DNA of 51,147 nt from Reinekea blandensis MED297 (GTDB taxonomy: Bacteria > Pseudomonadota > Gammaproteobacteria > Pseudomonadales > Natronospirillaceae), in assembly GCF_000153185.1 (NCBI RefSeq), contig NZ_CH724154.1, forward strand, positions 330,214 to 381,360. The letters are read 5' to 3'. Position numbers and translations under genes: made by a program. Below are positions 1 through 51,147 of this stretch, one piece after another (within the stretch, counting starts at the first letter, position 1; the number at the start of each line of letters is the position of its first letter). The notes beneath the pieces were generated by a model, which searched no databases, was not told the DNA's origin, and saw nothing but the letters and a program-made list of their open reading frames with translations.

Positions 1-2481
1 AACTTCTTCAACCACGCGCACGAGATCATCGGACCGGTCAATCGAGCCGTCGATCAAACGGTTGAGCATATTCTCAACGGCCCAGGCGGTTTCACCGACG
101 ATTGTAGCGCCAACCATCCGGCCACTGCCCTTCAGAGTATGAAACGCGCGTCGGAACTCGGTTAATGCTTCGGTATCGTTCGCATCGGCTTTATATTTCG
201 GGAAATAAGTCTCGATGGCTTCAAGAACTTCACCGGCTTCTTCGATGAAAATCTCTAAAATGTCATCATCGATTAAATCATCATCCGTTGATTCTGCTTC
301 CTGATCTGCTGCATCAGACGTTAGCGACTCGGCAACTTCTGGCGTTGACTCTGGCTCGACCAAGTCGTCTTCAGAATCCGCAGAATCGTCAACATCGGTG
401 GGTAACGGCTCGTCTGCTTGAACAGTTAAGCCAAAATCGGTCTGATCAATGGCCAGGGTGTCTTCAAAGTCGGGCTCATCAAGATCCGCAACCGGTAACG
501 CGTCCCAGGGTTCTTCTGATGAGTCGGATGAGAGTTCTTCGCTGAAATCAATGACAACATCGTCTTCGGATGCATCATCGACTGACCAATCAACGTCAAA
601 CTCATCGGACGAATCGGAGTGACCATCGGACCAATCTTCACTGACATCAGCCGTTGGCAGCTCAACGCTGTCATCCGGTTCTGCAAGCTCCAATGACTCG
701 GGCTCAGAAACGTCTTCATCCACCGAGAGTGGCTCATCCGTTTCCGCCGCAGCAGGGGTGACAGCCGATTCCTCTGTATTCTGGCGCGAATCATCGGTAA
801 GGATAACCTGCAAGCCCAACTTCGATAAGGACTCACCGGCGCGCTCAAGAATGTCGTGATTGATCGCTGAGCCATCGCGAGATAACCGCTCAAGATAGTA
901 TTCAACACCCACCAGCGCGTCAGCCAGAGCATCCATCTCCTGCCACTGTGGGCGGTAACGGTCGTTTATCAGTTTTGTCTGTACGTATTCTTCAACAGCT
1001 TTAAGAATCCGGCTGGCGTCATACAGCGGAACCATCACCAGTCCGCCTCGAACCCCGGATAATATCGACGGAGCCTCGTTCAAAAGCTGACTGTCGAAGT
1101 GCGAACCAATGTATTCAACAACAGCATCTTTGACCTGCTCGATACCATTTCTGGCTTCGCGCAACACGGCTTCATGTGCGTCACTGACGTTTGCATTACG
1201 GTCACCGTCGGCTGCGCTGAGGTCGGCATCTTCGACAATACCTGACAGTGTGGCTTCGACATATAAAAGCGCACCGGCTATGTCCATCAACAGGCCATCA
1301 TCCTCAATCTGAGGTTTTTCCTGCGCCTGCTTAATAATGTCCATCTGTTCACTGAGAACGCGGTGAGGATTCGCCAAGCCAACCACGGCCATGGTGTCGC
1401 ACAACTGCTGCAATGGAGCGCTCAGTTCGCTTAAACGCTGACTGTCTTTAACCTGAGTGCGAACCATAAGATCCAGCGCATCTTTAAGTCGTGCCAGTTC
1501 TTCCAGTAACGCCGTAACCACATTTCCGACGGCTTCTCGGTCAGGTCCCGCCAGACGGGCCCGTTGTGATTGAACTTCCTGATCCGATGGCAATGCATCG
1601 ACCAGTTTATAGTTCCGTTGGATGTTGCTGATACGGTCAATGCCCGTGTCTCCGAGCTTGGCCAGATAAAACAGGGTGTTCTTGAGCTGAGACTCGTTTG
1701 GTGATTGTTTAACCGTCTCAAGTGGATTCGCCAGTAACGCTTTAAACGCATGGTCAATGTCACGCATGACTTTCACGGTTGCTGGCGAGCGTTCCACCAA
1801 ACCGGCTTTAACAGCGGTGACAAAAGCATCCAATGCACGCCAGAGTGCGCCAATATGAGTTCGTTCGGTCAGGGCAGCAACGCGACTAACCGACTTCGCT
1901 AAAAACTCAATTGAGTTGCTGTCCTGTTCCCCTTTAATCCAACCAAGTAAAGCCAACTGATACATCTGTCGTAACTTACGAATCAGCTGGGTTGTTTGCG
2001 ATCGGGTAAAAGGCGTTTCATCGGGCTCACCCAGCATACGACGGGCGGCACCCATGTCCGGGTTGAACAGTGACGTTTCAGAGAGAAGTTTTTCGCCACG
2101 GGCAGCACGAAGGTCATTAAGAATTGGCAGAATGACAATCGGCATATCCGTTTGCCCGCGACCAATCTGATCAAGGTAGGAAGGCAACTGAATGATCGCT
2201 TGCATCAATACGGCAAGATTATCACTGCTGGCCGGAACGGTACCATCGACAATGGCTTGATTCAGATGCTCCATCTCTTCAGCCAGCAAAGCAGCACCGT
2301 AAAACTCAACCATCTGCAGGGTACCCTGCACCTGATGAATATAGGATAGGCTGAAATCCAAACGGGTTGTATCGTCTGGTGTATCTACAAAGGCTTCCAA
2401 TGCGTAACGCGCCTGTTTCAGCGTTTCGTCGATTTCACCTTTGACCCACTCTAGTGCCACATAGTCTCGGCGATCAGCCAT
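1..2481 (-). CDS. chpA: ChpA/PilL-type hybrid chemotaxis kinase, N-terminal part (cut by window edge)
   Basis: Histidine kinase of the Pil-Chp system that controls type IV pilus twitching and surface sensing. The frame is open from the ATG at 2481 to base 1, giving 827 residues; the kinase, CheW and receiver domains expected of the family lie beyond the window. The N-terminus looks like a first phosphotransfer-type domain (His49 in IHQVQGTLQMVE). A later HPt domain carries His781 in the motif AFHTLKGSGRMVG. Between them, roughly residues 550-750, is a long Asp/Glu/Ser-rich linker. The start is supported by GAGGAAAT about 5 nt upstream and lies 17 nt after the pilK stop, so it is the last gene seen of the pilGHIJK-chpA operon. 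Several ORFs in other frames here are shadows. Confidence 0.9.
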   Translation of the reverse strand, partial: MADRRDYVALEWVKGEIDETLKQARYALEAFVDTPDDTTRLDFSLSYIHQVQGTLQMVEFYGAALLAEEMEHLNQAIVDGTVPASSDNLAVLMQAIIQLPSYLDQIGRGQTDMPIVILPILNDLRAARGEKLLSETSLFNPDMGAARRMLGEPDETPFTRSQTTQLIRKLRQMYQLALLGWIKGEQDSNSIEFLAKSVSRVAALTERTHIGALWRALDAFVTAVKAGLVERSPATVKVMRDIDHAFKALLANPLETVKQSPNESQLKNTLFYLAKLGDTGIDRISNIQRNYKLVDALPSDQEVQSQRARLAGPDREAVGNVVTALLEELARLKDALDLMVRTQVKDSQRLSELSAPLQQLCDTMAVVGLANPHRVLSEQMDIIKQAQEKPQIEDDGLLMDIAGALLYVEATLSGIVEDADLSAADGDRNANVSDAHEAVLREARNGIEQVKDAVVEYIGSHFDSQLLNEAPSILSGVRGGLVMVPLYDASRILKAVEEYVQTKLINDRYRPQWQEMDALADALVGVEYYLERLSRDGSAINHDILERAGESLSKLGLQVILTDDSRQNTEESAVTPAAAETDEPLSVDEDVSEPESLELAEPDDSVELPTADVSEDWSDGHSDSSDEFDVDWSVDDASEDDVVIDFSEELSSDSSEEPWDALPVADLDEPDFEDTLAIDQTDFGLTVQADEPLPTDVDDSADSEDDLVEPESTPEVAESLTSDAADQEAESTDDDLIDDDILEIFIEEAGEVLEAIETYFPKYKADANDTEALTEFRRAFHTLKGSGRMVGATIVGETAWAVENMLNRLIDGSIDRSDDLVRVVEEV

Positions 2482-2498
2482 GCCGATTTCCTCGTGTG

Positions 2499-3347
2499 TT
2501 AATTTCGTTTCAAATAAGCCAGTGCTCGTTCTCCGGGTACCCGGTAAAGATCAGGGTGGGACCAATCCACCATCTCCCCAAGCCCCAACACCAGCATTCC
2601 ACCTGGTGCGAGTCGACTGGCCAACTCCATCACAATGTCTTTACGCCGCCATTTGCGGAAATAAATCAGAACATTCTGACAATAGATGACATCTAAATTT
2701 CGCAACGGGGATCTGGACAGCTCCAACAGGTTAAGCCGCACAAAACAGACCCGGTCTCGAATCTGCTGGTCAACCTGAAACTTATCCGAGACAGGCACGA
2801 AGTATTTATTCTGCAACTTCGTGTCGACCAACTCCAAACGCCGGGCTGCATAGACCCCTTTCCGCGCTCGGTCCAATGCCTGTTTACTGATATCTGACCC
2901 GGTGATACCAAACCGAATCGGCTGTTCTTCAGTCGATCGTTGAATCACTTCGGCGGTTAACATCGCCAGGCTATATGTTTCTTCCCCGGTAGAGCATCCG
3001 ACACTCCAAAGACTTAATGGTCTTTGACTGTCTTTGATACGCCGACGGAGGTGGTCTTTTACCAGAGAATAGGCAGCTGGATCACGAAAGAAACGAGTTT
3101 CCTGAACCGTCAGGCGATCGATGAGCTGATTCCATTCAATCAACCCCTCGTCCCCTGAACGAACAAACTCATAGTATCCGAGATAATCTTCAAAACCGAT
3201 TTCGCGCATCCGAATGGACAGGCAGGTTTTAAGAAAACTTCGCCGCTGCTCCGGTAATTGAAGACCTAAACGGTCTTCAATAATGTCCTGCCACGTAGCA
3301 AACGCCGAGTCCGATAACTCCGGAGCCTGATTGACAGAAACGACCAT
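2499..3347 (-). CDS. pilK: CheR-type MCP methyltransferase PilK
   Basis: S-adenosylmethionine-dependent glutamate methyltransferase predicted to methylate the receptor PilJ. It has 282 residues, close to known PilK/CheR sizes. The N-terminal helical CheR domain is followed by the SAM-binding motif SVGCSTGEETYSLAML (about residues 118-133) and the CheR-typical CQNVLIYF near residue 224. It sits 29 nt downstream of pilJ and 17 nt upstream of chpA on the same strand, matching the Pseudomonas gene order. No CheB methylesterase gene is visible, but it could lie beyond chpA outside the window. The assignment as PilK rather than a general CheR rests on this context. Confidence 0.9.
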   Translation of the reverse strand: MVVSVNQAPELSDSAFATWQDIIEDRLGLQLPEQRRSFLKTCLSIRMREIGFEDYLGYYEFVRSGDEGLIEWNQLIDRLTVQETRFFRDPAAYSLVKDHLRRRIKDSQRPLSLWSVGCSTGEETYSLAMLTAEVIQRSTEEQPIRFGITGSDISKQALDRARKGVYAARRLELVDTKLQNKYFVPVSDKFQVDQQIRDRVCFVRLNLLELSRSPLRNLDVIYCQNVLIYFRKWRRKDIVMELASRLAPGGMLVLGLGEMVDWSHPDLYRVPGERALAYLKRN

Positions 3348-3376
3348 AGCTTAATCCAGTCAAGGAAACTGTCGGA

Positions 3377-5476
3377 TTACCCGACAGAAACCATGTCCTC
3401 GTCATCCAGATCCGGAATCGACAACGACTCCACATCATCGTCATTTTCCGGAAGTTTGAAACCGGCAACCGACGACTGCAGGTCATTGGCAAGCTGAGCC
3501 AGGTTACCAATCGATTTCGCCGTAGCGGTCGTACCGGCCGATGTCTGCGAGGTAATTTCCTGGATCACGTTCATCGTATTCGAGATGTGACCAGCGGACG
3601 ATGCCTGCTGACGTGCTGCGTTGGAAATGTTCTGAATCAGGTCAGCCAGGTTTTTCGATACGTTCTCAATTTCTTCCAGTGCAACACCGGCGTCCTGCGC
3701 CAATCGTGCACCCCGTACCACCTCGGCAACCGTTTGTTCCATCGAGATAACGGCTTCGTTTGTATCGTTCTGAATCGTTTTAACCAGGGCTTCAATCTGC
3801 TTCGTTGCCGCTGAGGAACGTTCTGCAAGGCGCTGTACTTCGTCGGCAACAACCGCGAAGCCTCGTCCCGCGTCACCAGCCATCGAGGCCTGGATCGCTG
3901 CGTTCAAAGCCAGAATGTTCGTCTGGTCAGCAATGTCGTTAATCAACGATACGATGTCACCAATTTCCTGTGACGATTCACCCAATCGTTTAATACGTTT
4001 TGAGGTTTCCTGAATCTGCTCACGAATGTTATCCATGCCGTTAATGGTTGCCTGTACCACGTCAGCACCTTTCTTAGCGATCGCAACCGATCGCTCCGCA
4101 ACCGCAGCAGATTCCGCGGCGTTTGCAGATACCTGGTCAATCGACACCGCCATTTCGTTCACAGCGGCCGAGGCACCCGCAATTTCCTGTGCCTGGTGTT
4201 CCGACGCTTCAGCAAGATGCATCGCCGTTGCCTGCGTTTCCTGAGCAGCGGAAGAAACCTGCACCGCCGTCGTGTTAATCGACGATACCAGTGAGCGCAT
4301 CTGGTCGATTGCGAAGTTAATGGAGTCAGCAATCGCACCTGTAAAATCTTCGGTAACCGTTGCCTGAGTGGTTAAGTCACCATCAGCAAGGTCAGCCAGT
4401 TCGTCAAGCAGTCGCAAAATCGCGTTCTGGTTTTGCTCGTTGGTTTCGGCCGTGGTGTGCAAGTCGCGTTGGGTGTCGCGGACAATTACGAATACCGCAA
4501 AACCAATCAGAATGAGTGCAAGAATACCTAAGCCGAGGACGATGTTCTGACTCCAGATACGGGAGTCTGCCGCCACCTGAATCTGGCCAATCAGGTCAGA
4601 AGACAGTTCGAGCAAAGATTGTGAATCGGAGAAGATCGTGCCGGAGGCTTCACGCACCTGGAACAACTCAGGCGATGTCGCCATAATCTGAGTCACCGAA
4701 CCACTGACAATTTCGAAGATCGCAGCAATACTTTCCAGCGATTCCGCCGCTTCAGGGTCCGTAATCTGTGCGATATCCAGGTTTGGATTACCAAAGCGCA
4801 TACCATCCAGGACGCGCTCGAACAATACAGCATCCCTTTCAAATGAGTCGGCCGCCATGACAGCACCTTCACCACCTACCAGGACTTTGTTAATCGATCG
4901 AACAATACGTTCAGCCAACCAGGACTGACGCTGGGCAACGGCGACCTGAGCCGGTTCGGCGTCGTTTTCCAGCAAAATCTCGATGACTTCGTCGTACTCG
5001 ACCTGAAGTTCAGGAATTCGTTCAGCCAGGGTATTGGCCGTGTTGTGCAGTGCCAGAATGGTTTCCCGGGATTCAACGATCAGGTCCGCCGCATCACTCA
5101 CTCGGAGCCAGACATTCCCCAGATCATTCACATTCACTGAAGAAGCATGCTCTGATATGGCAGGCAATCCAGAAACCTGGTTCCCCTGAAGAATATAATT
5201 CCAGCGGATTTCAAATTCGGCTTTGGCTTTCTGCAAGAGTGAGAAGGCCTCTTCCTTACCAGCTGCAGCCTCTGAGGAGTTCTTTGCGATCTCCTGAGAA
5301 AGTACGCGAAGCTCACCCGCGTTTTCTAAGAATTCCGAATCGTATCGGGTTAATGTTCCAACCTGCACGACCACCGCTACCGCGGCCAGGATCACCAACA
5401 GCAAACTTGCCAGTAAAATACTGAGAAGTCGGTTGGTACCCAGAATAGTCATTAGGTTTCCGGCTCGTTGTTTCAT
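3377..5476 (-). CDS. pilJ: Type IV pilus methyl-accepting chemoreceptor PilJ
   Basis: Inner-membrane chemoreceptor that signals through PilI to the ChpA kinase. It has 699 residues. A short cytoplasmic N-terminus is followed by TM1 at about 18-37, a periplasmic helical region to about 310 (PilJ-type), TM2 at about 311-331, a HAMP-like linker and a long coiled-coil signalling domain. The conserved MCP tip is seen as [20 protein letters not shown] followed by [18 protein letters not shown] near residues 510-550. The start ATG has GGAG six nucleotides upstream. The C-terminal tail is acidic ([17 protein letters not shown]) and does not show an obvious CheR-docking pentapeptide. It lies 66 nt after pilI in the same operon. 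Confidence 0.95.
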
Positions 5477-5542
5477 TTTGAACTCCAGTTCGGCCTCTGG
5501 CTGCCATCTATTAAACGTATCTTTTGATTTTCAGGTTCGGGA

Positions 5543-6088
5543 TTATACGGCGACATCCTGAAACTGCTCATGGTCGCTCAGCGAAATCATGCTGAAACGG
5601 GACCAAATTCTTTTATCTTTCACGAAATGCCCGGTCACAAAAGGTTTTAAACCTTCAGGTAGATCCGGCACAGTCGGATCAAAACTGTCTGCGGCAAAAT
5701 ACTGCATACCTTCGACACCATCGACGACCAGTCCATCGGACTGCTCATTCTGCTCAATCACCAAAATCCGCCGGGAGCGGATAGGAGTGCTGCTTTCGTA
5801 ATTGAAAAAGGCGTTGAGGTCGATGATTGGAATCAGGCGTCCGCGAATATTGGAAACGCCCAGAACCCAGGGCTTAACATTAGGTAGACGGGTAAAATTA
5901 GGAACCCGAAGCAGCTCGGTTACTTCCGACATCGGTGATACAAAATGAAAGTCACCGATTCGGAATCCGATTCCACTGAATGTTTCGGTCGCTTCTTCCT
6001 GCTCCGGAAGACCCACTGCGGTGGAGCGGACTCTGCTCTCCAGGTCTCGCAGCAGGGCAATGGGGGTCTGGTCAGACATGGTCATCAA
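5543..6088 (-). CDS. pilI: CheW-like adaptor PilI
   Basis: Scaffold protein that links the PilJ receptor to the ChpA kinase. It has 181 residues with one CheW-like domain from about residue 40, including FTRLPNVKPWVLGVSNIRGR and IPIIDL, which are hallmark strands of the CheW fold. The start used here overlaps the pilH stop in an ATGA arrangement (4 bp), indicating translational coupling. A second ATG three codons later (6079) is an alternative. It lies upstream of pilJ in the usual pilGHIJ order. Confidence 0.92.
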   Translation of the reverse strand: MMTMSDQTPIALLRDLESRVRSTAVGLPEQEEATETFSGIGFRIGDFHFVSPMSEVTELLRVPNFTRLPNVKPWVLGVSNIRGRLIPIIDLNAFFNYESSTPIRSRRILVIEQNEQSDGLVVDGVEGMQYFAADSFDPTVPDLPEGLKPFVTGHFVKDKRIWSRFSMISLSDHEQFQDVAV

Positions 6089-6462
6089 CCCAGCGTCTGA
6101 CCCGCCATTACGGCTTCAATGGTTTTTGTCAGTTCATCTTCCGTTACCGGCTTAACGAGATAGCCCGAAGCGCCTTGTCGACGACCCCAAACACGGTCGG
6201 TTTCCTGATCTTTGGTGGTGACAATGACGACGGGAATATGCGCGGTATCCGTACCTTTTGTAAGCTGGCGGGTTGCCTGAAAACCATTCAGTCCCGGCAT
6301 GACAATGTCCATCAAGACAACATCTGGCAGTTCTTGACGGGCTAATGCCACGCCATCAGCGCCGTTATCTGCGGTCAGTACTTCATAACCGTGCTTTTCA
6401 AGCATACCCTGAAACGCATAAGTCTCGGTTGGCGAATCATCAACTATTAATACACGTGGCAT
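6085..6462 (-). CDS. pilH: Single-domain response regulator PilH
   Basis: CheY-like receiver of the Pil-Chp system, phosphorylated by ChpA; in Pseudomonas it antagonises PilG and acts on retraction and c-di-GMP/cAMP signalling. The protein is 125 residues from the ATG at 6462 (MPRVLIVDDSPTE), which has AAGGG nine nucleotides upstream. The longer reading frame would need a TTG at 6468. The acidic pocket is DD at 8-9, the phospho-acceptor is Asp52 in VLMDIVMP, and Thr and Lys of the switch are in VIVTTKD and LVKPV. The stop overlaps the pilI start by 4 bp. Confidence 0.92.
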   Translation of the reverse strand: MPRVLIVDDSPTETYAFQGMLEKHGYEVLTADNGADGVALARQELPDVVLMDIVMPGLNGFQATRQLTKGTDTAHIPVVIVTTKDQETDRVWGRRQGASGYLVKPVTEDELTKTIEAVMAGQTLG

Positions 6463-6516
6463 AATCAAAAACCCTTACGTTTAGCAATTTGGCTGAGCAT
6501 TACATCTCTCATTCGT

Positions 6517-6897
6517 TCACTTGACGTAATCACGAATGGCGCCCAGTAATTCCTCTTTACCGAACGGCTTGGTCAGGTATTGGTCACTGCCGACAATCCG
6601 TCCTTTGGCTTTGTCAAACAACCCGTCTTTACTGGAGAGCATAATTACTGGTGTTTCTTTGAATGCGCTGTTGTTCTTGATCAGCGCGCAGGTTTGATAC
6701 CCATCAAGCCGGGGCATCATAATGTCGACAAAAATGATATCTGGCTTAGAATCTGCAATTTTGGCCAGCGCATCAAAACCATCTGTCGCGGTGATTACAT
6801 CACACCCCACCTTCTTCAGCAGCGTTTCCGCTGTCCGGCGAATGGTTTTGGAGTCATCAATCACCATGACTTTCAGGTTGTCAAAACTTGTATCCAT
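6517..6897 (-). CDS. pilG: Single-domain response regulator PilG
   Basis: CheY-like receiver that promotes pilus extension in the Pil-Chp pathway. It has 126 residues and is very similar to remembered Pseudomonas PilG (KVMVIDDSKTIRRTAETLLK, FVDIMMPRLDGYQTCALIK, KGRIVGSDQYLTKPF). The phospho-acceptor is Asp58, with Asp14/Asp15 forming the acidic pocket and Lys in TKPF. It is the first gene of the minus-strand pil operon, 54 nt before pilH, and its promoter should lie in the 255-bp gap shared with divergent gshB. A GGGATGA stretch precedes the ATG. Confidence 0.95.
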   Translation of the reverse strand: MDTSFDNLKVMVIDDSKTIRRTAETLLKKVGCDVITATDGFDALAKIADSKPDIIFVDIMMPRLDGYQTCALIKNNSAFKETPVIMLSSKDGLFDKAKGRIVGSDQYLTKPFGKEELLGAIRDYVK

Positions 6898-7152
6898 AGG
6901 TCATCCCAAGGGTAAGCGCTGTTTCTTATATTAAATGACGGCTAGTTACTACAGTAGAAAACACCACCGAGAACAGCGTTTGAAAGCACTCAGGGTCTTA
7001 AAGGCAAAGCCTCTCACAATCTAGCCGACTTCTAGCGGGTCACTTTTATCATAGATTCTAACTTATCGCTATAACCGGTTGTAAAGAAAGTTATTTTGAG
7101 TCGGACCAGTTTGTTTTAACATGAGCCTAATCACACTGTACCGGAATAAATT
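6898..7152. promoter_or_regulatory. Divergent promoter region between pilG and gshB
   Basis: This 255-bp AT-richer gap separates two divergent transcription units, so it must hold promoters for the pil operon (minus) and for gshB (plus). TA-rich -10-like stretches occur on the minus strand near 6930-6936 and on the plus strand near 7049-7075, but no pair of good -35 and -10 elements could be assigned with confidence. No small gene or tRNA was seen. Confidence 0.5.
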
Positions 7153-8109
7153 ATGACCATTCGCCTTGCCGTCGTCATGGACCCTATTGAGTCCACCGCC
7201 TACAAAAAAGACAGCACTCTGGCCATGTTATGGGCCGCTCAGGACCGGGGCTGGTCTGTACATTATCTGACCATGTCCGATTTGTATCTGGACAATGGCA
7301 TTGCCAAAGGTCGGGCAACGGCGCTGACCGTTCATCGCAACCCAGACCACTTCTACGACCTCGGCGAAACCGAAACGATTCCACTGAGCGAGTTCGATGT
7401 CATTCTGATGCGCAAAGACCCGCCGTTTGATAACGAATACATCTACGCAACCTACCTGCTTGAACGCGCTGAACAGCAGGGCACGCTGGTTGTTAACCGT
7501 CCACAAAGTCTGCGTGACTGCAATGAGAAGTTCTTCGCAACGGCGTTCAGTGAATGCACCCCACCGCATCTGGTTGCCCGGGATGCCTCGCTGTTACGTC
7601 AGTTTCACCAGACCCACGGAGACGTAATTTTTAAACCGCTGGACGGCATGGGCGGCAGCGCCATCTTCCGTCTCAAACCCGATGATCCGAACGTGAGTGT
7701 GATCATTGAAACACTGACCAACAACGGTCAGGAGCAGATCATGGCACAGAAGTATCTGCCTGAAATCAAAGACGGCGACAAACGCATTCTGATGATCAAC
7801 GGCAAACCCGTTGACTACAGCCTGGCGCGCCTGCCGGCGAAAGGCGAAACACGCGGCAACCTGGCGGCTGGCGGCTCCGGTCGTGCCCAACCGTTGACCG
7901 AACGCGATCGCTGGATTGCCAACCAGGTCGCACCGGAACTGGTCAAGCGTGGGTTACTCTTTGTCGGTCTCGATGTCATCGGCGACTACCTCACCGAAGT
8001 CAATGTCACCAGCCCGACCTGCATTCGTGAAATCGATGCAGCCTATGGAACCGACATCGGCGGTATGCTGATGACTGAAATAGAAAAGCAACTGGAGCAA
8101 CCACGTTAG
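7153..8109 (+). CDS. gshB: Glutathione synthetase
   Basis: ATP-grasp ligase that joins gamma-glutamylcysteine and glycine, the second step of glutathione synthesis in the cytosol. It has 318 residues, the usual bacterial length. The N-terminal domain begins IRLAVVMDPIESTAYKKDST and the ATP-grasp region includes VIFKPLDGMGGSAIFRL, GDKRILMINGKPVDYSLAR, GETRGNLAAGGSGRAQPLT and the metal-binding end YLTEVNVTSPT. The gene lies divergent from pilG as in Pseudomonas. Its TAG stop is immediately followed by the ATG of the TonB-like gene, so the two are almost certainly cotranscribed. Confidence 0.96.
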   Translation: MTIRLAVVMDPIESTAYKKDSTLAMLWAAQDRGWSVHYLTMSDLYLDNGIAKGRATALTVHRNPDHFYDLGETETIPLSEFDVILMRKDPPFDNEYIYATYLLERAEQQGTLVVNRPQSLRDCNEKFFATAFSECTPPHLVARDASLLRQFHQTHGDVIFKPLDGMGGSAIFRLKPDDPNVSVIIETLTNNGQEQIMAQKYLPEIKDGDKRILMINGKPVDYSLARLPAKGETRGNLAAGGSGRAQPLTERDRWIANQVAPELVKRGLLFVGLDVIGDYLTEVNVTSPTCIREIDAAYGTDIGGMLMTEIEKQLEQPR

Positions 8110-9000
8110 ATGAGTCAAACGACCGCCCGAGTCTCGGACAGTGATCGACTGAGCTTTACCATTTTTCTCGCGCTCGCTCTGCACGCGATCATCATTTTTG
8201 GGATCAGTTTCACCTCGGAACTGAATCGGACAACCAGCCCAACGCTGGACGTCACCCTCAGCCTGCACAAGAGCGATGCCCAAGTCAGCGAAGAAGAGGC
8301 CGATTTTTTAGCCGACGCTGATCAACAAGGCAGCGGAACACTCGAAGAGGCGGCACTGTTAAAAACGACGGAACAGTCGGAAATTGAAGAAAACCAGATT
8401 TTCCACACCACCCCTACCGTACAGCAGATCCGTTTTTCCGATCTGCGTGCGAATAACGATCGGATCATCGCGACTCAGTCCAACAGCAGCTTCGATGCTC
8501 TGACGCAAAGCAGCGATGACGGCAGCATGCAGGACGCTGTCGATGCCGAAGAGGCCGTCATTCTGAACAACATCACCGACGTTGCCACATTAAAAGCACT
8601 GTTAGATGAAAGCCGGCAAAACTACGCCAAGCGCCCTCGCGTTCGAACCCTGACGGCGGTTTCGACCAAGCGCGCCATCGACGCCCGGTACATTTATGAT
8701 TGGCTGCAGAAGGTGGAACGTATTGGCAATCAAAACTACCCCGAAGGTGCACGCAGTCAACGCCTGTCCGGCGCGGTGCGGCTCGCCGTGGCGATCAATT
8801 CGGACGGCACTTTGAACTCGGTGCAAGTCACCGGATCGTCCGGTTACTCCATACTCGATCAGGCGGCTAAACAGATCGTCTATCTGGCGGCACCCTTCGA
8901 TGAGTTCGATGCCGAAATGCTGGAAGAATACGACGTTCTTGAAATCATCCGCACCTGGCAGTTCCGCACCGATAACAGTTTCGGACTCGCCGATGGCTGA
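8110..9000 (+). CDS. TonB-like energy transducer (TonB3-type, between gshB and ruvX)
   Basis: Inner-membrane anchored periplasmic protein of 296 residues. One N-terminal transmembrane helix (about 17-34, FTIFLALALHAIIIFGISF) is followed by an extended acidic spacer and a C-terminal TonB-type domain (about 195-290) with NYPEGARSQRLSGAVRLAVA, a VTGSSGYSILDQAAKQIV stretch and a terminal WQFRT. The family transmits proton-motive force to outer-membrane transporters. In Pseudomonas the paralogue at this position (TonB3) is known for a role in twitching motility, which fits the adjacent pil genes. Unlike classical TonB the spacer has no Pro-Glu/Pro-Lys repeats but is rich in Glu, Asp and Gln. No exbB or exbD is nearby. 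The stop overlaps ruvX by 8 bp. Confidence 0.85.
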   Translation: MSQTTARVSDSDRLSFTIFLALALHAIIIFGISFTSELNRTTSPTLDVTLSLHKSDAQVSEEEADFLADADQQGSGTLEEAALLKTTEQSEIEENQIFHTTPTVQQIRFSDLRANNDRIIATQSNSSFDALTQSSDDGSMQDAVDAEEAVILNNITDVATLKALLDESRQNYAKRPRVRTLTAVSTKRAIDARYIYDWLQKVERIGNQNYPEGARSQRLSGAVRLAVAINSDGTLNSVQVTGSSGYSILDQAAKQIVYLAAPFDEFDAEMLEEYDVLEIIRTWQFRTDNSFGLADG

Positions 9001-9421
9001 ACTGTGGTTGGGCTTTGACTGGGGTCTGGGCTGGATTGGCGTTGCCAGCGGCCAGACCGAAACCTATACGGCCTCGAAGTTAAAACCGATACGCGCTCGA
9101 GACGGCATTCCTAACTGGACGGACATTGACCAACTGGTTCAGGAATGGCGTCCGACCGGATTTGTTGTTGGCATCCCCTACAACATGGATGGCAGCGAAT
9201 CTCAGATGGTGGTCCGCGCGCGCAAATTCCGTAAACGCTTGCACGGAAGGTTCGGGTTACCCGCCGAGGAAGCGGATGAACGCCTGACGACTCGTGAAGC
9301 CTGGCAGCACATGAACCCGGCTTCGTCATTAAAGAAAGCCAAAGCGGACGATCTGGATTCTGTGGCGGCTCAGATTATCCTGCAATCCTGGCTGGAACAA
9401 CGGCGCCTGCAGCAGGGCTGA
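8993..9421 (+). CDS. ruvX: YqgF/RuvX RNase H-fold nuclease
   Basis: Small RNase H-fold protein of 142 residues, implicated in 5' processing of 16S pre-rRNA and proposed as a Holliday-junction resolvase. The start is the ATG at 8993 (MAELWLGFDWG), inside the end of the TonB-like gene; the frame extends further upstream but those residues do not fit the family. Motifs: the catalytic Asp in LGFDWGLGWIGVA, the VVGIPYNMDGSES motif, EADERLTT, and the C-terminal KAKADDLDSVAAQIILQSWL. Compared with E. coli YqgF the N-terminal motif has W in place of a small residue. In Pseudomonas yqgF is also close to tonB3 and gshB. Confidence 0.9.
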   Translation: MAELWLGFDWGLGWIGVASGQTETYTASKLKPIRARDGIPNWTDIDQLVQEWRPTGFVVGIPYNMDGSESQMVVRARKFRKRLHGRFGLPAEEADERLTTREAWQHMNPASSLKKAKADDLDSVAAQIILQSWLEQRRLQQG

Positions 9422-9439
9422 ATCCTCTGAGAATGTTTT

Positions 9440-11059
9440 ATGACTCAGTCCATTCCGAATGACGATTACTATCTAACCTATTTTCTGCGCATGATCGATG
9501 TCGTCGATCAGCGCTACAACGACATTCTCGATGACGATGTTTGTTATTTTATTCAACAGGTGCGGGCCTGCTCCCGACCGTCACTTCGCTTACTGATCCG
9601 CCTGTATATGCGCAAGGGGCCAAACTTCCTGGCCGATCGACTCCAGTATGCGGAGGTTCCCGACATTGAGTTCGCAATCGATGAACTGTCCGATCTTGAG
9701 TTGCTGCAACGCAACCCGGAAGTGTATGCCTTTGAGCTGATCGACCTGCTACCTGTGGCCCGCAGTCGGGAGCTGTTTGGTCATGATCGGAAAACCCGCA
9801 AAACCGATCTTTATGAGCAGTGGCTCGATGACGAACAGTGCCAACCCTGTCAGGACTGGGGCCTGAACGAACCGGTGGTGACACCGCTCGATTACGACAG
9901 TCTGCGGCGTATACAGTTGCTGTTTTTCGGCAACGACCATCAGGACATTACGGAATTCATTCTGGAAGACCTGGGCTTGTTTCGCTATGAGTCAATGCCT
10001 CTCGACAAAGCCAATCGATTGTTCGACAGCAGCAAAACCATCGACCAATACCTGCTGCTGAATGACTTGCGCTCTGAGTTCTACCTGATGAACGACGCCC
10101 GGGATTATTCAAACCTAGCGGAGCTCGTCGAGCAGGCGCTGCAGATATCACTGCCAGACACCCTTGTGCCCAAATGGCATCGCTTTTTAAACCGTTTAGC
10201 CTATCGGCTTGAACAGCTCGGCGAACTGCCTTTGGCGCTGGGCCTGTTTGAAACCAATGACTTACCCCCCGCGCGCGAACGGCGGGTACGGATATACACC
10301 AAACTGGAACGTTATGAGGAAGCCAATGCGCTGCTGGCGCACATTGAGGCACACCCCCGCTCATCCGATGAAGTGCAGTTTTACCGACGCTTTGTTAATA
10401 AACTGCGCCGCCTCTGTGGTGATTCAAAACTGAATCTGGCACCTCCACCCATTACCGAACACACCGTCGTCTGGCCGAAAGGGGATGCCTGTGTTGAACT
10501 GCTGGCTTGTGAGCAGCTTCCCGGTGCCGTTTGGCTGGAAAACCGCTTACCGTTAGCCATCTTCGGATTACTCTATTGGCCGGTCATCTTTGCTGATGTT
10601 CCCGGCGTTTGGCAGCACCCCTTTCAAGCGGCACCAACGGATCTGAACGATGCAGTATTTGCATCCCGGCGCCAAAACCTGATCGATCAGCTCGCGTCAC
10701 AATCCAAGCCCCAATGGCGGTCAGCAATTTGCCAAACCTGGGAAGAGAAGCAAGGCATCCGTAATCCGTTTGTGCATTGGAGTGCTTTGGATCTCGACAC
10801 CGTGTTAGTTTGTTTTGATGCACTGGAACAACCGCAATGGCAAGGGATATTCGACCATCTGTTGACCGACCTCCGCCAATATCGATCCGGTTTTCCAGAT
10901 CTGTTTCAAGCACATGAAGGACAGCATCGATTCATCGAAATCAAAGGGCCCGGCGATAAACTTCAGGACAATCAGATAGCCTGGCTGACGGTCTTTGCTC
11001 GCCTTGGCATACCGGCCGACGTCCTCTACGTCCGATACGAATCCGATGACACGCTTTAA
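9440..11059 (+). CDS. FAN1-like VRR-NUC structure-specific nuclease
   Basis: Protein of 539 residues whose C-terminus is a VRR-NUC (PD-(D/E)XK) nuclease domain: GFPDLFQ (Asp487), FIEIKGPGDKLQDNQIAWL (Glu500, Lys502). The N-terminal part (LRLLIRLYMRKGPNFLADRLQY, FAIDELSDLELLQ) resembles the SAP/winged-helix region of bacterial FAN1, followed by a TPR-like helical region at about 225-330. FAN1 enzymes cut branched DNA and unhook interstrand crosslinks. The start ATG is 18 nt after the ruvX stop, and the stop overlaps the downstream helicase by 14 bp, indicating coupled expression. Similarity is inferred from motifs only, but the VRR-NUC signature is complete. Confidence 0.88.
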   Translation: MTQSIPNDDYYLTYFLRMIDVVDQRYNDILDDDVCYFIQQVRACSRPSLRLLIRLYMRKGPNFLADRLQYAEVPDIEFAIDELSDLELLQRNPEVYAFELIDLLPVARSRELFGHDRKTRKTDLYEQWLDDEQCQPCQDWGLNEPVVTPLDYDSLRRIQLLFFGNDHQDITEFILEDLGLFRYESMPLDKANRLFDSSKTIDQYLLLNDLRSEFYLMNDARDYSNLAELVEQALQISLPDTLVPKWHRFLNRLAYRLEQLGELPLALGLFETNDLPPARERRVRIYTKLERYEEANALLAHIEAHPRSSDEVQFYRRFVNKLRRLCGDSKLNLAPPPITEHTVVWPKGDACVELLACEQLPGAVWLENRLPLAIFGLLYWPVIFADVPGVWQHPFQAAPTDLNDAVFASRRQNLIDQLASQSKPQWRSAICQTWEEKQGIRNPFVHWSALDLDTVLVCFDALEQPQWQGIFDHLLTDLRQYRSGFPDLFQAHEGQHRFIEIKGPGDKLQDNQIAWLTVFARLGIPADVLYVRYESDDTL

Positions 11060-13331
11060 GGTGTCCGTGCGGGCTCTGGCCGCGTTCAATCAGACAAACG
11101 GCCATCTGATCGGCAGCGCCCGGCCCTCGCCATCAGCGTTCGAAGGCCAGCACACCCATCGGCTGGTTCAGGACAATCGACCCGACCATACACGAACGGA
11201 AGTTTCACTGTCGGCAACATGGTGCAATCCATCTTTCGAGCTGGTGATCTCCGGCCGGGCCGATTGCATTGCCGACAACACCATTGAAGAAATTAAAACC
11301 AGCCGCGTTCCCGCGCAGGACATTCCCGATTCCGTGCGGGCACAACACCGCATGCAGGCCGAAATCTACGCAGCACTGTTCGCTTTATCTCATCCGGAGT
11401 GTTCCGAACTGATCGTCACGGTGACCTATGTCCACCCGCAAACGCTGCATGAATGGCAGGACTCGAAACGCTGCCAGCGTGAGACATTGATCGAAGCCTT
11501 TTTCAGCTACTGCGCCCGTTACGATCACTGGCTGCAATCCGTTCATCAGCATCGACAGCAACGGCAGCAATGGCTACAGGACCTGACGTTCCCGTATCCG
11601 AGCATGCGGGTAGAACAGCGTCGGATGGCCGAAAACGTCTACAAAGCCTGTGCAACAGGCGCCCATCTGACCGTCGAAGCCCCGACCGGCACCGGTAAAA
11701 CACTGGCGGCACTGTTTCCGGCATTAAAGGCCATGCCTCAGAACTCAGCTCAGAGTGTGTTTTTTCTGACCATGAAAACGACCGGCCGGGATGCCGCAGA
11801 ACAGGCACTCACGGCCATCGATCCGCAAGCGCAGTTGTCGACGGTTTTTCTCAGCGCCAAAACCCGTGCCTGCCTGTCACCCGACACCGCCTGCGATGGC
11901 AACGTCTGCCCCTTTGCCCAAGATTATTTCAGCAAACGGGAACGGGTCTGGCCGCAACTGCTGGCACAAACCCGTTGGTCTGACGAAGCGTTGAAGACAT
12001 TGGCCGAGCAAGAACAAATCTGCCCTTATTATCTGGCGCAGGATTGGGCCAGCTGGTCCGACGTGGTCATTGCGGACATCAACTACATCTACGACACCAC
12101 CGCCGTCCAACCTTATCTGTTGAAAGAAATCGATAATCAGGCCATGGTCCTGATTGATGAGTGCCACAACCTGATTGATCGTGGTCGGATGATTTTCAGT
12201 GATGTCTTTCGCGGCGCACTGATTCAACAGGTACTCAAAGAAGTGCCGAAAGTTATCCAACAAGAGGTGCGCAAACTGCAGCGACAGTTACGCAATGCCT
12301 GTAAAGATCAGCCCGCCGGGTTATCAACCACGCTGCCCCAATCGCTCTGTCACCAGATGCGCGAGTTCATCGCCCGTTCCCCGGTTTTGCTGCAGGAAAA
12401 CCCGAGTTACGAACCCAGCGTTCAGTGGCAGGAACTGATCTTTGCCTGCGCGCGCTTTGCCCGACTCAATGAACTGGCAAACTTGGCAGATTTTCGCTGG
12501 CGCTATCAGGATGGGAACACTCATGAACGTCAGGTCGAACTGATTTGTCTGAACCCCAGTCCACTGCTTCAGCAAAAACACGATCTGGTACACAACGTGA
12601 TCGGCTTCAGTGCCACGCTGCAACCCTGGAGCTACAGCAATCAATTGAACGGTTTGAGCAATGCGGTTGTTCAATCACTGCCCTCACCATTCCAGCCGGC
12701 ACAGTTTCAGGTCTATCTGGCGAACGATGTGTCAACGCGTTTTCGGGATCGCCATCGGTTAGCCGGTTCGTTAGGCTTCACGCTTGAGCGGATTGTGAAC
12801 AGTCCCTGCAACAGCATGGTGTTTTTTTCCAGCTATCAGCAACTGCGGCAATGCACCTCGGCACTTCATCGAAGCGAGTACTTACTGATCCAGCAACCCG
12901 GTTGGCAATCAACAGATCGGGATGCCATTCTGCAACGCTTTCGGAGTGAGCAAGGGCTTACTTTGATGACCGTGCTCGGCGGTGTGTTTGCGGAGGGCAT
13001 CGATCTGCCCGGGACGGCACTGGAACAGGTAGTGATCGTCGGGCCCGGATTACCGCAGGTGAACGACGTCAATAACGCCATTCGTGAGCGCATGACCGAA
13101 CAACAGTTTAACGGCTTTGATTACGCTTATGTGTTTCCCGGCCTGCAGAAAGTGCTGCAGGCCGCCGGGCGGTGTGTACGTACCGAAAGTGATCGCGGAG
13201 ACATTCTGCTGATTGACGATCGCTTCTCCGGCTATCAGCAGAACGGCTGGCTACCGGACCATTGGTCGATCAGGTCCGGACCGCTGTCGAGCTGGGCGTC
13301 GGTTTTTGCAGACGCGCCACCATCTTCATAA
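11046..13331 (+). CDS. XPD/DinG-type Fe-S DNA helicase with N-terminal PD-(D/E)XK-like domain
   Basis: Superfamily 2 helicase of 761 residues. The ATG at 11046 (MTRFKVSVRALAAF) is preferred over the longer frame because it starts just inside the nuclease gene. Residues about 65-90 contain SGRADCIADNTIEEIKTSR, a D...ExK pattern typical of Cas4/RecB-like nuclease domains. Walker A is EAPTGTGKT (Lys near 218) and Walker B is LIDECHN (Asp371). Four cysteines between motifs (ACLSPDTACDGNVCP near 276-288 and ICPYY near 326) are spaced like the Fe-S cluster of XPD/DinG. C-terminal motifs include GGVFAEGIDLPG and QAAGRCVRTESDRGD. It probably opens DNA for the FAN1-like nuclease encoded upstream, as this pair recurs in bacteria. 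The last 62 bp overlap a convergent gene. Confidence 0.88.
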   Translation: MTRFKVSVRALAAFNQTNGHLIGSARPSPSAFEGQHTHRLVQDNRPDHTRTEVSLSATWCNPSFELVISGRADCIADNTIEEIKTSRVPAQDIPDSVRAQHRMQAEIYAALFALSHPECSELIVTVTYVHPQTLHEWQDSKRCQRETLIEAFFSYCARYDHWLQSVHQHRQQRQQWLQDLTFPYPSMRVEQRRMAENVYKACATGAHLTVEAPTGTGKTLAALFPALKAMPQNSAQSVFFLTMKTTGRDAAEQALTAIDPQAQLSTVFLSAKTRACLSPDTACDGNVCPFAQDYFSKRERVWPQLLAQTRWSDEALKTLAEQEQICPYYLAQDWASWSDVVIADINYIYDTTAVQPYLLKEIDNQAMVLIDECHNLIDRGRMIFSDVFRGALIQQVLKEVPKVIQQEVRKLQRQLRNACKDQPAGLSTTLPQSLCHQMREFIARSPVLLQENPSYEPSVQWQELIFACARFARLNELANLADFRWRYQDGNTHERQVELICLNPSPLLQQKHDLVHNVIGFSATLQPWSYSNQLNGLSNAVVQSLPSPFQPAQFQVYLANDVSTRFRDRHRLAGSLGFTLERIVNSPCNSMVFFSSYQQLRQCTSALHRSEYLLIQQPGWQSTDRDAILQRFRSEQGLTLMTVLGGVFAEGIDLPGTALEQVVIVGPGLPQVNDVNNAIRERMTEQQFNGFDYAYVFPGLQKVLQAAGRCVRTESDRGDILLIDDRFSGYQQNGWLPDHWSIRSGPLSSWASVFADAPPSS

Positions 13332-14286
13332 TCAGCCAGGTCACCCCGGCCAACAACAATGCCAGCAGATACTCAATCATCGGGATACGAATCACTTCGT
13401 TCAGGTGCGCAAAGCCCCGCTCACTGTAAACCGCAACAATGCCGCCGAGGTACAGCGCCAGAAAGGCCCACTTCTGCCAGTCTTTCAAATTCAGACCATG
13501 CATTTGCGTAATGATGAACATACCGGCAAAGCCGAACATAAACATCGGCCAGGCTTCTTGCCCAAGCATAAAGGCCACCAACGTACCATGGAATAGCACC
13601 ATGACTTCCATGATCACTTTCCAGTATTTGTTAACGTGCATCGTGGTAAACATCAGCGCGCCCTGAATCAGAATCAGGAAGGTATAGAAGAAGCCAATCA
13701 AATGGCCCGACGTGTTTTCCATCGGGTGAAACCAGAAGGTATAGATGGTGGCCCAGGCAAACACATAGCCATGATAACGACGGAACACCCGGCCGGGCTC
13801 ATTCAGCATCGGGATTTTTTTACCCCAGAACAAACCTCGGCGATTGTTTTCCATCACCAGTACCATCACCAACAGGAGAATTACCGACCCCTGAGAGCTG
13901 AATACCGAGACATCCTGAGCCAGACCGTCATACCAAAAGGCGGTTTGAAACCAGTGCAGTACCACAAACCCCAGCGTACCAAACAGGGCTAACACATTAA
14001 TCGGCTTCAGGTGTTTGGTGTAGCTCAGGGCCTGGTGCTGTGCATAGAAAATAAGCCCCCAAATAAAGAACTGATGCAGCAGATACCCACCCCAAGCGGT
14101 TATCCGGGACCATAACGTCGGGTCCGGTAATTTCCAGAAGTACCAGGCCGCGCCCTGATCCGGCAGCAGATCCGGTGACATAACCAGTGGGCGTGACCAC
14201 CAGATCAGAATAGTGCAAAGCAGCGCAACGCCCGTCGCCAGCAAGGCGCCACGGCGTGCAGACACCGAAGTGGTGTGATCCGTCAT
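13270..14286 (-). CDS. Conserved multi-pass membrane protein of unknown function
   Basis: Protein of 338 residues with about ten predicted membrane helices (near 13-30, 69-84, 96-118, 133-145, 170-189, 195-216, 223-242, 244-262, 272-288 and 301-323). The helices are rich in Trp, Phe, Met and His. Histidines inside or at the edge of helices (HWF, YHGYVFAWATIYTFWFHPME, SGHLIGFF, TTMHVNKYW, LFHGT, TQMHGLNL) could bind metal or heme, but no known signature was recognised. The start is supported by AGGGGATA before the ATG. Its 3' end overlaps the helicase gene on the other strand by 62 bp. It is divergent from the SOS mutasome; its start is 144 bp from the LexA box. No function is claimed. Confidence 0.8.
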   Translation of the reverse strand: MTDHTTSVSARRGALLATGVALLCTILIWWSRPLVMSPDLLPDQGAAWYFWKLPDPTLWSRITAWGGYLLHQFFIWGLIFYAQHQALSYTKHLKPINVLALFGTLGFVVLHWFQTAFWYDGLAQDVSVFSSQGSVILLLVMVLVMENNRRGLFWGKKIPMLNEPGRVFRRYHGYVFAWATIYTFWFHPMENTSGHLIGFFYTFLILIQGALMFTTMHVNKYWKVIMEVMVLFHGTLVAFMLGQEAWPMFMFGFAGMFIITQMHGLNLKDWQKWAFLALYLGGIVAVYSERGFAHLNEVIRIPMIEYLLALLLAGVTWLIMKMVARLQKPTPSSTAVRT

Positions 14287-14429
14287 AAATATCCCCTTTT
14301 TCTTTGCGGGTATTACGCATTCTATCGGCTTTCGGATCAGCCTTATCCTCTGGTTGCAATTTTGACCTTCAGCGGCCTGATCGATTCAACAACTGTTCCA
14401 CAGTAGACTTTTCAATCGCCAAACCTATA

Positions 14430-14445
14430 CTGTATATACATACAG
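14430..14445. promoter_or_regulatory. LexA (SOS) box upstream of imuA
   Basis: The 16 bases CTGTATATACATACAG match the gammaproteobacterial LexA consensus CTG-N10-CAG, including the alternating TA core, with a single departure from the ideal TATATATA centre. It lies 17 bp upstream of the imuA ATG, where bound LexA would cover the promoter. This predicts DNA-damage induction of imuA-imuB-dnaE2. Confidence 0.92.
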
Positions 14446-14462
14446 TTTTTGGTAATTCTCTC

Positions 14463-15086
14463 ATGACCATGCTCGATACGCTGACCGAACAGGGCCGTCT
14501 CTGGAGTGCTCGGCACTGGCAGGAAACCCGGATTCCGGCCATCACGACCGGTCTGCCTGAGCTCGACCCTCACCTGCCGGGTCACGGCTGGCCGCTCGGA
14601 GCGGTCACTGAAATTCTGATCGACCAGCGCGCCAGCGGAGAGCTGCGCCTGCTGTTACCGGCCCTGGCGCGTCTCAGTACGCAAGATGCGCGCTGGCAAC
14701 TGTGGTTGAACCCACCTCTGCACCCCTGCGCACCAGCACTGCAACAATGGCAACTGGATACCGAACGGGTTCTGCTGGCGCGCGCCAAAAACGCGAACGA
14801 TCTCTGCTACAGTCTCGAAAAAAGCCTGAACAGTGGCGGCTGCCAGGCGGCGCTTACCTGGTGTGAAGCGCTCGACAAAGCGCTGATGCGACGAATTCAA
14901 CTGGCGGCAGAACGAGCCCGGGTTCCGGTCTTTCTGTTACGCCCGGCCCGGTTCGTTCAACAACCGAGTGTGGCCGCCCTGCGTGTGCATCTGCATGCGG
15001 ACTCACGACTGGATGTGCTGAAGCGTCGCGCTGGTTGGCCACGGCCGGACATTTCCCTGTCACTGCCGCTGACGCCGGAGCACTGA
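14463..15086 (+). CDS. imuA: ImuA, RecA/SulA-like mutasome subunit
   Basis: First gene of the SOS-inducible translesion synthesis cassette. It encodes 207 residues from the ATG at 14463; the frame runs further upstream but that part lies across the LexA box and cannot be translated from an SOS transcript. The sequence has the ImuA pattern ITTGLPELDPHLPGHGWPLGAVTEIL near the N-terminus, equivalent to the RecA-like fold start, and VPVFLLRP near residue 160. The Walker motifs expected of RecA are degraded, as in the SulA-like branch. One base separates its TGA from imuB. ImuA is thought to stabilise the ImuB-DnaE2 complex. Confidence 0.88.
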   Translation: MTMLDTLTEQGRLWSARHWQETRIPAITTGLPELDPHLPGHGWPLGAVTEILIDQRASGELRLLLPALARLSTQDARWQLWLNPPLHPCAPALQQWQLDTERVLLARAKNANDLCYSLEKSLNSGGCQAALTWCEALDKALMRRIQLAAERARVPVFLLRPARFVQQPSVAALRVHLHADSRLDVLKRRAGWPRPDISLSLPLTPEH

Positions 15087-15087
15087 C

Positions 15088-16479
15088 ATGCTGTGGCTGT
15101 ACCTGCACTTTCCACGTCTGGCGCTGGAAGCTGGCTTTTTAGGCGACCAGCGTCCGCTGCCGCAACTGTTGCTGCAACCGGGTCAGCATACGGTGCTGCA
15201 ATGCAATGACTATGCAAGGGACGCGGGCGTACGTGAAGGTATGAATAAAAAGACCGCTTTCTGCCTGCTTGCCGATTGCGCCCTGGCTGAATACGATCCT
15301 CATAGCGAACAACAGGCACTGCAGCAGTTGGCCCTGCAATGCTATCGCCATGCGGCTCAGATCAGCCTGCAGCCGCCCAGTGGTCTGTTACTGGAAGCCG
15401 GCTCCATGCTGGGGGTATTTGGCGGTCTGCAACCTTACTGGGAAAGCACCCGCACGCACCTGCAGTACAGCGGCTTCACCTGGTCAATGAGTTGCGGCGC
15501 CACGCCGGCGATGGCTCGGCTGCTGGCACAGGCTGGTATTGAGCTGTGCACCCAGAACCGAACCATCATGCTGCAGGCATTGGATACCTTAACCGTCGAA
15601 CAGCTCGATCTGGACAAGACCATTCAGACAAAACTCATGGCAATGGGCATTCAAACCTATCCTCAGCTCAAAGCCTTGCCCCGCCAAGAACTGGGTTTTC
15701 GCTTCGGTGCCGCGCTGGTCACGCAACTTGACCGGCTGGAACAAGACAATCAGCCACCCGAGCAGTTTGTATTACCACCGCGTTTCCAACAGACCATTCA
15801 TCTGAACTACGAAGCCGAACACGCGCGAGGATTGTTGTTTCCTCTGAAACGCATGCTGCTGACGCTGGAAAGTTATCTGCAGAGCCGACAGCTCCTGTGT
15901 GAAAAACTGCTCATCAAGCTGGAGCATCGCGACGGTCGGGCGTCGCTCATGACAGTGCCGTCCGTTCAGGGCAGTGACCGGCAAAGCGACTGGCTGGCCC
16001 TGCTCGATACTTACCTGGAACAGATGACACTGATCGATCCGGTGACAGCGGTAACCCTGCGCGCGAAAGACTTTCGTACCCGGCAACACGACAGCCATGA
16101 CTTTCTCGGCGACCGTTTTCCCCAGGCCGATGCCAACCGCATGCTGTCCTTGCTGCTCGCGCGTCTCGGCGAACCAAATGTCCGCAAACTGTCGGTGCAG
16201 CATGACCCGCGGCCGGAAGTGGCCACCGGCCTCATCGATGCGCAACAGAGCCGTCATACGCTGAACCCTAAGCACTGGCCCAGCATGCTCTGGCCGCAGC
16301 CAAAGCCGATTGATATCCGGCCGTACCGGATTCTCTCCGGCCCGGAACGCATTGATGGCGGATGGTGGGACGCCGCGCCCACGCGACGGGATTATTACGT
16401 TGCCGAGCGAGCGCAAGCCAGCTTCTGGGTCTTCCGACGCGATGACGGACAGTGGTTTCTCCATGGCGAATTCCTCTGA
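15088..16479 (+). CDS. imuB: ImuB, catalytically dead Y-family polymerase homologue
   Basis: Protein of 463 residues that acts as a beta-clamp-binding hub of the ImuA-ImuB-DnaE2 mutasome. It has the Y-family fold but lacks the metal-binding acids: the N-terminal strand reads LWLYLHFPRLALE rather than a DxD-containing DMDAFFA type, and the palm motif reads LLEAGSMLGVFGG in place of SIDE. It still contains the helix-hairpin-helix-like segment LMAMGIQTYPQLKALP and the little-finger region. A clear clamp-binding pentapeptide was not identified. It starts 1 nt after imuA and its end overlaps dnaE2 by 17 bp. Confidence 0.92.
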   Translation: MLWLYLHFPRLALEAGFLGDQRPLPQLLLQPGQHTVLQCNDYARDAGVREGMNKKTAFCLLADCALAEYDPHSEQQALQQLALQCYRHAAQISLQPPSGLLLEAGSMLGVFGGLQPYWESTRTHLQYSGFTWSMSCGATPAMARLLAQAGIELCTQNRTIMLQALDTLTVEQLDLDKTIQTKLMAMGIQTYPQLKALPRQELGFRFGAALVTQLDRLEQDNQPPEQFVLPPRFQQTIHLNYEAEHARGLLFPLKRMLLTLESYLQSRQLLCEKLLIKLEHRDGRASLMTVPSVQGSDRQSDWLALLDTYLEQMTLIDPVTAVTLRAKDFRTRQHDSHDFLGDRFPQADANRMLSLLLARLGEPNVRKLSVQHDPRPEVATGLIDAQQSRHTLNPKHWPSMLWPQPKPIDIRPYRILSGPERIDGGWWDAAPTRRDYYVAERAQASFWVFRRDDGQWFLHGEFL

Positions 16480-19400
16480 GACCGACCTCGGCTTTGCCGA
16501 ACTGCATTGCCTGAGTAACTTCAGCTTTCTGCGGGCCGCTTCTCATCCGCAGGAACTGATTCGACGTGCCAGCGAACTCGGTTACCGCGCTCTGGCCGTC
16601 ACCGATGAATGCTCGGTCGCCGGTGTCGTCCGCGCCTGGCGCGAGCGCAAAGATAATGAGCTCGACATTAAGCTGATCGTTGGTTCCGAATTTCTGGTCG
16701 ATGGACATACGCTGGTCTTGCTGGCGCGCAACAACGAGGGCTATCGCCAACTCTGCCAGCTCATCACCCGCATGCGGCGACGTGCAGAAAAAGGCCAGTA
16801 CGACGCTCGCTTGCATGACTTTCAGCAAACCAGCACCTCCGACTGCCTGTGCCTGTACCTGCCCCCCAGACATGGTGATGTCCGCGCCACGCTTCAGCAT
16901 TTATGCCATCAGTTTGAAAAGCGTTTATGGTTGCTGGCCGACAACAGTCTGGATAACGACGCACCCCGATTACGCGAACGGGTCGAACAACTGGCCGAGG
17001 ACTATCAGCTGCCCATTGTCGCCAGCAGCCATGTACAGATGCACATCCCTGAACGCAAAAAACTGCACGACTGTCTGACCGCCATCCGGGCAAACCAGCC
17101 TATCGAAGCCATCCGGCATCAACTGAAACCCAACGCCGAAAATCATCTGCGCTCGCTGAAAAAACTGGCGCATATTTTTCCGGCCGACTGGCTCCATAAT
17201 TCCGTCCATATTGCGGACCAATGTCAATTTGAGCTCGACAGCATCCGCTATCGCTATCCGAAAGATGTCCTGCCGGGGCAATACAGCGCTGGCGAATATC
17301 TTCGGTTGCTGGTGAAACAAGGTGTGCAGAGACGATTTGGCAGCCAGGTGGAAGCGGAGCTCTGGAAGCGCATCGACACCGAACTGGCGTTGATCAAACT
17401 CAAAGGCTTTGAGCATTATTTTCTGACCGTTTATGACATCGTACGTTTCGCTCGCAGCCGGGGCATTCTTTGTCAGGGGCGTGGCAGCGGTGCCAATTCC
17501 GTCGTCTGTTATGTGCTCGGCATCACCGAGGTAAACCCGCGCGAGGCGTCCCTGCTGTTCGAACGCTTCATCTCCGAAGGCCGCAAAGATCCGCCGGACA
17601 TCGATGTCGACTTTGAACACGAGCGCCGCGAAGAAATCATTCAGTATCTGTATGAAAAGTACGGTCGCAAGCGTGCCGCCCTGGCCGCTACCGTCATCAC
17701 CTATCGACGTAAGTCCGCGCTGCGTGATGTTGCCAAAGCGCTCGGCATTCAGGTCGACCTGCTGGATCAGAAAATCGCCAACTACGGCTGGCGCTATCGC
17801 AGTAAAGACTGGATCGATGAAATCATTAACGACGGTCTGGGCTTGTCGGCTTACCAGATCGATATTTTCAAAACGTTACTGAAGGAGATCAGCAGTTTTC
17901 CCCGCCACCTGTCTCAACACGTTGGCGGCTTTGTGATTACCGAAGGCGTGGTGGCCGATCTGGTGCCAATTGAAAACGCCAGCATGGCCGACCGCACCGT
18001 CATTCAATGGGACAAGGACGACCTAGAATCGCTGAGCTTAATGAAGGTCGACATCCTCGCTCTGGGCATGCTCAGCGCGGTGCGTAAAAGCCTGGATCTC
18101 ATCCGGGACTTTCACCAGCAACCGATTCAGATTCAGGACATTGATCGCGACGATGCCGATGTTTTCCGCATGATTCAGAAAGCCGATACCGTCGGCGTTT
18201 TTCAGATTGAATCCCGCGCACAGATGAGCATGCTGCCACGTCTGAAACCTCACTGTTATTACGATCTGGTTGTGCAGGTCGCCATCGTCCGGCCCGGTCC
18301 GATTCATGGCGACATGGTGCATCCCTACCTGTTACGCCGCGAAGGCAAAGAACCGGTGGTGTACCCGAAACCGGAACTGAAAGAAGTACTGGAGCGCACC
18401 TACGGCGTACCGATTTTTCAGGAACAGGTGATTAAGCTGGCGATGGTCGCAGCCGACTTTAATGGCACCGAAGCAGACGAACTGCGACGGTCCATGGCCA
18501 GTTGGAAAAAGACCGGACACATGAGTCATCTGCACGCCAAACTCAGTGAAAAAATGCTGGCTAATGGCTACCCACAAGACTACATCGACCGGATCAACCG
18601 ACAGATTGAAGGCTTTGGTGAATACGGTTTTCCCGAATCTCACGCGGCCGGATTCGCGTTGATTGCCTACGTATCTTCCTGGTTAAAGTGTCATTACCCG
18701 GCAGCTTTCTGCTGCGCACTGCTCAACAGTTTACCAATGGGCTTTTATTCGGCCTCACAGTTAGTGCAGGACGTGCAACGACATGGCGTGAAAGTACGAC
18801 CGGTTGATATTAACCACAGCGATTGGGACAGCACGCTGGAGCCGGACAACACCAGTACCGGTGATGCCGCACTGAGGCTGGGACTGAGACGAGTCAAAGG
18901 GCTGAGCGAGCAGGCTGCGATCAGTCTTTTACTTTATCGCCCGGCCGACGGTTTTCAAAGCTTACGACAGTTAGAAAAGATCCCTGGGCTGCACAAAGGC
19001 GACATCGAAGCGTTGGCCAGCGCCGACGCGCTTGCCGGCATCGCCGGTCATCGTTTTCAGGCTCGCTGGCAGGCTGCCGCCATGCACCCACAGAACGATC
19101 TGCTCAGTGATGCCTTCGATAATGATGACACCGCCCTGCCCGCGCCCGATGATTACGATAATCTGGTCGAAGATCAGGACAGTGTCGGCCTATCCCTGCG
19201 CACCCATCTTGTGCGGCTGCTGCGCGAGCGCGACATGCTGCCGGATACGCCAACAGCAGACCAACTGCTGGCACTGGCCAACGAAGCCCAAAGACAACGC
19301 CGGGGCAACCCAGACGATAAAATCAAAGTGCCCATTGTCGTCAGCGGCCTGATCACCAATCGACAAATGCCCAAAACCGCCACCGGCGTTACGTTCGTGA

Positions 19401-19615
19401 CACTGGAAGATCATACCGGCAACATCAACCTGATTGTCTGGCTGCCCGTTGCACAGAAATACATGAAAATCCTCACCACTGAAAAACTGGTGGTCGTGCG
19501 CGGCGTATTAGAAAAATCCCCGGATAATGATGTGGTACATGTCATTGCGGAAGAGTTTAAAGGGTACAGTGAACTGGTGGCGGACTTTAAACAGGGGTCA
19601 CGGAATTATCATTGA
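16463..19615 (+). CDS. dnaE2: Error-prone DNA polymerase DnaE2 (ImuC)
   Basis: Alpha-subunit-type C-family polymerase of 1050 residues for damage-induced mutagenesis. The ATG at 16463 (MANSSETDLGFAELHCLSNF) is chosen because it begins the PHP domain and overlaps the imuB end, as usual for the cassette; the open frame extends upstream inside imuB. Domains in order: PHP (AELHCLSNFSFLRAASHPQELI), palm with PDIDVDFEHERREEII (Asp379, Asp381), finger and HhH region (IPGLHKGDIEALA), and a C-terminal OB domain (VSGLITNRQMPKTATGVTFV then TLEDHTGNINLIVW). Length is shorter than DnaE1, as expected for DnaE2. No separate terminator is visible before the convergent gene 8 bp further. Confidence 0.96.
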   Translation: MANSSETDLGFAELHCLSNFSFLRAASHPQELIRRASELGYRALAVTDECSVAGVVRAWRERKDNELDIKLIVGSEFLVDGHTLVLLARNNEGYRQLCQLITRMRRRAEKGQYDARLHDFQQTSTSDCLCLYLPPRHGDVRATLQHLCHQFEKRLWLLADNSLDNDAPRLRERVEQLAEDYQLPIVASSHVQMHIPERKKLHDCLTAIRANQPIEAIRHQLKPNAENHLRSLKKLAHIFPADWLHNSVHIADQCQFELDSIRYRYPKDVLPGQYSAGEYLRLLVKQGVQRRFGSQVEAELWKRIDTELALIKLKGFEHYFLTVYDIVRFARSRGILCQGRGSGANSVVCYVLGITEVNPREASLLFERFISEGRKDPPDIDVDFEHERREEIIQYLYEKYGRKRAALAATVITYRRKSALRDVAKALGIQVDLLDQKIANYGWRYRSKDWIDEIINDGLGLSAYQIDIFKTLLKEISSFPRHLSQHVGGFVITEGVVADLVPIENASMADRTVIQWDKDDLESLSLMKVDILALGMLSAVRKSLDLIRDFHQQPIQIQDIDRDDADVFRMIQKADTVGVFQIESRAQMSMLPRLKPHCYYDLVVQVAIVRPGPIHGDMVHPYLLRREGKEPVVYPKPELKEVLERTYGVPIFQEQVIKLAMVAADFNGTEADELRRSMASWKKTGHMSHLHAKLSEKMLANGYPQDYIDRINRQIEGFGEYGFPESHAAGFALIAYVSSWLKCHYPAAFCCALLNSLPMGFYSASQLVQDVQRHGVKVRPVDINHSDWDSTLEPDNTSTGDAALRLGLRRVKGLSEQAAISLLLYRPADGFQSLRQLEKIPGLHKGDIEALASADALAGIAGHRFQARWQAAAMHPQNDLLSDAFDNDDTALPAPDDYDNLVEDQDSVGLSLRTHLVRLLRERDMLPDTPTADQLLALANEAQRQRRGNPDDKIKVPIVVSGLITNRQMPKTATGVTFVTLEDHTGNINLIVWLPVAQKYMKILTTEKLVVVRGVLEKSPDNDVVHVIAEEFKGYSELVADFKQGSRNYH

Positions 19616-19623
19616 GGGACCCG

Positions 19624-20751
19624 TTAACCATGGCGAACTGACGCGATGGGATGGCCATGGCGTTGTCCAAACAGGTCGGCAAAATCCAGATCACTGAGCG
19701 TTGTAGTACATTGCCAATTTCTTGGTGACTGGCAGGCTTCCCGTAGCAATTCATCACGACAGTAAGCCATAAACCGTGCCCCATGCGGGCGAGTAATAAA
19801 ACCCCATCGTTTCAGGTATGACACAAGCCGGTCATCTTTGCCATGAAACACCAGGCTATCGACGCCATGCTCAGCCGCAAGGTGTAGCAGGGCAGCCAGG
19901 GTTGGTGATATCGCGGTGTCATTGTCGCGAAAAAACTCGCTGATAAGCCACTGCAACGTACCTTGTACGCGGCGTGTACGAATCACTAGTATCGCCTCAC
20001 CAAACTTACCTTGAGATTGCCAACATCGGTAGTCGGTTTGATCAAAACGCCATTGTAAATGAGAGAAATCGGCTTCAAGTTGAATGTAGCCGGAGGCGTG
20101 CTCCTTTATCCGAGACACTTGAGCGGGTGTCAGCGAATTCAGCTTTTTTAAACCGACGTTTGGTCCGGTCGCTAATCGAGTTCGCTGCCATAACCGGCTC
20201 AACACCGTCACCAAAGAGCGGCCAACCCGACGTGTCAATCCTTCGCCCTTCTGCCGGGGCATGGCACAACCATTCAAAGGCGCCACCAGGTAATCCAAAC
20301 AACCCAAATCCATCCAATTAAGGCGTTTGTACATGGCGTAGGCTTCATCGGATATCCCCTGACAAACCACGATTGGGTAAGCCTCGGTCAGATGAGTGGT
20401 CAGTGCCACCCCTAAGCCTTTCAGCTTCCAGGCTTCATCAACATACAAATTAAACGCATTTACGGCCTGCACCCGCTGCTCGCCAACCTTCAGATAAAAG
20501 GAACGGCAGCATTGTTGACCCACAACCCGATGGCCATCCCAAGCATAAATCACATCAGCAGCCGGCGACCGCCCTATCCAGTCCTCGTAGGCCGACTGCA
20601 GCTGATAAAACTGTTGGCCATACGCCTGTTCGCGGAAGGTTCTCAGTTCAGCCTGGTGCTGTGTATTGTTGCCATAGAACAACATCGATTGGAAACGCTG
20701 CAAAGTGCGCTTGGCAATACGTGCCGGGTCTCGAGTCACCGACGGGTTCAT
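19624..20751 (-). CDS. GNAT-like acyltransferase, last gene of the asnB-acp-ligase-nadE operon
   Basis: Protein of 375 residues. Residues about 35-150 look like a GNAT fold: QSAYEDWIGRSPAADVIYAW, a strand VNAFNLYVDEAWKLKGLGVAL giving the acyl-donor loop (KGLGVA), then a helix and MYKRLNWMDLGCLDY. The second half (about 210-350) looks like another GNAT-related lobe (LEADFSHLQWRFDQTDYRCW, GFITRPHGARFMAY), as seen in two-lobe or FemAB-like acyltransferases of polysaccharide loci. The start overlaps the nadE-like stop by 4 bp (ATGA), so it is cotranscribed. It may transfer the acyl group from the ACP encoded in the same operon to an amine. The family call is tentative and the substrate is unknown. 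Confidence 0.7.
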   Translation of the reverse strand: MNPSVTRDPARIAKRTLQRFQSMLFYGNNTQHQAELRTFREQAYGQQFYQLQSAYEDWIGRSPAADVIYAWDGHRVVGQQCCRSFYLKVGEQRVQAVNAFNLYVDEAWKLKGLGVALTTHLTEAYPIVVCQGISDEAYAMYKRLNWMDLGCLDYLVAPLNGCAMPRQKGEGLTRRVGRSLVTVLSRLWQRTRLATGPNVGLKKLNSLTPAQVSRIKEHASGYIQLEADFSHLQWRFDQTDYRCWQSQGKFGEAILVIRTRRVQGTLQWLISEFFRDNDTAISPTLAALLHLAAEHGVDSLVFHGKDDRLVSYLKRWGFITRPHGARFMAYCRDELLREACQSPRNWQCTTTLSDLDFADLFGQRHGHPIASVRHG

Positions 20752-21719
20752 GAGGCTTCCAAACGTAACGGTGACATATGCAGATACTGGGTGGTTTTTC
20801 GTTTCTGCTCAATATCATCGTAAATACGTTGTGCCACTGCAATATCAAGCTCCAACCGTTTGGCTAAATCAGCGGCCGGGCGAGACTGATTTTTATAGAG
20901 CAGTGCCAAGTCCATTTGCTCATAAGGTAACGCGAAATAAAACTCATCCTGCCCCTGCGGCAACGAATAGGTATCGGTTGTCGGTGTGGTCTGACAGATA
21001 TTTTCCGGTAACTCGAGGTAGCGTGCCATGGCATAAACCTGGCTTTTATACAGATGACTGATCGGTTTAATGTCGGCCGCGCCGTCTCCATTTTTAACAA
21101 AGAAGCCCTGATCGTACTCCAGACGATTTGGCGTTCCGACCACCGCATAATTACGGGCATCGGCATGGAAGTACTCCATGGTTTTACGAACACGTTGTTT
21201 AAAATTGGTTGCTGCAACAATGCTCAGATAGGCTTTCAATGGCAAGGCGGCTTCAAAACGCTGGCCGTCTGGCGATTCTGCGACGACGGTAAAATGGTTA
21301 ATCAGGCCCTGGCTCGCGCCCGACAACACGATTTTGCTTTTCCAGTCAGACTGATACTCAGGAAGAGCGATACGAATGGCTTCGTCACGCCGACGATAAC
21401 AGTCCAACCCGTCCAGTGTGGCGGTAATGTCTTCAAGCTGAGCCTCGATACCCAAATGCTGCACCAACACGTCGGCCAGTTTTCGGCTGTCGTCAGAAGA
21501 GTCGGCTTCGGGCATCATCAAGCCCAACACACGCTCCGGACCAATAGCCCGAACCGCCAACGCAGCACACACCGAACTGTCGATACCGCCGGACAGACCC
21601 ACAACCAAACCACGCCGATGCAGTGTCCCGGCTAACGACTGACGAATAAAGTTGGTAATGCGATCGGCTTCAAAGGCCAGGTCGAGCTGTAGTTCCGGGT
21701 CCAGATATTGATCACGCAT
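20748..21719 (-). CDS. NAD-synthase-like ammonia-dependent adenylating amidase
   Basis: N-type ATP pyrophosphatase of 323 residues that adenylates a carboxylate and amidates it with ammonia. The PP-loop is SGGIDSS at 43-49. The downstream part resembles NadE: GTPNRLEYDQGFFVKNGDGA, DIKPISHLYKSQVYAMARYL, LPENI and PTTDTY. Against canonical NadE (about 275 residues) it has an extra segment near 110-170. The ATG at 21719 has AGGGA seven nucleotides upstream and overlaps the ligase stop by 8 bp; a GTG one codon earlier is less likely. It could be the cell's NAD synthase, but the operon context with asnB, ACP and an acyl-AMP ligase suggests a pathway-specific amidation. The family assignment is good; the specific role is open. 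Confidence 0.8.
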   Translation of the reverse strand: MRDQYLDPELQLDLAFEADRITNFIRQSLAGTLHRRGLVVGLSGGIDSSVCAALAVRAIGPERVLGLMMPEADSSDDSRKLADVLVQHLGIEAQLEDITATLDGLDCYRRRDEAIRIALPEYQSDWKSKIVLSGASQGLINHFTVVAESPDGQRFEAALPLKAYLSIVAATNFKQRVRKTMEYFHADARNYAVVGTPNRLEYDQGFFVKNGDGAADIKPISHLYKSQVYAMARYLELPENICQTTPTTDTYSLPQGQDEFYFALPYEQMDLALLYKNQSRPAADLAKRLELDIAVAQRIYDDIEQKRKTTQYLHMSPLRLEAS

Positions 21720-23223
21720 CACACAATCCCTGTAGTTGTTCTAAGAGTTTAAAACGTTGAATTTTTCCGCTGGCGGTTTTTGGTAATTGATCCAACCAAA
21801 CCACCTCGCGCGGCACTTTGTAACCAACCAATTGTTGCGCGCAGTGTCGTTTGACCATCAGGCTATCACCCTGTCCGCTCCGGCTTACACAACAGGCCAC
21901 CAGTCGCTGCCCGGTACGCTCATCCTCAACTCCGATGACCGCGGCTTCTAAAATACTATCTGACTGACAAATGACTTCTTCGATTTCCAGCGGGTTAATC
22001 CGATTCTCAGCAACCTTGATCATGTCGACCTTCCGTCCGGTGATGAACAGGTATCCGTCAGCATCCAGATAGCCCAGGTCACCGGTTTTAAGCCCATACT
22101 TTGTTAACACGCAAGCCGATGCTTCTGGGTTTTGCCAGTAACCCTGCATGATATTGCCGCCCTGTGCATACACTTCTCCAACGCAGCCGGTCGCACAGGG
22201 CCGTTGATCATCATCCCGTATGCTCAGGACAATATGTTCCAGCGCATGACCGGCCGAGCCCATCTTGTCGTTCAACTTCTCCGGTGGCAGATAGGTAATG
22301 CGCGCAGCGGCTTCTGTTTGCCCATACATGACAAACAACCGGGTGCGGGCATCTAAAGCCGCTAACAATTGCTGCGTCAGGTCGACACCCATGGCTCCAC
22401 CCGCCTGAGTCACGTAGCGCAACGGCGGTGGAAACTGCGCGATGTCCGTGAGCTTGACGAGACTGCGAAAGGTGGTCGGCACACCGGAAAAGCCAGTTGC
22501 TTTGGTTTGACGCAATCCATCAACAACCTGTTGTGGAAAAACCATCTGAAACCCGACAATCACGGTGCCGCCAGTCACCAGATGCGTGTGCAGTACCGAG
22601 TTTCCGTAGCTGAAATGGAACGGTAAAATGGTCAGCACTCTGTCCTGTTGATTCAGTTGGAGGTAACGCACAATGTCGTCGGTATTGATCGCGAGGTTTT
22701 CATGACTCAACACAACACCTTTCGGGTCGCCGGTCGTGCCTGACGTATAAAGTATCTGAGCGATATCATCCGATGACAGAGGAACCTGTTGCTGTAACGG
22801 TATCGCTTCGGTCAGTCCCAGCGAGGCAAACAGATCCAACGATGGCTCAATCGTCTCGACCTCGACGGATTCAGGTAAAGACTTCGACAACGTTGACGCA
22901 ACCGCCGGTGAGGTCACGATTAAACGAGCACTGCACTGCCGGACAACCAGGGCTAACTCGGTAGCGGTGGACCGGGCATTGACCGGTACCACAATGCCCC
23001 CTAAACGCCAGATGGCATAAAACACAACGACATACTCAATCGAGTTTTCGAGGCAAATAACAACGCGCTCCTGCCGAGCCAATCCTAAATTGTTCAATCG
23101 AGAGGCGTAACGTGAACTGACGTCAGCCAATTGCCCATATGTCAATTTGGAGTTGCCATGCTCTACGGCAACTGCGTTCGGGTTTTGCTCACAGCGCAGC
23201 CAAACCTGGTCAGGAATGAACAT
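21712..23223 (-). CDS. Acyl-AMP ligase (ANL superfamily) of the asnB-acp operon
   Basis: AMP-forming acyl-CoA/acyl-ACP ligase of 503 residues. Motifs: P-loop YTSGTTGDPKG (159-169), the adenylate-binding VMYGQTEAAARI, the hinge region LKTGDLGYLDADGYLFITGR, and the C-terminal catalytic lysine in PKTASGKIQRFKL (Lys487). This type activates a carboxylic acid and loads it on CoA or on a phosphopantetheinyl carrier; the ACP gene 21 nt upstream makes carrier loading likely. It resembles the ligases that sit beside ACP and asparagine-synthase genes in exosortase or polysaccharide loci, but no exosortase is present here. The acid substrate cannot be read from the sequence. Confidence 0.88.
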   Translation of the reverse strand: MFIPDQVWLRCEQNPNAVAVEHGNSKLTYGQLADVSSRYASRLNNLGLARQERVVICLENSIEYVVVFYAIWRLGGIVVPVNARSTATELALVVRQCSARLIVTSPAVASTLSKSLPESVEVETIEPSLDLFASLGLTEAIPLQQQVPLSSDDIAQILYTSGTTGDPKGVVLSHENLAINTDDIVRYLQLNQQDRVLTILPFHFSYGNSVLHTHLVTGGTVIVGFQMVFPQQVVDGLRQTKATGFSGVPTTFRSLVKLTDIAQFPPPLRYVTQAGGAMGVDLTQQLLAALDARTRLFVMYGQTEAAARITYLPPEKLNDKMGSAGHALEHIVLSIRDDDQRPCATGCVGEVYAQGGNIMQGYWQNPEASACVLTKYGLKTGDLGYLDADGYLFITGRKVDMIKVAENRINPLEIEEVICQSDSILEAAVIGVEDERTGQRLVACCVSRSGQGDSLMVKRHCAQQLVGYKVPREVVWLDQLPKTASGKIQRFKLLEQLQGLCDA

Positions 23224-23244
23224 AAAACCTCCTCAGAGCAACGT

Positions 23245-23502
23245 TCAGGCGGGTATCCGATTAACGATAAACGCCATCAGGTTATCAATGCTGTCGAGAT
23301 TCTCCGGCACCATTTCAGCCGGCGCCACCATGACCCCCAGCTCTTCTTCTAAAAAGGCAATCAACTCCAGAATGCCCATCGAATCCAAAATGCCTGCCTT
23401 TAAAAAGGATTGCGTATCCGATAAGGCATTTTGATCATCCGTAAACAGATAGTTTTCCAGAATGAATGCCCGCAATTGCGACCGAATCTCCATGTCTGAC
23501 AT
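23245..23502 (-). CDS. Acyl carrier protein
   Basis: Small acidic carrier protein of 85 residues with the phosphopantetheine attachment site Ser41 in GILDSMGILELIAFLEEEL. The DSM sequence in place of DSL is common in pathway-dedicated carriers. It is unlike fatty-acid AcpP (no DSLDTVELVM). The start ATG has AGGAG seven nucleotides upstream; it lies 10 nt after asnB and 21 nt before the ligase. It probably carries the acyl intermediate made by the ligase for the GNAT-like acyltransferase. Activation would need a phosphopantetheinyl transferase encoded elsewhere. Confidence 0.92.
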   Translation of the reverse strand: MSDMEIRSQLRAFILENYLFTDDQNALSDTQSFLKAGILDSMGILELIAFLEEELGVMVAPAEMVPENLDSIDNLMAFIVNRIPA

Positions 23503-23512
23503 AAGCCAACTC

Positions 23513-25429
23513 CTATAGCGTTGTTAAACCGAATGACTCGGTTAGGATCTGAGTCGAAATAATCCCGATCAGTGCCTGGGACTCCGACGTGTTTAGCGGC
23601 TTGCTCCGCGCCTTGCGCATTAACCGCTGTACTTTGTGTGCTGAAAACAAACCCTTTGCCCGTATACGGGACTCACTGAGCCCTTCCCGGATGTCATCAC
23701 GCTCAACCAAAACCTTTAGCAATCGGGCATCCGGCGCACGATAAGGCTGCTTGGATCGTTGTGCGATGGCCGGAGGTAATTGAGAAGCAAAGGCTTTTTT
23801 CAACAGATACTTTTCATTCAAAACTTTCATCTTGAGAGCATCGGGCAGCCGTGATGCCAGCTCGATGACCCGATGATCCAGAAATGGGAACCGACCCTCA
23901 ACAGAATGCATGGACAGCATCCGATCGCCCTGCGTACTGAGCAGATAACCCGGCATGAGCAACGTGGATTCAATGTACTGAGCTCGCTGAAACGAACTCA
24001 TCGATGAACCGGATGAAAGGATTTTTTCGGCACGGGACAATGCCGACGTTTGCAACGCAGCGTTCAGGTCATCGGAATAAAACTGTTTGGCTTTGGCCGT
24101 CGTCGTCCATCTGGGCATGTGCGAATACAGCACATGATCGGGCTGATCCAGCATGACATTAAAAAACGCACGCAGGTATTCGGCTTGCCCCTGTGCCGGA
24201 AGTTGCAGATACTGATACAGCTTTTTCAACAGTAACGGGCGGCTTTCGGATTGCGGTTGTCGTGACCAGAACTGACGAATTTTGGTTTCCTTAAAAAGGT
24301 CGTAACCGCCAAACACCTCGTCGGCACCTTCGCCCGTTAACACAACTTTAAAACCCGCTGCATTGACCTTCGCTGACAGCAAACCCATAGGCACCGGCGC
24401 CGCTCGCAACATGGGAGTTTCGGCGTGCCAAACCGACTCGGCAAACGCATCACAGATGTCTTCTTCAGTTACGTGGCATTCAGTGTGCGACACGTTCAGC
24501 GACTCGATCAGCATACGCTGATAGCAACGTTCATCAACGTCAGGATCGGAAAAACCCAAGGAGTAGGTGTTCAATCGCTCGGGGGAAAGACGGTTAATCA
24601 ATGTTGTAATTATCGAGGAGTCGAGCCCACCCGACAGATACGCTCCGACAGGCACATCCGAGCGCAACCGAATACGGACGGCATCGGTGAGTTCTTCATG
24701 CAATGACGCCGCCCACTCGGTTTCGGACATGGCATTCTTTTGAGGGGAATAGTCAAACGACCAGTACTTCCAATGCTGTCGACGGCCATGTGACAAACAG
24801 ATCATTTCACCCGGCTGAACCGTTTGTATGTTTGCAAAAACAGTCTCAGAGCCTAACGGTGTCCAGCAAGTAAAAATTTCATCGAGAACCGCCAGATTCA
24901 ACCGCGGTGAGTCCATCATTGCCGGAATGATGGCTTTAACTTCACTGCCAAACAGGATCCCATCGCGGGTGTCAGAATAAAACAGCGGACAGATACCGAC
25001 GCGATCCCGCACTAACAACAGTTGCTGCTCGCGAGGGTCCCAGATCACAATGGCAAACTGTCCGTTAAGATGCTGCACAAACGACTGGCCGTACTCCAGA
25101 TAAGCCCGCAACACCACCTCGGTGTCACAGTGAGTCGTAAACTGATGACCTAAGCGAGTCAGGGTTTGTCGCAGTTCCGGATGATTAAACACTTCCCCGT
25201 TGTACACGAGCACAACCTGGCTGGAAGGGTCGACCATAGGTTGCTGACCATGCGCCGGGTCGACAATACTCAACCGACAATGTGCCAAGGCGACCTGTTC
25301 GTCGCAATAGTAGCCGGTCTCATCCGGCCCTCGATGGGAGATAGGGGAAAGCATGGCGGACAGCAGTAACTGCTGCGCCTGTGCAGAAACCGTTGCACCC
25401 GGGGAGTACTTACCTGCGAATCCACACAT
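23513..25429 (-). CDS. Glutamine-hydrolysing asparagine-synthase-like amidotransferase
   Basis: AsnB-family enzyme of 638 residues. The N-terminal class II glutaminase domain has the nucleophile Cys2 (MCGFAGKYS), the HRGPDETG loop, LAHCRLSIVD and VYNGEVFNH. The synthetase domain has the PP-loop SGGLDSS, TGEGADEVFGGY, and the C-terminal KYLLKKAF. It transfers glutamine ammonia to an adenylated carboxylate. Its length and its position as first gene of an asnB-acp-ligase operon resemble amidotransferases of natural-product and exosortase-associated polysaccharide loci more than housekeeping AsnB. A GAGG precedes the ATG, and a perfect palindrome lies 24 nt upstream. A housekeeping asparagine synthase role is the main alternative. 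Confidence 0.9.
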   Translation of the reverse strand: MCGFAGKYSPGATVSAQAQQLLLSAMLSPISHRGPDETGYYCDEQVALAHCRLSIVDPAHGQQPMVDPSSQVVLVYNGEVFNHPELRQTLTRLGHQFTTHCDTEVVLRAYLEYGQSFVQHLNGQFAIVIWDPREQQLLLVRDRVGICPLFYSDTRDGILFGSEVKAIIPAMMDSPRLNLAVLDEIFTCWTPLGSETVFANIQTVQPGEMICLSHGRRQHWKYWSFDYSPQKNAMSETEWAASLHEELTDAVRIRLRSDVPVGAYLSGGLDSSIITTLINRLSPERLNTYSLGFSDPDVDERCYQRMLIESLNVSHTECHVTEEDICDAFAESVWHAETPMLRAAPVPMGLLSAKVNAAGFKVVLTGEGADEVFGGYDLFKETKIRQFWSRQPQSESRPLLLKKLYQYLQLPAQGQAEYLRAFFNVMLDQPDHVLYSHMPRWTTTAKAKQFYSDDLNAALQTSALSRAEKILSSGSSMSSFQRAQYIESTLLMPGYLLSTQGDRMLSMHSVEGRFPFLDHRVIELASRLPDALKMKVLNEKYLLKKAFASQLPPAIAQRSKQPYRAPDARLLKVLVERDDIREGLSESRIRAKGLFSAHKVQRLMRKARSKPLNTSESQALIGIISTQILTESFGLTTL

Positions 25430-25453
25430 CCTTATGTGTCCTCAGTTCACTGC

Positions 25454-25474
25454 ACAGATACCGACGGTATCTGT
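25454..25474. promoter_or_regulatory. Perfect 21-bp palindrome in the asnB leader (candidate operator)
   Basis: The half-site ACAGATACCG (25454-25463) and its exact reverse complement (25465-25474) flank one central base. The palindrome ends 24 bp before the asnB start codon on the minus strand. The size and symmetry fit an operator for a dimeric regulator such as a TetR- or LuxR-type protein, or a stable hairpin in the mRNA leader. A TTGACA-like -35 on the minus strand lies just upstream at 25509-25514, but no good -10 is correctly spaced. Confidence 0.55.
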
Positions 25475-25805
25475 CTGAATTTTCTGGCCAGAGTTGAAAC
25501 TGACGTCCTGTCAACTTCTGCGCATACGTTTGGTACGCCGAGCATCATTGCGAACACTCAACAGCACCAGAGGTTCAGAACGAGCGTTTCTGCCTGCGCC
25601 TGTATACACAATGACTCAATCATTCGCTGAGTGCATCGTGCTTTTCATATTGGTTCTTAATGAGGACTATAAGAGTTATCTGCCGGGCAGGTGTGATGCA
25701 GGTCAATCGAAGGGTCACCTTCGTTGGGTACTGGCGAAGGCTGTTTCAGTGATCGGTTGCAGCCCGACAACCCAACCATCGCCGAACAATGTCAGATGAA
25801 AGCTG

Positions 25806-25832
25806 ACGACCCTTGCATCGATCAAGGGTCGT
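25806..25832 (-). terminator. Hairpin downstream of hutH (possible terminator)
   Basis: ACGACCCTTG pairs exactly with CAAGGGTCGT around a 7-base loop, 60 bp after the hutH stop. No uridine run follows on the minus strand, so it is not a textbook intrinsic terminator; it may be an mRNA 3' stabilising structure or a Rho-assisted end. Confidence 0.4.
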
Positions 25833-25891
25833 AATCCGGCCTTGAGTCACCATCCTCTCGCAAGCCTTTCATGCTTCCATGCCAAGGACGT

Positions 25892-27415
25892 TTAACGACT
25901 CAACAGCCGCTCAACAAAGCCGTCCAGTCGTCCATCACGAATCAGGTTGGCGGCCTTTTCAATGTCGGGCGCAAAATAACGGTCTTTATCGTAAAACGGC
26001 ACTTTGGTTCGTAAGACCGCTTTGGCTTCTTCCAGTTTATCCGAAGACGACAACGGCGCTAAGAAGTCCAACCCCTGACAGGCGGCCAGGTATTCCACCG
26101 CCAGAATGCCTACGGTATTTTCATGCATATCCTGCAAACGCCGCGCAGCAAAGGTGGCCATCGAGACATGATCTTCCTGATTTGCAGAAGTCGGCAACGA
26201 GTCCACCGAAGCCGGATGCGCATAGGTTTTATTTTCGCTGGCTAACGCCGCACTGGTCACCTGCGCAATCATAAACCCGGAGTTCACCCCGCCGTTGTTC
26301 ACCAGAAACGGAGGTAAGCCACTGAGCTTGCTGTCGATCAACAGCGCCATTCGCCGCTCCGAGAGCGAACCGATTTCCGCAATCGCCAAAGCAAGATTAT
26401 CAGCGACCATGGCTATGGGTTCGGCATGAAAGTTCCCCCCGGACAGCACCACGTCATCATCGGCAAACACCAGTGGATTGTCTGACACCGCATTGGCTTC
26501 GGTCACCATCACGCTCGCGGCATGACGCATCTGCTGCAGACAGGCACCCATCACCTGAGGCTGGCATCGCAGTGAGTACGGGTCCTGTACTTTTTCGCAG
26601 TCCTCGTGTGAGCGTTCAATGGACGAGTGAGCCAACAGAGAACGATAAGCGCTGGCCACATCGATCTGGCTCTGATGCCCGCGCACGGCATGAATCCGCT
26701 CATCAAATGGCGCGCGCGACCCTTTCGCCGCTTCAACGCTGAGTGCGCCAATCACCACGCCGGCATGCAACACGTTTTCAGCCGCAAACAGCCCTTTCAG
26801 TGCCAGCGCTGTGGACGCCTGGGTGCCATTCAACAGCGCCAGCCCCTCTTTCGGCGCCAGGACAATCGGGTCCAGTCCGGCCACCTGAAGCGCCAGTTTT
26901 GCGGAGGTACGCTCCCCACGGACAAAGGCTTCACCTTCACCCAGCAACAGGCAACTCATGTGCGCCAGGGGCGCTAGGTCGCCAGACGCACCGACGGAAC
27001 CTTTCACCGGTATACACGGGTAGATTTCCTGATTCAGCAAGGTGATCAACGCTTCGATGACGCTTAAGCGGATACCGGAGTAACCCCTCGCCAGTGAATT
27101 GATTTTCAACGCCATCAGCAAGCGCACGGTGTCTTCAGACATAAACTCACCGATGCCGGCCGCATGACTCAGCACAATCGAGCGTTGCAGCGTTTCCAGC
27201 TCTTCCGGCGCAATGCGGGTATTGGCCAGCAGACCAAAGCCGGTGTTAATGCCATACACGACGCGATTTTCATCGACCACTTTCTGTACGGTTGAGGCGG
27301 CGGCATCAATCGCGGGCACTGCCGCCGGGTCGAGAGTGAGCTGCACCGGCTCGCGAAAAATATCGCGCAGGTCATTCAGTGTCAGCTCACCGGGTTTGAG
27401 TGTCAGTGCCTTCAT
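25892..27415 (-). CDS. hutH: Histidine ammonia-lyase
   Basis: Catalyses deamination of L-histidine to urocanate, the first step of histidine catabolism. It has 507 residues, the normal length. The Ala143-Ser144-Gly145 triad in [14 protein letters not shown] forms the MIO prosthetic group. Other conserved parts are GINTGFG, the LLNGTQAS motif and the [14 protein letters not shown]-like segment ([15 protein letters not shown]). The start ATG overlaps the hutU stop by 4 bp (ATGA), so it is the third gene of the hutC-hutU-hutH unit and should be controlled by HutC. Confidence 0.97.
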
Positions 27416-29103
27416 TTCCGGGCTCCTTTGTCGCAGCCTTCCACCATGGGCAGGTCAAGCCGCTGCTCTTTTGCTGTGGTCTGTGCAATGTCGTAACCGG
27501 CATCGGCGTGACGCATGACGCCGGTACCCGGGTCATTCCACAAAACCCGGCCAACACGGTCATGGGCCTCGTCGGTGCCGTCACAGACAATGACGACGCC
27601 CGCGTGTTGTGAAAAGCCCATGCCGACACCGCCGCCATGATGCAGGCTTACCCAGGTGGCACCGCTGGCGGTATTCAGCAAGGCATTCAACAGCGGCCAG
27701 TCGGATACCGCATCGCTGCCATCGAGCATGCTTTCGGTTTCCCGGTTGGGGGACGCGACCGAACCGGAATCAAGATGATCACGACCAATGACGACGGGTG
27801 CTTTCAACTCTCCGTTGGCCACCATCTCGTTAAAAGCCTGACCGATGCGGGCGCGATCTTTCAGACCGATCCAGCAGATTCGTGCCGGCAGGCCCTGAAA
27901 CTGAATCCGCTCACGCGCCATATCGAGCCAGTTGTGCAGATGAGGATCATCAGGAATCAGCTCTTTGACTTTCTGATCGGTTTTATAGATGTCTTCCGGG
28001 TCCCCCGACAGCGCCGCCCAGCGGAACGGACCGATGCCCTGACAGAAAAGCGGCCGGATGTAGGCCGGCACAAAGCCCGGAAAATCGAATGCGTTGTCGA
28101 CGCCCTTTTCCAACGCCATCTGCCGAATGTTGTTGCCGTAATCCAGCGTCGCCGCGCCTCGTTCCTGCAAGGTCAACATGGCCTTAACCTGCACCGCCAT
28201 CGACGCTTTGGCTTCATCGACAACGCGCGTCGGATCACGCTCGCGCAGCGCTTTCGCTTCAGTCAGGGTCCAGCCCTGGGGCAGATAACCATTGAGCGGG
28301 TCATGCGCACTGGTCTGATCGGTGACCACGTCCGGCGTGATGTTTTTCTCAACGATTTCGGTATACACATCGGCCGCATTACCGAGCAAGCCAATACTGA
28401 TCGCCTGCCCTTCGGCTTTAGCCTGATCAATCAGGCCGAGCGCTTCATCCAATGTCGTGGCTTTTTTGTCGACATAGCCCGTACGCAAGCGGAAATCGAT
28501 GCGAGACACATCGCACTCGACGGCAATCATTGAAAAACCGGCCATTGTGCCGGCCAGAGGCTGGGCACCACCCATGCCACCCAGTCCGCCGGTCAGAATC
28601 CATTTGCCCGTGGCGTCACCGTTGAAGTGCTGTTTGGCCACGGCACCGAAGGTTTCATAAGTGCCCTGCACGATCCCCTGCGAACCGATGTATATCCATG
28701 ATCCGGCCGTCATCTGGCCATACATCATCAGGCCTTGCTTATCGAGTTCATTGAAATGCTCCCAGTTCGCCCAGTGCGGCACCAAGTTGGAATTCGCGAT
28801 CAGAACCCGCGGTGCATCTTTGTGCGTGCGGAACACGCCCACCGGTTTACCACTTTGCACCAGCAGGGTTTCGTCATCTTCCAGACGCTGCAGTACCTCG
28901 ACAATTTTGTCGTAGCACTCCCAGTTACGGGCGGCGCGGCCAATCCCGCCATACACAACCAGTTCCTGAGGATGCTCCGCGACATCCGCGTGCAGATTGT
29001 TCATCAGCATGCGCATGGGCGCTTCAGTCAGCCAGCTTTTCGCGGTCAAGGTGGCGCCGGTTGGCGCGGCAATGTGTCGTGAGGGATCGAGTCGTGTTGT
29101 CAT
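27412..29103 (-). CDS. hutU: Urocanate hydratase
   Basis: Converts urocanate to imidazolonepropionate using tightly bound NAD, second step of histidine degradation. It has 564 residues from the ATG at 29103 ([11 protein letters not shown]), with AGGAG nine nucleotides upstream; the frame stays open upstream into hutC but the extension does not fit the family. Conserved urocanase sequences include the WECYDKI region, [38 protein letters not shown] and [19 protein letters not shown]. The gene starts 2 nt after hutC ends and overlaps hutH by 4 bp. Confidence 0.97.
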
Positions 29104-29105
29104 TG

Positions 29106-29858
29106 TTATGCTCTCCTGTCGTCCGGCCCAAGGTGCCCGCCCAGACGATACCGGGTGCCGGGATAGCACAGGGTCGCCAGCGTCACCAACGGAGACGGTC
29201 GATTCTGAGTGTGTTGTTGATAGGTATAGGTTTGACGGGTCAGCTTCAGCAGAGGCTCCTGATGCGGCATCGCCAGCCATTGGGCAGTTTGTTCATCCGG
29301 CATACAGGCTTCCACCCAATGGTCCGCTTCCATAAGCGGTGCCACCTGACTCAGGTAGGCGCTGGGCGTCATTTGCTGAAAGTCCTGCTGCAGATACTCG
29401 GGCGCAAGTATCGGGTTCACATAGCGCTCTTCCAGCTGGATCGGCTGCCGTTGCCCCTGACTGCCGGTTTCAAAGTGCAGCAATCGACTGAAAAACAGAG
29501 CATCGTCAAGATCGCATTGAAAGGCCTGGGCCAAATGTGCATCGGCCCGCCGGGTTTCAAGGCAGAGCACCTCGGCACTGTGATCATGACCGCGTTCTCG
29601 GATTTCATCGTCAATACTGCGGATGGTCAGCAGCGATCCGGTCGGTAACTGCTCAGCCACAAAGCTGCCCCGACCCTGGACCCGATTCAGTACGCCGGCA
29701 TCGGTCAGTTCGCTTAAGGCCCGCCGGGCCGTCATCCGCGACACTTCAAACTGCTCAGCCAGCGCATTTTCTGAGGGAACGACATCACCAGGGCGCCAGT
29801 CCCCCTGTTCTACACGCTGCACAATCGCCCGTTTGATTTTCTCGTATTGTTTTTCCAC
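29106..29858 (-). CDS. hutC: Histidine utilisation repressor HutC
   Basis: GntR/HutC-family transcription factor of 250 residues. The N-terminal winged helix shows [20 protein letters not shown] and [14 protein letters not shown]. The C-terminal UTRA ligand domain includes the typical EERYVNP and the final [18 protein letters not shown]. Members repress hut genes and are released by urocanate. It is the first gene of the minus-strand unit, with a perfect operator 35 bp upstream of its start in the divergent intergenic region, so autoregulation is expected. Confidence 0.93.
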
Positions 29859-29892
29859 CGAGGTGACCCGTTATTAAGATTCACTTGCAACA

Positions 29893-29908
29893 AGTTGTAT
29901 ATACAACT
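29893..29908. promoter_or_regulatory. HutC operator between hutC and hutI
   Basis: AGTTGTATATACAACT is a perfect 16-bp palindrome whose core TTGTATATACAA matches the known HutC site type (TGTATATACA). It lies between the divergent hutC-hutU-hutH and hutI-hutG units and can therefore control both. Binding is inferred, not shown. Confidence 0.85.
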
Positions 29909-29955
29909 AAATTATTTGTCAACTTATGAATGCATCACGACAGGACTCGCGCACC

Positions 29956-31188
29956 ATGGAGACGATTGATGGATTGATCCGGAATATCCGGATTGCCACA
30001 CTGAACTCGCAGCTCGATACCGACTATGGGGTGATCGAGGACGGCTGTCTGGCCTGGAATGACGGGAAAATTCTGTATGTTGGGCCGCAGGACCAATCGC
30101 CCTACCCCTCGGCAGTGACCACGATCGATGGCGACGGCTGCTGGCTCACCCCCGGCCTGATCGATTGCCACACCCACCTGGTCTACGCCGGAAATCGCGC
30201 CGGGGAGTTTGAAGCTCTGCGCCAAGGCAAATCCTATGCCGAGATTGCAAAGGCCGGCGGCGGCATCCGCAGCACCGTCACCGCAACCCGAGCGGCCGAT
30301 GAGGCCGATCTTTTCAGCGAGGCTGCCAAACGCCTGCAACGACTGCTTGCCGAAGGCGTCACCACGGTCGAGATCAAATCGGGGTACGGACTGAATCGTG
30401 ACGATGAGCTGAAAATGCTGCGCGTGATTCGCCAGCTGGGAGAGCACTTTCCGGTCGAAGTTCACGCGACCTGTTTAGCCGCTCATGCCGTTCCACCGGA
30501 GTTTCATGATGATCCGGAAGCTTATCTCAACCGGGTGATTGACGAGATTCTGCCCGCCGTGGCGGCCGAAAACCTGGCGACGTCCGTTGATGTGTTCTGT
30601 GAATCCATTGCATTCTCTGCGGACCAAACCCGACGCCTGTTTCGGGCCGCCACTCGCCTCGGCTTTAAGTTAAAAGGCCATGTCGAACAGCTGACACAAC
30701 AAGGCGGGACCGATGTCCTGTGTGAGTTCAACGCCTTGTCGGCCGATCACATTGAGTTCATTTCTGAACCGCAGATCGGTCGTATGGCAGAGGCCGGGGT
30801 GACGGCGGTGATCTTACCCGGCGCGTTTTACTACCTTGGTGAACACCAGAAACCGCCCATCGAATCATTGCGGGCGCACCAGGTTCCGATGGCAGTGGCC
30901 ACGGATCAGAACCCCGGCAGTTCGCCGCTGAGCTCACTGCTGACAGCAGCGAATCTGGCCTGCGTACTGTTCGGTATGACGCCCGCCGAAGCCTGGAGCG
31001 GCATGACACGCTCAGCGGCTCAGGCCCTGGGACTGGGCGATCGAAAAGGCCAACTGCGCGAAGGCTTTGACGCCGACCTGTTGCTGTGGGATGTTGACCA
31101 TCCGCGACAAATCATTCACGAGATTAATCGATTCCGACCACAGCGCATCTGGCAGGCCGGACAGGAGCGAACCCATGTTAAAAACTGA
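29956..31188 (+). CDS. hutI: Imidazolonepropionase
   Basis: Amidohydrolase of 410 residues that opens the imidazolone ring to give N-formimidoyl-L-glutamate. Metal ligands and substrate residues are in LIDCHTHLVYAGNR, EIKSGYGL, VHATCLAAHAVP, GHVEQLTQQGG, SADHIEF and ATDQNPGSSP. The ATG at 29956 (METIDGLIRN) is chosen because AGGA lies ten nucleotides upstream and its length fits the family; an in-frame ATG at 29926 has no ribosome site and is very close to the operator. Its 3' end overlaps hutG by 14 bp. Confidence 0.93.
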   Translation: METIDGLIRNIRIATLNSQLDTDYGVIEDGCLAWNDGKILYVGPQDQSPYPSAVTTIDGDGCWLTPGLIDCHTHLVYAGNRAGEFEALRQGKSYAEIAKAGGGIRSTVTATRAADEADLFSEAAKRLQRLLAEGVTTVEIKSGYGLNRDDELKMLRVIRQLGEHFPVEVHATCLAAHAVPPEFHDDPEAYLNRVIDEILPAVAAENLATSVDVFCESIAFSADQTRRLFRAATRLGFKLKGHVEQLTQQGGTDVLCEFNALSADHIEFISEPQIGRMAEAGVTAVILPGAFYYLGEHQKPPIESLRAHQVPMAVATDQNPGSSPLSSLLTAANLACVLFGMTPAEAWSGMTRSAAQALGLGDRKGQLREGFDADLLLWDVDHPRQIIHEINRFRPQRIWQAGQERTHVKN

Positions 31189-32137
31189 TCACCTTGCGGA
31201 TTGTTGGCAGGGACGTGTGGATACCGAAGACGCGGAACTGAGTCGTCGCATTCATCAACAGATCACCTATGACACACTGCCCGATGACTTTGACGGCCAA
31301 CCGGTTTTGCTGGGCTTTGCCAGCGACGAAGGCGTGCGCCGGAACCAGGGTCGACCCGGGGCGAAAGACGGTCCGATTGCAGCAAGGCAAGCTCTCGCCA
31401 ATCTGGCTTGTGCGTCCGATGCACAACTGTACGATATCGGTGATGTCTGTTGTGATACAGACCTTGAAACCGCCCACCAAACGCTGTCACATCAAGTTCA
31501 TCGATTGCTTGAGCAGAACGCCCGACCGATCGTACTTGGCGGTGGTCACGAAGTCGCCTGGGGCAGCTATTCCGGCCTGCGCTCCTTTCTCAGTACGCAG
31601 GCGCCCAATGCCCGCCTCGGTATTCTGAATTTCGACGCTCACTTTGATCTGCGCAACCCAAACCCGAAACCCAGCTCCGGCACGCCGTTCCGGCAGGCGC
31701 AGCAATGGTGCGAAGCGAACGAGACCCCTTTTGACTACTTTGTTTGCGGCATCAACCCGAGCGCCAACACCGATGCCTTGTTCGAGTTTGCGTATGAGCA
31801 CGATGTGCAATGGGTCGAAGATCTGGATTGTCATTGGGGCAACATCAGTAACATTCAGTCCCAACTGACCGACTGGTTGGCACCGCTTGATGCACTCTAT
31901 ATTACGGTATGTCTGGACGTCTTTCCGGCGGCGGACGCGCCGGGCGTTTCCGCCCCTTCAGCCGTGGGTGTGCCGCCGGCTTTTGTGCTGAAACTGTTGC
32001 AAACGGTTCAGGGTATTTGCGAACAAAACGAGACACCGATTTTGCTGGCCGATGTTGCCGAATTGAACCCGACACTGGATCTGGATGGGCGGACCGCTAA
32101 GCTGGCCGCCCGGATTGCGTATCAGTTGATGTTTTAA
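31175..32137 (+). CDS. hutG: Formimidoylglutamase (ureohydrolase family)
   Basis: Mn-dependent arginase/agmatinase-family enzyme of 320 residues that splits formimidoylglutamate to glutamate and formamide. Metal-binding motifs are GGGHEVAWGSY, NFDAHFDLR and TVCLDVFPAADAPGVSAP. The ATG at 31175 lies inside the hutI end, with AGGAG upstream (ACAGGAGCGAACCC); the longer open frame upstream does not resemble the family. This one-step route means that no separate HutF/HutG deacylase pair is needed. The stop shares a TTAA with the convergent hemerythrin-like gene. Confidence 0.93.
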   Translation: MLKTDHLADCWQGRVDTEDAELSRRIHQQITYDTLPDDFDGQPVLLGFASDEGVRRNQGRPGAKDGPIAARQALANLACASDAQLYDIGDVCCDTDLETAHQTLSHQVHRLLEQNARPIVLGGGHEVAWGSYSGLRSFLSTQAPNARLGILNFDAHFDLRNPNPKPSSGTPFRQAQQWCEANETPFDYFVCGINPSANTDALFEFAYEHDVQWVEDLDCHWGNISNIQSQLTDWLAPLDALYITVCLDVFPAADAPGVSAPSAVGVPPAFVLKLLQTVQGICEQNETPILLADVAELNPTLDLDGRTAKLAARIAYQLMF

Positions 32138-32703
32138 TCAGTTGAAGAAAAGTGTGCATCAAAGTTCAGGATCGAGCTTAACAGGTGGTCGTATTCCTGC
32201 TTGGCGAGGTCGTCCGGATCACCAAAGACGCGATCCACCTCTTCTTCAACGTCAGCCCAATCGTCCTCTTCCAGATAGTCTTCCACCAAAGGAAATAACA
32301 CGCTTTCTTCAGCGTCCAAATGCAGCATTTGCCGGGACAAATAAATGGTCGTGGTTTTGTAGAGATGAGCGATGGGTACCGCGATGTCCATAGCTACCCG
32401 TTCAAATGCGGTTTTTAACTCTTGGGTAATGCGTTCGAGATCTTCATGCTCACGTAACACCGCCCGGATCTGTTCCGGATGGGGTGGATTTTTTTCCATC
32501 AACTTACGAAAAACCACATCTTCAACCGGATGGTGCCAACGCTCAGGGAAGGTCGAGATGAAATCCAGAATATCCATGATCTGGCTGATATTCGGCTCCA
32601 TATCCGGATCGTCAAATCCTTTGATCTGCGCACGCAGACAATACATAACCTTGGCGATGTGTTTGTGGTCAGCATTCAAGCGCTGAAGAATCGGATTATT
32701 CAT
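32134..32703 (-). CDS. Hemerythrin HHE domain protein
   Basis: Cytosolic four-helix protein of 189 residues predicted to bind a di-iron centre. Candidate ligands are His in ADHKHIAKVMY, the HHPVEDVVF motif (HHxxED), REHEDL and the HLDAEESVLFP motif (HxxxExxxLFP). The ATG at 32703 with GGAAG upstream is preferred to a TTG four codons earlier. Proteins of this type sense or store oxygen or nitric oxide, or help Fe-S repair. The C-terminus is unusually acidic (EDYLEEDDWADVEEEVD). It is convergent with hutG and separated by 105 bp from the signalling operon on the same strand. Confidence 0.88.
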   Translation of the reverse strand: MNNPILQRLNADHKHIAKVMYCLRAQIKGFDDPDMEPNISQIMDILDFISTFPERWHHPVEDVVFRKLMEKNPPHPEQIRAVLREHEDLERITQELKTAFERVAMDIAVPIAHLYKTTTIYLSRQMLHLDAEESVLFPLVEDYLEEDDWADVEEEVDRVFGDPDDLAKQEYDHLLSSILNFDAHFSSTD

Positions 32704-32808
32704 AGCCGCTTCCAAAAAGTGGGCCTTATTTGAGCATAGACGTGGGCTGGGAATCTGCCATGATGCAAATCAAAGCCCTGGCAGCCTGTTGAAAAAGTCT
32801 TGGTGCGC

Positions 32809-33765
32809 TCATTTACTGAGCGTAGAGCGGTTTCGACCTTCATCTTTTGAGGTATACAGTGCTTTATCCGCGGCTTCAATCCACGCGTTGTAATGGTGAA
32901 ACGATTCTTTCCAGGGAGCCACACCCAGGCTCACAGTCACCTGCAACTCGCCTTCGGGAGTTGAAACCCTGCGATTCTCAATCGCTTTGCGCAGTCGCTC
33001 TGCAAACAGCAGAGCATTCTCAGCGTCGGAATCGATCAATAACAGGGCGAACTCTTCACCACCATAACGTCCTGCAATATCCGTATTCCGGCTGTTGTGC
33101 CTGACTTCTTCAGCCACGGCACGAATCACATCATCACCGACCTGATGGCCGTAGGTATCGTTGACCTTTTTGAAATGATCGATATCGAACATAATCAGAC
33201 TGAGATCATGGGCATGGCGCTTTTGCCGTTTGAACTCATTACTGAGCATTTCTTCCCAATAAGCCCGATTGTACAACTGGGTCAGGCCATCGGTTCGGCT
33301 GAGCTGTGCTAACCGATCATTCGCGGCTTTCAACTCCAGCTTACTGGTCGCAATGTCGGTCACGTCGTAAACAATGACGGCGAGGTTCTGTACCTTACCG
33401 GTCGTACCGATCACCGGGATGAAGGTACAGTTCTGGTACATGTACTCAGTGACACCGGTTATGGGTCGGTTATTGCGAAACTTAAACACATAGGCTCGCT
33501 GTTCCCAGGTCGTAAACGCACGGTTTCGCAATTGAATAACGGTGTCGGCTTTATGTTTAAACCATTCGACGGACAGGTCATCAAAGACATCAAACAGGCT
33601 GCGTCCGAGCGCATCGGCCGAATCGATACCCGAGTTATTTTCCATAAAACCGTTCCAGGCGGTGATCTGGTATTCGAGGTCCAGTACCAGCACACCGACA
33701 TCAACGGTCTGCATGACTTCAATTAGCCAGTGAAACTCTGCCAACCCGGTGTAATCAGTGTTCAT
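32809..33765 (-). CDS. PAS-GGDEF diguanylate cyclase
   Basis: Cytoplasmic c-di-GMP synthase of 318 residues. A PAS domain (about 12-140, ITAWNGFMENNSGI and NLAVIVYDVTDI) is followed by a GGDEF domain with the active-site signature GGEEF at 235-239. An inhibitory I-site RNTD (226-229) stands exactly five residues before it, so feedback inhibition is expected. It starts 2 nt after the CheC-like gene, forming a three-gene unit with that gene and a CheY-like receiver. No membrane segment is seen. Confidence 0.93.
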   Translation of the reverse strand: MNTDYTGLAEFHWLIEVMQTVDVGVLVLDLEYQITAWNGFMENNSGIDSADALGRSLFDVFDDLSVEWFKHKADTVIQLRNRAFTTWEQRAYVFKFRNNRPITGVTEYMYQNCTFIPVIGTTGKVQNLAVIVYDVTDIATSKLELKAANDRLAQLSRTDGLTQLYNRAYWEEMLSNEFKRQKRHAHDLSLIMFDIDHFKKVNDTYGHQVGDDVIRAVAEEVRHNSRNTDIAGRYGGEEFALLLIDSDAENALLFAERLRKAIENRRVSTPEGELQVTVSLGVAPWKESFHHYNAWIEAADKALYTSKDEGRNRSTLSK

Positions 33766-33767
33766 TA

Positions 33768-34376
33768 TTACTCCAGCAGATACGACATCTTGTTACGCAG
33801 TATCGCGAGACTGTCTTCGGTGAATAACAACAAAAGATCGCAATTGACTTCCCTACCTTCGAGTTTGTAGGGCAGCTCAATCGTTAACAGCCGTTGCCAG
33901 GTAGAGCCATTTCGATTGAGCAGTTCTTCAATGTTGATGTGCTGGCCCAACAGATACGGTTGGCCCTGTGAAAAACTGACATCGATCTGTTCAGCTAACC
34001 CTTTCAGACAGGCACCAATCAAAATATTGGCAATGTCCATTAACAGCTCTAGCTCAATTTGTTCTGTAATCTCCCCTTTAAACTGGGTCAACTCGGCCAT
34101 GTCCTGGAAACTGGCGTCGTTAAAAATCAATAAGGCTTCACCAGCAATTTTGGAACCGGTAAAGCCCTGACAGACAGCACTGACTGAACTGGCATCGGCA
34201 ATCGCCGACAGCGCCATTGACAGTTCCGCCCGCTCAAGCAGGTTCACAACCGGAATCGGCATGATGACGAAGTTGTTCAGCAATCGGGCTAGCAGGTCGG
34301 CCGCACGACCGACAGCAACATTACTCAGTTCCTGGAAACAGTCGCGAAGTTCTTCATCTAAAACGTCTGTAGACAA
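33768..34376 (-). CDS. CheC-like phosphatase
   Basis: CheC/CheX/FliY-family protein of 202 residues that should dephosphorylate a CheY-like receiver. The first active helix keeps the family pattern D-x3-E-x2-N followed 22 residues later by Pro (Asp12, Glu16, Asn19, Pro42). The second helix reads ELLMDIANILIG with Asp in place of the usual Glu, so that site may be weaker. It sits 9 nt after the receiver gene and 2 nt before the cyclase gene; the receiver is its most likely substrate. Confidence 0.85.
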   Translation of the reverse strand: MSTDVLDEELRDCFQELSNVAVGRAADLLARLLNNFVIMPIPVVNLLERAELSMALSAIADASSVSAVCQGFTGSKIAGEALLIFNDASFQDMAELTQFKGEITEQIELELLMDIANILIGACLKGLAEQIDVSFSQGQPYLLGQHINIEELLNRNGSTWQRLLTIELPYKLEGREVNCDLLLLFTEDSLAILRNKMSYLLE

Positions 34377-34385
34377 ACCCGCCTC

Positions 34386-34757
34386 CTAAACCGACAGTAT
34401 TCCGAAATCGCTCAGCACCTGGTGGAGCTGTTCGGAATCGAGTGGTTTCTTAATAAAGGCCAGCGCACCCAACTTCATAACTCTGGCCTCCGCTTCGGGT
34501 TGAATGTCTCCGGAGATCACAATGACCACAGCGGGTAAATCACGCGCTTTAATCTCCTCAAGCACAGCAAACCCATCCATGACCGGCATGGTCAGGTCTA
34601 ATAGCACGACATCGCCTTTACCTGCTTTAATTAACTCAAGTGCCTGCTCGCCATTGCTCGCTTGAGATACCTCAACGTCCCAACCTTTCGGCAATGCTCG
34701 GATGACCTGCTTGCGCGCAAAACTTGAATCATCGACAACTAACAGGGGTACGGTCAT
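34386..34757 (-). CDS. CheY-like single-domain response regulator
   Basis: Receiver domain of 123 residues with acidic pair Asp9/Asp10, phospho-acceptor Asp54 in VLLDLTMPVMDGF, Ser in VISGD and Lys in FIKKPLD. It has no output domain and no cognate kinase nearby. The operon with a CheC-like phosphatase and a diguanylate cyclase suggests that its phosphorylation state is tuned by CheC and affects c-di-GMP production. Confidence 0.92.
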   Translation of the reverse strand: MTVPLLVVDDSSFARKQVIRALPKGWDVEVSQASNGEQALELIKAGKGDVVLLDLTMPVMDGFAVLEEIKARDLPAVVIVISGDIQPEAEARVMKLGALAFIKKPLDSEQLHQVLSDFGILSV

Positions 34758-34781
34758 TCACAACTCCAATAGATCATGACA

Positions 34782-34802
34782 AAGGGCTTTTTGGCAGCCC
34801 TT
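34782..34802 (-). terminator. Hairpin between polA and the receiver gene
   Basis: AAGGGCT pairs with AGCCCTT around TTTTGGC, 63 bp after the polA stop and 24 bp before the receiver start. Only a short TTT follows on the minus strand. It may end polA transcripts or act as a leader hairpin for the three-gene signalling unit. Confidence 0.4.
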
Positions 34803-34865
34803 CGGTAAATAAAGCCAATGAACGGACTTTTCGCAAACCCATTCAACAGATGAAGAATGTTTTTA

Positions 34866-37667
34866 TCAGTGCGCCTCTTCCCAGGAGGCGCCGGTATCGA
34901 CATCCACGATGAGCGGAACATCCAGATTGGCGCAGTGCTGCATACGGAATCGCACACCTTCGGTAAGCGCAGCGACATCGTCCTCGTGCACTTCGAACAC
35001 CAGTTCATCATGCACCTGCATGATCATCCTGGCGCGCAGTGAGCTGTTGCTCAGCCAGTTATCCACATCGACCATGGCCATCTTGATAATATCAGCGGCG
35101 GTTCCTTGCATCGGTGCATTAATCGCGGTGCGCTCTGCGGCCTTTCGTGCAATCTGATTGGACGACTGTATGCCGGGCAAATACAAACGACGTCCGAAGA
35201 CGGTTTCAACGTAACCAGACTCGGCCGCTTCGGCACGGGTTTCATCCATGTAGCGACGCACACCCGGATATCGCTCAAAATAAGCATCGACATAGGTTTT
35301 GGCTTCAGTACGGCTGATACCCAACTGACGAGCCAGGCCGAAGGCCGACATACCATAAATCAGGCCAAAGTTAATGGCTTTGGCTGAGCGTCGCTGCTCC
35401 GCACTGACCTGCTCTTCTTCAATGCCCATGACTTCTGCGGCAGTCGCGCGGTGAATATCTTTGCCCTCACGGAAGGCCTGAATGAGGTTCGCATCCTGAC
35501 TCAGGTGCGTCATGATGCGCAGTTCAATCTGTGAATAGTCGGCAGCGACAATCCGATACCCTTGCGGGGCCACAAAGGCTTTCCGTATGGAACGCCCTTC
35601 TTCAGAACGCACCGGAATGTTCTGCAGGTTCGGATCGTTTGAGTTTAAACGCCCGGTCTGCGCTCCGGTTTGGTTGTAGGTGGTGTGCAAACGCTGATCG
35701 CCATCGTGATCGATGGTCATCGTCGGTAAAGGGTCGGTATAGGTGCCCACCAGCTTACGTAGCCGCCGGGACTGCAAAATGAGGCGCGGTAACTCGTGCT
35801 CGGCCGCCAGTTCAGTCAGCACCTCTTCGTTGGTCGAAGGCGCACCACTGGCGGTTTTGGATTTAACCGGCAAGCCCATGCGTTCAAACAGCACGTCGGC
35901 CAGCTGTTTTGGAGAATCGAGGTTGAACTCGACTCCGGCCAGATCGTGCGCCTGTCGTTCAATGTCCTCGAGATCGCGCTTAAACCGGGTACTTAACTCA
36001 TGAACAAACTCAACATCCAGCTTCACGCCATTTTCTTCAATGGCCGCCAGTGTTTTCGACAACGGCCGTTCAATTTCCTGATAGACCCGGCTCAGCTGAC
36101 GACTGGCCAACCCCTGCTCCAGCCATTGACCTAAACGCAATACAAAATCGGCTCGCTCAGCCCACCACTGACCTATGTCGTCGGCCTTCACCGCTGACGG
36201 GCTCAGCTGACGCTTACCGGCCTTACCGAGGTAATCCTCGACGGTCTTCGGGGATTTTTGCAGGTACTGAATGACCAGGTTGTCGATGGACAGGTGCGAA
36301 AAATGAGCGCTCAGCGACTTATCCCGTTTTAAGGTACTGTCATACACAAACGCCATCACCTGAACGTCATTCAGCAGTCGTGATGGGCTGATGTTCAGTG
36401 CATTAAACCAGTGATAGTCGGCTTTGATGTCATAGCCGGTTTTCACAATGGCATGATCCTCAAACAACGGAATCAGCTTATTAAAGACTTCGGCTTCGTC
36501 CAACACCTTAGATTCTTCCGATTGAAAGACCAGATACCAGCCTCGACCAGGTTCCGTCGCCAAGGCCAGACCAACCCAGTTCGGTTCCAGATAATGACCT
36601 TTCACAAAGACCGGAAGATACGCCAGGCGTTGCGTTCGCTGAGCTTCCTGAACCAGTTCATCGACTCCGTCCTGAGTCGTAATCAACCGGTAGTCGGTCG
36701 ATTCGGGCTCGATCGACTCCGGTGTCTGTTCGGCCTGAACGGTTGGGGCTGACGTTTTGGTCTCTGATTTGGCCGGAGATGAGGCATCGTCACCGCTCAT
36801 TTCACGAACCCAGGTTCGAAACTCAAACCGCTTGAACAGCGCCAGCAATCGATCGTTATCAATCGGGTCCGGCTGGATATCGTTAATGGTGGTCTCCAGC
36901 TCAACATCGAGTTTGATCGTCGCCAACTCGTAACTCAGGTAAGCCTGTTCTTTATGCTGTTCCAGTTTGGCGGCCATGGTCTTGGCACCACGGAAGGTCA
37001 GATCTTTGACCTCATCAAGCCGACTGTAGATGTCGTCCAGGCCACCTAAGCCCTGAATCAGCGCCAGTGCGGTTTTTTCACCAACGCCAGGTACGCCGGG
37101 AATGTTATCGACCTTATCACCCATCAGGGCCAGATAATCGATCATTTTGTCCGGACCAAAGCCGTATTTCGTCTCGACGCCGGGCACATCCATGGTTTCA
37201 TTCTTCATGGTATTAATCAGCGTTACGTGCGGACTGACCAGTTGAGCCATGTCCTTATCACCGGTACTGATCACGCAATCCCGTCCGCAGCTGGTCGCCT
37301 GCGCCGCTAGTGTGCCAATGACGTCATCGGCCTCCACGCCCGGAATGCACAACAGCGGCAAGCCCATCGCACGGACACAGTCGTGAATCGGTTCGATCTG
37401 CTCACGCAGCTCTTCCGGCATGGGCGGACGATTGGCCTTGTATTGATCGTACATCTCGTTGCGAAAGGTGGGCCCTTTGGCGTCGAACACGACGGCCACC
37501 GGGCTGTCCGGGTACATCTTCAAGAGGTTGCGCAGCATCGATACCACGCCTTTGATGGCACCGGTCTGCAGACCTTCCGAGTTAGCCAGTGGCGGCAGGG
37601 CGTGAAAGGCCCGAAAAAGGTACGAGGACCCGTCGACCAGGACGACAGGGACTGAAGATTCGGCCAT
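34866..37667 (-). CDS. polA: DNA polymerase I with degenerate proofreading domain
   Basis: Repair and Okazaki-fragment polymerase of 933 residues. The 5' nuclease domain is intact (VDGSSYLFRAFHALPPL, GVEADDVIGTLA, STGDKDMAQLV, GDKVDNIPGVPGVGEKTA). The polymerase domain is intact (DYSQIELRIM, RRSAKAINFGLIYGMS, MQVHDELVFEV). Between them the 3'-5' exonuclease fold remains but its metal ligands are gone: the DTETDSL motif is replaced by LPVFVKGHYLEP, the NLKYD motif by YDIKADY, and the AAEDAD motif by WAERAD. Loss of proofreading is therefore predicted. A low-complexity linker (about 290-325) precedes the dead domain. The gene is beside thrB as in Pseudomonas, but a MITE-like element separates them. 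Confidence 0.96.
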   Translation of the reverse strand: MAESSVPVVLVDGSSYLFRAFHALPPLANSEGLQTGAIKGVVSMLRNLLKMYPDSPVAVVFDAKGPTFRNEMYDQYKANRPPMPEELREQIEPIHDCVRAMGLPLLCIPGVEADDVIGTLAAQATSCGRDCVISTGDKDMAQLVSPHVTLINTMKNETMDVPGVETKYGFGPDKMIDYLALMGDKVDNIPGVPGVGEKTALALIQGLGGLDDIYSRLDEVKDLTFRGAKTMAAKLEQHKEQAYLSYELATIKLDVELETTINDIQPDPIDNDRLLALFKRFEFRTWVREMSGDDASSPAKSETKTSAPTVQAEQTPESIEPESTDYRLITTQDGVDELVQEAQRTQRLAYLPVFVKGHYLEPNWVGLALATEPGRGWYLVFQSEESKVLDEAEVFNKLIPLFEDHAIVKTGYDIKADYHWFNALNISPSRLLNDVQVMAFVYDSTLKRDKSLSAHFSHLSIDNLVIQYLQKSPKTVEDYLGKAGKRQLSPSAVKADDIGQWWAERADFVLRLGQWLEQGLASRQLSRVYQEIERPLSKTLAAIEENGVKLDVEFVHELSTRFKRDLEDIERQAHDLAGVEFNLDSPKQLADVLFERMGLPVKSKTASGAPSTNEEVLTELAAEHELPRLILQSRRLRKLVGTYTDPLPTMTIDHDGDQRLHTTYNQTGAQTGRLNSNDPNLQNIPVRSEEGRSIRKAFVAPQGYRIVAADYSQIELRIMTHLSQDANLIQAFREGKDIHRATAAEVMGIEEEQVSAEQRRSAKAINFGLIYGMSAFGLARQLGISRTEAKTYVDAYFERYPGVRRYMDETRAEAAESGYVETVFGRRLYLPGIQSSNQIARKAAERTAINAPMQGTAADIIKMAMVDVDNWLSNSSLRARMIMQVHDELVFEVHEDDVAALTEGVRFRMQHCANLDVPLIVDVDTGASWEEAH

Positions 37668-38117
37668 ATACAGATTTCCAGACTAAAATTTAATGTCAAA
37701 AGGGCGCTAGTGTCCTGAGTCAGCAGTTCGCCTAGTTTCAGAGCTCATGGAAAGGTAGAGTATAAGGCGCACTTCGCAGGAAATATTGTGATCTTTTCAA
37801 GAAGCGCAACGCCGTAATCGGGCTTTCCATGAGCTCCCTGCGGGCGCGCCATTCAGGCCCTCTGGCGTCGTTCTGTCTCTTGCCAATGGAGCAACCATTA
37901 CCTTCGAGACACGCCTTGCCAGAGCACTTAAATGGCTCGCTGATAGCAGACGAACTGCTGACTCAGGGCACTAGTGTAACACGGGTTAACCCACAAGCTA
38001 GGCACGGATAGGCGCCTGCCGTAAGGCTTCGAACCGCGATTTAAACGCCTGTGTAGCCGCCGACGCCATTGCTATGAAATAATCAGCGCCCATTGAACGA
38101 ACTGCCAAGCAATATTT
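37668..38117. other. polA-thrB intergenic region
   Basis: This 450-bp gap between divergent polA and thrB consists mainly of the MITE-like element. The remaining 143 bp before thrB should carry the thrB promoter, but no clear box was assigned. The small DUF2782 gene found between polA and thrB in Pseudomonas was not found here. Confidence 0.55.
37707..37974. mobile_element. MITE-like element with terminal inverted repeats and CTAG target duplication
   Basis: The ends TGTCCTGAGTCAGCAGTTCG (37711-37730) and, on the other strand, TGCCCTGAGTCAGCAGTTCG (37970-37951) match at 19 of 20 bases, with further partial matching inward. Both are flanked by CTAG (37707-37710 and 37971-37974), which looks like a 4-bp target-site duplication. 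The 260-bp body has no coding capacity. A nested exact 14-bp inverted repeat (GAGCTCATGGAAAG at 37741-37754 against 37823-37836) can form an internal stem. The element is a non-autonomous transposon by structure; the parent transposase is not in the window. Confidence 0.7.
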
Positions 38118-39065
38118 ATGTCTGTCTATACCGAGCTGTCTGAACAGGATGTCATGCATTTACTGGCCGACTATGACCTGGGGGTCTATGTCCGTCATCA
38201 GGGCATCAGCGCGGGCGTTGAAAACACCAACTATTTTGTCTCCACCGATCAACATGAGCTGGTACTGACCGTCTTTGAAAAACACAGCGCGGACGAACTG
38301 CCGTTTTTTCTGCAGCTGGGTGAACATCTGCATGCCCGACACTGCAAGGTGCCACAACCATTCCGGGACCGGGATGGCCAGTTTCTGCAAATCGTCAAAG
38401 GTAAGCCGGCGGTTTTCATAGAGCGACTGACTGGACAACATGTACAGGCCTCACCCGCCTGTGCGCTGAAAATTGCCCAGGCCTTGGCGGACATTCACAA
38501 TGCCACGTTAAGCTTTCAAACCGATCAGCGGCATTCTCATAATCGCGGCTGGATAGAGCGGCAAGCGAGTCGTGTGCTGCCCTCACTGTCGGCGCCTGAC
38601 CAGCAGCTAATGAACGCGGCGCTGGCCATCATTCGCGCAATTCCCGACGATTTACCGGAAGGCGTGATTCATGCGGACCTGTTTCATGACAACGCCCTCT
38701 TTGATGGTAATGAGGTTGCCGGCATCATTGATTGGTACTTTGCCGGGCGGGACAGCTATGCTTTAGACATTGCCATTACCATGAATGACTGGTGTTTAGA
38801 CACGCAGCATCAGGTCGATCCGGAGCAATGTGCAGCCTTTATCGAGAGGTATCATCAGCGTCGATCCCTGAGCAGTGCGGAACGTAATGCCCTGCCAAAA
38901 CTGCAGGTTCAGTCTGCACTGCGCTTCTGGATCAGTCGGCTGCTGGCACAGGCTGAACACGGCGAGTCAAACGACAGCATCACGGTTAAAGACCCCATCC
39001 CGATGCGCGAGCAATGTCGGCAACTGTTGACCCGGGTTCGCGAACCAGGTAACGAACATAGATGA
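38118..39065 (+). CDS. thrB: Homoserine kinase (ThrB2, aminoglycoside-phosphotransferase fold)
   Basis: Kinase of 315 residues that phosphorylates homoserine in threonine synthesis. It belongs to the APH/choline-kinase fold rather than the GHMP fold. Seen: the N-terminal GISAGVENTNYFVST nucleotide loop, the catalytic loop VIHADLFHDNALFDG (Asp and Asn of the HxDxxxxN pattern), and the metal-binding IIDWYFAGRD. The location next to polA matches Pseudomonas thrB. The end lies 52 bp before ppnN. Confidence 0.92.
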   Translation: MSVYTELSEQDVMHLLADYDLGVYVRHQGISAGVENTNYFVSTDQHELVLTVFEKHSADELPFFLQLGEHLHARHCKVPQPFRDRDGQFLQIVKGKPAVFIERLTGQHVQASPACALKIAQALADIHNATLSFQTDQRHSHNRGWIERQASRVLPSLSAPDQQLMNAALAIIRAIPDDLPEGVIHADLFHDNALFDGNEVAGIIDWYFAGRDSYALDIAITMNDWCLDTQHQVDPEQCAAFIERYHQRRSLSSAERNALPKLQVQSALRFWISRLLAQAEHGESNDSITVKDPIPMREQCRQLLTRVREPGNEHR

Positions 39066-39117
39066 CCACTGTATTGCCCTTACCGGGTGAACACAGCGGC
39101 AACAATAAGAGAAAATT

Positions 39118-40488
39118 ATGCAATCACATCCAACGATCAACGCATCGATCACTCCCATCGGTTCTTTGGAGGTGCTCTCCCAAACCGAGGTCGCCAAACT
39201 GAAAGAGGCCGGTGAAAACGGCCTGTATGAACTGTTCCGGCGTTGTGTTCTGGCCATCCTGAATACGGGATCGGACAGCGACAATGCCAAAACCATTCTG
39301 GAGGCTTACCCAGACTTTAAGATCGACATCGTGCAGCAGGACCGGGGCATTCGGCTGAATCTCTACAATGCACCGGCCGATGCGTTCGTCGATGGCGAAA
39401 TGATCACTTCCACCCGCGAAATGGTCTTCGCCGCCTTGCGCGATATTGTCTATGCCGAAAGTGAGCGCGAAAGCCCGCTCATCGACCTGAACAGCGGCTC
39501 GGACATCACCGACTACGTGTTCCACTTTCTGCGCAACGCACGCATGATGTGTCCGGGTGAAGAACCGCGCATCGTCGTCTGCTGGGGTGGGCATTCGATT
39601 AATAAAATAGAGTACAAGTACACCAAAGAGGTCGGCCACGAGCTGGGGTACCGCGGTCTGGATGTCTGTACCGGGTGCGGCCCCGGTGCCATGAAAGGCC
39701 CGATGAAAGGCGCGACTATCGCTCATGCCAAGCAGCGCATTCTGAATGCGCGTTATATCGGTTTAACCGAGCCGGGCATCATTGCGGCCGAAGCCCCGAA
39801 CCCCATTGTTAATGAACTGGCCATTCTCCCAGACATTGAGAAACGACTTGAAGCCTTTGTCCGTCTCGGACACGGCATCATTATCTTCCCCGGTGGCGCT
39901 GGTACCGCGGAAGAACTGCTTTATCTGCTCGGCATCCTGCTCCACCCAGCCAACCGCGACATTCCGTTCCCTCTGATTCTCACCGGTCCGGCGGAATCGG
40001 CTGATTACTTTAAACAACTGCATGAGTTTATTGCCCGAACCCTGGGCTTCGAAGCCCAGCAGAAATACAAGATCATTGTCGATGATTTCACTGCAGCCGC
40101 GCGTGAAATGGCGCTGGGCATGAAAAAAGTCACCGAGTATCGCAAAGCGACCAACGATGCCTTTCACTTTAACTGGCAGTTGACCATTGATGAGCACTAT
40201 CAGCATCCATTCGATGCGACTCACGACAACATGAGTCAGTTGCAGCTCAGCAAAGACATGCCGGTTCACGAACTGGCCGCTAACTTGCGGCGCGCGTTCA
40301 GCGGCATCGTGGCCGGGAACGTCAAGGAGCAAGGCTTAGTCGCCATTGAAAAACACGGGCCCTTCGAGATCCACGGTGACAACGAGATCATGGAACCACT
40401 GGATGAACTCTTGAATGCCTTCGTCAGCCAAGGTCGTATGAAGCTGCCGGGCAGCGAATATGTACCCTGCTATCGGGTCGTGCGCTGA
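39118..40488 (+). CDS. ppnN: Nucleotide 5'-monophosphate nucleosidase PpnN (YgdH)
   Basis: LOG-fold enzyme of 456 residues, almost the same length as E. coli PpnN, that cleaves purine and pyrimidine nucleoside monophosphates to base and ribose 5-phosphate and is known to be stimulated by (p)ppGpp. It carries the N-terminal regulatory domain (SLEVLSQTEVAKLKEAG), the VCTGCGPGAMKGPMKGA motif, the FPGGAGTAEELLYLLGIL catalytic motif and the C-terminal domain with HGPFEIHGDNEIMEP. GAGAAAA precedes the ATG weakly. Confidence 0.95.
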   Translation: MQSHPTINASITPIGSLEVLSQTEVAKLKEAGENGLYELFRRCVLAILNTGSDSDNAKTILEAYPDFKIDIVQQDRGIRLNLYNAPADAFVDGEMITSTREMVFAALRDIVYAESERESPLIDLNSGSDITDYVFHFLRNARMMCPGEEPRIVVCWGGHSINKIEYKYTKEVGHELGYRGLDVCTGCGPGAMKGPMKGATIAHAKQRILNARYIGLTEPGIIAAEAPNPIVNELAILPDIEKRLEAFVRLGHGIIIFPGGAGTAEELLYLLGILLHPANRDIPFPLILTGPAESADYFKQLHEFIARTLGFEAQQKYKIIVDDFTAAAREMALGMKKVTEYRKATNDAFHFNWQLTIDEHYQHPFDATHDNMSQLQLSKDMPVHELAANLRRAFSGIVAGNVKEQGLVAIEKHGPFEIHGDNEIMEPLDELLNAFVSQGRMKLPGSEYVPCYRVVR

Positions 40489-40519
40489 TCAGCGCGTTGA
40501 CTAAAATAGGAGCAACCTG

Positions 40520-41554
40520 ATGCGGTGGCGATTGATACTGGTGATTGCAGGCATAGCCCTGAGCATCCTGCTGACGCACTGGCCGGACAGCGCAGCGGCC
40601 TTCCTTGAGGCTGTCTACGGAGAAACACTTTACCCCCTTATTCAGTCTGGTATGCGACATTTACCGCAGCCACGTGGGTTTGCCCTGGCCGATACGCTGT
40701 GGGTTGCAGTTCCCTTGTTGTTTTTATTACGGATGTTGTGGTTGTGGCGCGCCAACCTGATCCGCCGGCTACCGACGATGGTTTTGGAAACATTACTGTG
40801 GGGTGTATCGCTGTATCTGCTGATGATGATCACTTGGGGGATGAACTATCATCGCCCAACCCTTTACAGCCAACTGCAAGAACGCGGCTTCAACACCCGA
40901 CTGGTCGACGGTCACTGGGCGTTCGCACTCGAGCAGACCCGGCAAACGCTGAACCAACTCCCAGATTCCACCGATTTGTGCGCTTTGGAAGACCTGTTTT
41001 CACCCGCGCGCCCATCCGCATTTCTGCATTCGGCTATGGCCGCGGCCGATTTAACGCCACCACCAAACCGAAACATCAGCTTTTCTGCCTGGTCAGCCAT
41101 CTACACCCGCCTCAGCATCGGGGGCGTCTATGTTCCCTTTACCGGCGAGCCGACGGTCAACCGAAACATCTTCCCTGCGGCCAAACCCATGGTGATGACG
41201 CATGAGTTGGCCCATTGGGCCGGTTACGCACACGAGTACGATGCAGACATTCTGGCGTACTGGTCCTTGTGGCAGGCACCCGACCCCGTTTGGCAAGCGT
41301 CAGCCTGGTTACTGTGGTGGACAGACATTCGAGCCCCTGAATCCGTACGATCACAATGGCCGGAGGCACTCCGAGAGACCCTTGTCTGTTATCAGGAGTA
41401 TCTGAGAGCCCAGCCACGCTGGGACATTCAGGACGCACTGTGGACCGTTTATGAAAAAAACCTCAACAATCAGGGCGTACAGGGCGGCATGGCCAGTTAT
41501 CAACTTGGCGAAGCACTGGCGCTGATCACTTATCAAGACTGGCTGAGTCAATAA
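40520..41554 (+). CDS. DUF3810 membrane protein with zinc-protease-like HELAH motif
   Basis: Protein of 344 residues with three N-terminal membrane helices (about 5-20, 58-73, 87-106) and a large extracytoplasmic domain. The motif THELAHWAGYAHEYDADILAYW (His228, Glu229, His232, with a downstream Glu-x-Asp) matches HExxH metalloproteases. The WGMNYHRPTLYSQL segment after the third helix is typical of DUF3810. AGGAG lies about 6 nt before the ATG. It is 31 nt after ppnN and may be cotranscribed. Substrate and role are unknown. Confidence 0.85.
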   Translation: MRWRLILVIAGIALSILLTHWPDSAAAFLEAVYGETLYPLIQSGMRHLPQPRGFALADTLWVAVPLLFLLRMLWLWRANLIRRLPTMVLETLLWGVSLYLLMMITWGMNYHRPTLYSQLQERGFNTRLVDGHWAFALEQTRQTLNQLPDSTDLCALEDLFSPARPSAFLHSAMAAADLTPPPNRNISFSAWSAIYTRLSIGGVYVPFTGEPTVNRNIFPAAKPMVMTHELAHWAGYAHEYDADILAYWSLWQAPDPVWQASAWLLWWTDIRAPESVRSQWPEALRETLVCYQEYLRAQPRWDIQDALWTVYEKNLNNQGVQGGMASYQLGEALALITYQDWLSQ

Positions 41555-41693
41555 GCGTCAGAAAGACACGACAAACCTAACAAATACGCGGCAAAAATCC
41601 GACGCAACTGAATCGTTTAAGCACAATTTTTAAACAGCACCTCTAAATCGTCTATTCTACCATTGCGGCCTTTAAACTCTGGTGGAGACCTTC

Positions 41694-42161
41694 ATGAAAC
41701 GCCCTTTAATTGTATTGGTATTGCTCTCAACTCTGCTGACAAGCCCTGTGTTTGCCAGCGATGCCATCGTGCTGACGATCAAAGGTAATAATCAGGTCAC
41801 CGAGTTGACGATGAATGACCTGTTGCAGACGAGTCAAGAATCAATCACTACTGCAACCCCGTTTTTTGAAGGTGAAATGACATTTCAGGGGCCAGCGCTG
41901 AAAACCTTACTCAATCAGTACGGTTACGACTATGCTCAGATCACACTGACCGCGCTGAACGACTATTCAGTCACCACCGATAAGGGTGAACTGACCAACC
42001 TCGACCCCATCCTTGCCATTCGACAAAACGCGCAACCGATGTCTGTCAGGGACAAAGGCCCGATTTGGGTCATGTTGCCACTGACCGAACAACCTGAACT
42101 CAACACGCCACAGTATCATCGGTTAATGGTTTGGCAGCTTAACCGGATCACGTTGGAATAA
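41694..42161 (+). CDS. Secreted oxidoreductase-molybdopterin-fold protein without cofactor cysteine
   Basis: Exported protein of 155 residues with a signal peptide (MKRPLIVLVLLSTLLTSPVFA, cleavage near 20-22). The mature part has the small SUOX/YedY-like fold pattern: MNDLLQ, FEGEMTFQGPALKTLLNQYG and the conserved ITLTALNDYSVTT. It contains no cysteine at all, so the molybdenum-ligating residue is missing and the fold is likely a ligand-binding or signalling module. The ATG at 41694 has GGAG six nucleotides upstream; a GTG four codons earlier is the alternative. It is 17 nt upstream of the EAL gene and probably acts with its periplasmic domain. Confidence 0.75.
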   Translation: MKRPLIVLVLLSTLLTSPVFASDAIVLTIKGNNQVTELTMNDLLQTSQESITTATPFFEGEMTFQGPALKTLLNQYGYDYAQITLTALNDYSVTTDKGELTNLDPILAIRQNAQPMSVRDKGPIWVMLPLTEQPELNTPQYHRLMVWQLNRITLE

Positions 42162-42178
42162 CCTCGGATCTCAGCATT

Positions 42179-44119
42179 TTGAGAAAAGTGTCACTAACCC
42201 TGCAAAACCTGTTCAGCTCCCGCCTGGCGATCGGAGTACTGGTGGCTGTACTGGGCGCCATGCTGGTTGGAAGCATTCAAGGAGTACTCAGTGATCGACA
42301 ACTGAGCCGAATATCGATGAGTGATCTGCGCATCGCTACCTGGAACCTGACGCGTTTCGATCAGGAGGCATCCGCCTTCGATCTCGCACTACAGTTAAGA
42401 GCCAACAACGCGGGCTCGCCCGATGAGGTGATCCTGCGCTATGACATACTCTGGAGCCGCTTTCAGTATCTGAGTGTGGGCCGAGAGTCCTTAACCACAC
42501 GACTGCATGAAGACAACCATGACCGTATCCAATCTCTGTTCCTGCGCTATCAGGCACTGGAACCGCTGGTCTTCTCAAATGCACAAAGCCTTGATCTCGA
42601 CCCGTTACTTGTAGAATGGTCAAACATCCGACAGGACATCAAACAGATTCTGATCGATAACTTTGTCGGCGGTGACAGCAGCGCGTTAATGCAGGAAATC
42701 GATACGTCACGTATACGCCTTGCCAATTTTCGCATGATCATCGTTGGCGTGTTGGCCATCACCATTACTTACATGCTGATGATGCTTTTTTACTTGCGAC
42801 GACAGAATCGCTTCGATCGACTGACCGGCTTACCCAATCAGAACTATCTCAATGATGAACGTACCATACGCCCAGGCACGCACGTTATTGCCTGTCAGAT
42901 TCTAAATTACCGTGCGCTACAGTCCGAGCTATCGCCCAGTGACACCGACATCCTGACGCAGACCGTTGGCAAGCGATTGACTAAAGTTCTGACGCCCGGC
43001 GATCAATTAATCGCGATCAGTCAGGATGAATTTATGATCGTGTCCGATGGACAGGCTCTGCGAACGACCGATGACTGGCAGCTCTTACTTTCGCAAGCCT
43101 ATGCCTTTACCTGGTCTTATAAAGACTCTCAGTTTCCGATTCGTCTGGCGATTGGTATTGATGAACCCTCAGATCAAAGTTCGGCCTGGCGACACCGCTA
43201 TCAAAAAGCATTGTTGGCCAAACAACGTGCCGTCGAAAAACGACAGCCGGTTATCGTTCACACTGACACCTTGTCTGATGCTCATCGACAGGAAAAAGCC
43301 GTTCTGAACAGTCTGATCCAGTTGTTCCAGGGCAAACCGTCCGATGTCGCGTTATCCTGTCATTATCAACCCATCGCCTCCATCAGCAATCCAAAGAAAA
43401 TCGTTGCAGCCGAAGTCTTGATGCGTGTAAAACACAAAACGTTCGGTCCGATTGCCCCCAACAAGGTCGTGGATTTATGTGAACGAAACGGTCTGGCCAT
43501 TAAACTGAGCCACTGGCTGTACCGCACGATTGCGGACGAGTGTGCGCCCCTATATCAGGAAAACCGATACCAGGGTAAATTGACTATTAATATGTCTCCA
43601 TCGCTGCTGCGGCCGACACTCATCGACGACATTCATCAGTATTTGGTGAAGCCGGGCATTCCTGCGACCGCTATCTGCCTTGAGATCACAGAAGACAATG
43701 CGGCGCTGCAGATTGAGCAGGTGAATGCTCTGATCAGCGAACTGCAAAACGAAGGCATCTGCTTCGCGCTCGATGACTTCGGTACGGGTCATTCATCCCT
43801 TGAGTACATTCGGGATCTTAAAATCGACCGGCTCAAAATTGACCGCAGTTTTGTGACCGGTATTGATACCAATCCGAGAAACTACGACTTCATGGCCTCG
43901 ATGGTCAAACTCACTCATCTATTGAACATGGATATCATCATTGAGGGCGTTGAAACCTTGGAACAATGGCAGGCGCTAAGCAGCATGGGCGATGTGTTTG
44001 TTCAGGGTTATTTCTTGCACCGGCCCATGCCCTTCGCAGATCTGGATCGTTTGTTAAGTCAAACCGATTCACAGTCGTCATTGCCCTCATTGGAAAATGT
44101 TCGTCAATCCAGGTTATAA
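42179..44119 (+). CDS. Membrane GGDEF(degenerate)-EAL c-di-GMP phosphodiesterase
   Basis: Protein of 646 residues with TM1 (about 17-36), a periplasmic helical sensor region to about 183, TM2 (about 184-206), a GGDEF-fold domain and an EAL domain. The cyclase signature is lost (SQDEF near 281-285). The EAL motif reads EVL (near 411), but the other catalytic residues remain: NMSPSLL, LEITED, LDDFGTGHSS, DRLKIDRSF, IIEGVET and QGYFLHRP. Phosphodiesterase activity is therefore expected. The start codon appears to be TTG (42179) with no strong ribosome site, so coupling to the upstream secreted-protein gene is likely. The 3' end overlaps a convergent gene by 16 bp. Confidence 0.88.
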   Translation: MRKVSLTLQNLFSSRLAIGVLVAVLGAMLVGSIQGVLSDRQLSRISMSDLRIATWNLTRFDQEASAFDLALQLRANNAGSPDEVILRYDILWSRFQYLSVGRESLTTRLHEDNHDRIQSLFLRYQALEPLVFSNAQSLDLDPLLVEWSNIRQDIKQILIDNFVGGDSSALMQEIDTSRIRLANFRMIIVGVLAITITYMLMMLFYLRRQNRFDRLTGLPNQNYLNDERTIRPGTHVIACQILNYRALQSELSPSDTDILTQTVGKRLTKVLTPGDQLIAISQDEFMIVSDGQALRTTDDWQLLLSQAYAFTWSYKDSQFPIRLAIGIDEPSDQSSAWRHRYQKALLAKQRAVEKRQPVIVHTDTLSDAHRQEKAVLNSLIQLFQGKPSDVALSCHYQPIASISNPKKIVAAEVLMRVKHKTFGPIAPNKVVDLCERNGLAIKLSHWLYRTIADECAPLYQENRYQGKLTINMSPSLLRPTLIDDIHQYLVKPGIPATAICLEITEDNAALQIEQVNALISELQNEGICFALDDFGTGHSSLEYIRDLKIDRLKIDRSFVTGIDTNPRNYDFMASMVKLTHLLNMDIIIEGVETLEQWQALSSMGDVFVQGYFLHRPMPFADLDRLLSQTDSQSSLPSLENVRQSRL

Positions 44120-44913
44120 CCACCACTGAACGCTGTTGGGTACTGCCATTCAAAGCCACTGTCCGCTAATGCCATCGGGCTGAGCCGTTTTCCACGCTGA
44201 GGGGGGGCTGATAGATCAAACAGCGGCAAGCCTTCTTGTTTGCGAAACAGATTGAACATTGTCGTTAATGTCTGTGGTTCACAATCGCTGACGATATAGT
44301 GCGATCTGGGTGATTCAACCTGAAGCAGATGAACAATGGCCGCCGCCGCATCGTCAATGTGAATACGATTCGTCCACTTGTCGGCGTAAGAATCTGCTTC
44401 AGCGGTCAATGCCCGGCGCTTTAACCAGTCTCGTCCGGGTCCATAAATACCACTCAAACGAGCAATGGTTACTGTTGTCGGCAGCGACTGGGCCAGGGCT
44501 TCCATCTCCAATAAGATCTCCGCCCGCTCATCGCCTGCCGAGGCTTGGCTATTGTCATCAATGATGCCACCAGCATCTTCGCCGTAAACCCGGCTGGAAC
44601 TGACGACCAAAACTCGCGAAGGACAATGACGCCATTGAGGCAAACTTTCATGTAGACGCTGCAACGGCGCCAGGTAAGTCCGACGATAGTTCTCCAGAGT
44701 TCGCTCACCGCGACTGGCCAGGGCGACGACCAGAATATCCGCCGCCAAGTCCGGCCAATAAGACTGAGCCAAATCCACCTGCACCTGATTAAACCCGAGG
44801 GCTGGCTCTGGTGTTGATAAGCGCATCGCTTCCACTGAGCCATTGCGCAGCCATCGCTGCGCGATGCGACGATTCAGTTGACCGGCACCGGCTAAGACCA
44901 GTTTTTCCGACAT
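44104..44913 (-). CDS. Atypical extended SDR / NAD-dependent epimerase-like protein
   Basis: Rossmann-fold protein of 269 residues from the ATG at 44913 (MSEKLVLAGAGQLNRRIAQRWL), which has GGAG six nucleotides upstream. The dinucleotide-binding motif is GAGQLNRRIA, followed by VVSSSRVYGEDAG (Tyr in YGE), RLSGIYGPGRDWL and NRIHIDDAAAAIVHLL, as in YeeZ-like epimerase homologues. The catalytic YxxxK pair is not evident, so it may be a non-classical reductase or sensor. It is divergent from oxyR (80 bp), and could be affected by OxyR, though no clear OxyR site was seen. Confidence 0.82.
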   Translation of the reverse strand: MSEKLVLAGAGQLNRRIAQRWLRNGSVEAMRLSTPEPALGFNQVQVDLAQSYWPDLAADILVVALASRGERTLENYRRTYLAPLQRLHESLPQWRHCPSRVLVVSSSRVYGEDAGGIIDDNSQASAGDERAEILLEMEALAQSLPTTVTIARLSGIYGPGRDWLKRRALTAEADSYADKWTNRIHIDDAAAAIVHLLQVESPRSHYIVSDCEPQTLTTMFNLFRKQEGLPLFDLSAPPQRGKRLSPMALADSGFEWQYPTAFSGGYNLD

Positions 44914-44993
44914 GCTAAACTCCGATACATTAAAGTCTTGTATGAAATGCGACAATCCGATAGTTTTCGCCTAAACAAACCGCAGACATCGCC

Positions 44994-45905
44994 ATGACCT
45001 TAACCGAACTGAAATACATTGTCTCGCTGGCTCAGGAAAAACACTTCGGGCGTGCCGCCGCGGCCTGCCAGGTGTCACAGCCAACGTTAAGCGTGGCGAT
45101 CCGGAAGCTTGAAGATCGGCTCGGCGTGGCGATCTTTGAACGCAATAAACAGGGGGTTACGGTCACACCGGTGGGCGAACAGATCGTTACCCAGGCGAAC
45201 CGCGTACTGGAAGAAAGCCTGCGCATTGAAGACATAGCTGCATCGGGTAAAAACCAGCTGTCCAGCCCACTTAAACTGGGTGTAATTTTCACCATTGGGC
45301 CTTACCTGCTGCCCCACATCATCCCTCAATTACGTACCCATGCTCCTGACATGGCCTTAGTGATCGATGAAAACTTTACCGGCAACCTGCGCAAGCGCCT
45401 GCGGGATGGCCAAATCGACGTGGCCATACTGGCACTGCCCTTTGTGGAAACCGACATTCTGACCAAGCCGCTGTATGATGAACCTTTTGACATTCTCTTA
45501 CCGGCTGTTCACCCTCTGGCTGAGCTGTCTGCCATTCCGGCGGAAGCCTTAACCAACGAACCACTGCTGCTGCTTGGGGAAGGTCACTGCTTTCGCGATC
45601 AGATCCTGGATGCCTGCCCGAACATTGCCATGGCAACCCGAGAACCAAACGGTCACATACAAACCATGGCGGACGGCACATCGTTAGAAACCCTGCGTCA
45701 CATGGTCGCTTCCAACCTCGGCATTACCATTCTGCCTCGCTCGGCCACCGGTTCTCACCTCTACAACGAAAATCTGGTCAAAGTCCGGCCGTTTGCCGGC
45801 GTCAGCCCGACGCGAACCGTTGCATTGGCGTGGCGTACCAGCTTTCCCAGACCTTCCGCCATCGATGCGATTGAGTCCGCTATTCGATTATGCAAAATGC
45901 ACTGA
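44994..45905 (+). CDS. oxyR: Peroxide-sensing LysR regulator OxyR
   Basis: LysR-family transcription factor of 303 residues. The helix-turn-helix region is HFGRAAAACQVSQPTLSVAIRKLEDRLG. The redox cysteines are Cys199 and Cys208 in GHCFRDQILDAC, with the same spacing and numbering as in E. coli OxyR, so disulfide activation by hydrogen peroxide is expected. The last 16 bp overlap recG, an arrangement also found in other gammaproteobacteria where oxyR and recG are adjacent. Confidence 0.95.
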   Translation: MTLTELKYIVSLAQEKHFGRAAAACQVSQPTLSVAIRKLEDRLGVAIFERNKQGVTVTPVGEQIVTQANRVLEESLRIEDIAASGKNQLSSPLKLGVIFTIGPYLLPHIIPQLRTHAPDMALVIDENFTGNLRKRLRDGQIDVAILALPFVETDILTKPLYDEPFDILLPAVHPLAELSAIPAEALTNEPLLLLGEGHCFRDQILDACPNIAMATREPNGHIQTMADGTSLETLRHMVASNLGITILPRSATGSHLYNENLVKVRPFAGVSPTRTVALAWRTSFPRPSAIDAIESAIRLCKMH

Positions 45906-47971
45906 CCCTATCTGCACCAATTTCCCGGCTAAAAGGCGCCGGGCCAAAACTAGCCGATAAACTGGCTCAACTTGAACTGACCTCAATCGGTGATTTGCTG
46001 TTTCACCTGCCCTACAAATACCAGGATCGAACCCGAATCACACCGATTGGCTCTCTGCGACTTGGCATGGCGGTGGTGATTGAAGGCGATATTCGCGGTA
46101 CTCAGGTTGCCTTTGGTCGACGCCGCAGTTTGATCTGCCGGATTCAGGACGGCAGTGGATTACTGACCATCCGGCTGTTCCATTTCACAAAAGCGCAGCA
46201 ACACGTTCTGAAAAACGGGGCAGCGATCCGCTGCTACGGCGAAGTTCGCATGGGACCAACCGGTTTGGAGATGATTCACCCGGAATATCAGGTTCGAGAA
46301 CAGGGTGAGTTTGAAGCTCTGGATCAACGCCTGACACCACTGTATCCGACCACGGAAGGCATTCATCAGATCCGGCTTCGCAACCTCATTGAACAAGCGC
46401 TGGACGTTCTTAACGCGCAGGGAGGGCTCCCAGAATGGCTGCCACCCGATTGGCTCACTCCGTGGCAATTACCCTCTTTGACCGATGCACTGAGAACACT
46501 GCATCGGCCGGACCCAAACACGGACACTCAAACGCTACTGGATGGCGAGCACCCCGCTCAACAACGGCTGGCTTTCGAGGAGCTTCTCGCGCATCACCTC
46601 AGCCTGCAGGCATTGCGGCAAGCAACACAAGCCACCGGGGCACAACCAATTGCCAAATCCAAACGATTGGTGCCGGCATTACGCGATCAACTGCCTTTTT
46701 CACTAACCGGTGCCCAACAGCGAGTGTGCGGTGAAATTGCTCAGGATCTGGCACACCCATTTCCAATGCTGCGGTTGGTTCAGGGTGATGTCGGCGCTGG
46801 AAAAACACTGGTAGCTCTGATTGCCGCGTTGCAGGCGATCGAATCGGGCTTGCAAGTAGCCCTGATGGCTCCAACCGAGCTGCTAGCCGAACAGCATTTT
46901 CTAAACATGCAGGCCTGGTGCGAACCCTTAGGCGTTTCAATCGGCCTGTTACTGGGTAAAACATCGCGAAAAGACCGCAACCAATTGCTCGACGGTTTGG
47001 AAAGAGGCGAGGTTCAGCTACTAGTCGGAACCCATGCCCTGTTTCAGAAAGGCGTGGATTATCACAATCTGGGATTGGTCATCATCGATGAACAACACCG
47101 CTTTGGCGTGCAACAGCGCCTGGCGCTGAAAGAGAAGGCCAACAACGGCACGCCCCATCAACTCACCATGACGGCGACGCCGATTCCTCGTACCCTCGCC
47201 ATGACCGCCTTCGCAGATATGGACATCTCCATCATCGATGAGTTACCGCCAGGTCGAACCCCGGTCACAACAACGGTGATCAGCCAGGATCGACGCGAAG
47301 CCGTGATTCGGCGTGTCAACGCGGCCTGCGACGATGGCCGGCAAATCTACTGGGTCTGCACACTCATTGAGGAGTCGGAAGAACTGCAGGCCGAAGCGGC
47401 AGAAGCCACGGCTAATCGCCTGGCAGAAGCATTGCCGGGGCGCCAAATCGGCTTACTTCATGGCAAACTGAAAGCGGCCGACAAGTCCCGCCTCATGGCT
47501 GCTTTTAAAGCCGGTGAACTCGACATTCTGGTCGCGACTACGGTCATCGAGGTCGGTGTTGATGTGCCGAATGCTTCGGTGATGATCATTGAAAACCCGG
47601 AACGACTGGGCCTGGCCCAGCTTCACCAGCTCCGCGGACGTGTAGGGCGTGGCACTACAGAGAGCTATTGCCTGCTTATGTTCGGGCAACCTTTGTCTGA
47701 GCAGGGAAAACAGCGGCTCGAGGTCATGCGCCAAACCAGTGATGGCTTTGTCATTGCCGAAGAGGACCTGAAGCTACGCGGCCCCGGTGAAGTACTGGGC
47801 ACACGCCAGACCGGTGCCGTTGGCTTTCGGGTTGCCGATATGGAACGGGATGCGCATTTGCTGGAGCACATACCGGCTCTGGCGGATCGACTGAACCGGG
47901 AATATCCGTCCCATAGCCCACATATCATTGCCCGCTGGCTTATCAATGCAGATCGGTACGCTCAAGTGTAA
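45890..47971 (+). CDS. recG: ATP-dependent DNA helicase RecG
   Basis: Branch-migration helicase of 693 residues, the same length as E. coli RecG. The N-terminal wedge domain (ISRLKGAGPKLADKLAQLEL, DLLFHLPYKYQDRT) precedes the helicase motor with Walker A GDVGAGKTLVAL, the DEQHRFGVQQR box, TMTATPIPRT, and C-terminal motifs ATTVIEVGVDVPNAS and QLRGRVGRG. It acts on stalled forks and Holliday junctions. It begins within oxyR and is probably translated from the same message. Confidence 0.97.
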   Translation: MQNALTLSAPISRLKGAGPKLADKLAQLELTSIGDLLFHLPYKYQDRTRITPIGSLRLGMAVVIEGDIRGTQVAFGRRRSLICRIQDGSGLLTIRLFHFTKAQQHVLKNGAAIRCYGEVRMGPTGLEMIHPEYQVREQGEFEALDQRLTPLYPTTEGIHQIRLRNLIEQALDVLNAQGGLPEWLPPDWLTPWQLPSLTDALRTLHRPDPNTDTQTLLDGEHPAQQRLAFEELLAHHLSLQALRQATQATGAQPIAKSKRLVPALRDQLPFSLTGAQQRVCGEIAQDLAHPFPMLRLVQGDVGAGKTLVALIAALQAIESGLQVALMAPTELLAEQHFLNMQAWCEPLGVSIGLLLGKTSRKDRNQLLDGLERGEVQLLVGTHALFQKGVDYHNLGLVIIDEQHRFGVQQRLALKEKANNGTPHQLTMTATPIPRTLAMTAFADMDISIIDELPPGRTPVTTTVISQDRREAVIRRVNAACDDGRQIYWVCTLIEESEELQAEAAEATANRLAEALPGRQIGLLHGKLKAADKSRLMAAFKAGELDILVATTVIEVGVDVPNASVMIIENPERLGLAQLHQLRGRVGRGTTESYCLLMFGQPLSEQGKQRLEVMRQTSDGFVIAEEDLKLRGPGEVLGTRQTGAVGFRVADMERDAHLLEHIPALADRLNREYPSHSPHIIARWLINADRYAQV

Positions 47972-48081
47972 TCTGCTTCCAATGACCGTAAAGCTGTGAT
48001 GTTATGCACTCAAAAAACATGGAGCCGGTCTATACTGTTTCCTAGACTTTGAGAAATCTACAACAAAAAGGAACGCCCGTC

Positions 48082-49467
48082 GTGGGACAACAAGCCAACG
48101 CAACTATACCCATTATTGTCCGTCAACATTTAGCGCACAAAAGCATTGCGCATGCGCTTGGACCGAACAAGCCGAACCTCAATCGTGCGGAAGTCTGTTT
48201 GCTGAACGACGATCAAGGCATGGTTCAGGTTTTTGTTCGCTCAGGGGATATTGTTGAGTTGGATAAAGTTAGGGCTTGTACGGATCGATCTCTGAACCCA
48301 ATGACACAAAGCGAGATCGCGAAACTTAAAAAGAAACTGGGGGTAGAAACACTGCCAGCCTTTGACGATTTCATTCAAGCCCAAACCATTATCGACACAC
48401 GATTGTTCGATGCAGCTCCAATCTATATTCACTCGGGGGCTTCTGATCAATTGTTAGCCGTCAAAGATGGCAACAGCCTACGAAGAAAAGACGACACTCA
48501 GATCGCCAGTGTCGCCAGTGAGCTCCCACTGCAGAATATTGATTACGAGCTCAGCCTCTTTGATCACGACCGGGAGCAGATCAACAGCGCAGTCACGCGA
48601 TTTACCGCATTGCGTATTCGCCAACGCCTGGAAGAAACACTCGAGGTGCCACCTCTACCGGATACCGCCCAGGCCATCATTCGGTTAAGGGTTGACCCGG
48701 ACGCTAATATCGAGAAGCTGTCTCAAATTGTCGAACGTGATCCCAGTCTCGCGGCACAAGTCGTCAGTTGGGCCAGTTCGTCATATTATTCAGCTCCCGG
48801 CTCTATTAAATCGGTACAAGACGCTATCGTACGGGTACTGGGCTATGACCTGGTTATGAACCTGGCCCTGGGTTTGTCACTGGGCAAATCCCTCGAACTT
48901 CCACAAGATAACGATCATGGCTTTCCTTCCTATTGGCACCAGGCGGTCTATGTGGCTGCCTGCGTCGGAACGATTGTCAGTGCGATTCCCAGAGAGTTTC
49001 GTCCGGGTTTTGGCCTGAGTTACCTCTCTGGTCTGTTGCACAACTTTGGCTATTTAATCATGGCGCATGCTTTCAGACCGCACTTTGAAACCACCAATGC
49101 CATGATCAGCCTGAACCGGCACCTCAATCACCAACACATTGAAAAACACGTTCTTGGAATTACACGAGATCAGATTGCCGCAAGCCTAATGCACAGCTGG
49201 AACATGCCGGGTGAAGTAACAATGGGGGTTCGATATCAGTCCGATCCTCAGTATCTGGGTATCAACAGCGACCAAGCACACCTTATTTATTTGGCGCGTC
49301 ATCTGCTATCTGAGTACAACATGATTCCAGCCGTTCCTGAACGGTTTGATGATTCTGTATATGAGCATTTGAGTCTGGACCCAAAAGACGTTGTGCCATT
49401 AATGGAGCAACTGCGTGATAATCAGGCTGAACTGGACATGATCGCCACGAGCCTGACTCCAGACTGA
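48082..49467 (+). CDS. YbaK-like domain fused to HDOD signalling domain
   Basis: Protein of 461 residues from the GTG at 48082, which has AAGGA nine nucleotides upstream. A TTG at 48049 is possible but lies only 13 bp after a TATACT -10-like box (48031-48036). Residues about 1-145 resemble the YbaK/aminoacyl-tRNA deacylase fold (LPAFDDFIQAQTIIDTRLF, APIYIHSG). Residues about 185-400 form an HDOD domain (LPDTAQAIIRLRVDPDANIEKL, IVERDPSLAAQVVSWASSSYY, SIKSVQDAIVRVLGYD, LSGLLHNFGYLIMAH). HDOD proteins act in signalling, often with c-di-GMP. The catalytic status of the YbaK part is uncertain. Confidence 0.85.
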   Translation: MGQQANATIPIIVRQHLAHKSIAHALGPNKPNLNRAEVCLLNDDQGMVQVFVRSGDIVELDKVRACTDRSLNPMTQSEIAKLKKKLGVETLPAFDDFIQAQTIIDTRLFDAAPIYIHSGASDQLLAVKDGNSLRRKDDTQIASVASELPLQNIDYELSLFDHDREQINSAVTRFTALRIRQRLEETLEVPPLPDTAQAIIRLRVDPDANIEKLSQIVERDPSLAAQVVSWASSSYYSAPGSIKSVQDAIVRVLGYDLVMNLALGLSLGKSLELPQDNDHGFPSYWHQAVYVAACVGTIVSAIPREFRPGFGLSYLSGLLHNFGYLIMAHAFRPHFETTNAMISLNRHLNHQHIEKHVLGITRDQIAASLMHSWNMPGEVTMGVRYQSDPQYLGINSDQAHLIYLARHLLSEYNMIPAVPERFDDSVYEHLSLDPKDVVPLMEQLRDNQAELDMIATSLTPD

Positions 49468-49493
49468 TCCGACCAATCCGCGATGACTCAACA

Positions 49494-49516
49494 CGGTGCT
49501 GAGTCCATCAGCACCG
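49494..49516 (+). terminator. Hairpin after the HDOD gene
   Basis: CGGTGCTGA pairs exactly with TCAGCACCG around GTCCA, 27 bp after the HDOD gene stop. There is no T-run, so it may be an mRNA 3' structure rather than a complete intrinsic terminator. Confidence 0.45.
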
Positions 49517-49737
49517 CACCAACTCAGACCAGTCTTTGACCAGGGAAAGCCTTTAGCACCCTCGTAAGCCGCACAACATGGTGCTTGAAAACTGGCACGA
49601 AGATCGCTTCTTAGGTAGAGAGCTTCCCCATGAGCTCAACGGAATAATGATACCGAGACCAGAGACGGTCCAGCCTCACTGACAGAATAAAGATGGCATC
49701 CGCCAACGACTAAAAATCAAATTGTATGATCAATCGC

Positions 49738-49766
49738 AGCGCATTCGTTTCGGGTGCGCTTTTTTT
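49738..49766 (+). terminator. Intrinsic terminator, plus strand
   Basis: AGCGCATTC pairs with GGGTGCGCT (two G-U pairs) around GTTTC and is followed by seven T residues. This is a good Rho-independent terminator. It ends either the HDOD transcript or a small RNA encoded between 49517 and 49766. Confidence 0.8.
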
Positions 49767-49889
49767 GTTCATCGAATAGTAAAACTTATGAACCCAAAAA
49801 CAGTTTAAAAAAACCTAAGAAGGAACCCGATTTGAACGACCATAACTCATAGCCTAAGAACTAATCTTCTATCAAAAAATAACGGGCAC

Positions 49890-49915
49890 AAAAAAGGCCA
49901 ACCCGAAGGTTGGCC
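49890..49915 (-). terminator. Intrinsic terminator of the porin gene
   Basis: On the minus strand GGCCAACC pairs with GGTTGGCC around TTCG and is followed by six T residues, 29 bp after the porin stop. The ultra-stable UUCG-type loop and T-run make a strong terminator, as expected for a highly expressed gene. Confidence 0.92.
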
Positions 49916-49944
49916 CGATTTCTAGTTTTCAGAGGAATCTGAAA

Positions 49945-51036
49945 TTAGAAAGAGTACTTCGCACCCAATGTAGCTTTGTTGTCTACGTCTGTTTTGAAGT
50001 CATACTCAGCGTAGTAAGTCACGCCAGCGTCAGAAGTAGTTGATGCACGCAGTTCCAGCTTAGGATCGTCAGCTTCAGCAGCGTCCAAGTTAGCCAGAAT
50101 TACTTTTGCAGAAGCTTCATAGGCATCAGCTGCATAGGCAACTTTACCGAACGCTTCATCACCAGCGTCTTCAAGAGTGGTCAGCATATAGCCAGCAGAA
50201 GCAGTGATTGCGTCCATTGTGTACGCAACTTCAACTTTCGCGATTTCGTTGTTAGTTTCTACAGCAGTGTCAGGCTCTTGGTAAGAAGCCTTAACAGATG
50301 CATCGCCGAATGTAGATTCAGCAGCAACAACATACTCAAGAGAGTTATCATCGTTAGGGTTAGAAGTACCAGTGTAGTTAACAACACCCATTACGGTAAC
50401 GGCGTCCGTAGTATATGTTACGCCAGCACCTGCGAACATTTCAGGGTCCAGATCTGCGTCTGCGCCTGGTCCAGAGAAGTAAGCTTCGCCTTCAACAGCG
50501 AAAGACAAAGCACCAGCTTCTGATGCATACGCTGCGGCCAGACCAGTTTTGGTACCAGCATCGTAAGTAGCAGGTTCGCCGTCTTTACCGAAGTTCAAAC
50601 CTTGCAGCTGTACGCTTAGTTCGTCAGAGACCATGTAACGGAAAGCAACGTCGACATCAAGAGCAGTTTCTTCCATGTCTTCGTTGATGCTTTCAACATA
50701 GGTATCAGTTGCCATCAGGCTACCAACTTGACCGAAAGATAACTTGCCATCAGTTACAACCAGATCACCGATCAAGAAGTCAGTAGCACCTTCGTCAGAT
50801 TCGATTCCGATTGAGCCAGAGAATGGACCATTTACAACGGTAGTTTCCATAGTAATACCGTAGTTGTAATCGTCTTCTTTCAGATCAACATCGTAAGTGA
50901 CAGGATCAGCGTTCATGTCCAGGATGAACTGAGCATCCATAGCACCAGTGAACTCTGTTGTCGCTTCAGTATCAGCAGCAATTGCCTGAGCAGAGATAGC
51001 AGCAGCAAGTGCAGAAACTGCAAAAATAGCTTTCAT
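49945..51036 (-). CDS. Acidic outer-membrane porin
   Basis: Beta-barrel porin of 363 residues. A signal peptide (MKAIFAVSALAAAISAQAIA, cleavage near 20/21) is followed by many alternating beta-strands (YNYGITMETTVV, FSGSIGIESDE, KLSFGQVGSL, FAVEGEAYF, VEVAYTMDAITASAGYML). It ends in the insertion signal GAKYSF with C-terminal Phe. The mature part is very rich in Asp, Glu, Ala and Thr and has no Cys, as in marine gammaproteobacterial porins. Its codon use is biased (GTA, GCT, GAC, AAC) and the GC content is lower than its neighbours, consistent with very high expression rather than transfer. AGGGGA lies five nucleotides before the ATG. The promoter lies in the 111 bp to the window end. Confidence 0.88.
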   Translation of the reverse strand: MKAIFAVSALAAAISAQAIAADTEATTEFTGAMDAQFILDMNADPVTYDVDLKEDDYNYGITMETTVVNGPFSGSIGIESDEGATDFLIGDLVVTDGKLSFGQVGSLMATDTYVESINEDMEETALDVDVAFRYMVSDELSVQLQGLNFGKDGEPATYDAGTKTGLAAAYASEAGALSFAVEGEAYFSGPGADADLDPEMFAGAGVTYTTDAVTVMGVVNYTGTSNPNDDNSLEYVVAAESTFGDASVKASYQEPDTAVETNNEIAKVEVAYTMDAITASAGYMLTTLEDAGDEAFGKVAYAADAYEASAKVILANLDAAEADDPKLELRASTTSDAGVTYYAEYDFKTDVDNKATLGAKYSF

Positions 51037-51147
51037 TAGATTCCCCTATTTTTATTATCAAAACTGGTTTGGTGACCAGACTACTTGATTGAACTTTCAA
51101 TCCGGAATTGGATTGTTAGTCCTTGTTATCATTAACACCGCATACAA

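Follow-up and report, generated by a model that had tools for sequence, protein, structure and literature searches.

Several described systems share components with the locus analysed here. In N-acyl amino acid synthases of the TIGR03694 and FeeM type, a GNAT-type reaction transfers an acyl group from an acyl carrier protein (ACP) to an amine. XrtA/PEP-CTERM exopolysaccharide loci (ligase_PEP_1, TIGR03098; eps_aminotran_1, TIGR03108) have in common with our locus an AMP ligase and an AsnB-like amidotransferase. Asparagine synthetase genes are described in floc-forming exopolysaccharide clusters, in passages on Zoogloea and Aquincola (PMC9012009) and on Thauera (PMC4784049), and part of a further report treats the linkage of N-acyl amino acid synthases to exosortase (PMC7293339). 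On pSymB of Sinorhizobium meliloti, the ligase SMb20650 is cotranscribed with the ACP SMb20651 and acylates SMb20651 in E. coli, as recounted from earlier work in a section of PMC7232532.

The locus lies in a 51,147-nt stretch of the Reinekea blandensis MED297 genome (the window, contig NZ_CH724154.1), where positions 19624-25429 hold five minus-strand genes, preceded by a palindrome:

25454-25474, no strand: perfect palindrome of 21 bp, with 10-nt arms around a 1-nt centre, 25-45 nt ahead of the asnB start
23513-25429, minus strand: asnB-like glutamine-dependent amidotransferase, 638 aa (open reading frame and family profile)
23245-23502, minus strand: stand-alone acyl/peptidyl carrier protein (ACP), 85 aa (open reading frame and PF00550)
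21712-23223, minus strand: AMP-forming acyl ligase, probable ACP loader, 503 aa (open reading frame and PF00501)
20748-21719 (ATG start) or 20748-21722 (upstream GTG), minus strand: NadE-like ATP-dependent amidating enzyme, 323 or 324 aa (NF002048)
19624-20751, minus strand: two-lobe GNAT-like acyltransferase, 375 aa (structure model)

Gaps of 10 nt (asnB/ACP) and 21 nt (ACP/ligase) separate the first genes, and overlaps join the rest: 8 nt with the ATG start or 11 nt with GTG for ligase/NadE, and 4 nt for NadE/GNAT. An initial annotation made from the sequence alone had proposed the same five same-strand genes, gaps and overlaps, and the open reading frame coordinates agree with it throughout, the 8-nt overlap holding for the ATG start. 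Pfam and NCBIfam searches back four of its five gene names, and a confident structure model has the two-lobe GNAT fold that it assigned to the fifth. The palindrome is a possible operator or 5' hairpin; a genome-wide search for it as a regulon lead, allowing up to 3 mismatches, turned up no second copy, and promoter and terminator scans gave signals at or below chance.

Predicted enzymes of the operon

The AsnB-like protein has Cys2 and SGGLDSS intact and passes TIGR01536 (glutamine-hydrolysing asparagine synthase) at 490 bits, with a cut-off of 267.1, while remaining below the cut-offs of TIGR03108 (388.8 vs 816.9) and TIGR03104 (353 vs 570). Its closest solved relatives are the hydroxyamidotransferase 7ylz and then asparagine synthetase B, 1ct9. 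Five AsnBs from related loci, four of them scored as BLAST-matched segments, reached 396-449 bits against TIGR03108, all under 816.9. S. meliloti asnO (FixT; N-acetylglutaminylglutamine) was considered as a relative of the operon asnB and dropped, TIGR03104 being below cut-off; a passage of PMC7078487 places AsnO in the N-acetylglutaminylglutamine pathway, a different one.

The ACP carries its phosphopantetheine serine in DSMG and scores 24.5 bits against PF00550 (cut-off 20.8). Its best NCBIfam model is ACP_for_OlsHI, at 53.8 bits against a cut-off of 130, and the ornithine lipid pathway that this model would suggest was set aside on that shortfall. The ligase matches PF00501 at 272 bits, and its best NCBIfam models both stay below cut-off: PRK06187 at 351 (cut-off 476) and TIGR03098 at 343.7 (cut-off 592.35). 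Of five related ligases, four scored 343.8-457.6 against TIGR03098 and the fifth (L068) gave no listed match at E 1e-90; these scores are slightly low, since BLAST-matched segments stood in for four of the five.

The NadE-like protein passes both NF002048 (PRK00876-type NAD(+) synthase; 470 bits, cut-off 313) and TIGR00552 (150 bits, cut-off 63.65). An insert of ~50 residues lies in the region from residue ~104 to residue 166, and a stretch near residues 246-266 is altered; the protein's Pfam match is interrupted there. Its structure model (pLDDT 91.7, pTM 0.90) has the NAD synthetase 2e18 as top fold match (TM 0.67/0.84). A phylogeny, which the initial annotation had proposed as a check alongside structure prediction, places the NadE-like proteins on one side of a branch (89/96) and sets them apart from the housekeeping NAD synthases that the same genomes encode. 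The R. blandensis genome itself encodes another full-length NAD synthase (G000:C5:20134-20880, 237 bits), and a separate full-length enzyme was found in 18 of the 19 carriers searched, R. blandensis counted, the 19th (G127) having only a partial second match of 81.6 bits.

At E 0.001 the GNAT-like protein matches neither Pfam nor NCBIfam families, and hence not TIGR03694; elsewhere in the R. blandensis genome, matches to TIGR03694 were confined to one frame on contig C7, below cut-off. The structure model of the GNAT-like protein (pLDDT 88, pTM 0.87) shows a two-lobe GNAT fold. Foldseek ranked N-myristoyltransferases first (5npq, E 1.4e-12, TM 0.49, over 354 columns) and also returned the tandem GNATs 3n7z and 2ozg at TM 0.55; the modelled likeness is one of fold, at moderate TM, and not of family. 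The protein is probably the final amide-bond former.

Conservation and distribution of the gene set

Using similarity to the NadE-like protein, we selected 87 related loci, near relatives included (several Sinorhizobium and Pseudoxanthomonas), with 15 of the 87 fetched stretches shorter than 12 kb. Genes were called by codon usage, and a visual comparison with the annotation of one locus (L095) served to check the caller. A ligase was present in 82 loci, an ACP in 80, asnB in 68, a GNAT in 48 and a PrmC/HemK-like methyltransferase in 24. All 48 GNATs belong to one two-lobe family, defined by a single converged HMM; no member of this family was found in the other 39 loci. In 55 of the 87 loci, AsnB, ACP, ligase and NadE-like genes shared a strand and stood no more than six genes from the NadE-like gene; in 30 loci all five genes did so. 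This grouping is beyond chance; a gene-neighbourhood search for the five genes had been suggested in the initial annotation. No description of the five-gene set was found by title or abstract in the literature searched, a scope with most subscription journals outside it.

The distribution is patchy: at E 1e-60 the gene set was not found in any of six congeners or of 15 other family members. We looked for an empty site in the six congeners and found a dnaE2 match in five and a hutH match in three, never side by side; because the two are not adjacent there, no empty site can be defined. As part of the explanation that we tentatively prefer, the five genes would form a horizontally acquired, mobile module.

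The initial annotation had suggested a dedicated pathway, which would be unlikely if asnB and nadE were the only asparagine and NAD synthases of the genome and the set were not conserved elsewhere. Since the genome also holds another AsnB besides the other NAD synthase, and the set is conserved, that objection falls away and a dedicated pathway is favoured over a housekeeping role. The outline given there, of an ACP and the ligase that loads it joined by an acyltransferase and a pair of amidating enzymes, is likewise supported.

Exopolysaccharide markers and candidate functions

None of the 41 genes called in the window encodes an exosortase, glycosyltransferase or other polysaccharide function according to Pfam (five of 23 genes in one subset having no match), and the window thus does not show the exosortase plus EPS genes in one locus that define an XrtA exopolysaccharide locus. 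The earlier remark that exosortase and glycosyltransferase are missing therefore holds for the window; it fails for the genome, where contig C5, not the operon's contig, carries an exosortase-type exopolysaccharide locus with exosortase, XrtA FemAB and TIGR03013 genes. The implied independence from exosortase polysaccharide loci is not supported, given this locus, XrtA-type markers in 30 of the 87 related loci and an enrichment of the marker of such loci among carriers. In Azospirillum, the five-gene set adjoins a sugar transferase, an O-antigen ligase, three glycosyltransferases and a polysaccharide deacetylase.

The enrichment was measured in 369 genomes drawn from the same class, 17 carriers and 352 others. 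TIGR03013, the marker glycosyltransferase of such loci, was found in 15/17 carriers vs 108/352 others (p 2.6e-6) and exosortase in 12/17 vs 104/352 (p 8e-4). These p-values assume independence between genomes, and one genus supplies two of the 17 carriers. TIGR03013 is missing from two carriers (G100, G191), and five of the 17 have no detected exosortase. Carriers judged unlinked show a weak TIGR03013 enrichment (5/7, p 0.034).

Our preferred reading, to which we give somewhat less than an even chance, is that the operon is a self-contained, acquired tailoring module that makes an amide-bearing acyl group and attaches it for an XrtA-like exopolysaccharide encoded on another contig. The ligase would adenylate a carboxylic acid and load it on the ACP, and the AsnB-like enzyme would amidate one carboxylate with glutamine as donor. 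The NadE-like enzyme, its ATP site kept and its substrate side rebuilt, would adenylate and amidate a second carboxylate. This may belong to a uronic acid linked to a nucleotide diphosphate, a compound that resembles the ancestral substrate, nicotinate adenine dinucleotide. Last, the two-lobe GNAT would take the acyl group off the ACP arm and acylate an amine, which probably belongs to an amino sugar. Experimental support for the loading step comes by analogy from the probable Sinorhizobium relative; we infer the later steps and all substrates from the fold, the gene context and the motifs that are intact.

A less probable reading is that the module yields an N-acyl amide in free form, as a lipo-amino acid, surfactant or signal, and not a polysaccharide decoration: the acyl group, fatty or aryl, would come from ligase and ACP, the GNAT would N-acylate an amine with it, and carboxylates would be capped as primary amides by the AsnB-like and NadE-like enzymes. 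It accords with the 49 of the 87 loci, the window included, that have no polysaccharide genes by gene clusters within the fetched stretch, an undercount of such genes because L010 is placed there though its annotation has glycosyltransferases. A KAS III-like gene and a small ACP-like gene stand near the set in eight loci, six of them with the family GNAT, which suggests acyl-chain supply; the former was named from one representative and the latter by eye from DSMG, the one tested having no Pfam match. The resemblance of the GNAT fold to N-myristoyltransferase points the same way. Against it stand the genome-level exopolysaccharide marker tie in 15 of 17 carriers, a GNAT that matched no NCBIfam family and, in the relevant section of PMC7232532, the failure of the probable relative SMb20650 to replace FadD for growth on oleate.

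A Dlt-like aminoacylation appears improbable. Here the ligase would load an amino acid on the carrier, the GNAT would pass it to a sugar or lipid at the surface, and the AsnB-like and NadE-like enzymes would amidate a side chain or the polymer. The carrier does find its closest solved relatives among peptidyl carrier proteins, including PltL, and then D-alanyl carrier proteins, but those of the ligase are fatty-acyl and feruloyl-CoA synthetases. Amino-acid-adenylating enzymes keep the Asp in FDxS, where the operon ligase reads FHFS. D-alanylation involves a DltA-type, amino-acid-activating ligase, and no DltA model (cut-offs 476 and 560) is among the best 25 of 106 NCBIfam families for the operon ligase, down to 210 bits; another ligase in the genome (L106:285-1820) scores 324 and 305 bits to the DltA models. 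That the genes are housekeeping duplicates giving extra asparagine and NAD, together by chance, is very improbable: the AsnB-like and NadE-like proteins pass the general cut-offs, but the grouping with ACP and ligase is conserved, 18 of the 19 carriers searched have a separate full-length NAD synthase, and the NadE-like protein has its insert and altered stretch.

Returning to the exopolysaccharide-tailoring reading, a broader version is possible, though we hold it with more doubt. In a mobile, widespread pathway, an NAD synthetase rebuilt for another carboxylate (such as that of a uronic acid joined to a nucleotide or of a diacid on the ACP) would act together with a two-lobe GNAT and a carrier protein to put a new kind of carboxamide on exosortase-type exopolysaccharides, in trans where unlinked, and the pathway would take in hundreds of genes modelled as NAD synthase or asparagine synthase. 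If so, an essential-housekeeping label (NAD synthase) hides a polysaccharide- or lipid-tailoring enzyme in hundreds of genomes, affecting annotation and metabolic models; the exosortase-type exopolysaccharides of environmental bacteria, about which little is understood, would gain a specific, testable chemical modification, and the product of the five-gene cassette could be sought by expression.

Comparison with known systems

The operon ligase and AsnB have TIGR03098 and TIGR03108 among their top curated models, but the operon proteins, the five related ligases and the five related AsnBs all fall short of both cut-offs. No model matched here gives the XrtA/PEP-CTERM loci a partner of the NadE-like or two-lobe GNAT kind, and the window module is unlinked. 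From NH3-dependent NAD synthetase NadE, with which it shares the fold and the residues around ATP, the operon protein differs by the insert, the altered stretch and its own side of the tree, and its carriers have other NAD synthases too. The TIGR03694/FeeM synthases resemble the operon in their type of acyl transfer, whereas the operon GNAT, with two lobes and 375 aa, is of a different family. The same gene order, asnB-acp-ligase-nadE, occurs on S. meliloti pSymB (loci L094, L096), where SMb20650 and SMb20651 are presumably the ligase-ACP pair of L094; there, in contrast, a GNAT-family gene lies ~10 kb off on the opposite strand.

Genomic setting of the operon in R. blandensis

Gene calling bore out the coordinates and spacing that the initial annotation had given for five same-strand genes, the ligase/NadE-like overlap being 8 nt with an ATG start of the NadE-like gene and 11 nt with a GTG start. 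Features of the window:

14304-19615, plus strand: imuA-imuB-dnaE2-like cassette flanking the operon (dnaE2 ends at 19615), from family searches
19624-25429, minus strand: five-gene operon (asnB, ACP, ligase, NadE-like, GNAT), called genes
first gene ending at 25892, other flank of the operon: hutH- and hutU-like genes (aromatic amino acid lyase and urocanase families)

Pfam and NCBIfam searches named four of the five operon proteins, and the fifth, GNAT-like, matched no family in either. Sequence motifs that we take to be those needed for activity are intact in AsnB (Cys2, SGGLDSS), the ACP (DSMG), the ligase (YTSGTTGDPKG, PKTASGK) and the NadE-like protein (SGGIDSS, GTPNRLE...KNGDGAADIKP). 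As initially noted for exosortases and glycosyltransferases, Pfam recovered neither these nor any other polysaccharide gene among the 41 called genes of the window. No regulator gene adjoins the operon. A perfect 21-bp palindrome (25454-25474) lies just upstream of asnB, and no second copy was found in the genome with up to three mismatches allowed. The imuA, ImuB-like and error-prone DNA polymerase genes form an SOS mutagenesis cassette convergent with the GNAT gene and 8 nt from its stop; ImuA_translesion scored over its cut-off, and the ImuB-like gene gave a weak Pfam IMS match below cut-off.

The asnB and NadE-like genes of the window are not housekeeping copies: the genome (4.53 Mb, 10 contigs) also encodes on contig C5 a separate NAD synthase domain (C5:20134-20880, 237 bits across the whole profile, open frame of 539 aa) and a second AsnB (locus L007) with 26% identity to that of the window. 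A further NAD synthase match was present in all 19 carriers of the NadE-like gene searched, this genome included, at 209.8–261.9 bits in 18 and as a partial match of 81.6 bits in G127. In a tree of 31 NadE-like and 17 housekeeping proteins (an 18th housekeeping protein, that of G191, was lost at domain trimming), the NadE-like proteins make up one side of a branch supported at 89/96, a simple reading weakened by very long inner branches and by the one short housekeeping protein, that of G032 (branch length 10), which groups with the NadE-like proteins at the deepest split.

Distribution among relatives is patchy. At E 1e-60 the NadE-like gene was found in 3 of 57 relatives' genomes, namely the window's own and two of the same order, and in none of six congeners or 15 other family members. 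When the DNA of the six congeners was searched, dnaE2 matched in five and hutH in three; the operon gave a single match (91 bases, 45 bits, G002) inside the NadE-like gene, as strong as that to the genome's own housekeeping NAD synthase. The PRK00876-type NadE-like family also exceeded its cut-off in a control genome, that of the archaeon Methanosarcina acetivorans.

Predicted structures of the NadE-like and GNAT-like proteins

The NadE-like protein, as modelled (pLDDT 91.7, pTM 0.90), keeps the NAD synthetase fold, with 2e18 as best structural match (E 1.2e-18; TM 0.67 by query, 0.84 by target), and alignments show the residues around ATP to be kept. The Pfam profile matches in two pieces, one ending at about residue 103 and the other starting at 167, with only 11 profile positions between them, which indicates an insert of about 50 residues, modelled as a helix and three strands (127-133, 142-148, 154-158). 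Stretch 246-266 (PTTDTYSLxQGQDEFYFALPY), in which most positions are invariant or nearly so across 53 aligned proteins including the window's, is unlike its counterpart in solved NAD synthetases. With fold and ATP residues retained, the insert and the altered stretch suggest an enzyme that amidates a new substrate.

Iterated HMM searches were seeded with four different clusters of GNAT-like neighbours and all reached the same family of 48 proteins, one per locus in 48 of the 87 loci analysed. Of these proteins, 46 are 333-388 aa long, and 27 are encoded immediately downstream of the NadE-like gene, in the same orientation. A model built from 38 sequences (pLDDT 88.0, pTM 0.87) had N-myristoyltransferases as best Foldseek matches (E ~1e-12, TM ~0.5), together with bacterial tandem GNATs (TM ~0.55), and on this modelling the fifth protein has a two-lobe GNAT fold. 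N-myristoyltransferase holds the acyl donor in one lobe and the acceptor in the other, and by analogy the two lobes here would divide these roles.

Conservation of the set and its link with exopolysaccharide loci

Among 84,980 species' genomes scanned, at least 558 relatives of the NadE-like protein were confirmed; the best 80 loci, the window and six plasmid loci make up the 87 analysed. Because these were picked by similarity, with near relatives and short contigs among them, counts are not frequencies. The neighbourhood search supports the five genes as a recurrent set: ligase in 82, ACP in 80, asnB in 68 and GNAT in 48 of the 87, with asnB, ACP, ligase and NadE-like genes on one strand within six genes in 55 and all five so arranged in 30. 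The AsnB and ACP closest to those of the window occur in two Kangiellaceae MAGs (L013, L014) and one Woeseiaceae MAG (L068), and the GNAT is present in all three; on Nitratireductor and Roseateles plasmids a GNAT of the family lies directly upstream of asnB. A PrmC/HemK-like methyltransferase in 24 of the 87 loci (cluster MT, e.g. L008:23146-23874; in the one representative tested, the HemK family was over cut-off and PrmC below) indicates that the amide may be N-methylated in some species.

XrtA-type exopolysaccharide markers were found in 30 of the 87 loci. They comprise eight clusters, seven named through one NCBIfam representative each, of which four exceed their cut-offs (TIGR03013, TIGR03006, TIGR03027, TIGR03019) and three fall below; the eighth, named by eye, contributes no extra locus, and the four alone mark 29 loci. 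On an Azospirillum plasmid the five genes adjoin a sugar transferase, an O-antigen ligase, three glycosyltransferases and a polysaccharide deacetylase. The R. blandensis genome carries its own exosortase-type locus on C5:

exosortase: TIGR02602, 111 bits (cut-off 105.55), below the XrtA-specific cut-off
XrtA FemAB protein: 298 bits (cut-off 260)
TIGR03013 glycosyltransferase: 497 bits (cut-off 393)
two group 1 glycosyltransferases and an O-antigen-ligase family protein, adjoining the second AsnB
FkbH-domain protein and amino-acid-adenylation ligase
C5:363402-363635: further carrier protein, matching the ACP model built in this analysis
one more carrier protein, by eye only, with no Pfam match

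Within this locus, the stretch C5:363402-372928 (L105:8402-17928) encodes a carrier protein, an FkbH-domain protein and an acyl-CoA-dehydrogenase-like protein, a trio reminiscent of glyceryl/hydroxymalonyl-ACP pathways; these genes possibly supply the polysaccharide with another carrier-bound group.

The class was sampled by an even draw of 369 genomes, and in 17 of them the NadE-like gene scores above cut-off. TIGR03013 occurs in 15 of the 17 carriers versus 108 of the 352 other genomes (p 2.6e-6) and an exosortase (E ≤ 1e-10) in 12 versus 104 (p 8e-4), the p-values treating genomes as independent although two carriers belong to the same genus. An 18th genome, G192, has a broken or partial match below cut-off (L125, G192:C8:107991-108506) with an internal stop codon, perhaps a decayed copy; it also has exosortase and TIGR03013 genes. 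Module surroundings were examined in 14 of the 19 known carriers. By best match to the clusters, XrtA-type genes lie beside the module in G127, G256, G328, G364, G385 and G387, and none was found in the stretches fetched from G032, G041, G191, G241, G395 and G403. By gene names assigned by eye, the module lies near neuB/neuC-like genes in G266 and an NRPS-like gene in G100. In four further carriers (G069, G132, G354, G360), exosortase and TIGR03013 genes share the contig, within ~13-21 kb of the NadE-like gene. TIGR03013 is present in five of the seven class carriers judged unlinked (G000, which is the window's genome, G100, G191, G241, G266, G395, G403; p 0.034). Together with the enrichment among carriers, this makes the exopolysaccharide link strong at the level of genomes and, for unlinked modules, moderate.

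A serious rival is that the module makes a free acyl amide, since 49 of the 87 loci show no exopolysaccharide genes by cluster matching in the fetched stretch and eight (L026, L033, L035, L044, L069, L071, L073, L078) have KAS III-like and small ACP-like genes (the latter named by eye) near the set, six of them also having a member of the GNAT family. Cluster matching, however, undercounts here: L010 is among the 49, yet its annotation has glycosyltransferases.

Proposed mechanism and comparison with known systems

Most likely, the ligase would load the ACP, the AsnB-like enzyme and the NadE-like enzyme would each convert a carboxylate to a carboxamide, and formation of the final amide bond would fall to the GNAT. 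In the ancestral substrate of NAD synthetase, the ring that bears the carboxylate is linked to a diphosphate nucleotide, as in UDP-uronic acids, and this makes a substrate of that type attractive for the NadE-like enzyme. ACP loading is the best-supported step, because the relevant passages of PMC7232532 describe the Sinorhizobium meliloti pSymB ligase SMb20650 as cotranscribed with the ACP SMb20651, which it acylates in E. coli, and as no substitute for FadD. The S. meliloti locus in our set has the same ACP-ligase order and is probably this pair, an identity kept at probable because locus tags are absent from the records examined.

Asparagine synthetase genes within exopolysaccharide clusters are described for floc-forming bacteria in passages of PMC9012009 and PMC4784049. 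Neither the ligase nor the AsnB of the window, nor five related ligases and five related AsnBs tested, reaches the cut-offs of the XrtA ligase and amidotransferase families, and no description of the five-gene set was found by title or abstract in the open-access literature searched. On these grounds, the five genes most likely represent a new version of a set that tailors exopolysaccharides or acyl amides and includes a repurposed NAD synthetase.
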